Part shown: piece by piece, positions 1 through 60,665 of the stretch
Position numbering within the stretch: the stretch's first letter is position 1
How the letters are laid out: each line of letters opens with the position of its first letter
Source: Pseudomonadota bacterium
GTDB lineage: Bacteria; Pseudomonadota; Gammaproteobacteria; Burkholderiales; Burkholderiaceae_C
Direction: 5' to 3'
Assembly (NCBI GenBank): GCA_030538605.1
Contig: JAUNTQ010000001.1
Coordinates: 111,885 to 172,549 of the forward strand
DNA length: 60,665 nt
Translations under genes and position numbers: made by a program
Notes under the pieces: generated by a model
Databases searched by the model: none
What the model was told of the DNA's origin: nothing
Seen by the model: only the letters and a program-made list of their open reading frames with translations

Positions 1-16
1 GAGAGCGGCGGGTTCG

Positions 17-56
17 GACTTTCACGCCCAACGCCGAACGCTCAACGCTGAACCCT
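17..56 (-). repeat. Short GTTCAGCGTTGAGCG-type repeat after thiolase stop
   Basis: Read on the minus strand, the thiolase TGA is followed within a few bases by GTTCAGCGTTGAGCGTTCGG and then GCGTTGGGCGTGAAA. Related sequence recurs at 29568-29642, where it forms an imperfect hairpin, and in part at 17846-17878. It is an interspersed repeat of unknown function. Confidence 0.6.
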
Positions 57-1304
57 TCATGCGGCGGGGTTTTCGAGCAGCAGGGCCATGCCCTGGCCGC
101 CGCCGACGCAGGCGGAGCTGATGCCGTATTTGATGCCTGCGCGCTGCATCTCGCGCGCCAGGGTGAGGGTCAGGCGCACGCCGGTGGCGGCCAGCGGGTG
201 GCCCAGCGCGATGGCACCGCCGTTGACGTTGAGGCGGGTCATGTCCAGGCCCAGCTCCTGGCCGACGGCCAGGGTTTGCGCGCCTTGGGCTTCGTTGATC
301 TCGAAGCGGCCAATGTCGTCCAGCGTGAGGCCCGCGCGCGCCAGCAGCAGGCGGATGGCGGGCGCGGGGCCGATGCCCATGATCTCGGGCGGCACGCCGA
401 CGGCGGCAGCGCCGACGATGCGCGCCAGCGGCTGCTTGCCGTGCGCCTTGGCATACGCGCCCGAAGCGACGACGGCAGCGGCGGCGGCATCGACCAGCGC
501 CGACGAGTTGCCGCCGGTCTGCACGCCGCCTTCGAACACGGGGCGCAGCTTGGCCAACACCTCCAGCGGCGAGGGGCGCGGGTGGGTGTCTTGCGCGACT
601 TCGGTCAGCTTGCCTTGCAGCTTGATGCCGCGTGCCCGATAGCCCGCGAGCTCGAATTTTTCGCTCACCACGGGCACGATCTCGCCCGCCAGAAAGCCGC
701 TTTGCTGCGCGGCCACGGCCTTGGCGAACGACGCGGCGGCGAATGCATCGACCTGCTCGCGCGTGATGCCGTATTGCTTGGCCAGGTTCTCGGCGGTCTG
801 GATCATGTTGATGCCGGCGGCGGGGTCTTTGAGCGCCTCCCACATGTAGTCCTTGAAGCCCACGGGCGCGCCCAGCTTGAAGCCGGTGCGGTGGTCGAAG
901 GCGGCGATGGGGTTGCGCGTCATGCTTTCGGTGCCCACCACCAACGCCGCTTCGCACGCGCCGCCCTGGATGTGTTCGCCCGCCTGCCTAAACAGCTCGA
1001 AGCCCGTGCCGCAGATGCGCTGCGCCATGATGGCCGGCACCTCGATCGGCACGCCCGCGTACAGGCCGATGTGGCGTGGCAGAAAGAACTGGTCGAAGTC
1101 GCCCGGTGCCATGTTGCCGGTGACGACCGAGCCGATGTCCGATGGCGCGACGCCTGCGCGTTTGAGCGCTTCGCGCGCGGCCTTGATGCCTAAGTCGGTC
1201 GGGCTGATGTGACCCAGTGCGCCGCAGTAATCGACCATGGGCGTGCGCACGCCTTGCAGCAGCCAGACGTCGTTGAAGGGGGTGAAGAAGCCTTTGGGTT
1301 TCAT
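57..1304 (-). CDS. Thiolase (acetyl-CoA C-acyltransferase family)
   Basis: This 415-residue protein has full thiolase length. The nucleophilic cysteine is in RICGTG (Cys98), the catalytic histidine in GGAIALGHP (His369) and the second cysteine in SACVGGGQG (Cys399). The usual NEAFA motif reads NEAQG at 337-341, a change next to the active site. An AAAGGAA ribosome site precedes the ATG. It is the last gene of a leftward set after enoyl-CoA hydratase and feruloyl-CoA synthase, so it probably cleaves the 3-ketoacyl-CoA made during side-chain shortening of a hydroxycinnamate-like acid. The family and activity are clear from motifs; the substrate is inferred from neighbours. Confidence 0.9.
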   Translation of the reverse strand: MKPKGFFTPFNDVWLLQGVRTPMVDYCGALGHISPTDLGIKAAREALKRAGVAPSDIGSVVTGNMAPGDFDQFFLPRHIGLYAGVPIEVPAIMAQRICGTGFELFRQAGEHIQGGACEAALVVGTESMTRNPIAAFDHRTGFKLGAPVGFKDYMWEALKDPAAGINMIQTAENLAKQYGITREQVDAFAAASFAKAVAAQQSGFLAGEIVPVVSEKFELAGYRARGIKLQGKLTEVAQDTHPRPSPLEVLAKLRPVFEGGVQTGGNSSALVDAAAAAVVASGAYAKAHGKQPLARIVGAAAVGVPPEIMGIGPAPAIRLLLARAGLTLDDIGRFEINEAQGAQTLAVGQELGLDMTRLNVNGGAIALGHPLAATGVRLTLTLAREMQRAGIKYGISSACVGGGQGMALLLENPAA

Positions 1305-1305
1305 G

Positions 1306-1437
1306 GGGTTCCTTTGTTGTCACGCAATGACGAATGAGCTTGCCGCTGCGCGGCGTCGATGACAAATGACAAAAGCGCCTGGTCGCAATGCCGTTTGGTC
1401 ATTTGTCATGGGCCGGCGCAGCCGCCGTCATTCGTCA
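1306..1437 (-). repeat. Diverged stop-start junction element (MTND family)
   Basis: This gap between the feruloyl-CoA synthase stop and the thiolase start is built from GACAAATGAC and GTCATTTGTCAT words. The synthase stop overlaps an ATG (ATGA) that opens a short frame beginning MTND. A second frame beginning MTNDQ and containing FVICHR runs to just before the thiolase ribosome site. It looks like a shortened, diverged member of the 184-bp family at 12934, 16321, 23203-23755 and 29650. Confidence 0.55.
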
Positions 1438-3321
1438 TAGATCCACGCCCGGCTTGATGACGGTGTGGCCCGGCGTTTCGTCATACAGCGCCTGCACCAG
1501 ATCGTCGCGGTGCTTCAAGACGGCGCGCTGGTTGACGCTGCCCTTGTCGGTGACTTCGCCCAGATCTATGGAGGGCGGCTCGGCCATCAGCATCAGGCGG
1601 GTGACGCGGTTGGCGCTGCCGGTGGCGGTGAGGGACAGGTCGGTCACCAGGCTCTGGAATTTCTGCAGCACGGTGTGCTGCTTCAGGACCTGCGCCAGCG
1701 GCGCGTCGGCGGGCAGATCGACCAGCGAGCGCACGGCCTGGGTGGGAAAGACGAGCGCGCCGACTTCGGTGCGGTTCAGCCCGGTGACGACCACGTCCTG
1801 GATGTAGGGCGCGCCGCCCGCGATGACGCGCCCGCGCAGCGGCCCCACGCTGACGAAGGTGCCGGTGGCGAGCTTGAAGTCTTCGGCGATGCGGCCATCA
1901 AAGCGCAGGCCCCGGTGCGGGTCGGCGGCGTCGACCCACAGCACGGCGTCGCCCGTGCGGAAGAAGCCTTCGTCGTCGAACGCCTCGGCGGTGGCCTGCG
2001 GGCTGCGCCAGTAGCCGGGCGTGATGTTGGGGCCGCGGTAGCGCAGCTCGGTCTTGCCGTCTGCGGGCACCAGCTTGCATTCCATGCCGGGCGTGGGCAG
2101 GCCCAGCTCGCCCGCCTGGATGGCGTGGCTGCCGGGAAACAGGCCGTAGGGGCCGGATTCGGTCATGCCGAAGCCGCAGGTCATGACGATGCGCTCGCCC
2201 ACCTCGCGCTCGGCAGCGTCGAACAGCGCGTTCCACACCGGCTGCGCGAGCGAGGCACCGGCGTAGAAGAGCATCTTCACGCGCGAGAGAAAGTTGCGGC
2301 GCAGCGCGTCGTCGGTCTTCATCGCGTGGGCGATGGCCTCGAAGCCGGTGGGTACGTTGAAGTACATCGTCGGCGCAATCTCGCGCAGGTTGCGCAGCGT
2401 CTCGCCCACCAGCGCGGGCGTGGGCTTGCCTTCGTCGATGTAGAGCGTGCCGCCGTTGTTCAGCACCAGGCCGACGTTGTGGTTGCCGCCGAAGGTGTGG
2501 TTCCAGGGCAGCCAGTCGATGAGCACCGGGCGCTCTTGCGTCAGGATGGGCATGGACTGGCGCATCTGCTGCTGGTTGGCGCACCACATGCGGTGGGTGT
2601 TGATGACGGCCTTGGGCAGTTTGGTGGAGCCGCTGGTGAAGAGGAACTTGACGATGGTGTCGGGCGTGGTGGCGGCTTGCGCGGCGTCGACGGCGGGTGT
2701 GGGTTCGGTGGCCAGCAGATCGGCCAGCAGGGTGATGGGGCGGCCTTCGAGGTGGGCGTGATCGGCATGGCGCGAGACGGCGATTTCGCAGCCCGCCGGT
2801 GTCACAGCGGCCAGCGCCGGGCCGTAGCGCTCGCCGTCTTCGGCCCAGACCAGGCCGGGCGTGAGCGTGTCGATGACGTGGCGCAGCTTGCCGAAGTCCT
2901 TGCTGATGGTGGAGTAGGCGGGCGAGGCGGGCGAAAACGGAATGCCGGCCTGCATGCAGCCCAGCGCCAGCAGCGCGTGGTCGATGCCGTTTTCACTGAG
3001 GATCACCACCGGGCGCTCTTCCGACAGGCCGCGATCGAGCAGCGCCTGGCCAATGTGGCGCGCGGCAGCCAGCGCCTGCGCGTAGCTGACGCGACGCCAG
3101 TCGCCCAGCTGGCCGCCTTGCAGGCGCTCGCGCTGGGCGATGAAGGTTTCGTTGGGCGTGGTGCTGGCCCAGTGGATGAGGCGGTCGGACATGCGCTCGC
3201 CAAAGGGCTGCAAGCGCTGCTCGGCATGCAGGTATTGCACGCCGCCAGCGCCCCCGCGCACGTTCACGCGCGTGACGCCAAAGGGGAGCGGGCGGTAGCG
3301 GGGCGGGGCGGTGGCGTTCAT
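1435..3321 (-). CDS. fcs: Feruloyl-CoA synthase-type AMP-forming acyl-CoA ligase
   Basis: This protein activates an aromatic or other carboxylic acid to its CoA ester using ATP. The start chosen is the ATG at 3321 (MNATAPPRY, 628 residues), because the 25 residues further upstream look random and lysine/glutamine rich. Visible motifs are the phosphate loop TSGSTKLPK at 229-237, GFGMTESGPYG, FRTGD and GRIAEDFKLATGTFVS. The last one is typical of feruloyl-CoA synthases rather than fatty-acid ligases. The neighbouring hydratase and thiolase suggest activation followed by shortening of a hydroxycinnamate side chain. Ferulate itself is not proven; related phenylpropenoids or other aryl acids are possible. 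Confidence 0.82.
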   Translation of the reverse strand: MNATAPPRYRPLPFGVTRVNVRGGAGGVQYLHAEQRLQPFGERMSDRLIHWASTTPNETFIAQRERLQGGQLGDWRRVSYAQALAAARHIGQALLDRGLSEERPVVILSENGIDHALLALGCMQAGIPFSPASPAYSTISKDFGKLRHVIDTLTPGLVWAEDGERYGPALAAVTPAGCEIAVSRHADHAHLEGRPITLLADLLATEPTPAVDAAQAATTPDTIVKFLFTSGSTKLPKAVINTHRMWCANQQQMRQSMPILTQERPVLIDWLPWNHTFGGNHNVGLVLNNGGTLYIDEGKPTPALVGETLRNLREIAPTMYFNVPTGFEAIAHAMKTDDALRRNFLSRVKMLFYAGASLAQPVWNALFDAAEREVGERIVMTCGFGMTESGPYGLFPGSHAIQAGELGLPTPGMECKLVPADGKTELRYRGPNITPGYWRSPQATAEAFDDEGFFRTGDAVLWVDAADPHRGLRFDGRIAEDFKLATGTFVSVGPLRGRVIAGGAPYIQDVVVTGLNRTEVGALVFPTQAVRSLVDLPADAPLAQVLKQHTVLQKFQSLVTDLSLTATGSANRVTRLMLMAEPPSIDLGEVTDKGSVNQRAVLKHRDDLVQALYDETPGHTVIKPGVDL

Positions 3322-3395
3322 GTTTGTCTCTGGTTGCTCTGTTTTTTGTGGCTGCTTGCGCTTGCCCATCAAGCGGTGGAGGTCTTGAATGACCA

Positions 3396-3489
3396 AAGGC
3401 CGCGGAGCAGGCCGTGCGGGGGGCGTGGAGCGGGCTTGGCCCGGCCACTGGCGTCGTCCCCCTCTGGGGGAAGGTGCCGCAGGCGACTC
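3396..3489 (-). repeat. GC-rich post-stop element, copy 1
   Basis: On the minus strand CCCCCTGAGTCGCCTGCGGC begins at the stop of the enoyl-CoA hydratase gene and supplies its TGA. It continues with a CCTTCCCCC/GGGGGA hairpin and ends GGCCTGCTCCGCGGCCTT. The same order of blocks follows upp (28795-28929) and rng (47409-47550), always in the sense orientation of the gene. It may act as terminator or transcript 3' end. Confidence 0.75.
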
Positions 3490-4279
3490 AGGGGGTCTTC
3501 TTCACCTTGGTGCCGGCCTTGCCTGCAAGGAAGTCGCGCACGCGCTGTTTGGCTTCGGGCGCGGCCTGGGCGATGGCGCTGATGAGGGCTTCGGTCATGT
3601 AGCCGTGGTCGGCGGGCTGCTCGGCGATGCGGGGCAGGGCGTGCATCAGCGCGTAGTTGGTCAGCGGCGCGTTGCCCGCGATGCGCTCGGCCAGTGTCAT
3701 GGCCTGCTCAAACGCCTGGCCTGCGGGCACGAGGTATTGCGCAAAGCCCAGGCGCTCGCCTTCTTCGGCGTTGTAGACGCGGCCCGTCATCATCATGTCC
3801 ATCATGCGCGCCACGCCGATCAGCTTGGGGATGCGCACCGAGCCGCCGCCGCCCACGAAGATGCCGCGCGAGCCTTCGGGCAGGGCGTAGAACGCCGTGC
3901 TGTCGGCCACGCGGATGTGCGCGGCACTTGCCAGCTCCAGCCCGCCGCCCACCACCGCGCCGTGCAGCGCGGCGACCACGGGCACGGGGCCGTATTGCAG
4001 GGCATCGAGTGCGGCATGCCACATGCGCGAGTGGTGCACGCCTTCGCCCGCGTCGCGCTCTTTCAGCTCGCTCAAGTCCAGCCCGGCGCAGAAGTGATCG
4101 CCTTCGCCATCGAGCACCACGGCGCGCACGCTTTTGGGCAGGGTCTGGAAGGTGCCCTGCAGCGCCTGGATGAGGCCATCGGACAGCGCGTTGCGCTTCT
4201 TGGCGCGGGTCAGCCGCACGATGGCGATGTGCTGGCCGTCGCCCGTGGTTTCGAGTGACAGATCGTGGCTCTTGCTCAT
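3488..4279 (-). CDS. Enoyl-CoA hydratase/isomerase family protein
   Basis: This 263-residue crotonase-fold protein probably hydrates an enoyl-CoA in the cytoplasm. The oxyanion-hole segments are FCAGLDL (63-69) and GAVVGGG (108-113). Both catalytic glutamates of true hydratases are present, Glu115 in LELAS and Glu135 in LPEGSRG, so hydratase activity is likely. An AGGAG site lies 8 bases before the ATG. It is first in the leftward set with feruloyl-CoA synthase and thiolase. The last codons and the stop overlap a GC-rich repeat, so the C-terminus (KVKKTP) may have been altered by it. It could act as a feruloyl-CoA hydratase/lyase, but that activity is not shown by the sequence. Confidence 0.88.
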   Translation of the reverse strand: MSKSHDLSLETTGDGQHIAIVRLTRAKKRNALSDGLIQALQGTFQTLPKSVRAVVLDGEGDHFCAGLDLSELKERDAGEGVHHSRMWHAALDALQYGPVPVVAALHGAVVGGGLELASAAHIRVADSTAFYALPEGSRGIFVGGGGSVRIPKLIGVARMMDMMMTGRVYNAEEGERLGFAQYLVPAGQAFEQAMTLAERIAGNAPLTNYALMHALPRIAEQPADHGYMTEALISAIAQAAPEAKQRVRDFLAGKAGTKVKKTP

Positions 4280-4307
4280 GCGGGGGTATCTCCTGTGAGG
4301 GTCATTA

Positions 4308-4326
4308 TGATTATTTTAGATAATCA
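4308..4326. promoter_or_regulatory. Palindromic operator candidate between acid-degradation genes and tctC-type gene
   Basis: TGATTATTTTAGATAATCA is a perfect inverted repeat (7-bp arms, 5-bp centre) in an AT-rich patch inside the divergent intergenic region. It lies about 28 bp upstream of the hydratase start. Its size and symmetry fit a MarR- or GntR-type dimer site, as is usual for hydroxycinnamate genes, but no regulator gene is adjacent. Confidence 0.6.
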
Positions 4327-4540
4327 AATTCAAGCCGTTTTCGGGCTTGTGAACTAGGTGAATACCCGCGCATACGCCCATGGTGCGGGTGGCTCGGCAC
4401 AATGCAAGCACCCGTGGCAGCACCCACGAATGAGGGCATGACGGACGCAATCCGGCCTGATTGGGCCGTTCGGCAACTTGCGATGCCTTGGGGCTGTTCC
4501 TTTTTGCGTAAGTCGTGAAAAAAGAGAGAGGAGACATTCC

Positions 4541-5512
4541 ATGCGTCGCCGTCGTTTCATGGCTGGCACCGCTGCGCTGCCCGTGGCCTGGCCGGGCGCG
4601 CTCAGGGCGCAGGCGGCGTTTCCGGCCCGGGCCGTGCGCATCGTGGTGCCCAACGCGCCGGGCGGCGGGGCCGACCTGACGGCGCGCGCCGTGGGCGAGC
4701 GCATGGCGCGCACGCTGGGCGAGCCGGTGGTGATCGAGAACCGGGCTGGCGCGGGCGGCGTGGTGGCGGGGCAGGCGGTGGCGTCGGCCGCGCCGGACGG
4801 GCACACGCTGCTGCTCATCTCCAGCGGCACGGCGGTGAGCCAGGCGCTGTTCAAGTCGCTGCCGTTCGACGCGCTCACGGCTTTTGCGCCGGTGGGGCTG
4901 ATGGCGCAGTTCGACCTAGTGGTCGTGAGCGCCGAAAACGGCCCGTTCAAGCGTCTGGCGGATATGCTGGCTTTTGCGCGGCGCGAACCCGGCAAGCTGA
5001 ACCTGGGCACGCCCAGCATCGGCACCACGCAGCACCTGGCGGCCGAGTGGCTGGTGGCGGCGGCGGGCTTGAGCGCGCAGGTGGTGCCGTTCAAGGGCAC
5101 GCCGGACGTGATCACCGCCGTGCGCAGCGGCCAGTTGCACGCGGGGCTGGACATTCTCAGCCCGCTGCTGGCGCAAATTCAGGGCCGGGCGCTGCGCCCG
5201 CTGGCGGTGACCGGCGCGCGGCGTTCATCCGTGCTGCCCGACGTGCCCACCGCGCAAGAAGCCGGCGTGGCGGGGCTGGACGCCACGTCATGGAACGGCC
5301 TGGCCGCGCGCGCAGGCACGCCGCCCGATGTGGTGCAGCGGCTCAACGAGGCGCTGAACGCCGCGCTGGCCGACGCCGACGTGCGCCGCCGCCTGCAAAC
5401 GCTGAACCTGGAGCCGTGCCCCGGCACCCCGCAGGACGCGGCCGAGCGCCTGTCGGGCGATGTCATGCGCTGGGCCGAGGTGATTGCCCGCGCGAGGATC
5501 GAGCGGCAATGA
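4541..5512 (+). CDS. Tripartite tricarboxylate transporter (Bug/TctC) substrate-binding protein
   Basis: This 323-residue periplasmic binding protein belongs to the Bug family that is strongly expanded in betaproteobacteria. The start at 4541 has a GAGAGGAGA ribosome site 6 bases upstream. The N-terminus [17 protein letters not shown] is an export signal with an arginine cluster, possibly Tat. Mature sequence begins near [19 protein letters not shown], and the [10 protein letters not shown] segment is characteristic. It is divergent from the CoA-ligase set and shares the palindromic region, so it may bind the aromatic or carboxylic acid those enzymes use. No membrane TctAB genes are in the window; the ligand is unknown. 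Confidence 0.88.
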
Positions 5513-5615
5513 GCGCGCCGCCCCGGCAGCGGGGCATGGCCAGTGCCATCTCGCGCGCTACACTGATTTGGCACCCCTCCCCCGCGCATTGGCGCACACG
5601 AGAAAGAGACGACCC

Positions 5616-6842
5616 ATGCCCGGCATCATCCAGAGCCTGCTCGACACCGATCTGTACAAGTTCACCATGATGCAGGCGGTGCTGCACCAGTTTCCGGCCG
5701 CGCAGGTGGAGTACAAGTTCAAGTGCCGTTCGCCGGGCGTGCAGCTGGCGCCTTACATAGACGAGATTCGCGACGAAATCCGCCAGCTGTGCGAGCTGCG
5801 CTTTGACGAGGGCGAGCTGGCCTACATGCGCGAGATGCGCTTCATCAAGAGCGATTTCGTCGATTTTCTGGGGCTGTTCAGGCTCAACGAAAAGTACATC
5901 ACCGTGACGCCTCTGCCCACGGGCGAGATCGACATCCGCGTGCGCGGGCCGTGGCTGCACACCATCATGTTCGAGATTCCGGTGCTGGCCATCGTGAGCG
6001 AGGTGTATTACCGCCGCACCGCGCCGCAGCTCGACTGGGCCGAAGGCCGCCGCCGGCTGGACGAGAAGCTGGGCCTGATCGACGCGCCCGAGCTGCGCGG
6101 CCTGCGCATCTCCGACTACGGCACGCGCCGGCGCTTTTCGGGCGCGTGGCAGCGCGAGGTGCTGCTGACGCTCAAGCACCGGCTGGGCGTGGGCGAAGGC
6201 AGCCAGCTGACCGGCACCAGCAACGTGTGGTTTGCCAAGGAACTGGGCCTGCGCCCCATGGGCACCATGGCGCACGAATACCTGCAAGCCTGCCAGGCGC
6301 TGGGCCCGCGCCTGCGCGACAGCCAGGTGTTCGCCTTCGAGAAGTGGGCGCAGGAGTATCGCGGCGACCTGGGCATTGCGCTGTCCGACGTGTACGGCAT
6401 GAACGCCTTTCTGCGCGACTTCGACATGTATTTCTGCAAGCTCTTCGACGGCGCGCGGCACGACTCGGGCGACCCGTTTCAGTGGGGCGAGCGCATGATC
6501 GCGCACTACCAGGCCAACCGGTGCGACCCGCGCACCAAGGTGCTGGTGTTCAGCGACGGGCTGAACATGCCGCGCTGCATCGAGCTGTTCAAGCGCTTTG
6601 ACGGGCGCATTCAGGTGGCCTTTGGCGTGGGCACCAACCTGACCAACGACCTGGGGCCGGAGCCGCTGCAAATCGTGCTGAAGATGGTCGGCTGCAACGG
6701 CCAGCCCGTGGCCAAGATCTCCGACACGCCGGGCAAGACGATGGTGGAAGACGAGGGCTACCTCAGCTACCTGCGCCAGGTGTTCAGCCTGCCCGAGCCA
6801 CCGCCCGGGCCGATCAACCATTCGACGTCGGTAATGAACTGA
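5616..6842 (+). CDS. pncB: Nicotinate phosphoribosyltransferase
   Basis: This 408-residue enzyme converts nicotinate and PRPP to nicotinate mononucleotide with ATP hydrolysis, the first step of NAD salvage. The ATG at 5616 is preceded by GAGAAAGAGA; longer upstream starts would add a low-complexity arginine-rich stretch. Diagnostic segments are [10 protein letters not shown] near the N-terminus, [18 protein letters not shown] around residue 200, GTMAHE near 216-221 carrying the phosphorylated histidine of the family, and [10 protein letters not shown]. It is a single gene, terminated by a large palindrome directly after the stop. nadD, a later enzyme of NAD synthesis, lies elsewhere in the window. 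Confidence 0.96.
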
Positions 6843-6853
6843 AGTTTAAAAAG

Positions 6854-6933
6854 ATAGCTGCTTGCGTACGTTTTTAAACGTTTTCAGATAGTTTTATATC
6901 TGAAAACGTTTAAAAACGTACGCAAACAGCTAT
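6854..6933. repeat. AT-rich long palindrome H1 (AGCTGCTTGCG family)
   Basis: Two 37-bp arms (6854-6890 and 6897-6933) match at 36 positions around a 6-base loop. The arms begin ATAGCTGCTTGCGTACG, and the palindrome is followed by TGTTTTG. It lies between convergent pncB and the LON-domain gene and could terminate both. Related palindromes occur at 10294, 20401, 28120, 37651, 45817, 49554 and 60435. Confidence 0.9.
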
Positions 6934-6952
6934 TGTTTTGGTTGAATGCCTT

Positions 6953-7042
6953 CACCGCAGAGGGGCAGAGAACGCAGAGCTTCGCAGAGGAAAAACAAGG
7001 ACTTTCTCTGCGAAGCTCTGCGTTCTCTGCCCCTCTGCGGTG
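6953..7042. repeat. CTCTGCG-type perfect inverted repeat
   Basis: Arms 6953-6989 and 7006-7042 are perfect 37-bp complements made of CGCAGAG and CTCTGCG heptamers around a 16-base loop. It sits just 3' of the LON-domain gene. A looser copy of the same type lies at 34768-34870. The family is a dispersed palindromic repeat, possibly a terminator. Confidence 0.88.
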
Positions 7043-7051
7043 AGATGAACG

Positions 7052-7693
7052 TCAATGGCTCGCCTGCTCGATGCCCGCTTTGCCGAGCATGTCGGCCACC
7101 AGCTCCAGCCGCAGCAGCGGGTTGTCCAGTGCCATGAGCTGCTGCTTTTGCGGCAGGGGAAGCGGCAGCAGCTCGCACCAGCGGTTGGCCACCCAGGCGC
7201 AGTCGTCGAACTGGTGCTGGCTTTCAGGCGGCAGCGCGGCGCCGGGGCGCTGGCGCAGTTGGGCCAGCACCTGGCGCAGCGCGGCGGCGGTGTGCGCCAG
7301 GTCTTGCGGAATGGCCACGGGGGTGTCGGCGGGCAGCAGGCTCACGTCGGCCACCCACAGGCCATGCGCCAGGCGCGAGGGGCGGTCCACGCGAAAGCGC
7401 TGCGTGCCGGCGCATTCCACATGCAGCAGGCCGGGCTGGTCTTGCCGCAGGCTGCGGATGTGCGCCAGCGTGCCCAGCAGGTGCAGCTGCTCCTCGGGCG
7501 CGCCGGGCTGGCGCACTTCGCTGCCCTGGCGCAGGGCCACCACGCCGAAGGGCGCACCGGCCTTGTGGCATTTGCCGATCATGTCGAGGTAACGCACCTC
7601 GAACACGCGCAGCGGCAGCACGCCGCCGGGAAACAGCACGGTGCCCAGCGGAAACAGGGGCAGGGAGGCGAGGGCAAGGGAAGAAGCGGTCAT
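7052..7693 (-). CDS. LON N-terminal (substrate-binding) domain protein
   Basis: This 213-residue protein consists only of the Lon N-terminal domain and lacks the AAA and protease parts of Lon. The start PLFPLGTVLFPGGVLPLRVFEVRYLDMI is the hallmark of the family, followed by GTLAHIRSL and a helical C-terminal region. Stand-alone proteins of this kind are common in proteobacteria and have no settled biochemical role; substrate or chaperone-like binding is assumed from homology to Lon. It is a single gene convergent with pncB, with two palindromes in the gap. Confidence 0.88.
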   Translation of the reverse strand: MTASSLALASLPLFPLGTVLFPGGVLPLRVFEVRYLDMIGKCHKAGAPFGVVALRQGSEVRQPGAPEEQLHLLGTLAHIRSLRQDQPGLLHVECAGTQRFRVDRPSRLAHGLWVADVSLLPADTPVAIPQDLAHTAAALRQVLAQLRQRPGAALPPESQHQFDDCAWVANRWCELLPLPLPQKQQLMALDNPLLRLELVADMLGKAGIEQASH

Positions 7694-7940
7694 GCGGGGG
7701 GAGCTGAATCAGGGCGGTGCGCCACGTGCGCGTGCCGTGCGGAATGCGCCAGCGGCGGGCGCGCAGGGCGCGGCTATCATCGCACGCAGGCTGGCGCGCG
7801 GCTCGCCCGCAGGGCGCTTGCGCCGTGAACAATGTCCGCCCGCATGGCGCTTTCCCGGTGCCGTTTTTGCGATGCCGTTTACGGCGGCTTTTCTTCCATT
7901 CCATTGTTGTGCCGCTGCCGGTGCAGCGCCTTGACCGACC

Positions 7941-8516
7941 ATGCTGTTCCAGATCGTTTATTTCCTGCTTGATGTGGCCGTGACGCTGGTGGGCGGCGCT
8001 TGCCTGCTGCGCTGCTACATGCACTGGCGCGCCATGCCCATGCATCACCCGGTGGGCCAGTTCGTGCTGGCGCTCACCGATTGGCTGGTGAGGCCGCTGA
8101 AAAAAGTGCTGCCGTCTTCGCGCCGGCTGGATGTGGCCAGCTTCACGGCGGCGTGGCTGCTGAAGCTGGTGCAGTTTCTGGTGCTGATGGCCTTTGCGGG
8201 GATCAGCAGCTGGGCGCTGGCGCCCCTGCTGGCCTTGCTGGGCGTGGCGAGGCTGGCGGTGTCGGTGGCCACGGCGGTGATCGTGGTGACGGCCATCCTG
8301 TCGTGGCTGGGCAGCCCGTCGCTGGTGCGCGACATGCTCGCGCGCCTGTGCGAGCCGCTGCTGGCCCCCATTCGCCGCGTGTTGCCGCTGGTGGGCCGGG
8401 TGGACTTGTCGCCGCTGGTGGCGGTGGTGGGCTTGCAGGTGGTGTCAATGGTGCTGGGCAGCTGGCAGGGCCGCTTGCTGGGCGGCGCGCTGTCGATGCC
8501 CACCGTCTTCGGCTGA
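7941..8516 (+). CDS. YggT family integral membrane protein
   Basis: This 191-residue inner-membrane protein has two YggT modules, each with paired hydrophobic segments: one from about residue 1 to 90 (VAVTLVGGACLLRCYMHW) and a second with LSWLGSPSLVRDMLARLCEPLLAP-type sequence around 117-140. The P-I/L-R-R-V-L-P motif, typical of the family, appears as PIRRVLPLVGRVDLSPLVA. Members are linked to osmotic tolerance and membrane organisation, but the molecular function is not established. The gene stands alone, with a divergent gap towards the LON-domain gene. Confidence 0.9.
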   Translation: MLFQIVYFLLDVAVTLVGGACLLRCYMHWRAMPMHHPVGQFVLALTDWLVRPLKKVLPSSRRLDVASFTAAWLLKLVQFLVLMAFAGISSWALAPLLALLGVARLAVSVATAVIVVTAILSWLGSPSLVRDMLARLCEPLLAPIRRVLPLVGRVDLSPLVAVVGLQVVSMVLGSWQGRLLGGALSMPTVFG

Positions 8517-8526
8517 GCGGGCAAGC

Positions 8527-9378
8527 TCAAACCCGCGCCACGGGCAGGCCCGGCGTGCGGCTCCATTCGCTGAAGCTGCCTGCGTACAGCCCCGCAGGCG
8601 GGTAGCCGGCCAGCTCCAGCGCCAGCAGGTTGGGCACGGCGCTCACGCCGCTGCCGCAGTAGGCCACTACGCTGCCCGGCGCGCGGCCTGCCAGCAGGGC
8701 GTCGAACTCGGCCTTCAGCATGGCGGCGGGCTTGAAGCGGCCATCGGGCGTGAAGTTCTCGGTGAAAGGGCGGTTGAGTGCGCCGGGGATGTGCCCGGCC
8801 ACGGGGTCGAGCGGCTCCACTTCGCCGCGGTAGCGCGGCGCGCCGCGCGCGTCGATCAGCGTTTGCGTGCCCTCGTTTTGCACCACCTCGCTTTGCATGA
8901 CCAGGCGGCGCAGCGGGGGCTTGAGCGCGAAGTTGCCCGCCGCGCGTGGCTCGGCGGGGCCGGATGCCAGCGCGCCGCCCGCCGCCGTCCAGGCTTGCAG
9001 GCCGCCGTCGAGCACGGCCACGGCCTCATGCCCGGCCCATTTCAGCATCCACCACAGGCGGCCGCAGTAGTTGGCGGCGTTGCGGTCGTACACCACGGCT
9101 TGCATGTCGTTTTTCAGGCCCAGCGCTTGCATCGTCTGCGCGAACAGCTCTCTTTTGGGTACCGGATGGCGGCCGCCATTGACGGCATCGGCAGTGCTGT
9201 GCGCGCTCAGGTCGCGGTCAAGGTGGGCCTGCACGGCGCCCGCGATGCGGCTGTCGGCAAACATCGCGTCGGCCCTGGCCGGGTCGGCCAGATCGAACGA
9301 GCAGTCGAACACCAGCAGGGGCTTGCCGGTGGCTTGCAGCGACTGGAGTTCGGCAGCGGATATCAGGTGCGTGTACAT
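8527..9378 (-). CDS. sseA: Thiosulfate/3-mercaptopyruvate sulfurtransferase
   Basis: This 283-residue protein has two rhodanese domains. The active cysteine is Cys241 in CGSGVS, which matches the CG-S/T-G-V-T loop of 3-mercaptopyruvate sulfurtransferases more than the CRxGx[R/T] loop of thiosulfate rhodaneses. The chosen start is the ATG at 9378 (MYTHLISAAE), with GAGGA upstream; the reading frame stays open through the neighbouring transporter gene, but that part is an antisense-frame artefact. It transfers sulfur to cyanide or thiol acceptors in the cytoplasm. It directly follows the EamA transporter gene, with only 5 bases between the two. Confidence 0.9.
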   Translation of the reverse strand: MYTHLISAAELQSLQATGKPLLVFDCSFDLADPARADAMFADSRIAGAVQAHLDRDLSAHSTADAVNGGRHPVPKRELFAQTMQALGLKNDMQAVVYDRNAANYCGRLWWMLKWAGHEAVAVLDGGLQAWTAAGGALASGPAEPRAAGNFALKPPLRRLVMQSEVVQNEGTQTLIDARGAPRYRGEVEPLDPVAGHIPGALNRPFTENFTPDGRFKPAAMLKAEFDALLAGRAPGSVVAYCGSGVSAVPNLLALELAGYPPAGLYAGSFSEWSRTPGLPVARV

Positions 9379-9383
9379 ATGGC

Positions 9384-10271
9384 TCAGCGTTCCTCGGCAG
9401 GTGGGTTGGGCAGGGCGCGGGCGCGCAGGAAGGTGGCGGTCATGCCGCTGGCAATGATGGTGGCCATGCCCAGCCAGCCGATCAGCGGAATCTGGTCGCC
9501 AAAGAGCACCAGGCCAAACAGGGCGGCGAAGACGATGCCCGAATATTGCAAGTTGGCCACGATCATGGTGGCGCCGCGCGTGTAGGCGCGCGTCATGCAC
9601 AGCTGGCCCAGCGCGGCCAGGATGCCGATGGGCAGCAGCCACAGCGCCTGCGGCGTGTTCAGCGGGTGCATGTCGAAAAACAGCATGCCGATGCCGCCCG
9701 CCAGCGCCGCGCCGACCGAGAAATAGAACACCGTGCGCGCCTCCGGCTCGCCCACGCGGCCGAGCGCCGCCACCTGCATGTAGGCCAGCGCCGACATCAG
9801 CCCCGACAGCAGGCCGATCAGCCCGGCGAACAGCTGGTCCTGCGCCAGCGTGGGGCGCAGCATCATCACCACGCCGGCAAAACCGGCCATCACCGCCAGC
9901 ACCAGCGGGCCCTGCCGCCGCACGTCGGCGATCTTGCCCATCAGCAGCGTGCCGCCCACCAGAAAGGCGGCCACCCACACGCCGCTCATGTAGTTCAGCG
10001 TCATGGCCGTGGCCAGCGGCAGGTAGGCGATGGCGTAGAACCAGCACACCAGCGCCGTCACGCCGACCACGTTGCGCCAGACGTGCATCATCGGCACGGT
10101 GGTGCGCAGCGTCACGCCACGCGAGCGCGCGAACAGCCACATGAACACGATGCCGATCGCGCCGCGGTAGCACACGATCTCCAGCGGGCCGAAGTGGGCC
10201 GAGGCGTATTTGATGCACACCCCCATGCTGGCGAAAAACAGGGAGGCGGCGATCATCCAGGCGGCTTGCAT
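9384..10271 (-). CDS. EamA/DMT-family transporter
   Basis: This 295-residue inner-membrane protein shows about ten hydrophobic segments arranged as two EamA repeats, the typical drug/metabolite transporter layout. Examples are MQAAWMIAASLFFASMGVC at the start and an internal repeat beginning near GLIGLLSGLMSALAYMQVA. It ends with a short polar tail (RARALPNPPAEER). Such proteins usually export amino acids or other small metabolites, but substrate cannot be predicted. The sulfurtransferase follows 5 bases after, so the pair is probably cotranscribed. Confidence 0.88.
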   Translation of the reverse strand: MQAAWMIAASLFFASMGVCIKYASAHFGPLEIVCYRGAIGIVFMWLFARSRGVTLRTTVPMMHVWRNVVGVTALVCWFYAIAYLPLATAMTLNYMSGVWVAAFLVGGTLLMGKIADVRRQGPLVLAVMAGFAGVVMMLRPTLAQDQLFAGLIGLLSGLMSALAYMQVAALGRVGEPEARTVFYFSVGAALAGGIGMLFFDMHPLNTPQALWLLPIGILAALGQLCMTRAYTRGATMIVANLQYSGIVFAALFGLVLFGDQIPLIGWLGMATIIASGMTATFLRARALPNPPAEER

Positions 10272-10293
10272 GGGGCGCGATTATGAGGCAAAC

Positions 10294-10328
10294 AACTGCT
10301 TGCGCACGCCAATCAAGCGCAAGCAGCT
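10294..10328. repeat. Short AGCTGCTTGCG palindrome H2
   Basis: AACTGCTTGCGC and GCGCAAGCAGCT face each other across 11 bases. This is the outer part of the long palindromes elsewhere, without their AT-rich inner arms. It lies between the Rieske gene 3' end and the EamA gene start. Confidence 0.75.
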
Positions 10329-10337
10329 ATCAAAACA

Positions 10338-10369
10338 AAAGCGCTGGTTGACGCAGCAACCAGCGCTTT
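10338..10369 (-). terminator. Intrinsic terminator after the Rieske oxygenase gene
   Basis: AAAGCGCTGGTT pairs perfectly with AACCAGCGCTTT across an 8-base loop. On the minus strand it is followed by TGTTTTG, so it fits rho-independent termination of the leftward oxygenase gene that ends at 10396. Confidence 0.85.
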
Positions 10370-10395
10370 CGGGGGGCTGCTTTCGTCAAGCGCCG

Positions 10396-11532
10396 TCAGG
10401 TGTTCAGGGGCGCGGCCCCCATTTTCCTGCGGTACCACTCGTGGAAGTGCTGCATGCCGTCTTCCATGGGGCTCTGGTAGGGGCCGACTTCGTTGTCGCC
10501 GCGCGCCAGCAGTGCCTTGCGGCCCGCGTCCATGCGCTCGGCGATCTCGTCGTCCTCGATGCAGGTTTCCATGTAGGCGGCGCGCTGCGCCTCGACGAAC
10601 TCGCGCTCAAAGCAGGCGATTTCCTCGGGGTAGTAAAACTCCACCATGTTCAGCGTCTTGTCGGGGCTGACCGGGTGCAGCGTGCTGACGGTGAGCACGT
10701 GCGGGTACCACTCGACCATGATGTGCGGGTAGTAGGTGAGCCAGATGGCCCCGCGCGTGGGCTTTTCGCCGCCCTGGTAGTTCAGCAGCACCTCGTGCCA
10801 CTTCCTGTACACGTCGGAGCCGGGCTTGAACGCGGGGGCCACGCCCACGGTCTGCACCGAATACTCGTGCCCGAACTGCCAGCGCAAGTCGTCACAGGTG
10901 ACGAAGTTGCCGAGACCCGGGTGGAAAGGCCCGACGTGATAGTCCTCCAGATAGACCTCGATGAAGGTCTTCCAGTTGTAGTGGCACTCGTGCAGTTCCA
11001 CGTGGTCGAGCTGGTAGCCGTCGAACGACAGGTTGGCCGCCTCGGCCATGCCGGCCAGGTCGGCGGTGATGTCGCGGCCGTTGTCCTCGAACAAAAGGCC
11101 GTTCCACTCGCGCAGGCGGTAGTTGTTCAGGTTCAGGCAGGGGTCGTGGCTGAAGTGGGGCGCACCCAGCAGCTGGCCCTTGTCGCTGTAGGTCCAGCGG
11201 TGCAGCGGGCACACGATGTTGCCGCCCGCATGGCCCTTGCCCTGCGCGCGCAGCGAGCCACGGCCCTTGAGCATGACGGCCTGGCGGTGGCGGCAGACGT
11301 TGGAGACAAGCTCAAGGCCGCCCTGCGCGTTGCGCACCAGCGCGCGGCCTTCGGCCTCTTGCGGCAGGGCGAAATAGTCGCCCGGGTGGGGCACGGCAAG
11401 CGAGTGGCCAACGTAGCGGGGGCCGGCATCGAAGAGCAGCTCCTTTTCGCGTGCAAAAAGGGCCGCATCGAAGTAAGAGGGGACGGGAAGTTGACTTGCC
11501 GCCTGCTGTAATTGAAGACTTAAATCAGACAT
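10396..11532 (-). CDS. Rieske-type aromatic ring-hydroxylating oxygenase, alpha subunit
   Basis: This 378-residue protein has a Rieske 2Fe-2S centre (Cys80-x-His82 and Cys108-x2-His111, in CRHR and CPLHRW) followed by a mononuclear iron site (NWK at 186, DYHVGPFH with His199 and His204). It therefore oxidises a substrate with electrons from a separate reductase. The sequence style is near choline/carnitine-type and other single-component alpha subunits rather than classic naphthalene dioxygenases. No ferredoxin or reductase gene is adjacent. It is a single gene with its own terminator. GGAACCCC before the ATG matches the thiolase leader. Substrate is unknown. Confidence 0.85.
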   Translation of the reverse strand: MSDLSLQLQQAASQLPVPSYFDAALFAREKELLFDAGPRYVGHSLAVPHPGDYFALPQEAEGRALVRNAQGGLELVSNVCRHRQAVMLKGRGSLRAQGKGHAGGNIVCPLHRWTYSDKGQLLGAPHFSHDPCLNLNNYRLREWNGLLFEDNGRDITADLAGMAEAANLSFDGYQLDHVELHECHYNWKTFIEVYLEDYHVGPFHPGLGNFVTCDDLRWQFGHEYSVQTVGVAPAFKPGSDVYRKWHEVLLNYQGGEKPTRGAIWLTYYPHIMVEWYPHVLTVSTLHPVSPDKTLNMVEFYYPEEIACFEREFVEAQRAAYMETCIEDDEIAERMDAGRKALLARGDNEVGPYQSPMEDGMQHFHEWYRRKMGAAPLNT

Positions 11533-11788
11533 GGGGTTCCGACCTAAAGGCTCCCCCTATGAAGGGGCAGGAAGTAAGCGCCTGGCATCCGAGGATATTG
11601 CGCGCGTGAACCGCTTCGCGATTTTTGCGAAGGGAACTGCGAATTTTAGCCGACGGCCGCGTTTCATGCCCGCTCGATGCCCGCCTGGGCCGCGTGAACA
11701 GGGGCCGAACGGGCAGCCGCGCCGCGCAGGCGGAGCGGCAGCGTGTGACAACTCCATAAAATGGGGCGCTTTGCCTTGCCCTGAAGTG

Positions 11789-12028
11789 ATGTCCAAGAAA
11801 GCCACCGCCCGAGCCGCAACGCCCGCCAGCTATGGCGATGCCGTGCGCGAGCTGGAGCAATTGATCGCCGGCCTCGAGTCAGGCCAGTTGCCGCTGGAGG
11901 AGTTGCTGGGCCAGTACCAGCGCGGGACCGAGCTGCTGCACTGGTGCCGTGAGCGTTTGCAGACGGTGGAAGAGCAGGTGAAGGTGCTGGACGACAGCGG
12001 CGCTGCCAAGCCCTGGAAAGACGAATGA
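11789..12028 (+). CDS. xseB: Exodeoxyribonuclease VII small subunit
   Basis: This 79-residue protein is the small subunit that assembles around XseA to form exonuclease VII, which degrades single-stranded DNA. The core YGDAVRELEQLIAGLESGQL-type helix with LPLEELLGQYQRG and a second helix ending EEQVKVLDD is diagnostic. The start at 11789 (MSKKATARA) gives the normal length. Its last bases overlap the ispA start (ATGA at 12025-12028), so the two are translationally coupled, as usual in proteobacteria. Confidence 0.95.
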   Translation: MSKKATARAATPASYGDAVRELEQLIAGLESGQLPLEELLGQYQRGTELLHWCRERLQTVEEQVKVLDDSGAAKPWKDE

Positions 12029-12933
12029 ACACCCCCGACCCCCGCCCGGACTTCGCCGCCTGGAGCCAGGCCCAGCTGACCCGCGTGGAAGACGCGCTCA
12101 CCGCCTGGGTACCGGCCGATGCGCCTGCGGGCCTCGGCCAGGCCATGCGCTACGCCGTGCTGGACGGCGGCAAGCGCCTGCGCCCGCTGCTGGTGCTGGC
12201 CGCGTGCGAAGCCGTGCAGGGCCAGCCGCACGCGGCCTTGCGCGCGGCCTGCGCGGTGGAGCTGATCCATGCCTACTCGCTGGTCCACGACGACATGCCG
12301 TGCATGGACAACGACGTGCTGCGCCGCGGCAAGCCCACCGTGCATGTGCAGTTTGGCCAGGCGCAGGCGCTGCTGGCGGGCGATGCGCTGCAAGCGCTGG
12401 CGTTCGAGCTGCTGACGCCGGATGAAGCGCAAGTGCCCGCCGCGATGCAGGCCGCGCTGTGCCGCCTGCTGGCACGCGCTGCCGGTGGCGAAGGCATGGC
12501 TGGCGGCCAGGCCATCGACCTGGCGAGCGTGGGCAAGCCCCTGACCGAGCCCGAGCTGCGCGCCATGCACCGCCTGAAGACCGGCGCGCTGCTGCAAGCC
12601 AGCGTGCGCATGGGTGCGGCCTGCGCGCCCGCTGACCTGCCTGCGGCCACCCTGGCCGCGCTGGATGACTACGGCGCGGCCATCGGCCTGGCGTTTCAGG
12701 TGGTGGATGACGTGCTGGACGTCACTGCCGATTCTGCCGCTTTAGGCAAGACGGCGGGCAAGGACGCCGCCGCCGACAAACCCACCTATGTCTCGCTGCT
12801 GGGCCTGCCCGCGTCCGAGGCGCTGGCCGATGAACTGCTGGCGCAGGCGCACCGCGCGCTTAACGCCACCGGCCTGCCCGATTCCGCACGCCTGCGCGCC
12901 CTGGCCGATCTGGTCGTGAACCGCAAGAACTGA
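12025..12933 (+). CDS. ispA: Farnesyl diphosphate synthase (geranyltranstransferase)
   Basis: This 302-residue prenyltransferase condenses isopentenyl diphosphate with dimethylallyl and geranyl diphosphates. The first aspartate-rich motif is DDMPCMDND (89-97) and the second DDVLD (228-232). GGKRLRP at 48-54 binds diphosphate. It lies between xseB, which it overlaps by 4 bases, and dxs, the first enzyme of the MEP pathway, forming the classical isoprenoid cluster. The 184-bp repeat begins directly after its TGA stop and separates it from dxs. Confidence 0.96.
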   Translation: MNTPDPRPDFAAWSQAQLTRVEDALTAWVPADAPAGLGQAMRYAVLDGGKRLRPLLVLAACEAVQGQPHAALRAACAVELIHAYSLVHDDMPCMDNDVLRRGKPTVHVQFGQAQALLAGDALQALAFELLTPDEAQVPAAMQAALCRLLARAAGGEGMAGGQAIDLASVGKPLTEPELRAMHRLKTGALLQASVRMGAACAPADLPAATLAALDDYGAAIGLAFQVVDDVLDVTADSAALGKTAGKDAAADKPTYVSLLGLPASEALADELLAQAHRALNATGLPDSARLRALADLVVNRKN

Positions 12934-13117
12934 AATGAAACATGACTTCGCTGCGCTCCATGACTGGCGCTGGCGCGCCATGACAAATGACAAATGCATC
13001 GTGCACACCGATGTCGCGAGTCATTTGTCATGCGCTCGCCAGAGCGCAGTCATTCGTCATCGCGCACCGCTGGCGTTTCATGCCATGCGGGTAGTGCGCA
13101 GCGCTATGGATAACTGA
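12934..13117 (+). repeat. 184-bp stop-start junction element with 60-codon ORF, copy B
   Basis: The element begins immediately after the ispA TGA and ends TGA one base before the dxs ATG (13119). It contains an ORF from 12935 to 13117 (MKHDFAALHD..., RWRAMTNDK, HLSCA, HRAPLAFH, ending MDN) in stop-N-ATG contact with both genes. ATGACAAATGAC and GTCATTTGTCAT inside it form a perfect inverted repeat. By eye the copy is identical to those at 23203-23386 and 23387-23570. Whether the ORF is translated is unknown. Confidence 0.85.
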
Positions 13118-13118
13118 C

Positions 13119-15023
13119 ATGCCCACGAACCTTCTCGAATCCATTCAAAGCCCTGCCGATCTGCGCCGCCTGCCGCGCACACAACTCAAGAGCCTGGCCG
13201 ACGAGCTGCGCGAATGCGTGCTGCACAACGTGGCGCGCACGGGCGGGCACCTCAGCTCCAACCTGGGCACGGTGGAGCTGACCATCGCGCTGCACTACGT
13301 GTTCAGCACGCCCGACGACCGCCTGGTGTGGGACGTGGGCCACCAGACCTACCCGCACAAGATCCTCACCGGCCGGCGCGAGCGCATGCCCACGCTGCGG
13401 CAGTCGGGCGGCATCTCGGGCTTTCCGCGCCGCGAAGAAAGCGAATACGACACCTTCGGCACCGCGCACTCGTCCACCAGCATCAGCGCCGCCTTGGGCA
13501 TGGCCGCCGCCGCGCGGCACAAGGGCGAAGACCGCAAGGCCGTGGCCATCATCGGCGACGGCGCCATGACGGCGGGCATGGCCTTCGAGGCGCTGAACAA
13601 CGCGGGTGTGGAGCGCGATGCGCGCCTGCTGGTGGTGCTCAACGACAACGACATGTCCATCAGCCCGCCCGTGGGCGCGCTCAACCGCTACCTGGCGCAG
13701 CTGATGAGCGGCGGCTTCTACGCCGCCGCCAAGAACGTGGGCAAGACCATGCTCGGCCCCGTGCCGCCGCTGTTCGAGCTGGCCAAACGGCTGGAGCAAG
13801 GCGCCAAGGGCATGGTGGTGCCCGCCACGCTGTTCGAGAAGTTCGGCTTCAACTACATCGGCCCCATCGACGGGCACGACCTGGATTCGCTCATCCCCAC
13901 GCTCGAGAACATCCGCGACCGCATGGCCGCGCAGGAGGGCCCGCAATTTCTGCACGTGGTCACCAAAAAGGGCCAGGGCTACAAGCTGGCCGAGGCCGAT
14001 CCCGTGGCCTACCACGGGCCGGGCAAGTTCGACCCCGCCATCGGCCTGGTCAAGCCCGCTGCCGCGCCCCGGCAGACCTTTACCCAGGTGTTCGGCCAGT
14101 GGCTGTGCGACATGGCCGAGCAGGACGAGCGCCTGGTGGGCATCACCCCCGCCATGCGCGAAGGCTCGGGCATGGTCGAGTTTCACCAGCGCTTTCCGGG
14201 GCGCTATTACGACACGGGCATTGCCGAGCAGCACGCCGTCACCTTTGCCGCCGGGCTGGCGTGCGAGGGGCTGAAGCCCGTGGTGGCGATCTACTCCACC
14301 TTCTTGCAGCGCGCGTATGACCAGCTCATTCACGACGTGGCCATCCAGAACCTGCCCGTCGTCTTCGCGCTTGACCGCGCGGGGCTGGTGGGGGCGGATG
14401 GGGCCACGCACGCGGGCAATTACGACATCGCCTACCTGCGCTGCATCCCGAATGTGAGCGTGGCCTGCCCGGCGGACGAGCGCGAATGCCGCCAGCTGCT
14501 CACCACTGCATATGAGCAAGACCACCCCGTGGCCGTGCGCTACCCGCGCGGCGCGGGCGTGGGCGTGGCGCCGCTGGCCAATTTGAGCGCGCTGCCCTTT
14601 GGCAAGGGCGAGGTGCGACGCGAGGGCGAGCGCATCGCCCTCCTGGCCTTTGGCACGCTGCTGTACCCCGCGCTGCAAGCGGCTGAGGCGCTGAATGCCA
14701 CGGTCGTCAACATGCGCTGGGCCAAGCCGCTGGATGCCGATCTGCTGGCCCAGGTGGCCGCCACGCACGACGCGCTGGTCACGCTGGAAGAAGGCAGCGT
14801 GATGGGCGGCGCCGGCAGCGCGGTGGCCGAGGCGCTGGCCGCCAGCGGCACGGTGATGCCGCTGTTGCAGCTGGGCCTGCCCGACGCCTTCATCGAGCAC
14901 GGTGACCCGGTGCGGCTGCTGGCGGCGCAGGGGCTGGACGCGCCGGGCATCGAAGCGGCCATCCGCGCCCGCTTTGCCGAGCTGGCCGCGCCCGCGCAGG
15001 TGGGCTTGAAAGTGGTGGGCTGA
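13119..15023 (+). CDS. dxs: 1-deoxy-D-xylulose-5-phosphate synthase
   Basis: This 634-residue thiamine-diphosphate enzyme condenses pyruvate with glyceraldehyde 3-phosphate, opening the MEP isoprenoid pathway and supplying thiamin and pyridoxal synthesis. The cofactor motif GDGAMTAG is at 146-153, the [12 protein letters not shown] segment and [13 protein letters not shown] are typical, and the transketolase pyrimidine domain contains [15 protein letters not shown] and [15 protein letters not shown]. Length is normal. The start follows the 184-bp repeat by one base, and the only ribosome-site-like sequence (GGATAAC) is inside the repeat, so expression may depend on the element. Confidence 0.97.
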
Positions 15024-15037
15024 AGCGCGCCGCTGCC

Positions 15038-15994
15038 TTAGCTGGTGGTGCTCAGTTCACCAAACAGATCGCTGTATATTTTATAGCGGATTGCGCTTAT
15101 TCTACCGACGATTTCACCTGATTTTATGGCGGATATGACGCCGCAACCCGGCTCGTGCAGGTGCGTGCAGTTGTAGAACTTGCACGCGGCCACGTGTGGC
15201 TTGATGTCGGGCATGTAGGCGGCCAGCTGCATGGGGTCGATGTGGCGCAGGCCGAATTCCTGAAAACCGGGTGAGTCGATCAGGGCGCTGGTGCGGGCAG
15301 CGTCCAGCCAGTGCCAGGTGGTGGTGGTGGTGGTGTGCTTGCCCGAGTTGAGCGCTTGCGAGATTTCGCCCGTGGGCACGTTTGCGCCGGGCACGGTGCG
15401 GTTGATGAGCGTGCTCTTGCCCGCGCCGCTGGGGCCGAGGATGAGGGTGGCGCGGCCTTGCAGGCGCGCGAGCAGCGCGGGCATGCCGTCGCCCTGCGCG
15501 AGTGCGTCGCGCGGCTCGGCAGCCAGCGGCAGCACCGTGTAGCCCATCGCGCGGTAGGGCGCAAGGCGCTGCCAGGCGTGGGCAAAGGCCGCGCCCAGGT
15601 CGGCCTTGTTGAGCGCAATCAGCGGCGCGATGTGCGCGGCCTCGCAGGCAATCAGGGCGCGGGCGAGCTGGTGCTCTGAAAACGCCGGCTCGGCGGCCAC
15701 GAGGATCAGCACCTGATCCAGGTTGGCGGCGAAGGACTTGGTGCGCACCTCGTCCTGGCGGTAGAGCAGGTTGCGGCGCTCGTCGATGCGCTCAACGGTG
15801 CCTTCATCCTGGCTGGGCAGCCAGCGCACGCGGTCGCCCACCACCACGGTGAGTTTCTTGCCGCGCGGGTGGCAGATGACGCGCTCGCCGTCCGCCGTTT
15901 CAACCACGCAGTGCCGCCCGTGGCTGGAGACGACCAGACCCGCCGTCATGGCCGCCGCATCGGCGGGGGGCGGGGCGCGGCGCGGCTTGCCCAT
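15038..15994 (-). CDS. rsgA: Small ribosomal subunit biogenesis GTPase RsgA
   Basis: This 318-residue circularly permuted GTPase helps late 30S subunit maturation. After an OB-fold, the G4 motif NKAD (129-132) precedes G1 GPSGAGKST (187-195) and G3 DSPG (240-243). The zinc-binding end has Cys271, Cys276, His278/280 and Cys284. The six-threonine run after GKH lies in the G2 switch and is encoded by a GTG/CAC tandem. It is convergent with dxs and is followed upstream by the pterin dehydratase gene with 7 bases between, so the two may be cotranscribed. Confidence 0.95.
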   Translation of the reverse strand: MGKPRRAPPPADAAAMTAGLVVSSHGRHCVVETADGERVICHPRGKKLTVVVGDRVRWLPSQDEGTVERIDERRNLLYRQDEVRTKSFAANLDQVLILVAAEPAFSEHQLARALIACEAAHIAPLIALNKADLGAAFAHAWQRLAPYRAMGYTVLPLAAEPRDALAQGDGMPALLARLQGRATLILGPSGAGKSTLINRTVPGANVPTGEISQALNSGKHTTTTTTWHWLDAARTSALIDSPGFQEFGLRHIDPMQLAAYMPDIKPHVAACKFYNCTHLHEPGCGVISAIKSGEIVGRISAIRYKIYSDLFGELSTTS

Positions 15995-16001
15995 GCGGCG
16001 C

Positions 16002-16319
16002 TCAGACGCGGGGGAGGGCCGTGGCGGCGGCCTCGGGCAGCGCGTCCACGGCTTCGGCGGCAGCGAAGTCGCGTGTGCTCACGCCGCCTGCGTCGTGTGT
16101 GTGCCAGCGCACGGTGCAGCGGCTGTGACTCACCACCAGCTCGGGGTGGTGATCCAGGCGGTGGGCCACGCCCGCCACGGCGTTGACGAAAGACATGGTG
16201 CGGTGGAAGTCGGCAAAGCGCCAGGTTTTCTCGATCGCGTGGGCGGTGTGCAGCCAGCCGGGGTGTGTCTGCACGAAGGCGTCGATGGCGGGCGCTGAAA
16301 GGCGGGGTGGGGCGCTCAT
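16002..16319 (-). CDS. phhB: Pterin-4a-carbinolamine dehydratase
   Basis: This 105-residue enzyme dehydrates 4a-hydroxytetrahydrobiopterin, recycling the pterin cofactor of aromatic amino acid hydroxylases. The motif HRLDHHPEL carries the histidine pair of the active site, followed by the HDAGGVSTRDF segment typical of the family. The start at 16319 (MSAPPRLSA) gives normal size; an ATG nine bases upstream (MTEMSAPP) lies inside the preceding repeat and is an alternative. The repeat ends TGA-G-ATG directly at this start. No phenylalanine hydroxylase gene is in the window. Confidence 0.9.
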   Translation of the reverse strand: MSAPPRLSAPAIDAFVQTHPGWLHTAHAIEKTWRFADFHRTMSFVNAVAGVAHRLDHHPELVVSHSRCTVRWHTHDAGGVSTRDFAAAEAVDALPEAAATALPRV

Positions 16320-16320
16320 C

Positions 16321-16497
16321 TCAGTCATCCATTGTGCTGACGCGCTGCCCGCGCGGCATGAAACGCCAGGGGTGCGCGATGACGCATGACCGCGCCTTCG
16401 GCGCATGACAAATGACCGGACGCATCCATTGGCACGGCGCCTTTGTCATTCGTCATGGCGCGCCAGCGCTGGTCATGGAGCGCAGCGAAGTCATGTG
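16321..16497 (-). repeat. Stop-start junction element, copy C, invading the M48 gene end
   Basis: This minus-strand copy ends TGA-G-ATG at the phhB start, as other copies do at their downstream genes. Its 5' end is fused to the M48 peptidase frame and encodes that protein's last residues (HMTSLRSMTSAGAP) and its stop. The mini-ORF frame has HDFAALHD, RWRAMTNDK, HLSCA and HRAPLAFH but lacks the initial ATG. The subtype is closest to the copy at 29650. Confidence 0.8.
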
Positions 16498-17796
16498 TCC
16501 TTGCAGCCTCGCGATGCGCTCGCTGGCGGGCGGGTGCGAGTAGTAAAAGCGCACGTACAGCGGGTCGGGCGTGAGCGTGCTGGCGTTGTCCTTGTAGAGC
16601 TTGACCAGGGCGCTGACCAGGTCTGGCGCGCTGGCCTGGGCGGCGGCGTAGGCGTCGGCCTCGAACTCGTGGTGGCGCGAGAGCCGGGCCATGAGCGGCG
16701 AGAGGAAAAAGCTGAACACCGGCACCGTGAGCATGAACAGCAGCAGGGCCAGCGCGTGGTTGGGCACGGCCCCGCCCATGGCGGACGGCAGGTTGGGGGT
16801 GACGCCCAGGCCGGCATAGAACCACGGCTGCGCGGCCAGCCAGCCCAGCAGCGCCAGGCCCGCGAAGCTGAAGGCGAACAGGCCCGCAATGCGCTTGGCC
16901 AGGTGCCTGTGCTTGAAGTGCCCCAGCTCGTGCGCCAGCACGGCCTCGACTTCGGGCGGGCTGAGTTGCTCCAGCAGGGTGTCGAAGAACACCACGCGGC
17001 GCGCTGCGCCGTAGCCGGTGAAATAGGCGTTGGCATGCGCGCTGCGGCGGCTGCCGTCCATCACGAACAGGCCTTTGGCCGCAAACCCGCTGCGCGCCAT
17101 CAGCCGCGTGACGCGCTCTTTCAGCGCATCGTCTTGCAGCGGCTTGAAGCTGTTGAACAGCGGCGCGATGAGGGTGGGGTAGATCACCATCAAGGCCAGG
17201 CTCAAGCCCATCCACGCGGCCCAGGTCCACAGCCACCACAGGCTGCCGGTGGCCTGCATCAGCCACAGCGCGCCCAGCGCCAGCGGCACGCCCAGCGCCA
17301 GGCTGAGCAGGGTGGACTTGAGCAGGTCGGCCAGCCAGAGCTTGAGCGTCATCTTGTTGAAGCCGAAGCGTTGCTCCAGCACGAAGGTGTGGTACAGCCC
17401 CAGCGGCAGCTCGATGGCGCTGCCGATGAAGGAAAACGCCAGCAGCAGCGCCAGCGGCTGCATGAGCGGGCGCGGGCCGATGGCGTCCAGCAGCAGGTTG
17501 TTCAGCCAGTCCAGCCCGCCCAGCAGCGTCCAGGCCAGTAGCACCATGGTGGCCAGCGCCATCTCCAGCAGGCCCACGCGCAGCTTGGCAAGCGTGTAGT
17601 CGGCGGCGCGCCGGTGTGCTTCAAGGCTGATGCTGGCGGCGAATTCGGCGGGCACCGCGCTGCGGTGGGTGGCCACGGCCCGCACCTGGCGCGAGGCCAG
17701 CCACAGCCGGGTGATCACGTTGGCCATCAGCGCCAGGCAGAACACGGCGCTGGTCAGCAGCGCGGGCGACAGGGTGGAGAAGGGCGAGTCGGTCAA
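16453..17796 (-). CDS. M48 family membrane metallopeptidase (Ste24-like)
   Basis: This is an inner-membrane zinc protease of the HtpX/Ste24 class, probably acting in membrane protein quality control. It has an N-terminal domain, several hydrophobic segments, HELGH near residue 289 and the third ligand in HEFEADAYAA near 374. The start is uncertain: TTG at 17796 (TDSPFSTLSPALLTSAV, 447 residues) fits the family N-terminus, while ATG at 17727 (MANVITRLW) would cut it; anything longer would overlap the divergent orn gene. The last 14 residues after RLQG are encoded by repeat copy C, so the native C-terminus has been replaced. Confidence 0.88.
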   Translation of the reverse strand: MTDSPFSTLSPALLTSAVFCLALMANVITRLWLASRQVRAVATHRSAVPAEFAASISLEAHRRAADYTLAKLRVGLLEMALATMVLLAWTLLGGLDWLNNLLLDAIGPRPLMQPLALLLAFSFIGSAIELPLGLYHTFVLEQRFGFNKMTLKLWLADLLKSTLLSLALGVPLALGALWLMQATGSLWWLWTWAAWMGLSLALMVIYPTLIAPLFNSFKPLQDDALKERVTRLMARSGFAAKGLFVMDGSRRSAHANAYFTGYGAARRVVFFDTLLEQLSPPEVEAVLAHELGHFKHRHLAKRIAGLFAFSFAGLALLGWLAAQPWFYAGLGVTPNLPSAMGGAVPNHALALLLFMLTVPVFSFFLSPLMARLSRHHEFEADAYAAAQASAPDLVSALVKLYKDNASTLTPDPLYVRFYYSHPPASERIARLQGHMTSLRSMTSAGAP

Positions 17797-17845
17797 GGGT
17801 GGGCCACGTGGGAAAAGGGCGACAAGTGTAGGGCTTGAAGAAAGA

Positions 17846-17878
17846 GGTTGGGCGTTGGGCGTGCATGCCGAACCCCGT
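17846..17878 (+). repeat. Partial GTTGGGCGTTGGGCG repeat
   Basis: GAGGTTGGGCGTTGGGCGTG followed by CATGCCGAACCCC resembles one arm of the repeat at 29568-29642 and the end of the repeat at 17-56. It lies in the short divergent region between orn and the M48 gene. Confidence 0.4.
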
Positions 17879-17907
17879 CTGTGCCGGGCGATGGACAATC
17901 GCGCACC

Positions 17908-18510
17908 ATGACTGACACTTCAACACCTTTTGAGGCAACCGCGCCCGTTGCCGCGCCCGCGCTTGCTTTGTCCGACCAGAACCTGGTGTGGCTTGACTGC
18001 GAGATGACCGGGCTTGACCCCGAGAAGGAGCGCATCATCGAAATCGCGGTGATCGTCACCGGCCCCGATCTCACGCCGCGCGTGGAAGGCCCGGTGCTGG
18101 TGGTCCACCAGCCAGACAGCGTGCTGGACGCGATGGACGCCTGGAACAAGGGCACGCACGGGCGCAGCGGCCTGATCGAGAAAGTGAAGGCATCCACCCT
18201 GACCGAGGCCGATGCCGAGGCGCAGCTCATCGCCTTCTTGCAGCGCCACGTGCCCAAGGGCACATCGCCCATGTGCGGCAACACCATCGGCCAGGACAGG
18301 CGCTTTCTGGTGAAGTACATGCCCCGGCTGGAGGCGTTTTTCCATTACCGCAACATCGACGTCAGCACCTTGAAGGAGCTGGCCCGCCGCTGGCGCCCCG
18401 CCGTGGTGGAGGCGTTCAAGAAGCAGCAGGCGCACACGGCCCTGGCCGACGTGCACGAATCCATCGACGAGCTGGCGCACTACCGCGCGCACTTCATCCG
18501 GCTGGCCTGA
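17908..18510 (+). CDS. orn: Oligoribonuclease
   Basis: This 200-residue DEDD-family exonuclease degrades two-residue RNA products and is normally essential. The catalytic residues are Asp30 and Glu32 in [10 protein letters not shown], an aspartate in [10 protein letters not shown], and the histidine and aspartate in [14 protein letters not shown]. About 20 residues rich in Ala, Pro and Thr precede the usual family start at LVWLD. If the ATG at 17908 is right, GACAAT only 9 bases upstream suggests a very short or absent leader. The gene is divergent from the M48 peptidase and convergent with the DUF2726-like gene. Confidence 0.95.
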
Positions 18511-18614
18511 GCGCTGTCAGGCGCTTGTGCATGCACACATCTCACGCTGTTGCACGAGAGATGCCCTGAAGCGCGCGGGATAGGCTTGCAGGGTTGTCGT
18601 TGCAGGGGCGTGCG

Positions 18615-19343
18615 CTACTTCAGGCTGCCCGTTCGGCTGTCGAGCGCGCCCAGGAAGGAGTTGGGTTGCGGCCAGGGGGTGACGTCGGCGTCGGGGCCGT
18701 TGCCGTTCTGGCTCAGTGCCTGGTGGTAGCGCTGGCCGCGGTTGCGGTCGAGCATTTCATGCAGGTGCTGGCGCATGCTGTCGAGGCGGTGGCTTTCGGT
18801 GGACGGCGGCAGCGAGTCCTCTCCGGCGGCGCCCAGAAACTCGGTGCGCAGCACCTCGGGCGCGGGCAGCGCCTCGTGCGACAGCACCCAGTAGCCGATG
18901 CCGCACTGGCCCAGCAGGGTCTGCTTCAGATGCCGGTTGGCGCGAGAGATGCCGCGCGGCCCCAGCACGTCCACGCAGCCGACCACGCGTGCTTCGTCGT
19001 TGCAGATGGTGAAGCTGCAATACGCGCCGCTGAGCATCTCGAACCACTCGTTGCCCTGACCCGGCTCGCGCGGCATGGTGAAGCGCGTCAGCGGCAGTTT
19101 GGGCAGCACATGGTGCTCGGGAAAAGTGTTGTGCAGCCAGTGCCACACGCGCCGCTCGGCCGTGCTGGCCAGGGGCCGCGGGTTCAGTGGCCACTGGCGC
19201 GGCAGCACACGCCGCTTGGCCGGCGCTGCCTTGCGCTTGCGGCGCTGCGCCAGCAGGAAACCGGCGTAGACAACGCCGATCAGCAGGCCGATGGCACCCA
19301 GTACGACGAGGACGACCCCCATGGGGCCGGACAATGCGTTCAC
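18615..19343 (-). CDS. Single-pass membrane protein with DUF2726-like domain
   Basis: This 242-residue protein starts with one hydrophobic segment (about residues 7-29, VLVVLGAIGLLIGVVYAGF), then a basic stretch QRRKRKAAPAKRR and a cytoplasmic domain. The segment STAERRVWHWLHNTFPEHHV, followed by SFTICNDEARVVGCVDV, resembles DUF2726, a restriction-endonuclease-like fold family without assigned function. Key catalytic residues cannot be identified with certainty. The C-terminal 60 residues are polar and probably disordered. It is a single gene, convergent with orn. Confidence 0.65.
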   Translation of the reverse strand: MNALSGPMGVVLVVLGAIGLLIGVVYAGFLLAQRRKRKAAPAKRRVLPRQWPLNPRPLASTAERRVWHWLHNTFPEHHVLPKLPLTRFTMPREPGQGNEWFEMLSGAYCSFTICNDEARVVGCVDVLGPRGISRANRHLKQTLLGQCGIGYWVLSHEALPAPEVLRTEFLGAAGEDSLPPSTESHRLDSMRQHLHEMLDRNRGQRYHQALSQNGNGPDADVTPWPQPNSFLGALDSRTGSLK

Positions 19344-19650
19344 AACTTTTGACTCCCTGATATCCAGTTACTCGTAATGGTATCTCCGGGCGATAATAAA
19401 TTGCTTCAAGCTGTTACCCGGTTACCTATTGTCCCTGTCATGCCGTGACGCAGCGCACGCGACGGCCCCGGCGTGTCGGCAGGCGCCATGCAAAACGGCA
19501 TAAAGTCACGGATGAAGGGCGCTGCGTTGTTGTCACGGCTTGCGCAAAAAAAGCAATCTTGCCGGGCATCTCAAGGCGCCCGGCGGGTCACATCCAGCCG
19601 GATGGCGTCCATCCTGATGTCGCGACACCCGTTGTTTTTCACCTGTTTTC
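19344..19650. other. Intergenic region, divergent promoters expected
   Basis: This 307-base gap separates the DUF2726-like gene from the divergent pseudouridine synthase gene. It holds an AT-rich patch around 19360-19410 (GGGCGATAATAAATTGC) suitable for promoters. Short frames here have no recognisable product and overlap the downstream gene out of frame. No repeat of the named families was seen. Confidence 0.5.
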
Positions 19651-20394
19651 ATGCGTCTTGACCATTTGTTGTTCACCCAGGGTTTCGGCACCCGCCGCGT
19701 GTGTGCGGGGCTGATCGAGCAAGGGCTGGTGCGCCTTGGCGGGCAGGTGTGCACCGACCCTGCCACCGAGGTGGACACCGGCGGCGAGGGCCTTGCGTTT
19801 GGCGTGCAGGGGCAGGACTGGCTTTACCAGCCGCGTGCCTATTTGATGCTGCACAAGCCGGTGGGGCATGAGTGCTCGCAAAAGCCTGGCGCGTGGCCGA
19901 GTGTGTACACGCTGCTGCCCGCGCCGCTGCGCCAGCGCCCGCCGGCCACCAAGTCGTCGGCCAAGGTGATGGGCGTGCAGGCCGTGGGGCGGCTCGACCA
20001 GGACACCACCGGCTTGCTGCTGCTGAGTGACGACGGCGCTTTCATCCACCGCATGAATTCGCCCCGCCGCCATGTGCCCAAGGTGTATGAGGTGCGCACC
20101 GCGCGGCCACTGGATGCGCAGCAAACCCAGCGCCTGCTGCAAGGCGTGGTGCTGCGCGACGACCCCGCCCCCGTGCGCGCTGCCGCGTGCGAGATCGTGG
20201 CGGCGCACCAGCTGCGCCTGACGCTGACCGAGGGCAAGTACCACCAGGTCAAGCGCATGCTGGCTGCCGTGGGCAACCATGTGGAGGCGCTGCACCGCTT
20301 GCGCATCGGTGCGCTGGCGCTGCCGGACGATCTGGCACCCGGCCAGTGGCGCTGGCTCAGTCAGGCCGACTTGTTGGCGTTGAATGAAGGGTGA
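19651..20394 (+). CDS. rsuA: 16S rRNA pseudouridine synthase (RsuA family)
   Basis: This 247-residue enzyme isomerises a uridine in 16S rRNA, by family most likely U516. It starts with an S4-like RNA-binding domain (MRLDHLLFTQGFGTRRVCAG) and has the catalytic motif GRLDQDTTGLLLLSDDG with the essential aspartate. YEVRTARPL and EGKYHQVKRMLAAVGNHVEA are typical RsuA segments. It ends with an SQADLLALNEG tail. The gene stands alone and is followed by long palindrome H3 between it and convergent rapZ. Assignment to RsuA rather than RluE/RluF rests on the S4 domain and length. Confidence 0.88.
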   Translation: MRLDHLLFTQGFGTRRVCAGLIEQGLVRLGGQVCTDPATEVDTGGEGLAFGVQGQDWLYQPRAYLMLHKPVGHECSQKPGAWPSVYTLLPAPLRQRPPATKSSAKVMGVQAVGRLDQDTTGLLLLSDDGAFIHRMNSPRRHVPKVYEVRTARPLDAQQTQRLLQGVVLRDDPAPVRAAACEIVAAHQLRLTLTEGKYHQVKRMLAAVGNHVEALHRLRIGALALPDDLAPGQWRWLSQADLLALNEG

Positions 20395-20400
20395 TTATAA

Positions 20401-20490
20401 AAAACATAGCTGCTTGCGTACGTTTTTAAACGTTTTCATAGTGTTTTATATATGAATTTGTTTAAATACATACGCAAGCAGCTATGTTTT
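20401..20490. repeat. AT-rich long palindrome H3
   Basis: Arms 20401-20440 and 20451-20490 run from AAAACATAGCTGCTTGCGTA to its near complement, with about five mismatches in the inner part. It lies between convergent rsuA and rapZ and could terminate both. Confidence 0.88.
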
Positions 20491-20568
20491 TTTGAAGAAG
20501 TCAGACGTCATGCGATGGCCTTGCCAGAAAGTGCGGCCAGACTTTTTCTGGCAACGACACCGCCGCGC

Positions 20569-21459
20569 TCAGGGCTTGGCCGCATCCAGCTCGCGGTGGC
20601 GGCAGAGGGTGAGCCAGTCTTGCGCGAAGCGGGCCGCGAGTTTTTCGACCAGGTAAACCGAGCGGTGCTGCCCGCCGGTGCAGCCGATGGCCACGGTGAC
20701 GTAGCTGCGGTGGTCGCGCGCCAGCGCGGGCAGCCAGGTGTGCAGAAAGTCGGTGATTTGCGCCAGCATGCGCTGGGCGTCGGGCTGGGCGTCGAGGAAG
20801 TCGATCACGGGCTGGTCGCGCCCGGTGAGCAGGCGCAGGTCGGCGTCGTAATGCGGGTTGGGCAGCATGCGCACGTCGAACAGGTAGTCGGCATCGAGCG
20901 TGATGCCGCGCTTGAACGCGAAGGACTCGAACACCAGCGTCAGGTGCGCGGGCGGCGCGGCGATGAGCGCCTTGACGTTGGCCAGCAGCTGCGCGGTGCG
21001 CAGGTGGCTGCTGTCGATGACGTGCGAGCGCTCGCGCAGGTCGGCCAGCAGCTCGCGTTCGCGCGCGATGGCTTGCATCAGCGCGGACTGGCCGTGCGCG
21101 TCACCCGGCAGCGACAGGGGGTGGCGGCGGCGCGTTTCGGAAAAGCGCCGCACCAGGGTCTGGTCGCTGGCGTCCAGAAAAATGGCGCGCAGCGTCATGC
21201 CCTTGGCGCGCAGGCCGTGCAGCAGCAGCGGCACCTGCGGCAGCGATTGGCCGCTGCGCACGTCCATGGCAATGGCCAGGCGGCGCAGGCCGCGGGTGCT
21301 TTCCAGCGCGATGAGGGGCTCCAGCAGCTCGGGCGGGAGGTTGTCCACGCAGTAGTAGCCCACGTCTTCCAGCGCGTGCAGCGCCACCGACTTGCCGGAG
21401 CCGGACATGCCGGTGATGACGACCAGCTCGCGTGCGTTGGCGCTGGTGTTCGTGCTCAT
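20569..21459 (-). CDS. rapZ: RNase adapter protein RapZ (nucleotide-binding)
   Basis: This 296-residue protein has the P-loop GMSGSGKS at 17-24 and the C-terminal [17 protein letters not shown] segment of the RapZ/YvcJ family. In enterobacteria RapZ presents the GlmZ small RNA to RNase E and so tunes amino-sugar synthesis; in betaproteobacteria the target is not established. The ATG at 21459 overlaps the recN stop by 4 bases (ATGA), so rapZ is translated with recN. Longer upstream frames are recN read out of frame. It ends against a palindrome shared with rsuA. Confidence 0.93.
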
Positions 21460-23201
21460 GCGCGTGCCTTGCGCGGGCGCGGGGTGGCGGCGCTGTTGGC
21501 CGGGCTGGCGAGCATTTCGCGCGCGTGTGCCAGCGTGGCGTCGGACAGGGTTTCGCCGCCCAGCATGCGGGCGATTTCGGCGGTGCGGGCATCGCCCGCA
21601 ACGGGGGCGACGTGGCTGACGGTGCCTGCGGCTTCGGCCTGCTTGGCCACGCGCAGGTGGTGGTCGGCGCAGGCGGCCACCTGCGGCAGGTGGGTGACGC
21701 ACAGCACCTGCCTGTCGCGCCCGAGCTGGCGCAGCAGCTGGCCCACGGTGTTGGCCACCGCGCCGCCCACGCCCGCGTCCACCTCGTCAAAGACCAGCGT
21801 GCCGGCTTCGCCCAGCGCGCTGGTGGTCACGGCAATGGCCAGCGCCAGGCGCGACAGCTCGCCGCCGGAGGCGACGCGGTCGATGGCGCGCGGGGTGCCC
21901 CCGGCATGGGCGGCCACTTGCAGGGCCACGTTTTCCAGCCCGTGCGCGGCGGGCGCGGGCAGCGGCTCCAGCGCCACGGCAAAGCGGCCACCGGCCATGC
22001 CCAGGCTTTGCATGGCCTGGGTGACGGCATCGGCCAGGCGCGGGGCGGCAGCGCTGCGCTGGCGCGAGAGCTGCTTGGCCGCTTGCGTGTAGGCGGTGTG
22101 CGCGGTGTGCGTGGCCTGCTCCAGCCGGGCGAGGTCGGCGGCGGAGTCGAGCTGCGCCAGCTCGCCGCGCCAGCCGGCCAGCAAGGCGGGCAGGTCTTCA
22201 GGCGGGCGGCGGTAGCGGCGCGCCAGGGCCATCCACTGGCCCATGCGCTCGTCCAGCGTGGCGAGCTGCTCGGGGTCGTCCGGCTCGGCGCGGCGCAGGT
22301 AGGCGTGCAGGCTGTGGGCGGCGTCTTGCGCCTGGGCGATGGCCGCTTCCAGCACGTCGACCAGCGCGGCAAAGGCGGGTTCGATGGCCTGCTGGTCTTG
22401 CAGCGCGTCTTGCGCGCGGGCCAGGGCGGGCAGGGCAGCGGCATCGCCGTTGTCGCTGCCTTCTGCCTCGCCGCCGGTCAGCGCGGCGCTGGCGGTGTGG
22501 GCGGCGTCGATCAGTGCTTGCGCGTGCGACAGGCGGGCGTGGCGCTGGTTCAGCTCGTCCCATTCGCCTTCGGCGGGGGCCAGCTTGTCCAGCTCGCCGA
22601 TCTGCCACAGCAGGCGCTCGCGCTCTTGCGTGAGGCTGTCTTGCGCGGCGCGCGCCTGTTGCAGCGCGGCCTGCGCGTGTTGCCAGGCCTGCCAGGTGGC
22701 GGCCACGGGGCGCGCATCGGCGCTGGCGTAGGCGTCGAGCAGGGCGCGCACGGCGGCGGGGCGCGTCAGGCTTTGCCAGGCGTGCTGGCCGTGGATGTCC
22801 ACCAGCCACTCGCCCAGGGCGCGCAGCTGCGCCACGGTGGCGGCGCTGCCGTTGATCCAGGCGCGGCTTTTGCCTGCCGCGTCAATGGCGCGGCGCAGCA
22901 GCACGGTGTCGCCATCGTCGCTGTTGTTGTTGGTGGTGTCGGTGCCGGCAAAGCCATGTTCGGCCAGCCAGGCGCGCGCGGGGGCGGGCGTGTCGAAGGC
23001 GGCGGCCAGCTCGCAGCGGGGCTGGCCCTCGCGCACCCACAGCGCATCGCCGCGCCCGCCCAGCAGCAGTTGCAGCGCGTCGATCAGGATGGACTTGCCC
23101 GCGCCCGTCTCGCCCGTCAGCGCGGTAAAACCGCCGGCCAGATCCAGATCGAGCGCGGGCACGATCACGAAATCGCGCAGGCTCAAGGTCAGCAGTGCCA
23201 T
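21456..23201 (-). CDS. recN: DNA repair protein RecN
   Basis: This 581-residue SMC-like ATPase helps repair double-strand breaks. The N-terminal Walker A is GETGAGKSI (about residues 30-38), the middle is a long Ala/Gln-rich coiled coil, and the C-terminal part has [15 protein letters not shown] and [11 protein letters not shown]. It is a little longer than typical RecN (about 555), with extra residues such as [10 protein letters not shown] near the N-terminal third. The start lies one base from three tandem 184-bp elements that separate it from livG, so those repeats form its leader. rapZ follows by overlap. Confidence 0.95.
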
Positions 23202-23202
23202 A

Positions 23203-23386
23203 TCAGTTATCCATAGCGCTGCGCACTACCCGCATGGCATGAAACGCCAGCGGTGCGCGATGACGAATGACTGCGCTCTGGCGAGCGCATGACAAATGAC
23301 TCGCGACATCGGTGTGCACGATGCATTTGTCATTTGTCATGGCGCGCCAGCGCCAGTCATGGAGCGCAGCGAAGTCATGTTTCATT
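23203..23386 (-). repeat. 184-bp stop-start junction element, tandem copy D
   Basis: This copy ends TGA-T-ATG at the recN start and carries the 60-codon ORF 23385-23203, the same peptide as copy B at 12935. It is followed upstream by copies E and F with an exact 184-base period. By eye D, E and B are identical, indicating recent duplication or conversion. Confidence 0.9.
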
Positions 23387-23570
23387 TCAGTTATCCATAG
23401 CGCTGCGCACTACCCGCATGGCATGAAACGCCAGCGGTGCGCGATGACGAATGACTGCGCTCTGGCGAGCGCATGACAAATGACTCGCGACATCGGTGTG
23501 CACGATGCATTTGTCATTTGTCATGGCGCGCCAGCGCCAGTCATGGAGCGCAGCGAAGTCATGTTTCATT
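23387..23570 (-). repeat. 184-bp stop-start junction element, tandem copy E
   Basis: The ORF 23569-23387 encodes the same peptide as copies B and D. Its TGA is separated from the ATG of copy D by one base. The unit length is exactly 184 bases. Confidence 0.9.
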
Positions 23571-23755
23571 TCAGTGGTCCATAGTGCTGGCACGCCGTCT
23601 GCGTGGCATGAAACGCCAGCGGTGCGCGATGACAAATGACCGCGCTCTGTCGAGCGCATGACAAATGACGAACCCCATCCGCCCGCATGGCGGTTTTGTC
23701 ATTTGTCATGGCGCGCCAGCGCCGGTCATTGAGCGCAGCGAAGTCATCTTTCATC
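23571..23755 (-). repeat. Stop-start junction element, diverged tandem copy F
   Basis: This copy begins directly after the livG TGA. Its ORF (23754-23566, 62 residues, MKDDFAALND) keeps RWRAMTNDK, HLSCA and HRAPLAFH but differs in the linkers. One extra base changes the end, so its stop overlaps the ATG of copy E (ATGA) instead of TGA-N-ATG; coupling is still possible. Confidence 0.85.
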
Positions 23756-24517
23756 TCAATGGTCTTCCCCGAGATAAGCGGCCTGCACGCCGCGGTCGAC
23801 ACGGATGGCAGCCGGCTCCCCGCTGGCAATCACCGTGCCGTTGACCATCACCGTCAGGTGGTCGGCCAGCGCGAAGATGGCGTCGATGTCGTGCTCTACC
23901 AGCATCATGGCGTGCGCGGGTTTCAGGCGCAGCAACAGCTCGACCATGCGCTCGGCCTCGGCCACGCCCATGCCGGCGAGCGGTTCGTCCAGCAGCAGCA
24001 CCTGCGGGTCGGTGGCCAGCGTCATGGCGATTTCAAGCTGGCGCTGCTCGCCGTGGCTGGCCGCGCCCGCTATTGAATGGCGTCGCGCCGTCAGGCCCGC
24101 GAGTTCAAGCGCCTTTTCGGCGCGCTCGTTCACGGCCGCGTCGGCGCGTGCGTTGGCCAGCCAGCGCAGCGGGTTGAAGGGCTGCTGCGCGGCGCGCGAC
24201 TGCGCGGCCAGGCGCACGTTTTCCCACACGGTGAAGGGCAGGAAGATGTTGGTCTTCTGGTAGCTGCGGCCCAGGCCCCGGCGCGAGATCTGCTCGGGCG
24301 AGGCGCGGGTGATGTCGTGGCTGCCCAGTGCAATGCTGCCCGAGGTGGGTGGCAAGTCGCCCGAGAGCAGGTTGGTGAGCGTGGATTTGCCCGCGCCGTT
24401 GGGGCCGATGACGCAGTGAATGCGCCCACGCCAGAGATCGACCGACACGTCGTTCACGGCGGCCAGGCCGCCGAACTTCTTGGTCAGGCGCTGGGCCGAG
24501 AGCAGCACATCACTCAT
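23756..24517 (-). CDS. livG: Branched-chain amino acid-type ABC transporter ATPase (LivG)
   Basis: This 253-residue cytoplasmic ATPase powers a HAAT-family importer. Walker A is GPNGAGKST (38-46), the signature is SHGEQRQLEIA (154-164) and Walker B is LLLDEPLAGMG (174-184); the long insert after the Walker A domain and the GLGRSYQKTNIFLPFTVWEN segment are typical of LivG. It overlaps livM by 8 bases. The partner ATPase LivF, normally next, is absent here: three tandem repeats and then recN follow the stop. Transported solute is not predictable. Confidence 0.9.
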   Translation of the reverse strand: MSDVLLSAQRLTKKFGGLAAVNDVSVDLWRGRIHCVIGPNGAGKSTLTNLLSGDLPPTSGSIALGSHDITRASPEQISRRGLGRSYQKTNIFLPFTVWENVRLAAQSRAAQQPFNPLRWLANARADAAVNERAEKALELAGLTARRHSIAGAASHGEQRQLEIAMTLATDPQVLLLDEPLAGMGVAEAERMVELLLRLKPAHAMMLVEHDIDAIFALADHLTVMVNGTVIASGEPAAIRVDRGVQAAYLGEDH

Positions 24518-25508
24518 GCGTGCCCCCTTTGCGGCCCGTGAAGCGCTCCACCAGCCCCAGCAGCCCGCGCGGTGCCAGCACGATGATGGCCACGATGAAC
24601 AGGCCCATCCAAAGCTGCCAGTGCTTGCCCAGGTTGACGCCGCCTACCTGCGGCAAGTCCTTGAACAGGTGCAGCAGGTATTCAAACGCGAACGCGCCCA
24701 CGATGGCCCCGGCAAAGTTGCCCATGCCGCCCAGGATGACCATCATGATGGCGTGCGCGCTTTTGTGAAAACCCATCAGCTCCGGGTTGACGAAGCCCGT
24801 GCTTGCGCCCCACAGATAGCCCGCCAGCCCGGCCAGCGCACCGGCCAGCGTGAAGGCCGCGAGCTTGTAGCCGAAGGTGCCAAAGCCCACGGCGCGCATG
24901 CGGTGCTCGTTCACGCGGATGGCCGCCAGCGCGCGCCCGAAGGGGCTGAACAGCACGCGCCGCAAGAAGAAGTACACCCCCACCAGGCAGGCCAGCACGA
25001 AGAAGTACATGGTCAGGCGGTTTTCCAGATCGAACACGCCCGCTTCGGGCTTGAAGTTGATGTAGATGCCGTCCGAGCCGCCCAGCGCGCGGTTGTCGAA
25101 GAACAGAAAGAAGATCATCTGCGCGAAGGCCATCGTCACCATGATGAAGTAGATGCCCTTGGTGCGCACGACGAAAAAGCCGATCACCAGCGCCGCCACG
25201 CCCGAGGTCAGCACGGCCAGCGGCAGCGTCCACCACAGGCTCACCGGCTCGCCCTGCGGCGTGAGAAAGGCCAGCGCATAGCCTGCCAGGCCAAAGTAGG
25301 CCGCGTGGCCGAGCGATACGAGGCCGGTGACGCCTTGCAGCAAGTCGAGGCTCATGGCGAAGATGGCCATGATCATCATGCGCGTGACCATCTGCACGTA
25401 GAAGTCGCCCCCCACGAAGGGGAACACGGCCAGCGCGACCAGGCCCAGCGCCAGCACCACCTGGATGCTGCGCGGCAGGCGTTCGAGATTGGCTTGAGGG
25501 GCGCTCAT
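24510..25508 (-). CDS. livM: Branched-chain amino acid-type ABC transporter permease (LivM)
   Basis: This 332-residue inner-membrane permease has about nine hydrophobic segments and the motif GLVSLGHAAYFGLAGYALAF near residue 65, plus the EAA-like loop GRALAAIRVNEHRMRAVGF. The start at 25508 (MSAPQANLERL) overlaps the livH stop by 4 bases; the much longer open frame upstream is livH read out of frame. It pairs with LivH to form the channel of a Liv-type importer together with the binding protein at 26603. Confidence 0.9.
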   Translation of the reverse strand: MSAPQANLERLPRSIQVVLALGLVALAVFPFVGGDFYVQMVTRMMIMAIFAMSLDLLQGVTGLVSLGHAAYFGLAGYALAFLTPQGEPVSLWWTLPLAVLTSGVAALVIGFFVVRTKGIYFIMVTMAFAQMIFFLFFDNRALGGSDGIYINFKPEAGVFDLENRLTMYFFVLACLVGVYFFLRRVLFSPFGRALAAIRVNEHRMRAVGFGTFGYKLAAFTLAGALAGLAGYLWGASTGFVNPELMGFHKSAHAIMMVILGGMGNFAGAIVGAFAFEYLLHLFKDLPQVGGVNLGKHWQLWMGLFIVAIIVLAPRGLLGLVERFTGRKGGTHE

Positions 25509-26368
25509 TGCTTGAACAATCCTTCGGGTTTGAACAGCAGCACGCCCGCCATCAGCAGATACACCAGCATGCCCGAGACCTGCGGCAGCAGCACCTTGCC
25601 GAAGGTGTCGACAAAGCCGACCAGCAGCGCCGCGATCAGCGCGCCGCGCACCGAGCCGATGCCGCCGATCACCACCACCACGAAGCACATGATGAGCACC
25701 GTGCTGCCCATGTTGGGGTAGACGCTGGAAATCGGCGCGGCGATCATGCCCGCCACCGTGGCCAGGCCCACGCCCAGCGCAAACACGATGGCGTGGATCA
25801 GCCGGATGTTGATGCCCAGCGACTCGGTCATGTCGCGGTTGAACGCACCGGCGCGAATCTTCATGCCCAGCCGCGTCTTGTTGATGAGCAGGTACAGCCC
25901 CACGGCCAGCAGCACGCACACGGCCATCATGAAGAGGCGATAGACCGGGTAGCTCATGGTGTCGGTCAGCCGCACCGAGCCGGCCAGCAGGGCAGGCATG
26001 GCCACGCCGTGCACGTCGTCGCCCCAGAGAATGGAGCGCAGCTCTTCAAAGATGTAGATCAGCCCGAAGGTGAGCAGCACCTGGTCGAGGTGGTCGCGGT
26101 GATAGAAGTGGCGAAACAGCAGCTTCTCCAGCACGAAGCCAAAAGCCACCGCCAGCACCGTGCCCAGCACGATGGCGAGCGTGAAGCTGCCCAGGCCGCT
26201 GGTGAGCGAATACGCCAGGTACGCGCCCAGCATGTAGAAGCTGCCGTGCGCCAGATTGACCACGCCCATGATGCCGAAAATCAGCGTCAGGCCCGCAGCC
26301 AGCATGAACAGCAGCAGGCCGTACTGCACGCTGTTGAGCGTCTGGATGAGAAAGTTGGAGAGGTCCAC
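25505..26368 (-). CDS. livH: Branched-chain amino acid-type ABC transporter permease (LivH)
   Basis: This 287-residue permease has about eight membrane segments and the family motifs LIFGIMGVVNLAHGSFYMLGA near the N-terminus and IRAGAFNRDMTESLGIN in the cytoplasmic loop that contacts the ATPase. It ends LLFKPEGLFKQ, the usual LivH C-terminus. It overlaps livM, and a palindromic repeat separates it from the upstream binding-protein gene. Confidence 0.9.
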   Translation of the reverse strand: MDLSNFLIQTLNSVQYGLLLFMLAAGLTLIFGIMGVVNLAHGSFYMLGAYLAYSLTSGLGSFTLAIVLGTVLAVAFGFVLEKLLFRHFYHRDHLDQVLLTFGLIYIFEELRSILWGDDVHGVAMPALLAGSVRLTDTMSYPVYRLFMMAVCVLLAVGLYLLINKTRLGMKIRAGAFNRDMTESLGINIRLIHAIVFALGVGLATVAGMIAAPISSVYPNMGSTVLIMCFVVVVIGGIGSVRGALIAALLVGFVDTFGKVLLPQVSGMLVYLLMAGVLLFKPEGLFKQ

Positions 26369-26449
26369 GGGTGTTCAGGTTGGGGTTGGGCGTGTGGCTT
26401 GGGCTGTGGCTAAGCCTCAAACGTGCCGTCAGCGGCTTCGGGTTTTGGC

Positions 26450-26548
26450 CCCTTCCCCCGTTGGGGGAAGGCCGGGATGGGGGCCGACCACCTTTGAGCA
26501 TCCACCGTGGTCAGCCCCCACCCCAGCCTTCCCCCAGCGGGGGAGGGA
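26450..26548. repeat. CCCCAGCGGGGG-type palindromic repeat
   Basis: CCCCCGTTGGGGGAAGGCCG and its complement around CTTCCCCCAGCGGGGG face each other across about 20 bases, with GGGGGCCGACCAC and GTGGTCAGCCCCC in the inner arms. It lies between the binding-protein gene and livH, where it could attenuate transcription into the permease genes. Confidence 0.75.
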
Positions 26549-26602
26549 GCCACAGCCGTCTGATGCTGCGTCTTTCGCGGAAGCTTCGCGCCCGGCTGTT
26601 CG

Positions 26603-27814
26603 TCAGGCCATCCGACAGCCCGTGGCCGGGTCGGCCAGCGCCTTGGCGGCTACGCCAATCACCTTGTTCTCGCCTTTTTCCACGCGGCGCAGGTAGATGT
26701 CCTGCACGGGGTTGTGCGCCTTGCTCATCGTCCACTGGCCGCGCGGGCTGTCGATGACGGCGTTCTGCAGCGCGGCATACAGCGCCTTCTTGTCGCCCAT
26801 GTCGCCCTTGACGGCGGCCAGGCCCTGCACCAGCAGCTGGCCCGAGTCGTAGCCCTGCACGGCGTACACGTCGGGCTGGCTCTTGAACCGATCGGCGTAG
26901 GCGGCGCGGAACTGCTTGTTGCGCGGCGTGTCGAGCGAATCGGCGTAGTGCATGGTGGTGGTCACGCCTTCGGCAGCAGGGCCAGCGGCCTCGATCACGC
27001 CTTCGGTCAAGAAGCCCGAGCCATACAGCGGAATGCTCTTTTGCAGCCCCGCCGCCGCGTAGTCGCGCATGAACTTGGCCGCGCCCGCGCCGGCGAAGAA
27101 GCAGGCCACCGCGTCGGGCTTGAGGCTGGCGATCTCGGTCAGCAGCGCCTGGAACTCCACGTTGGGGAAGGGCAGGGCCAGCTCTTTCACGATCTGCCCG
27201 CCAGCCTTGGTGTAGCTGTCCTTGAAGCCCTCGAACGCCTCGTCGCCCGCCGCGTAGCGCCAGGTGATCCACACCGCTTTTTTGTGGCCCGCGTCCACCA
27301 TCGGCTTGCCCAACGCCAGCGTGGGCTGCGCGTTGCTGAAGCTGGTGCGGAACACGTTGGGCGCGCACAGCCCGCGCGTGGCCGCATGCACCCCGGCGTT
27401 GGGGATGATGCTGAGCACGCCCGAATCGCGCGCGACGCGCTGAATGCCCATCTGCACGCCCGAGTGCACGGTGCCGATCAGCACGTCCACCTTGTCGCGC
27501 TGCACCAGGCGGTTGGCGTTTTCGATGCCTTTGGACGGCTCCGACTCGTCATCCACCTTGAACCACTCGATCTCGCGCCCGCCCAGCGTGCCGCCCTTTT
27601 CGGCAATCGCCATGCGCACGCCGTTTTCGATGGCCACACCCAGCTGCGCAAACGTGCCGGTGTAGGGCAGCATGAAGCCCACGCGCACGCGGTTGCTTTG
27701 CGCACGCACGATCTGCGGCAAAAGCAAGCCGGCGGAGCTGGCCCCCACCACGGCGGCGCTGCGGGAAAGCAGCAGGCGGCGGCTGAGGCCGCTGGCAACA
27801 GGCTTGGAATTCAT
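26603..27814 (-). CDS. Liv-type ABC transporter substrate-binding protein
   Basis: This 403-residue periplasmic protein captures the solute for the adjacent LivHMG system. The start at 27814 has AGGAG 9 bases upstream. The signal LSRRLLLSRSAAVVGASSAG has twin arginines and ends near VRAQ, so Tat export is possible. The mature part (NRVRVGFMLPYTGTFAQLG) is a type I periplasmic binding fold of the Leu/Ile/Val or amide/aromatic-acid kind. It is first of the leftward operon binding protein-livH-livM-livG. The ligand cannot be told from the sequence. Confidence 0.9.
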   Translation of the reverse strand: MNSKPVASGLSRRLLLSRSAAVVGASSAGLLLPQIVRAQSNRVRVGFMLPYTGTFAQLGVAIENGVRMAIAEKGGTLGGREIEWFKVDDESEPSKGIENANRLVQRDKVDVLIGTVHSGVQMGIQRVARDSGVLSIIPNAGVHAATRGLCAPNVFRTSFSNAQPTLALGKPMVDAGHKKAVWITWRYAAGDEAFEGFKDSYTKAGGQIVKELALPFPNVEFQALLTEIASLKPDAVACFFAGAGAAKFMRDYAAAGLQKSIPLYGSGFLTEGVIEAAGPAAEGVTTTMHYADSLDTPRNKQFRAAYADRFKSQPDVYAVQGYDSGQLLVQGLAAVKGDMGDKKALYAALQNAVIDSPRGQWTMSKAHNPVQDIYLRRVEKGENKVIGVAAKALADPATGCRMA

Positions 27815-28299
27815 CGCGTGTCTCCTGGAAAGGTTTGTTACATGTTCGGGCCGCACGCATTGTCCGGCACGGGTGCTGCATGTCAGATGGCGACTTTCCC
27901 TGACAGAGGCAGATACATGCAATAAAGTGCGTGTTGACAGGCAGTATAGTTCTTGACTTCAGGGGTGGGCCTAGGGTTTTTCCGGGGCGCAGGCGAGCGT
28001 GCGGGGTGGTGAAGAAAGCCCGGACAAGCCCTTCGCGGCAGCCTCTCGTGCAAGCGTGTGCATGCGCCAGAACCGCAGGGCAGACGCCTTGGGCGGCAAG
28101 TGAGTGAAATGATATTTTGATAGCTGCTTGCGCACGTTATAAAACGTTTTCATATATATGAGTATTTGAAAATGTTTTATAGCATGCGCAAACAGCTATA
28201 TTTTTAATATTTCCTCATGACATTGCAGTCTGCGCGGCGTGGAGGACAATCGCGCATCCGCATGCTGGTGCCCTGACGGGCCCTCACATCGTCTGGTTC
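27815..28299. other. Divergent intergenic region with palindrome H4
   Basis: This 485-base gap separates the leftward Liv operon from the rightward CopD-like gene. It contains an AT-rich patch at 27900-27960 (GGCAGTATAGTTCTTGAC) near which the Liv promoter should lie, palindrome H4 at 28120-28199, and GGACAATCGCGCA at 28244, the same motif as just before orn (17893). No convincing small gene was found. Confidence 0.5.
28120..28199. repeat. AT-rich long palindrome H4
   Basis: Arms 28120-28152 and 28167-28199 begin ATAGCTGCTTGCGCACG and match with few mismatches across a 14-base loop. It lies between divergently transcribed genes, so termination cannot be its only role. Confidence 0.88.
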
Positions 28300-28740
28300 A
28301 TGTACGCCCTTGCTCTCTTTCTGCACGTGCTGGCCGCCACCGTCTGGACGGGCGGGCACCTGGTGCTGGCGCTGGCCTGGTTGCCGCGCGTGCTGCGCGA
28401 GCGATCGCCCGAGCAGCTGCTGCGCTTCGAGCAGGGGTATGAGCGCATTGGCATGCCCGCGCTGCTGGTTCAGGTGCTTACCGGCTTGTGGATGGCCCAT
28501 CTGCTGGTGCCCGACGTGGCCGCGTGGCTGGCACCCGACACCCCCATTGCCCGCGCCATCGCGCTGAAGCTGGCGCTGCTGGCGGCCACCGCGCTGATCG
28601 CGCTGCACGCACGCTTTCGCGTCATCCCGCGCCTGTCCGCCGCCACCTTGCCGCTGATGGCCTGGCACGTGGCGGCGGTCACGCTGCTGTCGGTCGGCTT
28701 CGTGGCCGTGGGCGTGTCGCTGCGCTTTGGCGGGGTGTGA
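28300..28740 (+). CDS. CopD-like integral membrane protein
   Basis: This 146-residue inner-membrane protein has four hydrophobic segments. Histidines in the first (LFLHVLAATVWTGGHLVLA) and last (LMAWHVAAVTLL) helices and the RFEQGYERIGMPALLVQVLTG loop fit the CopD/PcoD family, linked to copper uptake or heme-like cofactor handling in the membrane. It is much shorter than full CopD, as are many betaproteobacterial members. It stands alone, so role in copper is an inference from family only. Confidence 0.75.
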   Translation: MYALALFLHVLAATVWTGGHLVLALAWLPRVLRERSPEQLLRFEQGYERIGMPALLVQVLTGLWMAHLLVPDVAAWLAPDTPIARAIALKLALLAATALIALHARFRVIPRLSAATLPLMAWHVAAVTLLSVGFVAVGVSLRFGGV

Positions 28741-28752
28741 CCGAGCCGGCTT

Positions 28753-28783
28753 GCTGGGTTTCGCTTCGCTCTACCCAGCCTGC
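28753..28783 (+). repeat. Half of a CTACCCAGCCTAC hairpin element
   Basis: GCTGGGTTTCGCTTCGCTCT followed by ACCCAGCCTGC equals the right arm of the hairpins at 33735-33817 and 47562-47643. The left arm is missing. Confidence 0.65.
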
Positions 28784-28794
28784 AAACGCCAACC

Positions 28795-28929
28795 CACCAG
28801 CGGCTGCGCAGCAAGCCGCCCCCAAAGGCCGCGGAGCAGGCCAGTCCAGAACGCCGTGGCCGGGGTCCCCCCGGCCACCAGCGTTGTCCCCCTGGGGGGA
28901 TGGCGGCCGAAGGCCGACTCAGGGGGGGT
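28795..28929 (-). repeat. GC-rich post-stop element, copy 2
   Basis: Directly after the upp stop, the minus strand reads CCCCCCCTGAGTCGGCC, a CCCCCC/GGGGGA hairpin, GGCCTGCTCCGCGGCCTTT and GGCTTGCTGCGCAGCC. The order matches copies after the hydratase gene (3396) and rng (47409). Confidence 0.8.
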
Positions 28930-29558
28930 TATTTCGTGCCAAAAATCCGGTCGCCCGCGTCCCCCAGCCCGGGCAGGATGTAGCCGTGGCTGTTCAGCTC
29001 GCGGTCGATGGCGGCGGTGTAGATGGGCACGTCGGGGTGTGCGGCTTGCAGGGTGGCGATGCCTTCGGGCGCGGCCAGCAGGCACAGGAACTTGACCGAG
29101 CGTGGGCCGGCGCTTTTCAGCTTGTCGATGGCGGCCACGGCGGAGTGGCCGGTGGCCAGCATGGGGTCAACGGCGATCACGTCGCGCTCGGCCATGTCGG
29201 CGGGCATCTTGTAGTAGTACTCCACGGCCTCCAGCGTCTCGGGGTCGCGGTACAGGCCGACGTGGCCCACGCGCGCGTTGGGCACCACGCGCAGCAGGCC
29301 GTCGAGCATGCCGTTGCCCGCGCGCAGGATGGATGCAAAGACCAGCTTCTTACCGTCGATCATGGGGCTTTGCATGGTCTCCAGCGGGGTTTCGATCTCG
29401 ACCAGCTGCGTGGGCATGTCGCGCGTGATTTCGTAGGCCATCAGCATGGCCAGCTCGCCCAGCAGGGTGCGGAAGGTGGTGCTGCTCGCGTTCTTGTTGC
29501 GCATGAGCGTGAGCTTGTGCTGCACCAGGGGGTGGGTGACGTGGTGGACTTGGGGCAT
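28929..29558 (-). CDS. upp: Uracil phosphoribosyltransferase
   Basis: This 209-residue enzyme makes UMP from uracil and PRPP in pyrimidine salvage. The PRPP-binding motif is [11 protein letters not shown] (130-140), where the more common form is ATGGSA; the C-terminal [17 protein letters not shown] is typical of Upp. Length is normal. A short hairpin repeat lies upstream of its start and the GC-rich element begins at its stop. It is separated from the upstream HerA-like gene by a stop-start junction element. Confidence 0.96.
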
Positions 29559-29567
29559 GGCTGGAAC

Positions 29568-29642
29568 AGGTTGGGCGTTGGGCGTTGAGCGCGTGTGGGG
29601 CGGGTGATTTTCACGCTGAACACCGAACGCTCAACGCTGAAC
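29568..29642. repeat. GTTGGGCGTTGAGCG hairpin repeat upstream of upp
   Basis: AGGTTGGGCGTTGGGCGTTG on one side and GAACGCTCAACGCTGAACCT on the other can pair imperfectly. The second arm matches the repeat at 17-56. It lies in the upp leader. Confidence 0.6.
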
Positions 29643-29649
29643 CTCCATT

Positions 29650-29830
29650 TCAGTTATCCATGCGCTGGCGCACCACCTTCACGGTATGAAACGCCAGCGG
29701 TGCGCGATGACAAATGACCGCGCCTTCGGCGCATGACAAATGACCGGACGCACTCACTGGCACGGCATTTTTGTCATTTGTCATGGCGCGCCAGCGCCGG
29801 TCATTGAGCGAAGCGAAGTCATGTTTCATT
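29650..29830 (-). repeat. Stop-start junction element, copy G
   Basis: This copy starts directly after the TGA of the HerA-like gene. Its ORF (29829-29650, 59 residues, MKHDFASLND, RWRAMTNDK, HLSCAEGAVICHRAPLAFH, ending RMDN) ends TGA-A-ATG, but the last ATG here opens only a short frame before upp. Relative to copy B, one codon is deleted after HLSCA, so the frame is kept. Confidence 0.85.
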
Positions 29831-31339
29831 TCAGCGCTTCTTGCCCCCGCCCAGCAGGCTGCCCAGCGCGCCGCGCACCAGCTCGCGGCCCATGCGACGC
29901 ACCTCGCCTTTGACCACGTTCTGCACCAGACCGTCGTACTGGCCGCCGCGCGGGCCGGTGCGGCCGAACAGGGCTTCCTTGCCCATGGTCATCAGCCCGC
30001 CCAGCAGGCCGCCGTCGTTGGCCGCTGCGCCGGGGGCACCCGCCGCGTTGCTGGCTGGGCCTTGGCCTGCGCGCGCCTGCAGCACTTCGTAGGCGGATTC
30101 GCGGTCGACCGCCTGTTCATACGTGCCCGCCACCAGCGAGGTTCTGATGAGGTCGGCGCGCTGGGCATCGGTGACAGGCCCGATCTGGCTGCCGGGCGGC
30201 AGCACGTACACGCGTTGGGTCACGCCGGGGCGGCCTTTGTCGTCGAGCAGGCTGATCAGCGCCTCGCCCGTGGCCAGCTCGGTGATGGCGCTGGCGATGT
30301 CCAGGCCGGGGTTGGCGCGCATGGTTTCGGCGGTGGCCTTCACGGCTTTCTGGTCGCGCGCGGTAAAGGCGCGCAGCGCGTGCTGCACGCGGTTGCCCAG
30401 CTGGGCCAGCACGCTGTCGGGCACGTCGATGGGGTTCTGGGTGACGAAGTACACGCCCACGCCCTTGCTGCGGATCAGCCGCACCACCAGCTCGATGCGC
30501 TCCAGCAACACCTTGGGCGCGTCGTTGAACAGCAGGTGCGCCTCGTCGAAGAAGAAGACGAACTTCGGCTTTTCAGGGTCGCCGATCTCGGGCAGGCGCT
30601 CGTACAGGTCGCTCAACAGCCACAGCAGGAAGGTGCCGTACAGGCGCGGCGACTGCATCAGCCTGTCGGCACTCAGGATGTTGATGACGCCCCGGCCGCC
30701 CACGGTCTGCATCATGTCTTCGAGGTTGAGCATGGGCTCGCCGAAGAACTTGTCGCCGCCCTGGCCCTCCAGCGTGAGCAGGCCGCGCTGAATGGCACCG
30801 ATGCTGGCCGTGCTGACGTTGCCGTATTGCGTGGTGAACTGCTTGGCGTTCTCGCCCACGTAGGTGAGCATGGCGCGCAGGTCTTTCATGTCCAGCAGCA
30901 GCAGGCCGTTGTCGTCGGCGATCTTGAAGACCAGGTTGAGCACGCCGGTCTGCGTGTCGTTCAAGTCCAGCATGCGCGACAGCAGCAGCGGCCCCATGTC
31001 GCTGACGGTGGCGCGCACGGGGTGGCCCTGCTCGCCAAACACGTCCCACAGCGTGGTGGGGCAGGCCACGGGTTCGGGCGTGGGCACGCCGCGCTCTTTC
31101 AGCACGTCGGCCATCTTGGGTCCGATGCTGCCCTTCTGGCTGATGCCCGTCAGGTCGCCCTTCACGTCGCTCATGAACACGGGCACGCCGATCTGGCTGA
31201 AGGATTCGGCCAGCTTTTGCAGCGTTACCGTCTTGCCGGTGCCGGTGGCACCGGTGACCAGGCCGTGGCGGTTGGCCAGGCCGGGCAGGATGAAGCACTG
31301 GGTGTCGCCGTGCTGGGCGATGAGGATGGGGTCGGCCAT
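29831..31339 (-). CDS. HerA-like/DUF853 ATP-binding protein
   Basis: This 502-residue AAA-type ATPase has Walker A GATGTGKT at 30-37 and Walker B-like [12 protein letters not shown], and the [22 protein letters not shown] segment typical of DUF853 (YjgR-like) proteins. These are relatives of the HerA/FtsK translocases; their cellular role is unknown. The start at 31339 has AGGA upstream; an ATG five codons earlier is an alternative. The end (LLGGGKKR) directly abuts repeat copy G. It is divergent from yebC. Confidence 0.85.
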
Positions 31340-31415
31340 GTCGGTGTCCTGCAAGGGTGCGAAAAGTAGAATGGGCGATTATCCAGAACCCACATTTCAC
31401 AAAGGCAGAAGCTTC

Positions 31416-32144
31416 ATGGCCGGACACAGCAAATGGGCCAACATCCAGCACCGCAAGGGGCGGCAGGACGAAAAGCGCCAGCGCATCTGGACGCGCGTGG
31501 TGCGCGAAATCATGGTCGCCGCCCGCACCGGCGGCGGCGACCCCACCGCCAACCCGCGCCTGCGCCTGGCCATTGAAAAGGCCAAGGCCGCCAACATGCC
31601 GGCCGACACCGTCAAGCGCAACATCGACAAGGCCACGGGCAACCTCGAAGGCGTGAGCTACGAGGAAATTCGCTACGAGGGCTACGGCATCGGCGGCGCG
31701 GCCATCATCGTCGACACCATGACCGACAACCGTGTGCGCACCGTGGCCGACGTGCGCCATGCGTTCAGCAAGTACGGCGGCAACATGGGTACCGAGGGGT
31801 CGGTGGCCTTCCAGTTCAAGCACGTTGGGCAACTGGTTTTCGCGCCGGGCGTGAGCGAAGACAAGGTGATGGAAGTGGCGCTGGAAGCCGGCGCCGACGA
31901 CGTCATCACCGACGACGACGGCGCCATCGAGGTGCTGACCGACCCGGCCGCCTTCGAGGCCGTGAAAAACGCGCTGGAAGCTGCGGGCCTCACCCCCGAG
32001 CTGGCCGAAGTCACCATGCGCGCCGAAAACACCATTGACCTCGCCGGCGACGACGCCGCGCGCATGCAAAAGCTGCTCGACATGCTGGAAGACCTGGACG
32101 ACGTGCAGGACGTGTTCCACAACGCCAACGTGGAGCTGGCGTGA
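31416..32144 (+). CDS. yebC: YebC/PmpR family protein (probable transcriptional or translation factor)
   Basis: This 242-residue protein starts with the invariant [20 protein letters not shown] and contains [16 protein letters not shown] and [14 protein letters not shown], diagnostic of the YebC/TACO1 family. Members were described as DNA-binding regulators and more recently as helping ribosomes translate proline stretches. The family RKAAQD segment reads RKGRQD here. A small lipoprotein gene overlaps its stop (GTGA) and purD follows. Confidence 0.95.
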
Positions 32145-32383
32145 GCCTTGCGCCGCATGCCGCGCGGCGGCTGGTCTTGCCGGTGCTGCTGGCATTGGTC
32201 AGCGCGCTCGCGGCCTGCGGCGGCGACGTGTCCTGGTGCTTTGGCGGGGGCGACAGCGGCGTATCGGCCGGCTACAACACCGACCAGTGCCCGCCCGATG
32301 CGGCCGACCGCAAGGGCCTGGACGCACCGGATGCCCCCGACATGCCCCCGACCGCAGCCAGCCCTGTGTCGCATGATGTGTGA
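32141..32383 (+). CDS. Small predicted lipoprotein
   Basis: This 80-residue frame starts with GTG overlapping the yebC stop (GTGA). It has a positively charged start, a hydrophobic stretch and the lipobox LAAC with the lipidated cysteine at 26. The mature part is short and acidic, with two more cysteines (CFGGGDSG and CPPDAAD). No family is recognised. Coupling to yebC and a good lipobox make it likely real, though high-GC chance frames cannot be ruled out. Confidence 0.6.
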
Positions 32384-32433
32384 TGAGAGCCCCTGGCGGC
32401 GCCCGCCACATTGAACCAAGATTCCCTTTTTTC

Positions 32434-33711
32434 ATGAAAATCCTCGTCATCGGCTCTGGCGGGCGTGAACACGCCCTGGCCTGGAAACTGGCGCAATCGC
32501 CCAAGGTGCAGCAGGTCTACGTGGCCCCGGGCAACGGCGGCACGGCCACCGCGCCCAACTTGAAGAACGTGGCCCTGACCGATCTGGCCGCGCTGCGCGA
32601 CTGGGCGCTGGCCGAAAAAATCGCCCTCACCATCGTCGGCCCCGAGCAGCCCCTGGCCGCCGGCGTGGTGGACGACTTTCGCGCCCACGGCCTGCGCATC
32701 TTCGGGCCTACGAAGGCCGCCGCGCAGCTCGAAAGCTCCAAGGCTTTCAGCAAGGACTTCATGCGGCGCCACGGCATTCCCACCGCCGCGTATGAAACCT
32801 TCACCGACCCGCAAGCCGCGCATGCCTACGTCGACGCCTTGGGCGCGCCCATCGTCGTCAAGGCCGATGGCCTGGCGGCGGGCAAGGGCGTGGTGGTGGC
32901 CGCGACCAAGGAAGAAGCACACGCCGCCATCGACGACATGCTGGGCGGCAACGCGCTGGGCGTGGCGCACAACGAAGGTGGCGCGCGGGTGGTCATCGAG
33001 GAGTTTCTGCAGGGCGAGGAAGCCAGCTTCATCGTGCTGTGCGACGGCAAGAACGTGCTGCCGCTGGCCACCAGCCAGGACCACAAGCGCCTGAAGGACG
33101 GTGATGAAGGCCCCAACACCGGCGGCATGGGTGCCTACTCGCCCGCGCCCGTGGTCACGCCCGACGTGCACGCGCGCGCCATGCGCGACGTGATCCTGCC
33201 GACGATTCGCGGCATGGACAAGGACGGCACGCCCTTCACCGGCTTTCTGTACGCCGGCCTGATGATCGATGCCGGCGGCAAACCCAAGACACTCGAATTC
33301 AACACCCGCATGGGCGATCCCGAGACGCAGCCCATTCTGATGCGCCTCAAGTCCGATCTGGTCGACGTGCTGATGGCCGCCACTTCGGCCAAGCTCGACG
33401 AGGTCGAGCTGCAATGGGACCGCCGCGTGGCGCTGGGCGTGGTGCTGGCGGCGGGCGGCTATCCGCAGGCGCCCAAAAAAGGTGATCTCATCACCGGCCT
33501 GCCCAAACCCACCGACGACGTGGTGGTGTTTCATGCGGGCACCGTGGCCGAAGGCGATCAGGTCAAGACGGCGGGCGGCCGCGTGCTGTGCGTCACCGCG
33601 CTGGCCGATTCGGTCAAGCAGGCGCAGGCCAAAGCCTATGACGCGGCGCGCGGCATCCACTTTGACGCCATGCAGTACCGGCGGGACATTGGGCATAGGG
33701 CGATTCGATGA
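32434..33711 (+). CDS. purD: Phosphoribosylamine-glycine ligase
   Basis: This 425-residue ATP-grasp enzyme joins glycine to phosphoribosylamine in purine synthesis. The start [19 protein letters not shown] is diagnostic, as are [29 protein letters not shown] and [17 protein letters not shown] at 32434 gives the family length. It follows yebC and the small lipoprotein on the same strand, and a hairpin repeat ends the unit before hemF. Confidence 0.97.
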
Positions 33712-33734
33712 GGTTTGGTGGTGTTTTGGGCTTC

Positions 33735-33817
33735 GTAGGCTGGGTAGAGCGGAGCGAAACCCAGCACATCCTGCCTGGCGCCGAAGCTGGGTTTCGCTCA
33801 CGCGCTACCCAGCCTAC
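33735..33817. repeat. CTACCCAGCCTAC hairpin element
   Basis: GTAGGCTGGGTAGAGCGGAG and its complement around CGCTACCCAGCCTAC form a long hairpin (arms 33735-33765 and 33786-33817). It ends four bases before the hemF ATG, leaving no ordinary ribosome site. Other copies are at 47562-47643 and in half at 28753. Confidence 0.85.
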
Positions 33818-33820
33818 CCA

Positions 33821-34750
33821 ATGACCGACATGACCCCACTTGACCCCCGCGCCGTGCGCGACTATCTCGCCGACCTGCAAACCCGCATCACCAGCGCCAT
33901 CGAATCCCTCGATGGCCAGGCCAGCTTTCTGACCGATGCATGGGCCAAGGCGCCGGGCGAGCCGCTGCAAGGCGAGGGCATCACCATGATTCTGGAAGGC
34001 GGTGCGGTGTTCGAGCGCGCCGGCTGCGGCTTCTCGCACGTGCGCGGCCCGAAGCTGCCACCCTCGGCCACGCAGCACCGGCCCGAGCTGGCGGGCGCGC
34101 CGTTCGAAGCCATGGGCGTGTCGCTGGTCTTTCACCCGCGCAACCCCTACGTGCCCACGGTGCACATGAACGTGCGCATGATCGCTGCCGGCCACCCGGG
34201 CGCCGAGCCGGTGTGCTGGTTTGGCGGCGGCATGGACTTGACGCCCTACTACGGCTTTGACGACGACTGCACGCACTTTCACCGCGTCTGCCGCGACGCG
34301 CTGGCGCCCTTCGGCGACGACAAGTACCCGCGCTTCAAGCAGTGGTGTGACGAGTATTTCTTCAATAAGCACCGCAGCGAGCCGCGCGGCATCGGCGGCA
34401 TCTTTTTCGATGATTTTTCGGAAGGCGGGGCGGGCAACGGCTTTGCGCTGATGCGCGCGGTGGGCGATGCGTTCCTGCACGCCTACGTGCCCATCGTGCA
34501 GCGCCGCGTCGGCATGCCCTGGGGCGAGCGCGAGCGCGAACACCAGCTGTACCGGCGCGGCCGCTACGTCGAATTCAACCTGGTGTGGGACCGGGGCACG
34601 CACTTCGGCCTGCAATCGGGCGGCCGCACCGAATCCATCCTGCTGTCCATGCCGCCGCTGGTGGCGTGGGCGTATCAGCGCCAGCCCGAGGCAGGCTCGC
34701 CCGAAGCCGCCTTGACCGAGCGCTATCTGGTGCCGCGCGACTGGGTGTGA
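33821..34750 (+). CDS. hemF: Oxygen-dependent coproporphyrinogen III oxidase
   Basis: This 309-residue enzyme decarboxylates coproporphyrinogen III in heme synthesis using oxygen. [38 protein letters not shown] and [10 protein letters not shown] are the family signatures. Length is normal. The ATG at 33821 directly follows a hairpin repeat; an in-frame ATG at 33830 (MTPLDPRAV) is also possible. No Shine-Dalgarno sequence is visible for either. nadD lies 147 bases downstream, after a CTCTGCG-type repeat. Confidence 0.96.
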
Positions 34751-34767
34751 TGGGATGTACAAAATAT

Positions 34768-34870
34768 CCGGACGCAAAGAATTCGCAGAGGGCGCAAAAA
34801 AGAAAGCCAAGAATTTTCTGGATGTTCTTTTGCGTCCTCTGCGAAATCTCTGCGTCCTCTGCGTCCGGCT
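34768..34870. repeat. CTCTGCG-type imperfect inverted repeat upstream of nadD
   Basis: CCGGACGCAAAGAATTCGC on the left and GCGAAATCTCTGCGTCC blocks on the right form an imperfect palindrome with repeated CCTCTGCG units. It is the same kind of repeat as the perfect one at 6953-7042 and fills most of the hemF-nadD gap. Confidence 0.75.
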
Positions 34871-34897
34871 GTTTGGTTTTCGGCTGTTTGAGTTGAC

Positions 34898-35515
34898 ATG
34901 ACCCGCATCGGCCTCTTCGGCGGCGCCTTCGACCCGCCGCACGACGCGCACGTGGCGCTGGCGCGCGCGGCCATTGACGAGCTGCGGCTCGACCGCCTGC
35001 ACGTGGTGCCCACGGGCGATGCCTGGCACAAGGTGCGCCCGCTGTCGCCCGGCGCCGACCGCCTGGCCATGTGCCGGCTGGCCTTTGCCGGCGTGCCCGG
35101 CGTGGTGGTCGACGACCGCGAACTGCGCCGCGACGGCCCCACCTACACCATCGACACCCTTTGCGAGCTGCACGCCGAAAACCCCGGCGCCACGCTGTTT
35201 CTGCAGATCGGCGCCGACCAGGCTGCGGCCTTTCACACCTGGCGGCGGGTGGATGCAATCATGCAGATTGCTATTGTTTCAATAGCTTTTCGCGCAGGTA
35301 TGTTGGGCGAAAATGGCGAATTCGATCAAAATGACCCTTTGCCCGGCCTGCGCCTTGACCCGCAGCGCCTGCGCATCCTCGCGCTGCCTGCCATGCCCCA
35401 CAGCGCCACCGAGGTGCGCCGCCGCGTGGCCGAGGGTTTGCCCGTGAACCATCTGGTTTCCCCCGCCGTCGCGGGGTATATTGAAGAACATCACCTTTAC
35501 CGAGCACCAGCCTAG
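34898..35515 (+). CDS. nadD: Nicotinate-nucleotide adenylyltransferase
   Basis: This 205-residue enzyme adenylates nicotinate mononucleotide to deamido-NAD. The nucleotide-binding motif is GLFGGAFDPPHDAHVAL (5-21), and SATEVRRRVAEG near 169-180 is the second signature. Residues about 122-146 are encoded by an AT-rich stretch (35261-35335) containing GCTATTGTTTCAATAGC, which looks like a repeat fragment kept in frame. The stop abuts the rsfS ATG directly. Order nadD-rsfS-rlmH is conserved. Confidence 0.93.
   Translation: MTRIGLFGGAFDPPHDAHVALARAAIDELRLDRLHVVPTGDAWHKVRPLSPGADRLAMCRLAFAGVPGVVVDDRELRRDGPTYTIDTLCELHAENPGATLFLQIGADQAAAFHTWRRVDAIMQIAIVSIAFRAGMLGENGEFDQNDPLPGLRLDPQRLRILALPAMPHSATEVRRRVAEGLPVNHLVSPAVAGYIEEHHLYRAPA
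35262..35335 (+). repeat. AT-rich repeat-like insert inside nadD
   Basis: The stretch includes the inverted repeat GCTATTGTTTCAATAGC and GGCGAATTCGATCAAAATGA, much richer in A and T than the rest of the gene and similar in style to intergenic CTATTGTTTTG/ATAGCT repeats. It keeps the frame and encodes IAIVSIAFRAG to FDQND. Insertion rather than native divergence is an inference. Confidence 0.45.
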
Positions 35516-36328
35516 ATGAGCGAAACCGCCGCCAAGAAAGACATCCAGAAACTCCAGCGCGCCATCGTCGATGGGCTGGAAGACGTCAAAGCCGTTGACA
35601 TACAGGTGTTCAACACCGAGCACCTCTCGCCCCTGTTCGAGCGCGTCATCGTCGCCAGCGGCAACAGCAACCGGCAGACCAAGGCGCTGGCCGCCAGCGT
35701 GCGCGACAAGGTGCGCGAGGCAGGCATGCCCAAGCCGCGCATCGAAGGCGAGGAAAACGGCGAATGGATCATCGTGGACTGCGGTGCCGCCGTGGCGCAC
35801 ATCATGCAGCCGGCCATCCGCCAGTACTACAACCTGGAAGAAATCTGGGGCGACAAGCCTGTGCGCCTGAAAGGCCCTGACAGCCGCGCCAAGGGTGCCG
35901 CTCGCAAAGCCGCTGCGTCCAGGGAAAAAGCAGACACCGAGCCGGCACCCGCAGCCCCGGCCAAAAAAGCCGCCCGCAAAACCACCGCCGCCGCCCAAGC
36001 CGGCAGCCCCAAGGCAGGCGCGCCTGCGCCTCGCAAGGCACCCGGCGCCGGTACCAAGGCAGGCGCAAGAACCGGCACAGCCACGCGCAAAGTGGCCGCC
36101 AAGCCCGCTGCGCGCAAACCCTCCGCTGCCCGCAAGCGCACCCCCAGCGCCGAGCTGCCCATGGTGGTGGTCAACAAGCCTTCGACCAAGAAAGCCGCCA
36201 GCGCGCGTGCGGCGGCCAAGACGGTCAAGCCTGCGGCCAAGACAGCGGCTGCCAAACCCGCCGCCAAGTCATCCGCTGCCAGGTCCCCCGCCGCCAAACG
36301 CCCCGCGTCCCCGCGCGCCAGCCGCTGA
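35516..36328 (+). CDS. rsfS: Ribosomal silencing factor RsfS with long histone-H1-like tail
   Basis: The first 117 residues are RsfS, which binds protein L14 of the large subunit and blocks subunit joining in slow growth. DVKAVDIQVFNTEHLSPLFERV, ASGNSNRQTKALA and WIIVDCGAAVAHIM are diagnostic. Ordinary RsfS ends near residue 110-130, but here about 150 more residues follow, made of Ala, Lys, Pro, Arg, Ser and Thr with repeated AAK and PAAK words and almost no acidic residues, resembling histone H1 or AlgP tails. It lies between nadD and rlmH. The tail might bind rRNA or DNA; this is not shown. Confidence 0.93.
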   Translation: MSETAAKKDIQKLQRAIVDGLEDVKAVDIQVFNTEHLSPLFERVIVASGNSNRQTKALAASVRDKVREAGMPKPRIEGEENGEWIIVDCGAAVAHIMQPAIRQYYNLEEIWGDKPVRLKGPDSRAKGAARKAAASREKADTEPAPAAPAKKAARKTTAAAQAGSPKAGAPAPRKAPGAGTKAGARTGTATRKVAAKPAARKPSAARKRTPSAELPMVVVNKPSTKKAASARAAAKTVKPAAKTAAAKPAAKSSAARSPAAKRPASPRASR

Positions 36329-36337
36329 CCGGCGGCC

Positions 36338-36808
36338 ATGCGGCTGCTCATCGTCGCCGTCGGCCAGCGCGTGCCGGGCTGGGCCGAGACGGCGTGGAGC
36401 GACTACGCCAAGCGCTTTCCGCCCGAGCTGAAGGTGGAGCTGAAAGCCGTCAAGACCGAGCCGCGCGCAGGCGGCAAAACCACCGAACAGGTGATGGCCG
36501 CCGAGCGTGCCCGCATCGAAGCGGCCATCCCGCGCGGCACGCACACCGTGGTGCTCGACGAGCGCGGCAGCGCGCTGCGCACCCAGGCCCTGGCCGAGCG
36601 CCTGAGCGCCTGGCAGGGCCAGGGCGGCGACGTGGCCCTGCTCATCGGCGGGCCCGACGGCCTTGACCCCGCCCTGCGCGCCGCCGCACACGAGCGCATC
36701 CGCCTCTCGGACCTCACCCTGCCGCACGCCATGGTGCGCGTGCTGCTGGTCGAGCAGCTCTACCGCGCCTGGTCGGTCAATGCGGGCCATCCGTATCACC
36801 GCGAGTAG
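36338..36808 (+). CDS. rlmH: 23S rRNA pseudouridine-1915 N3-methyltransferase RlmH
   Basis: This 156-residue SPOUT enzyme methylates pseudouridine 1915 on assembled ribosomes. [11 protein letters not shown] carries the AdoMet site (the family more often has GGADG) and the end [20 protein letters not shown] followed by NAGHPYHRE is invariant. It is 9 bases after rsfS. In many relatives maf and rng follow directly; here they are about 8.4 kb away, with an exporter cluster between. Confidence 0.96.
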
Positions 36809-36821
36809 GCGCGCTGCGCCG

Positions 36822-37454
36822 ATGACATCTGTGCACCCCTTCATGCGCTGGCGGGCCGCAGCCTTGCTGCTCGGCGCGCTCGGGCTGTTCGCCAGCGCCC
36901 GCGCGTCCGAAACCACCGTGCTGCACGACCACGGCCTGACGGTGCACGCCGTCATCGAAGGCTATGCGGGGCCCGAGGGGCGGCGCGGCAGCCGGGGCGT
37001 GCTGTTCGCCGCCTGGCAGGGGCAGCGCATCGCGCACGAGGCGCTGTCGCGCAGCCTGTTCCCTGCGGGCCACGTCTGCGCGTCCGCCCATTACGAGCTG
37101 CAAGACCTGCGCTAACTGCCGGGCGGCGGCGCGCTGGTGGTCATGGGGCGGCCCGACCACGGCGGTGGCGGCTGCGCCAGCCAGCACTTGGCGCGCCTGT
37201 CGGGTGCGCGGCCGGCCGACGGACTGTTGCCCGCGCAGCCCCTGTGGCGCTTGCAGCGCCTGCCGCTGCCGTCCGAGCAAGGCCGCCCCGCAGCGGCCGA
37301 AGTGCGCGAGGGGCCGCACGGCTTTTCTTTTCAGCTGATGGCCGCCGGCCGCGACGGCAGCAACCGCCCCGCATCCGCACCCGGGCAGCTTCAGCTGCGC
37401 CTGCTTCGCCGCGTGGCCGATCAGGCAGCCGCGCCGGGGCACGGGGTGCCTTAA
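36822..37454 (+). pseudogene. Exported protein gene with in-frame TAA
   Basis: One reading frame runs from ATG 36822 (or 36843, MRWRAAALLLGALGLFASA, a good signal peptide) to a stop at 37454, interrupted once by TAA at 37113-37115 after HYELQDLR. After the stop the frame continues LPGGGALVVMGRPDHGGGG to the end without further breaks, about 210 codons in all. Codon use is alike on both sides, which suggests a single nonsense change in a once-intact secreted protein. No family is recognised. A sequencing error at TAA would restore it. Confidence 0.6.
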
Positions 37455-37650
37455 GTCTGTGGGTGTTACTTCCTCCCCCGCTGGAGGAAGGAGCCCAAAC
37501 CCGCGGCCAAGGGTCACCCCGCGATGTGTGCATGCACCGGCCCTCCGGGAGAGGGTGGGCGTGGCGGCCGGCGACGTGTCTTGAATGACGAAACCCTCAA
37601 CAGGCTCAACGCGATGGCCCCGGCATGGCCACCCGGAAACTCATGAATTG

Positions 37651-37737
37651 ATAGTGGTTTGCGTTTGTCAATAAACGGTTTCAAGAAAAAAGTCCATGAA
37701 ATCTTTTATTAACAAGCGCAAGCAGCTCTTTTTTTGA
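37651..37737. repeat. Diverged AT-rich palindrome H5
   Basis: ATAGTGGTTTGCGTTTGTCA on the left and AACAAGCGCAAGCAGCT on the right keep the outer family word, but the inner arms pair poorly. It lies between the broken exported-protein gene and the convergent exporter operon, and ends in a T-rich run. Confidence 0.65.
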
Positions 37738-37740
37738 TAG

Positions 37741-39243
37741 TTATCGCGCAGGCGTCATTTCTCCGCCGCCCACGGCCTTGTAGACCGCCACCAGTGCGGT
37801 GCGCAGGCGGCTGGCGCTTTCGTCCAGCGCGCGCTGGGCCTGCAGGCGGTTTTGTTCGGCTTGCAGCACGGGCAGCTGGTTGCCCAGGCCGTGGCGGGCG
37901 CGGGCCTGGGCCAGGGCCAGGGCTTCTTGCTGGCGGGCCAGCACCTCGCTCAACTGCGCGTGGCGCTGGCGTTCGGCGGCGTAGCTGGCGAGTGCGTCGT
38001 CCACTTCCTGCCAGGCGGTGAGCACGGTGCGGTGCCAGTCGATGGCTGCTTCTTGCTGCTGCAGCTGGCGCAACTCGACGGTGGCGCGGCGGCGGCCCTG
38101 GTCGAACAGGGGCAGGCTGATCAAGGGGCCGATCTGCCAGGTGCGCGCGCCCCACGAGCCAAAGCCGCCGCTGGTGAGCGATTGCAGGCCGCCGGAGACG
38201 CCCAGCGCGATGCGCGGGTACAGATCGGCCATGGCCACGCCGATGTCGGCGGTGGCGGCGTGCAGGCGCGCTTCGGCGGCGCGGATGTCGGCCGGCAGGC
38301 CCAGGCGCAGCTCGGGCAGTTCGGCGGCGGCGAGCGGCGCATCGGCGGCAGGTGCCAGCAGCGCGGCCAGCTCGTCAGGCTGTGCGCCGGTGAGGATGCC
38401 GATCTGGTTGGCCAGCTGCGCCTGCTGCGCCTGCAGCGGCGCCCACTGGGCTTGCAGCTCGGCGAGCTGGTTGCGCGGGGCGATCAGCTCGGCTGGGGCG
38501 ATCAGGCCGTGGCGGGCCTGCGCTTGCAGCAGGGCCAGGGTGTCGGTGGCCAGCGTGGTCTGCGTCTGCAGCAGGGCCTGCTGCCGCTGGGCCAGGCGCA
38601 GCGCGAACCAGGCGCGCGCCAGCTCGCTGGACAAGGCCAGGTGGGTTTGCGCCAGCAGCGCGCGCGAGGCCTGGGCGCCGGCGTCGGCCGATTCGATGGC
38701 GCGGCGCACGCGGCCCCATAGGTCGAGCTCCCAGCTGGCGTCAAAGCCGGCCTGATAAAGCGCGTAGGGCTCGGTCAGCACGTCGATCAGCGCGGGCGCA
38801 TTGGCCCCGCCCAGGGCGCCGACCAGCCGCGTTTCGGGGCCGCTGTCGCTTTGGCGCTGGCGCGTGGCCTGGGCGCTGGCCTGCACTTGCGGGCCCGCTT
38901 GCGAGCCGACCACCGATTGCTGCACGCGGCTTTGCGCAAAGCGCAGGGCGGCGCTGCGCAGGTCGGGGCTGCCGGTGATCAGGCGCGCCTGCAGGGCGTC
39001 GAGCGTGGGGTCGCCCAACACCGTCCACCAGCGTTCGGGCGCGCTTTGCGTGCTCAAGGCCAGCGTGGACGCCAGGGCCGGGGCGCTGCTGGGGCGTGCC
39101 TGCCACGAACTGGGGTCTTGCGCCTGGGGCGGCGTGAAGTTGGGGCCAACGGCCGCGCAGCCGGTCAGCAGCGCGGCCAGCGCCGCGGCCAGGGCGTGCG
39201 GGCGCGCGCGCCACGGGGCAGGGGAGGGGGCGTTCATGGGCAT
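37741..39243 (-). CDS. NodT-type outer membrane efflux lipoprotein
   Basis: This 500-residue protein is the outer-membrane channel of a tripartite exporter. The lipobox LTGC puts the lipidated cysteine at 29, and the two repeated OEP domains contain LWGRVRRAIESADAGAQASR and the long alpha-helical tracts of TolC-like barrels. The ATG at 39243 overlaps the upstream permease stop (TGATG); the longer open frame upstream is that permease read in another frame. It is the last gene of the five-gene exporter operon. Confidence 0.9.
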   Translation of the reverse strand: MPMNAPSPAPWRARPHALAAALAALLTGCAAVGPNFTPPQAQDPSSWQARPSSAPALASTLALSTQSAPERWWTVLGDPTLDALQARLITGSPDLRSAALRFAQSRVQQSVVGSQAGPQVQASAQATRQRQSDSGPETRLVGALGGANAPALIDVLTEPYALYQAGFDASWELDLWGRVRRAIESADAGAQASRALLAQTHLALSSELARAWFALRLAQRQQALLQTQTTLATDTLALLQAQARHGLIAPAELIAPRNQLAELQAQWAPLQAQQAQLANQIGILTGAQPDELAALLAPAADAPLAAAELPELRLGLPADIRAAEARLHAATADIGVAMADLYPRIALGVSGGLQSLTSGGFGSWGARTWQIGPLISLPLFDQGRRRATVELRQLQQQEAAIDWHRTVLTAWQEVDDALASYAAERQRHAQLSEVLARQQEALALAQARARHGLGNQLPVLQAEQNRLQAQRALDESASRLRTALVAVYKAVGGGEMTPAR

Positions 39244-40370
39244 CAGACCAGACGGTTGCGAAACAGCCAGGCGGCCAGCGGCAGGGTCACCACGGCCACG
39301 CAGAAAAGGGGGATGAAGCCGTGCCACACCTGCGCCAGCGTGGCACCTTCCAAGTAGACGCGGCGCACCAGCTCGATGGCAAAGCGCAGCGGGTTGGCGT
39401 AGGTGGCGATCTGGAACGCCTCGGGCATGTTGCGCACCGGCGTGGCCAGGCCCGACAGCAGCATCAGCGGCATGATGAGCACGATGGTGTAGAGCATGGC
39501 CTGCTGCATGTTGGCCGCCAGTGCCGAGATGGACAGCCCGATGCCGACCACGGCGATGGTGAACATCAGCAGCCCGAAATACAGCGTCATCAGGTGGCCG
39601 GCCATGGGAATATGGAACCACAGGCGCGTGATGCCCAGGATCAGCGTCGATTGCGTCAGCCCGATCAGGATGGCGGGCACGGCCTTGCCCACCATGATCT
39701 GCCCCGGCGTGGCGGGGGTGACGAGCAACTGGTCGAAGGTGCCCTGTTCGCGCTCGCGCGCCACCGACAGCGCCGCCAGCATGATGACCTGCATCATCGA
39801 CAGCGAGGCGATCAGCGCGGGCATGATGTTCCAGCGTGATTCGAGGTTGGGGTTGAACCAGGCGCGCGCCTGCACCGTCACGGGCGGCGGCTGGGCACCG
39901 GGCAGGCTGGCGTTGAAGGTGGCCACGATGGCGCCGACCTGCGCGGCGGCGTTGCCGGCGGTGGTGGAGTTGCGCCCGTCCAGAATCAGCTGCAGCGGTG
40001 CGCCCTGGCCCAGGTTGAGGCGGCTTTCGAAGTCGGGCGGAAAGTGCAGCACCAGCAGCGCATCGCCCGAGTCGATCACGGAGGCGATCTGCGACGGGTT
40101 TTGCAGCGTGGCCACGCGCTTGAACGGCCCGGCGCCGTCCACGCGCGCCATCAGCGCGGTGGACATGCCGGCGCGGCTCTGGTCGAGCACGGCGTAGGGC
40201 ACGTGCGTGAGGTCGTAGGTGGCGCCATAGCCGAACAGCAGCGCCTGCAAGAGCGCGGGCACCACCAGGATGGCGCGGTTGGCCGGGTCCTTGAAGATGA
40301 CGAGCAGCTCTTTCCAGCACAGGTTGCCGGTCTGGCGCAGGTAGGCGAGCAGGGGTGACAGCAAGGTCAT
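39243..40370 (-). CDS. ybhR: ABC-2 type exporter permease (YbhR-like)
   Basis: This 375-residue inner-membrane protein has one N-terminal membrane segment, a periplasmic domain of about 150 residues and five C-terminal segments, the layout of YbhR/YhhJ permeases. FKDPANRAILVVPALLQALLFGYGAT is characteristic of the first segment, and EREQGTFDQLLVTP of the cytoplasmic loop. Its stop overlaps the outer-membrane channel start. One base separates its ATG from the previous permease stop, giving TGA-C-ATG. Confidence 0.9.
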   Translation of the reverse strand: MTLLSPLLAYLRQTGNLCWKELLVIFKDPANRAILVVPALLQALLFGYGATYDLTHVPYAVLDQSRAGMSTALMARVDGAGPFKRVATLQNPSQIASVIDSGDALLVLHFPPDFESRLNLGQGAPLQLILDGRNSTTAGNAAAQVGAIVATFNASLPGAQPPPVTVQARAWFNPNLESRWNIMPALIASLSMMQVIMLAALSVAREREQGTFDQLLVTPATPGQIMVGKAVPAILIGLTQSTLILGITRLWFHIPMAGHLMTLYFGLLMFTIAVVGIGLSISALAANMQQAMLYTIVLIMPLMLLSGLATPVRNMPEAFQIATYANPLRFAIELVRRVYLEGATLAQVWHGFIPLFCVAVVTLPLAAWLFRNRLV

Positions 40371-40371
40371 G

Positions 40372-41519
40372 TCAATCCAGTGTCTTTCTCGTCACCGCGC
40401 GCGCCGCCGCCAGCAACAGCACGGCGTAGGCCAGCAGGATGCCGCAGTTCTTCAGGATCAGGCCCCACTGGTCACCCGCGAGGAACAGCGTCTTGATGAG
40501 CGTCATGAAGTAGGTGGCCGGCAGCAGGTGGCCCATCACGCTGATGGCCGTGGGCACGTTGCGCAAGTCGAACATGAAGCCCGAGAGCATCATGGCCGGC
40601 ATGAAGCTCGCCAGCATGGCCACCTGGCTGGCGATGAACTGGTTCTTGGTGAAGGCGGAGATGAGCAGGCCAATGGCCAGCGTGACCACCATGTAGAGCA
40701 TGCTGGCGGCCAGCAGCACCGGCAGCGTGCCCTGCATCGGCACGCCAAACAGCAGGCGCGCGGCTGCCAGGCACAGCCCCAGCCCCACCATGCCCACCGC
40801 GAAGTAGGGCACGATTTTGGCCAGCAGGATTTCGACCGGGTGCACGGGGGTGACGAAGAGCGATTCCAGCGTGCCGCGCTCCCATTCGCGCGCCATGACC
40901 AGCGCGGTGAGAAAGGTGCCCACCAGCGTCATGATGAGCACGACCAGCCCCGGCACCAGGTACCAGGTGCTGCTGTTGGCGGCGTTGAACCACAGGCGGT
41001 CAACCACCTGCACGCCCGGCGCGGCCGCGCCCGCCTGGCCCGTGCGGTCGGCCTGTTTTTGCAGCCACACGCCCACCGCGCCGTTCACGTAGCCCTGGAT
41101 GGCCGCGGCGCGCGTGGGGTCGGCGCCGTTCAGCAGCAGCTGCAGGTGCGCATCGCCCGCGCCCAGACGCGCGGCGAAGTCGGCGGGCAGCACCGCGGCC
41201 GCGTCGGCCTGCTGTGCGCGCAGGGCCTCGCGCGCGACGGCCAGCGAGCGCACGGGCGTGGCATGCAGGTAAGGCGGGCTGTCCAGCGCGGCCACCATCT
41301 CGTAGGCGGCGGGCGAGGCGTCTTCGAGCGCCACCACCAGCCGCGCGCCGCGCACGTCCAGCACGATGCCGTAGCCGAAGATCAGGATCAGCACCACCGG
41401 CAGGCCCAGCCCCACCAGCAGGTTGCTGCGGTCGCGCAGCAACTGGCGGAATTCCTTGGCGATGAGCGCGCGCAGGCGCAGCCAGAAGCCGTGGTGCGAC
41501 GCGGGGGCGGTCGTCGTGG

Positions 41520-41523
<4 letters not shown>
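40372..41523 (-). CDS. ybhS: ABC-2 type exporter permease (YbhS-like)
   Basis: This 383-residue protein has the same layout as its neighbour, with IAKEFRQLLRDRSNLLVGLGLPVVLILIFGYG at the first membrane segment and REWERGTLESLFVTPVHPVEI in the loop before the second. The two permeases presumably form a heterodimer. It overlaps the ATPase gene by 4 bases and the next permease follows after one base. Confidence 0.9.
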
Positions 41524-43309
<1,786 letters not shown>

Positions 43310-43313
<4 letters not shown>

Positions 43314-44362
43314 GGGCGCGATGCGGAGGCGCTGGCGGCCTCGGCCTGGGCGGCGGGCGCGGGCTGTGTCAGATCGATCTGTACCGTGGCGGGCATGCCC
43401 AGACGCAATTGGTCGCGCGGGTCATCGACGAGGATGCGCACTTCATAGACCAGATCGGTGCGCAGCTCGGTCGTCTGCACCGTCTTGGGCGTGAATTCGG
43501 CCACCGACGAGATGAAGCCGATGCGGCCCGCGACGGGCGCATGCGGCGCGCTGTCGGTGGTCACGGTGGCGGCCATGCCGGGGTGGATGCGGCCCAGTTG
43601 CGGCTCGGGCACGTACACGCGCACCCACTTCGGGTCGGTCAGCGCCAGCGTGTAGGCCGCGCGCTGGGGCGATGCCATGTCGCCCGGCTGCAGCAGGCGC
43701 GCGCGCACCACGGCGGCCTGCGGGGCCGTCAGCTCGGACAAATCCAGCTGGTGCTGCAGCAGCGCCGCCTCGGCCTCGGCGGCGTGCAGCTGCGCCTGGG
43801 CGCGGGCAATGTCTTCCTTGCGCGGGCCCGCTACCGCCAGGCGCTGGCTTTGCCGGCGCGCGTCAAGCTGGGCCTGCGCGGCCTGCCACTGGGCGCGGGC
43901 GTTGTCCAGGTCTTGCCGGCCCACGGCGCGGCCTTCGGTGCTGCTGGCGGTGGCCTGCAGGCGCTCGTATTGCAGGCGTGCGCGTTCGGCTTCGGCCTCG
44001 GCGGCGCGCACCTGGGCGGCAGCCTGGCCGATCTCCTCGGGGCGGCTGCCGCGTTGCAGCGCCAGCAGGGTCTGCTGCATCACGCCCACCTGCGCGCGGG
44101 CCTGCTCCAGCCGAAGCTGCGCGGTGCGGGTGTCGAGCGTGGCCAGCACCTGGCCGGCCGCCACCGGGTCGCCTTCTTCCACGCGCATCTCGGCCACGCG
44201 CCCGCTGCCTTCGAAGGCCAGCGCAATCTGGCGGATGTCGACGTTGCCATAGAGCGTGAGCTGGCCGTCGTCGCCCGCGTGTTCGCGCTGCCAGGCCCAC
44301 AGGGCCACGGCGGCCAGCGCGGCGATGACGGCCAGAACGATGAGCAGGGTTTTCTTGCGCAT
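43310..44362 (-). CDS. ybhG: HlyD-family periplasmic adaptor (YbhG-like)
   Basis: This 350-residue membrane-fusion protein has one N-terminal membrane anchor (LLIVLAVIAALAAVALWAW), a lipoyl half-motif beginning LYGNVDIRQIALAFEGSGRV, an alpha-helical hairpin of about 100 residues rich in Ala, Gln and Glu, and a beta-barrel end. It bridges the permeases and the outer-membrane channel. It is first in the operon and divergent from the TetR gene across an AT-rich operator region. Confidence 0.92.
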
Positions 44363-44406
44363 GGGAAAAAAATGTCCGGTGGGCTGAAGTCGCGAAGGTT
44401 GAATTA

Positions 44407-44425
44407 TAAATTGAATTTGAATTTA
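44407..44425. promoter_or_regulatory. Palindromic operator candidate between exporter and tetR
   Basis: TAAATTGAATTTGAATTTA is a near-perfect inverted repeat (8 of 9 base pairs match around a central T) in the divergent gap. TATAGT follows at 44432 and may be a -10 box for the regulator gene. Its position fits autoregulation and exporter control by the TetR protein. Confidence 0.6.
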
Positions 44426-44484
44426 ATCTAGTATAGTGCCCTCGTTACCGCCTGTCCGCGCTTTTTTTTCTGGATGCCCCCGCC

Positions 44485-45183
44485 TTGGCCCCTGCTGCCC
44501 TTCGTTCCCCCCACCCGGCGCCCGGCGCGCGGCCTGCCGTGGTCGTGGCCCGGCAAAGCCGGGCCGACGGCGACCTGACGCGGCTGGGCATCATCGAAGC
44601 CGCTGGCGAGCTGCTGGGCGAGCGCGGCTACGACGGCACCACGGCCAAGGCGGTGAGCGAGCGGGCGGGAGTGAACATGGCTGCCATCAACTACCACTTT
44701 GGCGGCCGCGACGGCCTGTACGTGGCCGTGCTGCGCGAAGTGCACCAGCGCGTGATGAGCCTGGCCTTCATGCGCCAGATTGCCGACAGCGATGCGCCGC
44801 CGTCCGAGAAGCTGCGCCACTTTCTGCGCGAGATGGTGCGCCACATCCTGCACCCCGACCAATGGGCGCTGCGCGTGTGGGCGCGTGAGGTGCTGTCGCC
44901 CTCGCCGCTGCTCGACCAGGTGTTGCGCGAAGAGGTGGCGCCCAAATTCGACGTGCTGGCCGGCATCGTCGCGCAGCTCACGCGGCGCCCGGCGAACGAC
45001 GCGGCCCTGCCGCAGCTGGTACTCAGCGTGGCCGCGCCCTGTCTGATGCTGCTGGTGGCCGGCCGCCACCAGGCCACGCCGCTGCAGCCGCTGTTTGCCC
45101 AGGACCCGACCGAACTGGCCGACCGCCTGTGGCGCTTTGCCATGGCGGGCCTGCAGGCGGCCGAAAAACCCGCCAAGCGATGA
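44485..45183 (+). CDS. TetR-family regulator (CecR/DUF1956 type)
   Basis: This 232-residue repressor has an N-terminal helix-turn-helix (GYDGTTAKAVSERAGVNMAA followed by INYHFGGRDGLYVAVL) and a C-terminal ligand domain like CecR/YbiH (RHFLREMVRHIL, WALRVWAREVLSPSPLLDQV). CecR controls ybhGFSR in Escherichia coli, so this gene is the natural regulator of the divergent exporter. The start is uncertain: TTG at 44485 is used here, and GTG codons near 44539 are alternatives. Its stop overlaps the maf ATG. Confidence 0.88.
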   Translation: MAPAALRSPHPAPGARPAVVVARQSRADGDLTRLGIIEAAGELLGERGYDGTTAKAVSERAGVNMAAINYHFGGRDGLYVAVLREVHQRVMSLAFMRQIADSDAPPSEKLRHFLREMVRHILHPDQWALRVWAREVLSPSPLLDQVLREEVAPKFDVLAGIVAQLTRRPANDAALPQLVLSVAAPCLMLLVAGRHQATPLQPLFAQDPTELADRLWRFAMAGLQAAEKPAKR

Positions 45184-45803
45184 TGCCCGCGCCGCGCCTG
45201 TACCTGGCCTCGCAAAGCCCGCGCCGGCTGCAACTGCTGGGCCAGCTGGGCCTGTCGCCCGCGCTGCTGCTGCCGGCCGACACCGACGCCGCCGAGGCGT
45301 TGGAGGCGGTGAAGCCCGGCGAAGGGCCCGCCGCCTACGTGCGCCGCGTCACGCGCCTGAAACTGCGCGAGGCCGTGCAGCGCCTGCGCCAGCGCGCCTT
45401 GCCCGACGCACCCGTGCTGTGCGCCGACACCACCGTGACCCTGAACGCCGCCATTCTGGGCAAGCCGCGCGATGCGCAAGACGCCGCCGCCATGCTGCGC
45501 CAGCTGGCGGGCGCCACGCACCGCGTGCTGACCGCCGTGGCCGTGCAGGCCGGCGGTGTGCGGCACGAAGCCCTGAGCACCTCGCGCGTGCGCTTCGCGG
45601 CCTTGAGCGATGCCGACATCGCCGCCTACATCGACAGCGGTGAATGGCAGGGCAAGGCCGGCGCCTACGCCATCCAGGGGCAGGCCGCCGCCTTCATCGA
45701 GCACATCAGCGGCAGCCACAGCGGCATCATGGGCCTGCCCGTGTTCGAGACCGCGCGCCTGCTGCGGCAAGCAGGCGTGGCCTTTGCCCAGTCTGCACCG
45801 TAG
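45180..45803 (+). CDS. maf: Maf/YhdE-type nucleoside triphosphate pyrophosphatase
   Basis: This 207-residue enzyme hydrolyses dTTP, UTP or modified nucleotides. LYLASQSPRRLQLLGQLG at the start, CADTTV and WQGKAGAYAIQG are typical of the YhdE branch. The ATG at 45180 overlaps the TetR stop, so it is read with that gene although in most relatives it follows rlmH. rng is downstream after palindrome H6. Confidence 0.92.
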   Translation: MMPAPRLYLASQSPRRLQLLGQLGLSPALLLPADTDAAEALEAVKPGEGPAAYVRRVTRLKLREAVQRLRQRALPDAPVLCADTTVTLNAAILGKPRDAQDAAAMLRQLAGATHRVLTAVAVQAGGVRHEALSTSRVRFAALSDADIAAYIDSGEWQGKAGAYAIQGQAAAFIEHISGSHSGIMGLPVFETARLLRQAGVAFAQSAP

Positions 45804-45816
45804 ATGCATTTTTTGA

Positions 45817-45894
45817 TAGCTGCTTGCGTACGATATAAAGCATTTTTAGATATAAATGTATCTAAAAATGTTTTATAACGTACGCAAGAAGCTA
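45817..45894. repeat. AT-rich long palindrome H6
   Basis: Arms 45817-45852 and 45859-45894 pair over 36 bases with few mismatches around a 6-base loop. The inner arms (GATATAAAGCATTTTTAGAT) differ from H1 but still pair, so changes are matched on both sides. It lies between same-strand maf and rng. Confidence 0.9.
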
Positions 45895-45913
45895 CTTTTT
45901 TATTGACTCCACC

Positions 45914-47408
<1,495 letters not shown>

Positions 47409-47410
<2 letters not shown>

Positions 47411-47550
47411 TCCCCCCTGAGTCGCCTGCGGCGCCTTCCCCCCGGAGGGGGGACGCCGCTGGTCGCCGGGGGAACCCCGGCTCGGGCGGCCACTTGAATG
47501 GCCTGCTCCGCGGCCCTTTTGGGCTTGCTGCGCAGCCCTCACGCATGGGC
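47409..47550 (+). repeat. GC-rich post-stop element, copy 3
   Basis: CCCCCCTGAGTCGCCTGCGG follows the rng TGA directly, then the CCTTCCCCCC/GGGGGGA hairpin, GGCCTGCTCCGCGGCCCTTT and GGGCTTGCTGCGCAGCCC. It has the same orientation to its gene as copies at 3396 and 28795. Confidence 0.8.
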
Positions 47551-47561
47551 GCGCCGGCCCC

Positions 47562-47643
47562 GTAGGCTGGGTAGAGCCGAAGGCGAAACCCAGCAAACCG
47601 GCTCGCGAGAACGCTGGGTTTCGCTGCGCTCTACCCAGCCTGC
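47562..47643. repeat. CTACCCAGCCTAC hairpin element
   Basis: GTAGGCTGGGTAGAGCCGAA pairs with the complementary block ending CTCTACCCAGCCTGC across about 18 bases. It lies between convergent rng and msbA next to the GC-rich element. Confidence 0.85.
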
Positions 47644-47674
47644 AAAGAGATGTGCAGCGAAAGGGCAGGCCGCC

Positions 47675-49507
47675 TCAGCCCGCCTCGCTCACCGCAACTG
47701 CCGACGCACCGGGCAGGCTGTGCAGCCGCGCGTACAGGCCGCCTTGCGCCACCAGGTCGGCGTGCGTGCCTTGCTCGATGATGCGGCCGCGCTCCATCAC
47801 CACGATGCGGTCGGCGTGTTCGATGGTGGACAGGCGGTGCGCAATGACGAGCGTGGTGCGCCCGGCCATCACGCGGGCCAGCGCCTGCTGCACCAGGCGC
47901 TCGCTCTCGGTGTCCAGCGCGCTGGTGGCTTCGTCCAGCAGCAGCACGGGCGCGTCCTTGTACAGCGCGCGCGCAATCGCCAGGCGCTGGCGCTGCCCGC
48001 CCGAGAGCTGCGTGGCGTTGTGCCCCAGCACGGTGTCCATGCCCTGCGGCAGGGCGGCGATGTGGGCAGCCAGGTTGGCGTCTTGCAGGCACTGCTGCAC
48101 GCGCGCGCGGTCGATCTGCGCCGCGCCCAGCGCCACGTTGGCGGCCACGCTGTCGTTGAGCATGGTCACGTCCTGGCTCACCAGCGCGAACTGCGCGCGC
48201 AGCGCGGGCAAGGGCCAGTCGGCAATGTCGCGCCCGTTCAGCAGCACCTGGCCCTGCGCGGGCTGCACGAAGCGCGGCAGCAGATGCACCAGCGTGGTCT
48301 TGCCCGAGCCCGATGGCCCCACCAGCGCCACGGTTTCGCCCGCGCGCACGTGCAGGCTCACGCCATCCAGCGCGGGGGCGGCATCGGCGGCATAGGCCAC
48401 GCGCACCTCGCGCAGTTCCAGCTCGCCGCCGCGTGCAGGCGTGTGCGCAGGTTCGGGTGCCTCTGCGGCGGCGCTGGCCTCGGGCCGCACCTCGGCCATC
48501 AGATCCAGCCCGCGCTCCAGCGCGGCCAGCCCGCGCGTGATGGGGCCGACCACCTCGGTCAGCCTGCGCAGCGGCTGAATCAGCATCAGCATCGCGCCGA
48601 TGAAGGCCACGAAGCCGCCCACCGTCACGTCGCGCCCCGCGCTGCTTTGCCCCTGGTGCAGCGCAATGCCGATCACCACCGACAGCGCCACCGCCGCCGC
48701 CATCTGCGCCAGCGGCATGGCCGCCGCCTGCGCCGCCGTGGCCTTGATGGACAGCCCGCGCAGCTGGCGGCTCAGCCGCTCGAAGCGCGTGGCCTGGCCC
48801 GTCTGCGCGCCATGCAGCCGCACCATGCGGTGGGCCAGCACGTTTTCTTCCACCACATAGGCCAGCTCGTCCGTGGTGGCCTGGCTCATGCGGGTGTAGC
48901 GGTACATGCGGCGCGACATCACGCGCATGATGAGCGCCACGATCGGCACCAGCACCAGCACGATGAGCGTGAGCGACCAGTTCAGATACAGCAGAAAAGC
49001 CATCAGCGCCACCACGCTGAAGCTGTCGCGCGCCAGGTTCAGCACCGACTGCACCAGCATCGTCGTGCCCGTCTGCACCTCATAAACAATCGTGTTGGCC
49101 AGCTGGCTGGCGCTTTGCCGCGCAAACAGCGACAGCTCGGCAGTCAGCAGCCGGTCGAACAGCTGCGCGCGCAGCTTGACCATGCCCTCGTTGGCGATGC
49201 GCGCCAGCGCATACTGGCTGCCAAAATGCGCCACCCCGCGCAGCGCGAACAGCCCCACGATGGCCACCGGCACCACCCAGATCGGCAGCGTGCCCTGCGT
49301 GAAGCCATCGTCCAGCAGCGGCTTGAGCAGCGCCGGCACCGACGCCTCCGTCAGCGCGCTCACCAGCGTGCCCAGCACCGCGATCAGCCAGCCCACGCGG
49401 TATTCGCTGAAATACGTCCACAAGCGCCCCAGGCGCTGGCGCAAGGGCCGCTGTGCGGAAACGGAGGCGGGCGGCACGGTGGGGCGCGGGTCGGTCATGC
49501 CGGGCAT
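47675..49507 (-). CDS. msbA: Lipid A export ATP-binding/permease protein MsbA
   Basis: This 610-residue half-transporter flips lipid A-core across the inner membrane. Six membrane segments occupy the first 320 residues ([20 protein letters not shown] at the first). The ATPase part has Walker [10 protein letters not shown], signature [15 protein letters not shown] and Walker [13 protein letters not shown]. Start is ATG 49507 or 49498 (MTDPRP). It is divergent from tolB, with palindrome H7 between. Confidence 0.93.
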
Positions 49508-49553
49508 TCTACGAAGCCGGTGTGTCAGCGCAGGCCTGGGCCAAGAATAAATG

Positions 49554-49632
49554 ATAGCTTCTTGCGTACGTCATTCATCATATTTTATTAATATACATTC
49601 AAACTCTTTGAAAAAACTGCGCAAGAAGCTAT
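49554..49632. repeat. AT-rich palindrome H7
   Basis: ATAGCTTCTTGCGTACG on the left and CTGCGCAAGAAGCTAT on the right pair well in the outer part, with a loose AT-rich middle. It lies between divergent msbA and tolB. Confidence 0.75.
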
Positions 49633-49814
49633 GAAAATTGATTTATCCGCCCTGGGCGCCTGCGGCGTCCCGCCCGCCATCGCGGCGGGCGTGGAACTTT
49701 CATACCCCATCGTGGACGAAAACACAGTTTGAAACGCCGCCTCACACAGGCTTGCTACCATTGCCGGCTGAACCCATCGGCTGGCGCCCCAAGCTTTTTT
49801 GCCGCCCCGCCGAT

Positions 49815-51116
49815 ATGACCTCACCTCCCCCCAGCCGCATGTCATCACCCAACTGGCAACGCCGTGGCCTCGTCGCCGCGCTGGCCGCCGCCCCCTTTCC
49901 CGCCGCCTTCGCGCAGTTCCGCGTCGAAGTCTCCGGCGTGGGCCTCACCCAGCTGCCCATCGCCCTCGTGCCCTTTCGCGGCGAAGCCGGCGCGCCGCAG
50001 AAAATCAGCGACATCGTCCGCGCCGACCTGGAGCGCACCGGCCAGTTCCGCGCCATCAGCGCCAGCGGCCAGAGCATGGACGAAACCGTGCGGCCCGACA
50101 TGACCGTCTGGCGCCAGCGCAGCGCCGATTCGCTTGCCGGCGGCAGCGTCACCCGCCTGCCCGATGGCCGCTGGGACGTGCGCTTTCGCCTGTGGGACGT
50201 GGTCAAGGACCAGGACCTGGGCGGCCAGGGCTACGTCGTCCCCCAGGCCGATCTGCGCTTGGCCGCGCACAAGATCGCCGACTACATCTACGAAAAGCTC
50301 ACCGGCGAAAAAGGCGTGTTCTCCACCCGCCTGGCCTACGTCACCAAGGCCGGCAGCCGCTACACCCTGTGGGTGGCCGACTCCGACGGCGAAAACGCCC
50401 AGGCCGCGCTGGGCAGCCCCGAGCCCATCATCTCCCCCACCTGGTCGCCCAATGGCGCGCAGCTGGCCTATGTGTCGTTCGAGTCGCGCAAGCCCGTCAT
50501 CTACGTGCACGACGTGGCCACCGGCCGCCGCCGCCTGCTGGCCAACTTCCGCGGCTCCAACAGCGCCCCCGCCTGGTCGCCCGATGGCCGCAGCCTGGCC
50601 GTCACCCTCAGCCGCGACGGCGGCTCGCAGATCTACCTCATCAGCGCTGCCGGCGGCGAGCCGCGCCGCCTGACGCAATCGCCCAGCATCGACACCGAGC
50701 CCGCCTTCTCTCCCGACGGCGGCACCCTCTACTTCGTGAGCGACCGCGGCGGCGCGCCGCAGGTCTACCGCATGCCCGCCAGCGGCGGCGCCGCGCAGCG
50801 CGTCACCTTCAGCGGCGGCTACAACGTCTCGCCCACCGTCAGCCCCGACGGCCGCTACCTGGCCTACATCTCCCGCAGCGGCGGCTACCGGCTGCACGTG
50901 ATGGAGCTGGCCTCCGGCAGCGTCACCGCCGTCACCGACACCGCCGAAGACGAAAACCCCAGCTTCGCCCCCAACAGCCGCCTCATCGTCTACGCCACCC
51001 GCCAGGGCGGGCGCGACGCGCTGATGACCACCACCGTGGACGGCCGCATCAAGGCCCGCCTGGCGGGCCGCGCCGGCGACATCCGCGAGCCCTCCTGGGG
51101 CCCCTTCCAGCGGTAA
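49815..51116 (+). CDS. tolB: Tol-Pal system protein TolB
   Basis: This 433-residue periplasmic beta-propeller binds Pal and helps outer-membrane constriction during division. A signal peptide with paired arginines (QRRGLVAALAAAPFPAAFA) precedes FRVEVSGVGL. Propeller repeats such as SWSPDG-like SPTWSPNGAQLAYVSF and PAFSPDGGTLYFVSDR are clear. ATG 49815 gives the usual length; 49839 is an alternative. pal and cpoB follow, but tolQ, tolR and tolA are not upstream, where msbA lies divergently. Confidence 0.95.
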   Translation: MTSPPPSRMSSPNWQRRGLVAALAAAPFPAAFAQFRVEVSGVGLTQLPIALVPFRGEAGAPQKISDIVRADLERTGQFRAISASGQSMDETVRPDMTVWRQRSADSLAGGSVTRLPDGRWDVRFRLWDVVKDQDLGGQGYVVPQADLRLAAHKIADYIYEKLTGEKGVFSTRLAYVTKAGSRYTLWVADSDGENAQAALGSPEPIISPTWSPNGAQLAYVSFESRKPVIYVHDVATGRRRLLANFRGSNSAPAWSPDGRSLAVTLSRDGGSQIYLISAAGGEPRRLTQSPSIDTEPAFSPDGGTLYFVSDRGGAPQVYRMPASGGAAQRVTFSGGYNVSPTVSPDGRYLAYISRSGGYRLHVMELASGSVTAVTDTAEDENPSFAPNSRLIVYATRQGGRDALMTTTVDGRIKARLAGRAGDIREPSWGPFQR

Positions 51117-51188
51117 GCCGCTTTGCATCTCGCCCCGGTCCCGGGGCACTTCCCTTCACCGTGTTTCATTGACGAGGAGTTTTCAATC

Positions 51189-51728
51189 ATGACGATCAAG
51201 CGATATCTGATGGTGGCCGCCCTGGCCGTGGTACTGGCCGGCTGCGGCTCCAGCGTCAAGCTCGACCCGCCCGTGCAGGGCGCCGACACCGGCACCGTCG
51301 GCTCGGGCAGCGACGGCGCCGTCGGCACCGGCGCCGGCCAGAGCACCGTCACCCAGGTGCACGCCGACCCGTCCGGCGCCGACATGGCCGGCCCCGCCGG
51401 CGTGGGCCGCGTGATCTATTTCGACTTCGACAGCTTCAGCGTCAGGCCCGACGACCAGGCCATCGTTGACCAGCACGCCCGCTTCATGCGCGCCAACCCC
51501 GGCCGCAGCGTCTTTCTTGAGGGCCACACAGACGAACGCGGCAGCCGCGAATACAACCTGTCTCTCGGCCAAAAACGCGCCGAAGCCGTGCGCCGCGCCA
51601 TGACCCTCGTCGGTGCCAGCGACGCGCAGATCGAAGCCGTCAGCTTCGGCGAGGAAAAGCCCGCTGCCAGCGGCGCCAGCGAAGACGCCTACGCACAGAA
51701 CCGCCGCGTCGAAATCCGCTACCGCTGA
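51189..51728 (+). CDS. pal: Peptidoglycan-associated lipoprotein Pal
   Basis: This 179-residue outer-membrane lipoprotein links the outer membrane to peptidoglycan. The lipobox LAGC gives lipidated Cys19. After a Gly/Thr/Asp linker, the OmpA-like domain has IYFDFDSFSVRPDD and LEGHTDERGSREYNLSLGQK. A GACGAGGAG ribosome site is well placed before ATG 51189. It is cotranscribed with tolB and cpoB. Confidence 0.97.
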   Translation: MTIKRYLMVAALAVVLAGCGSSVKLDPPVQGADTGTVGSGSDGAVGTGAGQSTVTQVHADPSGADMAGPAGVGRVIYFDFDSFSVRPDDQAIVDQHARFMRANPGRSVFLEGHTDERGSREYNLSLGQKRAEAVRRAMTLVGASDAQIEAVSFGEEKPAASGASEDAYAQNRRVEIRYR

Positions 51729-51733
51729 ACCCC

Positions 51734-52531
51734 ATGACCATGCCCATGCGCATCACCCATCTGCGTGCCGCCGTGCTGGCCCTGGCCTGCCTGGCAGGCC
51801 AGGGCGCGGTACACGCGCAGCTTTTCGGCGATGACCAGGCCCGCCAGGCCATCCTCGACCTGCGCCAGCGCTTCGACCAGGCCGTGGCCGCGCAAAACCG
51901 CCTGGTAGACGAAAACACCCAGCTGCGCCGCGGCATGCTCGATCTGCAGCAGCAGATCGAAACCATGCGCGGCGACCTGGCCCGCTCGCGCGGACAGGAA
52001 GAGCAGCTGCTGCGCGACATCGACGAGCTCAAGCGCAGCCAGGCGGCGCAGCAGCAGACGCTTGACGAGCGCCTGCGCAAGCTCGAAACCGGCGCCCCAC
52101 ACCTGTCCGACCCGGCCGGCGCCCCCCCCGTCAACCCCATGACCGGCGAAGGCAGCGCGGGCGAAAAGCCCGACTACGACGCCGCGCTCGCCGTCTTCCG
52201 CGCGGGCGACTTCAAGGGCGCGCAAACCGGCTTCGCCAACTTCATCAAGCGCTACCCGCGCAGCAGCCTGGCACCCTCGGCCCTGTTCTGGCTGGGCAAT
52301 GCGCAATACGCCACGCGCGACTACAAGGAAGCCATCACCAATTTCCGCTCGCTGCTCACCGCCGCGCCCAACCACCAGCGCGCCCCCGAGGCCATGCTCT
52401 CCATCGCCAACTGCCAGATCGAGCTGAAAGACACGCGATCGGCCCGCACCACGCTGGAGTCGCTCATCAAGACCTACCCCAGCTCCGAAGCCGCGCAAGC
52501 CGGCAAGGAGCGGCTGGCCCGCCTGAAATAA
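51734..52531 (+). CDS. cpoB: Cell division coordinator CpoB (YbgF)
   Basis: This 265-residue periplasmic protein coordinates peptidoglycan synthesis with Tol-Pal constriction. After a signal peptide (ALACLAGQGAVHAQ), residues about 30-100 form a glutamine-rich coiled coil and residues about 140-265 hold TPR repeats (YDAALAVFRAGDFKGAQTGF and similar). It starts 5 bases after pal. A strong hairpin follows the stop. Confidence 0.95.
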   Translation: MTMPMRITHLRAAVLALACLAGQGAVHAQLFGDDQARQAILDLRQRFDQAVAAQNRLVDENTQLRRGMLDLQQQIETMRGDLARSRGQEEQLLRDIDELKRSQAAQQQTLDERLRKLETGAPHLSDPAGAPPVNPMTGEGSAGEKPDYDAALAVFRAGDFKGAQTGFANFIKRYPRSSLAPSALFWLGNAQYATRDYKEAITNFRSLLTAAPNHQRAPEAMLSIANCQIELKDTRSARTTLESLIKTYPSSEAAQAGKERLARLK

Positions 52532-52543
52532 ACCGCCCGCCAG

Positions 52544-52585
52544 GCCAAACGCCCCAGGCAGTGAGAGCTGCCTGGGGCGTTTGGC
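52544..52585 (+). terminator. Hairpin terminator after cpoB
   Basis: GCCAAACGCCCCAGGCAG pairs perfectly with CTGCCTGGGGCGTTTGGC around a 6-base loop. No T-run follows; instead TATAAT of the next promoter begins at once, so hairpin and promoter are packed together. Confidence 0.75.
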
Positions 52586-52591
52586 TATAAT
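52586..52591 (+). promoter_or_regulatory. -10 box of the rpsF operon promoter
   Basis: TATAAT preceded by TTGGC forms a consensus -10 with an extended-like context about 70 bases before the rpsF start. The -35 region would fall inside the cpoB terminator hairpin, with no clear consensus. Confidence 0.6.
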
Positions 52592-52659
52592 GCCGGGTTT
52601 CCTTGCCGCACCCCGAATCGACGCCGGGGGCGGCTTTTTCTCATCCACAAGGAGAGTCC

Positions 52660-53025
52660 ATGCGTCACTACGAAATCATCTTGCTCATCCACCCGGATCA
52701 GAGCGAGCAGGTTCCCGCCATGCTGGAACGCTACAAGGGCATGATCACCGCCGGCGGCGGCCAGATCCACCGCCAGGAAGACTGGGGCCGCCGTCAGCTG
52801 GCCTACCAGATCAACAAGCTGGCCAAGGCCCACTACCTGTGCCTGAACATCGAGGCCGATCAGGCCGTGATGGCCGAGTTGGAGCACGCCTTCAAGTTCA
52901 ACGACGCCGTGCTGCGCCACCTCACCGTGCAGAAGAAAAAGGCCGATACCGGCCCGTCCTCGATGATGAAGACCGTCGAGCGCGAAGAGGCCCGCAAGGC
53001 CCAGCAGGTGGAGACCGCCAACTGA
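52660..53025 (+). CDS. rpsF: 30S ribosomal protein S6
   Basis: This 121-residue ribosomal protein starts [20 protein letters not shown], and [24 protein letters not shown] is diagnostic. AAGGAGAG precedes the ATG. It heads the rpsF-priB-rpsR-rplI operon. Its stop overlaps the region where priB must begin. Confidence 0.98.
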
Positions 53026-53378
53026 TTGGGCCGCACGCGCAGGCTGACAGCGGCGCGCCACAGCGCCACGCCGCCAACCACACGCGCCTGACCGCCTGCA
53101 TCACCGAGCTGAGCGCCCCACGCTACACACCGGCCGGACTGCCCGCCCTGGACCTGCGGCTCGAACACGAGTCGCAAGTGGACGAGGCAGGCAGCCCCAG
53201 GCAGGTGAAAGCGGTGCTCAAGGCGGTGGCCATCGGATCGGTGGCCGAGCGGCTCGGCAAGCAGCCCGTCGGCTCCAGGTGGTGTTTCAGCGGTTTTCTC
53301 GCCAGCCCGCGCCAAGCCAAGTCAGTGGTGCTTCACATCCAGGATTTTCAGCAAGACCCGATTCAAGGAGGCTCTTAA
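53025..53378 (+). CDS. priB: Primosomal replication protein N (PriB)
   Basis: This single-stranded-DNA-binding protein helps restart replication with PriA. The OB-fold core LTACITELSAPRYTPAGLPALDLRLEHES and GFLASPRQAKSVVLHIQDFQQD identify it, and it lies in the conserved rpsF-priB-rpsR place. The frame has no ATG, GTG or TTG between the rpsF stop and the core; the nearest options are ATT at 53025, which overlaps the rpsF TGA, CTG at 53022, or a later CTG or ACG. The ATT start (117 residues) is used here provisionally. A base error upstream is the alternative. Confidence 0.85.
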   Translation: MGPHAQADSGAPQRHAANHTRLTACITELSAPRYTPAGLPALDLRLEHESQVDEAGSPRQVKAVLKAVAIGSVAERLGKQPVGSRWCFSGFLASPRQAKSVVLHIQDFQQDPIQGGS

Positions 53379-53660
53379 ATGGCCACGTTCAAGAAATTCA
53401 ACAAGGACAAGCGTCCCAAGCGCAACACCCAGTCGCTGCTGTTCAAGCGCAAGCGCTTTTGCCGCTTCACCGTCGCCGGCGTCGAAGAGATCGACTACAA
53501 GGACGTCGACACCCTGCGCGACTTCATCAGCGAAAACGGCAAGATCGTGCCCGCCCGCCTGACCGGCACGCGCGCCATCTACCAGCGCCAGCTCAACACC
53601 GCCATCAAGCGCGCACGCTTTCTGGCCATGTTGCCCTACACCGACCAGCACAAGGTCTGA
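53379..53660 (+). CDS. rpsR: 30S ribosomal protein S18
   Basis: This 93-residue protein binds S6 and 16S r[23 protein letters not shown] and [15 protein letters not shown] are typical. AAGGAGG lies just upstream, inside the priB end, and the ATG follows the priB stop directly. Confidence 0.98.
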
Positions 53661-53673
53661 AGGAGACTACGCC

Positions 53674-54126
53674 ATGCAAATCATTCTTCTGGACAAGGTC
53701 GTCAACCTGGGCAACCTGGGTGAAATCGTCAAAGTCAAGGACGGCTACGCCCGCAACTACCTGATCCCCTCTGGTCGCGCTCGCCGTGCCACCGAAGCGG
53801 CCAAGGCCGAGTTCGAGGCTCGCCGCGCCGAGCTGGAAAAGCAGGCCGCCGAAAAGCTCGCCGCCGCGCAAGCCCAAGGCGAAAAGCTGAGCGGGCAGAC
53901 TGTCAAGCTCACGCAAAAAGCCGGTGTCGATGGCCGCCTGTTCGGCTCCGTCACCAACCACGACATCGCCGACGAGCTCAAGAAAATGGGCTTCGACGTA
54001 CACAAGTCGCAGGTGCGCTTGCCCGCAGGCCCCATCAAGACCGTGAGCGAGAGCGCCGTGCAAGTGGCCTTGCACACCGACGTGGACGTGGAAATCACCG
54101 TGGCCGTGTACGGCGAAACCGCCTGA
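53674..54126 (+). CDS. rplI: 50S ribosomal protein L9
   Basis: This 150-residue protein has the N-terminal rRNA-binding domain [20 protein letters not shown], a long connecting helix rich in Ala, Glu and Lys (about residues 41-75) and the C-terminal domain ending [10 protein letters not shown]-like. It is last in the rpsF operon and followed by a terminator. Confidence 0.98.
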
Positions 54127-54156
54127 TCGACGCTGCCGATCTGCGCCCTGTGCGCC

Positions 54157-54195
54157 AAAGCCGCCCGCCGCAAGGCTGGCGGCTTTGTTTTTTTG
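54157..54195 (+). terminator. Intrinsic terminator after rplI
   Basis: AAAGCCGCC pairs with GGCGGCTTT across a 12-base loop and is followed by GTTTTTTTT. This is a clear rho-independent terminator of the ribosomal operon. Confidence 0.92.
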
Positions 54196-54348
54196 CGATG
54201 CTGGCTTGTCCACATCCTGCATGCGCTTTCCCACTCTTGCTGCACCGCTTTTCCACAGACTTGTGCAATGACTTTGCGGGGCATGGGGCTTAGCATTGGC
54301 CGCCGCGCCTTGTTCGCTGCCCCACCCACCGTTCTCGCCCGCCTTCTC

Positions 54349-55764
54349 ATGTCCGTCGTTTTTCCCCCCACTTTCACAGACCTTGGCGACGATGCGCCGT
54401 TTGACCGCCAGGTGGCGCAGCTGCGCATTCCGCCGCATTCGGTCGAGGCCGAGTCGAGCGTGCTGGGCGGGCTGCTGCTCGACAACCACGTGTGGGACCG
54501 CGTGGGCGATCTGCTCATCGACAGCGACTTCTACCGCTACGAGCACCGCCTTGTCTACGCCGCCATCGGCAAGCTCGTCAACGAGAGCAAGCCCGCCGAC
54601 GTCATCACCGTACACGAAGAGCTGCAACGCCAGGGCAAGGCCGATGAAGTGGGCGGGCTGGCCTACCTCAACGCGCTGGCGCAATACGTGCCCAGCGCGG
54701 CCAACATCCGCCGCTATGCCGAGCTGGTGCGCGAGCGCTCCATCCTGCGCAAGCTGGTGAGCGCCAGCGACGAAATCGCCACCAGCGCCTTCAACCCGAA
54801 AGGCCGCGCGGTAGACAAGATTCTGGACGAGGCCGAGGGCAAGATCTTCAAGATCGGCGAAGAAGGCTCGCGCATGAAGCAGGGCTTTCAGTCGCTGGAC
54901 GGCCTCGTCGTGCAGCTGCTCGACCGCGTGCACGAGATGTCGGAAAACCCCAGCGACGTGACCGGCGTGCCCACGGGTTTTATCGACCTCGACCGCATGA
55001 CGGCGGGCCTGCAAGCGGGCGATCTGGTCATTCTGGCCGCCCGCCCGTCCATGGGCAAAACCGCGTTTGCCGTCAACATCGCCGAGCACGTTGCCATGCG
55101 CGAGCGGCTGCCCGTGGCCGTGTTCTCCATGGAAATGGGTGCCTCGCAACTGGCCGTGCGTATCGTCGGCTCCATCGCCCGCGTCGATCAGGGCCACCTG
55201 CGCACGGGCCGGCTCACCACGGACGAGTGGCCCCGGCTCACCGAGGCCATCGAGAACCTGCGCGAAGTCAGCCTGCACATCGACGAAACGCCCGGCCTCA
55301 CCCCTTCGGAGCTGCGCGCCAACGCCCGCCGCCTGGCGCGCCAATGCGGCAAGCTGGGCCTGATCGTGGTGGACTACCTGCAACTGATGAGCGGCAGCAG
55401 CAGCGACGGCGAAAACCGCGCCACCGAGCTGGGTGAAATCTCCCGTGGCCTGAAAGCGCTGGCCAAGGAGCTGCAATGCCCCGTGATTGCGCTGTCGCAG
55501 CTCAACCGCAGCGTGGAGCAGCGCACCGACAAGCGCCCCATGATGAGCGACCTGCGCGAATCCGGCGCCATCGAGCAGGACGCCGACATCATCATGTTCA
55601 TCTACCGCGACGACTACTACAACAAGGAATCGCGCGAGCCCGGCGTGGCCGAGATCATCATCGGCAAGCAGCGCAACGGCCCTACGGGCACCGTCAAGCT
55701 GAGCTTTCTCAAGCACCTCACCCGCTTCGAGAGCATGCCCTACGGCATGTCCGATGACCACTGA
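54349..55764 (+). CDS. dnaB: Replicative DNA helicase DnaB
   Basis: This 471-residue hexameric helicase unwinds the replication fork. The N-terminal domain has RIPPHSVEAESSVLGGLLLD, and the RecA-like motor has Walker A ARPSMGKT (231-238), Walker B LIVVDYLQLM and LSQLNRSVEQR. ATG 54349 gives the usual length. It follows the ribosomal operon but is separated by a terminator. No intein is present. Confidence 0.97.
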   Translation: MSVVFPPTFTDLGDDAPFDRQVAQLRIPPHSVEAESSVLGGLLLDNHVWDRVGDLLIDSDFYRYEHRLVYAAIGKLVNESKPADVITVHEELQRQGKADEVGGLAYLNALAQYVPSAANIRRYAELVRERSILRKLVSASDEIATSAFNPKGRAVDKILDEAEGKIFKIGEEGSRMKQGFQSLDGLVVQLLDRVHEMSENPSDVTGVPTGFIDLDRMTAGLQAGDLVILAARPSMGKTAFAVNIAEHVAMRERLPVAVFSMEMGASQLAVRIVGSIARVDQGHLRTGRLTTDEWPRLTEAIENLREVSLHIDETPGLTPSELRANARRLARQCGKLGLIVVDYLQLMSGSSSDGENRATELGEISRGLKALAKELQCPVIALSQLNRSVEQRTDKRPMMSDLRESGAIEQDADIIMFIYRDDYYNKESREPGVAEIIIGKQRNGPTGTVKLSFLKHLTRFESMPYGMSDDH

Positions 55765-55789
55765 AAGCGCGCGCCATCCCCGCTGTCCT

Positions 55790-56482
55790 TCACGCCCGGG
55801 CCATGCCGCCAGCTTGCATCAGGGGGGCGTGTTCCGGCGCGCGGAAAAACGCCAGCAGCGCCCGCACCGCGTCGGGCTGCGTGGATGAGGCCGCCACCCC
55901 GCCCGAGAACACCGTGGTGATCTGAATCGCCTCCGGCAGCGGGCCCAGCACCTCGATGCCTGGCAGGTGCATCAGCTCGCTCAGCTGCTGAAAGCCCAGC
56001 GCCACCTCGCCGCTGGCCACCAGCCTGCCCACGGGCACGCCCGGCGGCGGCACCACCAGCTTGGCCTGCACCGCGTCGGCCAGCCCCCAGCGCTCGAACA
56101 GCCGGGCCAGCGCCACGCCGCTCGGGCCGGTGGAGCAGGCCAGGCTGCGGGCCGTGCGCACCGCCTCGCGCACGGCGGCTTCGCTGTCCATGTCGGGCCG
56201 TGGAGCGCCAGCGCGCACCGCCGCTGCCACGCCTGAGCGCGCCACGTCCACCCGGCTGCCCGGCAGCACATGGCCGCTGGCGATGAGCTGGTCGATCGCA
56301 TCGGCCGCCAGCAGCACGCCGTCGAAGGCCTCGCCCGCCTGCACGCGCCGCGCGGCGTCCACGCCGCCCACCGACTCCAGCGTGACCGGCACGTCAGGCC
56401 GTTGCCGCTGGTGGCGCGCCAGCAGCTCGGCATACAGCTTTTGCGTGGCCTTGGAGGAAACGAGGGCAAGCGGAGCGGACAT
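55790..56482 (-). CDS. ModA-like extracellular solute-binding domain protein without signal peptide
   Basis: This 230-residue protein has the type II periplasmic binding fold of molybdate-binding-like proteins (SSKATQKLYAELLAR, FDGVLLAADAIDQLIASG, SGEVALGFQQLSEL). The start MSAPLALVSSKATQ lacks a signal peptide, and the upstream extension has none either, so the product may stay in the cytoplasm or be exported by another route. No ABC permease or ATPase is adjacent. The role is unknown. Confidence 0.75.
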   Translation of the reverse strand: MSAPLALVSSKATQKLYAELLARHQRQRPDVPVTLESVGGVDAARRVQAGEAFDGVLLAADAIDQLIASGHVLPGSRVDVARSGVAAAVRAGAPRPDMDSEAAVREAVRTARSLACSTGPSGVALARLFERWGLADAVQAKLVVPPPGVPVGRLVASGEVALGFQQLSELMHLPGIEVLGPLPEAIQITTVFSGGVAASSTQPDAVRALLAFFRAPEHAPLMQAGGMARA

Positions 56483-56682
56483 GGCGCAGGCGGGCAGTGG
56501 ATGAAACGCGCCGATTGTGCGGCAGCGGCGGCCCGGGTGTCGTTGGGGGTTGAACGTGTGGGAGGCGCGCCGAATGCTCAAGCCGTTCGCGAGGCGCGGA
56601 ATAATCTGGCACGATGTGTCGCGGTGCGCTGCACCCATCCACATCGCATTCATCCACACCGCACTTCCTGAAGGACAGCCGC

Positions 56683-57123
56683 ATGCCCACTGTTGCCGAC
56701 ATCCTTGCTTCCAGAACCGGCGTTCCGCCCGCTTCGCTGCCGCCCACCGCCACCGTGCGCCAGGCCTTGCAGTGCATGGCCGACCTCAACATCGGCTCCG
56801 TGCTCATCATGCAGGGCGATGCGCTGCTGGGCATCTTCACCGAGCGCGATTACGCCCGCAAGCTCGTGCTCAAGGGCCTGGGCTCGGGCGACACGCTGCT
56901 GGCCGACGTGATGACGGCCAAGCTCTACGTGGTCGGCCCGCGCCAGTCGGTGCAGGAGTGCCTGGGCATCATGACCAAGGGCCGCATCCGCCACCTGCCC
57001 GTGGTGGAAGGCGCGCAGGTGCTGGGCCTGGTGTCCATTGGCGACCTGGTGAACGCGCAGCTGGCCGAGCAGCGCTTCATCATCGAGCAGCTTGAGGGCT
57101 ACATCGCCGGCCAGATGGGCTGA
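56683..57123 (+). CDS. CBS-domain-pair protein
   Basis: This 146-residue cytoplasmic protein is two CBS motifs (about 10-70 and 77-135), with [22 protein letters not shown] and the matching [25 protein letters not shown] pairs bind adenine nucleotides and usually sense energy state. The stand-alone form is common in proteobacteria. Its partner is not known. tsaD lies 38 bases downstream. Confidence 0.9.
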
Positions 57124-57126
57124 GCC

Positions 57127-57154
57127 TTGGCGCGAAAACCCCGCGCGGGATAAT
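57127..57154 (+). promoter_or_regulatory. tsaD: tsaD promoter with probable leaderless start
   Basis: TTGGCG (57127-57132) and GATAAT (57149-57154) are spaced by 16 bases. Transcription from here should begin at or next to ATG 57162, which would give a leaderless or nearly leaderless mRNA. Confidence 0.5.
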
Positions 57155-57161
57155 GCCGCGC

Positions 57162-58223
57162 ATGTCTGATTCACTCGTTCTCGGCATCGAGTCGTCGTGC
57201 GACGAAACCGGCTTGGCGCTGGTGCGCATGCGCGCCGATGGCGGCGTGCCTGAGCTGCTGACCCACGCGCTGCACACGCAGGCGGCCATGCATGCCGACT
57301 ACGGCGGCGTGGTGCCCGAGCTGGCCAGCCGCGACCACATTCGCCGAGTGCTGCCCCTGGCGCAGCAGGTGCTGGCCGAAGCGGGCCACACCCTGGCCGA
57401 TGTCGATCTGCTGGCCTACACGCGCGGCCCCGGCCTGGCCGGGGCGCTGCTGGTGGGCGCGGGCGTGGCTTGCGCGCTGGGTGCTGCGCTGGACAGGCCC
57501 GTGCTGGGCGTGCACCACCTCGAAGGGCATTTGCTCTCGCCTTTTCTCAGCGCCGACCCGCCCGCCTTCGCCTTCGTGGCCCTGCTGGTCAGCGGCGGGC
57601 ACACGCAGCTGATGCGCGTTGACGGCGTGGGCCGCTATGCGCTGCTGGGCGAAACCATTGACGACGCGGCGGGCGAGGCGTTCGACAAATCGGCCAAGCT
57701 GCTCGGCCTGGGCTACCCCGGCGGCCCCGCGCTGGCGCGCCTGGCCGCGTTTGGCGACGAGACGGCCTTCAAGCTGCCGCGCCCGCTGCTGCACAGCGGC
57801 AATCTGGACTTTTCTTTCGCTGGCCTCAAAACGGCAGTGCTCACGCAAGCGCGCAGGTTCGAGGGCGCGCCCTGCGAGCAGCAGCGCGCGGACCTGGCCG
57901 CCAGCACGCAGGCCGCCATCGTTGACGTGCTGGTGAAAAAGTCGCTCGCGGCGCTGCAGGCCACCGGCCTGAAGCGCCTGGTGGTGGCGGGCGGCGTGGG
58001 TGCCAACACGCGTCTGCGCGAGCAGCTGAACGCCGCCTGTGGCGCGCGCGGCGTGCGCGTGCACTACCCCGAGCTGTCCTTGTGCACCGACAACGGGGCC
58101 ATGATCGCGCTGGCCGCGGCCATGCGCGTGCAAGCGGGCATCGAGGCGCCCAACCGCGCCTGGGCCTTCGACGTCAAGCCGCGCTGGCCGCTGGATGCGC
58201 TGGCGGCGGACACGCAGGGCTGA
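57162..58223 (+). CDS. tsaD: tRNA N6-adenosine threonylcarbamoyltransferase TsaD
   Basis: This 353-residue enzyme transfers threonylcarbamoyl to A37 of ANN-decoding tRNAs. [15 protein letters not shown] opens the ASKHA fold, metal-binding histidines are in HHLEGH (118-123), and [20 protein letters not shown] and [13 protein letters not shown] are typical. ATG 57162 is used; 57153 (MPRMSDS) is an alternative that the short promoter spacing makes less likely. Confidence 0.96.
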
Positions 58224-58305
58224 GGCGCGCATGCATGACAGTCCTGCATGCCCGCGCACGCGCGCTACCATTGCCGGTTGTCGAGTTCGTCCTGGTGGTC
58301 AGTGG

Positions 58306-59046
58306 ATGATGGTTTTCGTGTTTTGTCTGCGGCGTGTGGCCCTGGCGGTTCTGCCAGTGGGGCTGACCGCCTGCGTGGGGCTGAGTTCTGCGCCCGCGCC
58401 GCTGGTCAACTACCAGCCCGAGGCGTTCGATGCCTCGTCGCACGTGCGGCACTTTGCCGTCCCGCCCCAGCGCACCTGCGAAGCCGCGCGCCGCGCCTTG
58501 CTCAGCCAGGCCTACGTCATCACCAACGACCAGCCGGCGCTGGTGATCGGGCGCAAATACTTTCAACCCCACCCCGAGCGCCACGTGCAGCTGGAGTTTC
58601 GCGTGGTGTGCGTGCCCTCGGGCGCAGGCGGCAGCGCCAGCAGCGCCTTCGTCAGCGGTCTGCAAGACCAGTACGTGGTGCGCAAGGCCAAGGAATCGGC
58701 CTCGCTGGGCGTGGGCGGGCTGGGCTCGCTTTCGCTGCCCATCGAGGGCGGCATGGAGTCGATGGTCAAGGTGGGCAGCGAAACCGTGACCCACGACGCG
58801 CTGTACGAGCGCTTTTTTGAACTGCTGCGCGTCCAGCTCGACAAGGTGGTGCGGCTGCCTGCGCATGCCTCTCCTGCGGCCGCGCTGCCCGCCGAGCCGG
58901 CGCCCGAGCCGGCACACGCATCGCCTTCCACGCTGCCGCCGTCCGCGGGCGACACCCTGGTTCCTTCCGCTCCCCTGCACCGGCAGAACGCCTTGCCGCG
59001 GGTCCTGCGTTCGCCCGAGGCGCAGGCCGCTGCGCCCGCGTACTGA
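58306..59046 (+). CDS. DUF2242 family lipoprotein
   Basis: This 246-residue protein has a hydrophobic start and the lipobox LTAC with lipidated Cys23. The segment CEAARRALLSQAYVITNDQP, then KYFQPHPERHVQLEFRVVC and ASLGVGGLGSLSLPIEG, matches DUF2242, a proteobacterial lipoprotein family without known function. The last 60 residues are rich in Pro and Ala and look disordered. An outer-membrane location is likely from the lipobox. Confidence 0.85.
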   Translation: MMVFVFCLRRVALAVLPVGLTACVGLSSAPAPLVNYQPEAFDASSHVRHFAVPPQRTCEAARRALLSQAYVITNDQPALVIGRKYFQPHPERHVQLEFRVVCVPSGAGGSASSAFVSGLQDQYVVRKAKESASLGVGGLGSLSLPIEGGMESMVKVGSETVTHDALYERFFELLRVQLDKVVRLPAHASPAAALPAEPAPEPAHASPSTLPPSAGDTLVPSAPLHRQNALPRVLRSPEAQAAAPAY

Positions 59047-59142
59047 CCGCTGCGCCCCGCGCATGCGCACGCCGGTGCGCGGCGGCCAGGCAGCCCGCGT
59101 TTGCCGCGTGCGCCTTTCATTCACCCCATTTCCCTGTTTGCC

Positions 59143-60420
59143 ATGCCCTTGTTTTTCAGCCGCCGCGCCGCCGTGCGCACCGTCGTGTCCTGCCTTGCCG
59201 CGCCGCTGGCGTTGCGCGCGCAGCCCGTGGGCCAGCCCATCAAGCTGGCGCTGATCGAGTCGCTCAGCGGGCCGTTCGCCAATACGGGCGAGGCGGTGTT
59301 TCGCAACCTCGTCTGGGCCGTGGAGCGCGTGAACGCGCGCGGCGGCGTGCCCACGCCCCAGGGGCAGCGGCCGCTGGTGCTGGAGCGCTTTGACAACAAG
59401 GGGCAGACGGAAGAGTCGCTGTCCATGCTGCGCTCGGCCATCGACGCGGGCGCGCGCATCGTCATGCAGGGCAATTCGTCCGCCGTGGCGGCAGCGCTGA
59501 TCGACGCCATCAACAAGCACAACGACCGCCAGCCAGACAGCCGGGTGCTGTTTCTCAACTACTCGGCGGTTGACCCCATCCTCACCAACGCGCTGTGCAG
59601 CCCCTGGCACTTTCGCTTCGACGCGCATGCCGACATGCGCATCACCGCGCTCATGCAGCTCATCGAGCAGGACGCCGAGCTGAAAAGCCTGTACCTCATC
59701 GGGCAGGACTACAGCTTTGGCCAGGCCGTGCTGCGCGAAGCGCGCCGCCAGCTGGGCGAGCGCAGGCCCGATGTGGCCATTGCCGGCCAGGAGCTGCACC
59801 CCATTGGCCGCGTGAAGGACTTTCTGCCCTACGCCACCAAGATCAAGGCCAGCGGCGCGCAGGCCGTGCTCACCGGCAACTGGGGCAACGATCTGACGCT
59901 ACTGGTCAAGGCCGCGCGCGACGCGGGTTTTGACGGGCGCTTTTACACCTTCTACGGCAACGCGCTGGGCGCGCCCGCCGCGATGGGCGAGGCCGGCATC
60001 GGCAAGGTGGTGGCCGTGGCCGACTGGCTGCCCAACATGCCCACGGCTGAAAGCGCGGCTTTCTACCAGTCGTTTCGCCAGCGCTTCCCCAAGCCGCAGG
60101 ACGACTACGTTCACATGCGCATGCAGCTCATGGTGCAGGCGCTGGCGCAGGCCATCGAGCGCGCGGGCAGCACCGAGGCGCTGCCCGTGGCGCGCGCGCT
60201 GGCCCAGGCCGATGTGCAACTGGCAGGCCAGCGCGGGCGCATGCGCGCGGCAGATCACCAGTTTCAGCAGCCGCTGGTGGTGGGCGTGATGGACCGCCAG
60301 GGCACGCCCGGCGTGCCGTTCGACGTGGAAGGCTCGGGCTACGGCTTTCGCGTGGTGCGCGTGATCGGCGCGGATGACGCAGCCATGCCACACACCTGCA
60401 CGATGCGTGAGCCAGGTTGA
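59143..60420 (+). CDS. Liv-type ABC transporter substrate-binding protein
   Basis: This 425-residue periplasmic protein starts with a signal holding paired arginines (FFSRRAAVRTVVSCLAAPLA) and has the type I binding fold (IKLALIESLSGPFANTGEAV, LIGQDYSFGQAVLREARRQL). It resembles Leu/Ile/Val or aromatic-acid binding proteins. No permease or ATPase gene is adjacent, so it is an orphan binding protein; it might serve the incomplete Liv system at 23.8-27.8 kb or one elsewhere. Confidence 0.88.
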   Translation: MPLFFSRRAAVRTVVSCLAAPLALRAQPVGQPIKLALIESLSGPFANTGEAVFRNLVWAVERVNARGGVPTPQGQRPLVLERFDNKGQTEESLSMLRSAIDAGARIVMQGNSSAVAAALIDAINKHNDRQPDSRVLFLNYSAVDPILTNALCSPWHFRFDAHADMRITALMQLIEQDAELKSLYLIGQDYSFGQAVLREARRQLGERRPDVAIAGQELHPIGRVKDFLPYATKIKASGAQAVLTGNWGNDLTLLVKAARDAGFDGRFYTFYGNALGAPAAMGEAGIGKVVAVADWLPNMPTAESAAFYQSFRQRFPKPQDDYVHMRMQLMVQALAQAIERAGSTEALPVARALAQADVQLAGQRGRMRAADHQFQQPLVVGVMDRQGTPGVPFDVEGSGYGFRVVRVIGADDAAMPHTCTMREPG

Positions 60421-60434
60421 GGATTGGTTATTTG

Positions 60435-60514
60435 ATAGCTGCTTGCGTAGGTTTTAAAACGATTTCAGGTATAAATATATATGAAAATGTTTAAAAACGT
60501 ACGAAAGCAGCTAC
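60435..60514. repeat. AT-rich long palindrome H8
   Basis: ATAGCTGCTTGCGTAGG on the left and ACGTACGAAAGCAGCTA on the right enclose inner arms around ACGATTTCAG and TGAAAATGT. It lies between convergent genes, followed by TGTTTTTT. Confidence 0.85.
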
Positions 60515-60552
60515 TGTTTTTTCTTCCTCAACCTTCCGGTCACAGCGGCGGC

Positions 60553-60665
60553 TTACAGCACCTTTGCAATCGCCTGGCACACGTGCGCGATGTTCTGGCT
60601 GTTGAGCGCGGCCACGCACATGCGGCCCGTGTCGGTGCCGTACACGCCAAACTCGTTGCGCAGGC
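60553..60665 (-). CDS. Aromatic amino acid/aspartate aminotransferase, C-terminal end
   Basis: The last 36 codons are present, running off the window edge: FGVYGTDTGRMCVAALNSQN followed by IAHVCQAIAKVL. The GR-x-C/N-x-AAL-N segment matches the end of class I aspartate and aromatic aminotransferases (TyrB/AspC type), which use pyridoxal phosphate. Nothing more can be said from the fragment. Confidence 0.75.
   Translation of the reverse strand, partial: LRNEFGVYGTDTGRMCVAALNSQNIAHVCQAIAKVL

Follow-up and report, generated by a model that had tools for sequence, protein, structure and literature searches.

Insertion sequences of the IS110 family, among them IS621, encode a transposase with DEDD and Tnp20 domains and are directed by a bridge RNA (seekRNA). 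As described in the cited parts of PMC11208160 and PMC11187229, they have no terminal inverted repeats or target duplication, a non-coding region upstream of the transposase gene (the IS110-type layout of PMC11187229) and two guides that match their junctions. The MIRUs of mycobacteria are mobile, insert at start codons and carry an ORF coupled at a -4 spacing; no mobilizer is named in the cited part of that account (PMC12548453). Rickettsia palindromic elements (RPEs), ERIC, BOX and QMITE1 are small mobile repeats with reading frames. RPEs lie in-frame inside genes, and in the parts of PMC10969869 cited here none of the four is described as IS110-derived or junction-targeting. REP/BIME sequences with their RAYTs are abundant palindromic extragenic repeats (PMC2817692), and Coxiella QMITE2 is a target of IS1111, not a derivative of it (PMC5896051). 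Among the listed papers of the open-licence literature we saw no description of an IS110-derived miniature element, which is weak evidence of absence; the word MITE is absent from the main texts of two IS110 guide-RNA papers, and IS110 from a MITE review.

We analyzed a stretch of 60,665 nucleotides (the window) from a Pseudomonadota bacterium of the Burkholderiaceae_C (GenBank assembly GCA_030538605.1, contig JAUNTQ010000001.1, positions 111,885 to 172,549). A 184-bp unit lies between genes labeled farnesyl diphosphate synthase (ispA) and dxs by NCBIfam. This unit is very probably a non-autonomous miniature form derived from an RNA-guided insertion sequence of the IS110 family, with word-specific insertion and an in-phase reading frame. 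It opens directly after the ispA TGA (12931-12933), its closing TGA occupies 13115-13117, and one base separates this TGA from the dxs ATG at 13119. A preliminary description of this DNA had noted the exact fit between stop and start codon, the 60-codon frame beginning one base after the one and ending one base before the other, and related copies elsewhere in the window. All three observations hold; the tandem array ends at 23754, where 23755 had been given (Table 1).

Table 1. Features of the 184-bp unit and its relatives in the window.
Feature	Coordinates	Strand	Basis
Probable non-autonomous IS110-type mini-element, 184 bp, ispA-dxs	12934..13117	+	11 identical copies; ends as in the Acidovorax sp. 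210-6 IS110
Left end AATGAAAC, reverse complement of the IS110 3' end GTTTCATT	12934..12941	+	8/8 versus autonomous element
Right end, 43 nt, terminal ATGGATAACTGA (reverse complement of the IS110 5' end)	13075..13117	+	39/43 versus autonomous element; family alignment
Possible right-end hairpin TAGTGC-GCA-GCGCTA	13092..13106	+	By eye; slight covariation
Palindromic interior ATGAC...GTCAT, replaceable	12942..13060	+	Occurs without these ends; other mini-elements have different interiors
60-codon reading frame, from 1 base after the ispA stop to 1 base before the dxs start	12935..13117	+	ORF listing
Left half of target word, CTGA, includes ispA stop codon	12930..12933	+	
Right half of target word, CATG, includes dxs start codon	13118..13121	+	
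Three head-to-tail copies ahead of a RecN-like gene (two identical, one at 84%)	23203..23754	-	Gene name by inspection
Diverged copy (82%), end of a peptidase-like gene	16321..16502	-	Gene name by inspection
Diverged copy (84%), left stop codon, right ATG without long ORF	29650..29830	-	

The mini-element resembles the MIRUs in being a short mobile repeat with a small ORF coupled to the flanking gene, which is presumed to soften the insertion (PMC12548453). By this likeness of description, the MIRUs would be its nearest functional relative. In contrast to the MIRU overlap of -4 (NTGA), the spacing here is +1 (TGA-N-ATG), and the presumed mobilizer here belongs to an identifiable RNA-guided family. 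With RPEs, ERIC, BOX and QMITE1 the unit shares small size, mobility and a reading frame, and with REP/BIME sequences abundance and palindromy; its ends differ from those of REP/BIME, and the Y1 genes examined are not flanked by it. Unlike IS110 family members, it carries neither transposase nor guide RNA; further differences are the target, a stop-N-start word, and the antisense position of the IS relative to that word. Whereas QMITE2 is a target, the mini-element is proposed to be an IS110 derivative.

The window's genome (G000; 92% complete, 234 contigs, some of which stop inside the repeat) contains 11 copies that are 100% identical over 184 bp, plus one at 99%. These 12 near-identical copies occupy 11 sites, with CTGA on the left in 12/12 and NATG on the right at 11/11 sites. 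About 47 places match the unit genome-wide, many partially and often with the palindromic core alone, an abundance far beyond chance. The core ATGAC...GTCAT also occurs without the IS110 ends (at L033:501-867 and L039, once as three tandem 124-nt units) and looks like a separate repeat family serving as filling. No match to the window was found in Rfam at gathering thresholds. The right-end hairpin is not relied on, since its pairing (94.9%, versus 94.4% in shuffles) barely exceeds that of shuffles and most stem bases are fixed by the search pattern. An unrelated AT-rich 86-nt palindromic repeat (ATAGCTGCTTGCG...) is present in two copies in the window (20406-20491 and 28120-28205).

Interiors vary widely from element to element. 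In a sample of 299 genomes and 141 genera of the family, the right-end consensus GTTTCATGCGCTGCGGGTGGCGCGCAGCGCCATGGANAACTGA was present in 23 genomes and 19 genera, with 56 matches compared to 0 for the reversed pattern. Note that this strict pattern detects just one copy in the window's own genome. Among the matches listed are Acidovorax, Paracidovorax, Achromobacter, Xenophilus, Variovorax, Verticiella, Pigmentiphaga and Ottowia; the few listed beyond Burkholderiales (Planctomycetia, Chloroflexi, Verrucomicrobiales) are probably due to chance.

An autonomous element shares these ends. Acidovorax sp. 210-6 contains three copies of a 1477-bp element with identical limits, all inserted as CTGA|...|GATG, and the window unit matches it at 8 of 8 nt at the left end and 39 of 43 nt at the right end. 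The 184-bp unit thus has the termini and the target, CTGA^NATG, of an autonomous IS110 element. Between the shared ends, the 1477-bp element encodes an IS110 transposase on the opposite strand (DEDD_Tnp_IS110 and Transposase_20, Pfam 9.7e-28 and 2.8e-22; NCBIfam NF033542 'IS110 family RNA-guided transposase', 1e-86; IS621 structure, PDB 8wt6, 2.2e-9). Reading of its ends revealed neither terminal inverted repeats nor target duplication, and the transposase gene is preceded by ~237 nt of non-coding DNA in the element type represented by L195. Because the ends alone are shared, the case for common descent of mini-element and IS110 is carried by 51 nt together with the target word. In Paracidovorax anthurii, mini-elements are present together with 5' ends of IS110 copies at contig edges. 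A Variovorax paradoxus plasmid (L380) carries two head-to-tail IS110 copies with a common junction. The preliminary description had offered a mobile mini-gene or a palindromic repeat; a mobile element at stop-start sites was correctly foreseen, an IS110 origin was not among its options.

The non-coding region of the 1477-bp element contains two strings equal to its two junctions, in the published order of target loop and then donor loop (PMC11208160). In seven elements, loop-1 strings matched the element's own 5' junction and loop-2 strings its own 3' junction, with a diagonal sum of 60 for each loop. This sum was reached by 2 of 5040 pairings per loop, compared to 524 and 1940 in crossed controls, with two of the seven elements being near-twins and the string windows having been set after inspection of the strings. 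The second guide string of L348 fits the L195 junction better than its own, and single-sequence folding of the bridge-RNA-like region gave no stability signal (z 0.28).

The target guide of L195, L099, L346, L380 and L348 reads AT-N-TCAG, which is CTGA-N-AT in reverse complement. The guide's N predicts the flank in Acidovorax (3/3), in Paracidovorax anthurii (4/4, guide read in one), in L380 and in L348; it mismatches the element's own site in L346. In L346 and in L380 one flank is CTAG, and the L380 site is not ATG. In a sister lineage of IS110 elements in genome G308 (L347, L368, L376 and L377) the target is CCGTATCAG; all four lie in CCGTA^TCAG, and the guide has changed to match. These four copies have similar flanking sequence beside each of them.

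A search with PF01548 detected no IS110 transposase in the window's genome, and hence no co-resident transposase for the 184-bp unit, nor was a full bridge-RNA region matching the IS110 found there. No close transposase was found in the genus, the best match (1.2e-9) covering part of the protein. One contig of the window's genome (L385, G000:C142:1-51) opens with 8 bases, GGACACCC, ahead of the right end, as in the autonomous element, which hints at an unassembled autonomous copy. A partly deleted relative in the genus, L386, retains the ends and, by eye, the first guide, CGTATCTCAG. No internal IS remnant was seen in the 184-bp unit; by eye, L386 has a guide region, and a remnant is suggested in L122. 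Both look by eye like internal-deletion intermediates. The mini-element would keep just the ends needed by the recombinase and bridge RNA, 8 nt on the left and 43 nt on the right, around a replaceable palindromic interior, and would be mobilized by these factors in trans.

The insertion target is the DNA word CTGA^N-ATG, not the stop-start junction per se. In 62 elements without tandem neighbors, the 3' flank has a random base at +1, then A in 89% (+2), T in 77% (+3) and G in 82% (+4); across all 174 CTGA-ended right ends, including tandem ones, the corresponding values are 80, 79 and 83%. The 5' flank of 67 elements without a left tandem neighbor reads C, T, G and A at 67, 85, 91 and 91%. Note that 79 of 151 right ends were kept in one survey and 78 of 179 in another, the rest having no clear left end, and that bases fixed in the pattern of the right-end searches are not claimed to be conserved.

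Insertion occurs without target duplication. CTGA closes 174 of the 179 right ends found by profile, and L022 and the oldest L004 tandem copy have TTGA on the left yet CTGA on the right (whole-element BLAST). Target duplication was therefore rejected, and the right CTGA is part of the element; other examples of left/right mismatch are weaker, as their search pattern required CTGA. The earlier view that the flanking TGA-N-ATG motifs act like a direct repeat fails in the identical copies, in which N is A on the left, and on the right C in 8 cases, T in 2 and A in 1. With C at 8 of these 11 young sites, a guide reading ATGTCAG is predicted for a putative IS110 of this strain. The mini-element inserts between CTGA and NATG, the group's bridge RNAs spelling CTGA-N-AT in the target guide. 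Tandem units meet at CTGA|AATG, and the arrays are consistent with further insertions at the CTGA|AATG or CTGA|NATG junctions made by each copy.

Of the 62 elements without tandem neighbors, 33 are flanked by a left TGA as well as a right ATG; in 16 the TGA alone is present, in 9 the ATG alone, and 4 show neither codon. One or both codons are thus missing in 29/62, which counts against the explanation proposed here. When the 33 clean two-sided sites were compared with ORFs of 80 codons or more, 16 fell between two of them, 10 at the stop of one only, 4 at the start of one only and 3 at neither. As a control, CTGANATG words lacking an insertion were taken from 120 related loci, and 8 of 40 lay between two such ORFs (16/33 versus 8/40, Fisher p = 0.013). 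Thus, there is an enrichment at stop-start sites, as would follow from harm done by insertions elsewhere, and the word remains primary: the location of the copies follows from target word and selection. Since the word contains a stop codon (TGA) and a start codon (ATG), tight stop-start junctions would receive many of the insertions that are tolerated.

Empty junctions in congeners confirm mobility; a comparison of occupied and empty ispA-dxs sites had been proposed in the preliminary description. Counting congeners with both flanks, the ispA-dxs junction is empty in 15 of 17; G014 has its own element with a different interior (L250), and G007 a 77-nt insert (L251) that ends like a degenerate right end. 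G014 and probably G007 represent separate invasions of the junction, which may be a hot spot. The 15 empty junctions comprise 6 with TGA-N-ATG and 9 with spacers of 2 or 3 nt. At the L011 site, between ABC-transporter genes (livG-livF by inspection), 8 of 15 congeners have TGA-N-ATG, 1 has TAA-N-ATG, 3 have 2-nt spacers and 3 carry other sequence, 14-62 nt long. Both flanks of the L004 site were present in none of the congeners. At the L003 site, stop and start codons overlap in 20 of 24 congeners (19 TGATG, 1 TAATG) and a bare TGA-N-ATG occurs in 0/24, which counts against a simple TGA-N-ATG rule for empty sites. L007, a young copy, lies out of frame inside the coding end of a conserved gene; the upstream protein is conserved in four relatives, where it runs 9 to 13 residues past the junction, and the target word is present in 0/4 of them. 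Of the proposal that a mobile element targets coupled stop-start junctions, mobility and the frequent location at such junctions stand; with the word as target, and L007 inside a gene, the junction itself does not.

We next consider the reading frame. In 58 of 59 clusters counted for interior openness, the frame starting with ATG or GTG at the left end is open through the interior in 55, compared to 32 and 34 for the other forward frames and 42, 44 and 35 for the reverse frames (shuffles, 39.9 ± 3.2). By interior group, it is open in 74 of 77 elements versus 42 and 31 for the other forward frames; the seven groups are a small sample, some possibly related (the start of L069 resembles the largest group), and L185 was dropped as a chance match. 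Among 67 distinct sequences, element length modulo 3 equals 1 for 48, 2 for 15 and 0 for 4 (59:15:4 over all 78); in the Acidovorax-type subfamily, with its varied lengths, the ratio is 26:8:1. Most lengths therefore give the phase that closes in TGA-N-ATG, while the rare phase 0 would fuse the element frame to the downstream gene.

The frame might be incidental to the same IS110-type mini-element, with GC-rich palindromic interiors containing few stops and translation not being selected. We regard this as a serious possibility, if somewhat short of an even one, because the independence of the interiors is limited: there are just seven interior groups, and in three of them the +1 frame is also mostly open. 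Interior GC is 72%, distinct lengths modulo 3 are distributed only 16:10:4, and the G014 subfamily (4:5:1) shows no phase preference. Differences between equal-length relatives at codon positions 1, 2 and 3 number 403, 346 and 222 (overlapping pairs, no p-value), with no excess at third positions; the peptide is thus not conserved. Early stops occur in 5/59 clusters, among them diverged copies of the window's genome. The frame is lost in the diverged L025, L038 and L014 and kept in L017 and L024, which we read as selection when an insertion is accepted rather than later upkeep. The openness of the left-end frame relative to the other forward frames and the skewed length phase argue against an incidental frame, a label that the preliminary description had attached to its palindromic-repeat option and that looks too weak in view of the openness. 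An antisense ORF of ~490 codons spans the three autonomous IS110 elements L195, L346 and L380; among relatives, L347 has 7 stops, L382 has 10, L381 has one near the end, and L348 has another length phase. Stops in an ORF codon-aligned antisense to a transposase require rare codons, and being aligned in this way the antisense ORF is considered no more than suggestive.

The mini-element recreates TGA-N-ATG at both ends and carries an in-phase open frame between them. Ribosomes should therefore be able to stop, re-initiate within the element and do so once more at the gene that follows. We infer a translation-transparent insertion of this kind, in which translational coupling would be preserved and open frames would be selected; this is possibly how operons tolerate such insertions.

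Alternatively, the repeat could be older and independent, with an IS110 merely inserted into it, as IS1111 is into QMITE2 in Coxiella; IS110/IS1111 elements are known to target repeats (PMC5896051). We consider this improbable. The L195 left end is just 16 nt from the transposase stop codon, the guides match exactly these outer junctions, and the 1477-bp limits are identical in three copies, each at a different CTGA|GATG site. By eye, L122 and L386 moreover resemble products of internal deletion.

A single-strand (HUH) element of the IS200/IS605 or REP/RAYT type inserting 3' of CTGA would be compatible with the lack of terminal inverted repeats and duplication, the possible subterminal hairpin and the fixed 5' flank. 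A fixed 3' ATG flank is not expected of an HUH element. Moreover, the gene between the ends is an IS110 transposase, not Y1, and the ends are absent from all 12 Y1 transposase loci in ten genomes; this model was rejected as very unlikely. The Y1 (RAYT-like) genes of the window's genome (L045:1129-1866 and L046:1363-1896) have distinct repeats of their own, GATCTGACCCCAATT and GTAGGCTGGGT...CCCAGC.

Equally hard to credit is the mobile mini-gene first suggested, with a 60-aa peptide as the selected function: a complete ORF does reach from one gene's edge to the next, but the proposed check for codon constraint gave the position counts above, the peptide has no match in Pfam or NCBIfam, and peptides differ by eye between related elements, so peptide function was rejected and the peptide is probably functionless.

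In conclusion, the IS110-derived reading ties abundant repeats of the Burkholderiales to an RNA-guided recombinase and suggests that trans-mobilized IS110 derivatives exist. A transposon guide can be tuned to a word of coding syntax that marks survivable sites. The MIRU idea of mobile ORFs that preserve coupling becomes testable beyond mycobacteria, with a mobilizer that can be named. More tentatively, with chances just short of even, a Burkholderiales lineage of bridge-RNA IS110 elements may have specialized on the stop-N-start word and feed trans-mobilized mini-elements that are selected for translational transparency. Such mini-elements would restore the coupling junction on either side and retain an open frame in the correct phase whatever their interior. 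If so, RNA-guided target choice and frame-keeping would together make operon interiors a safe habitat.
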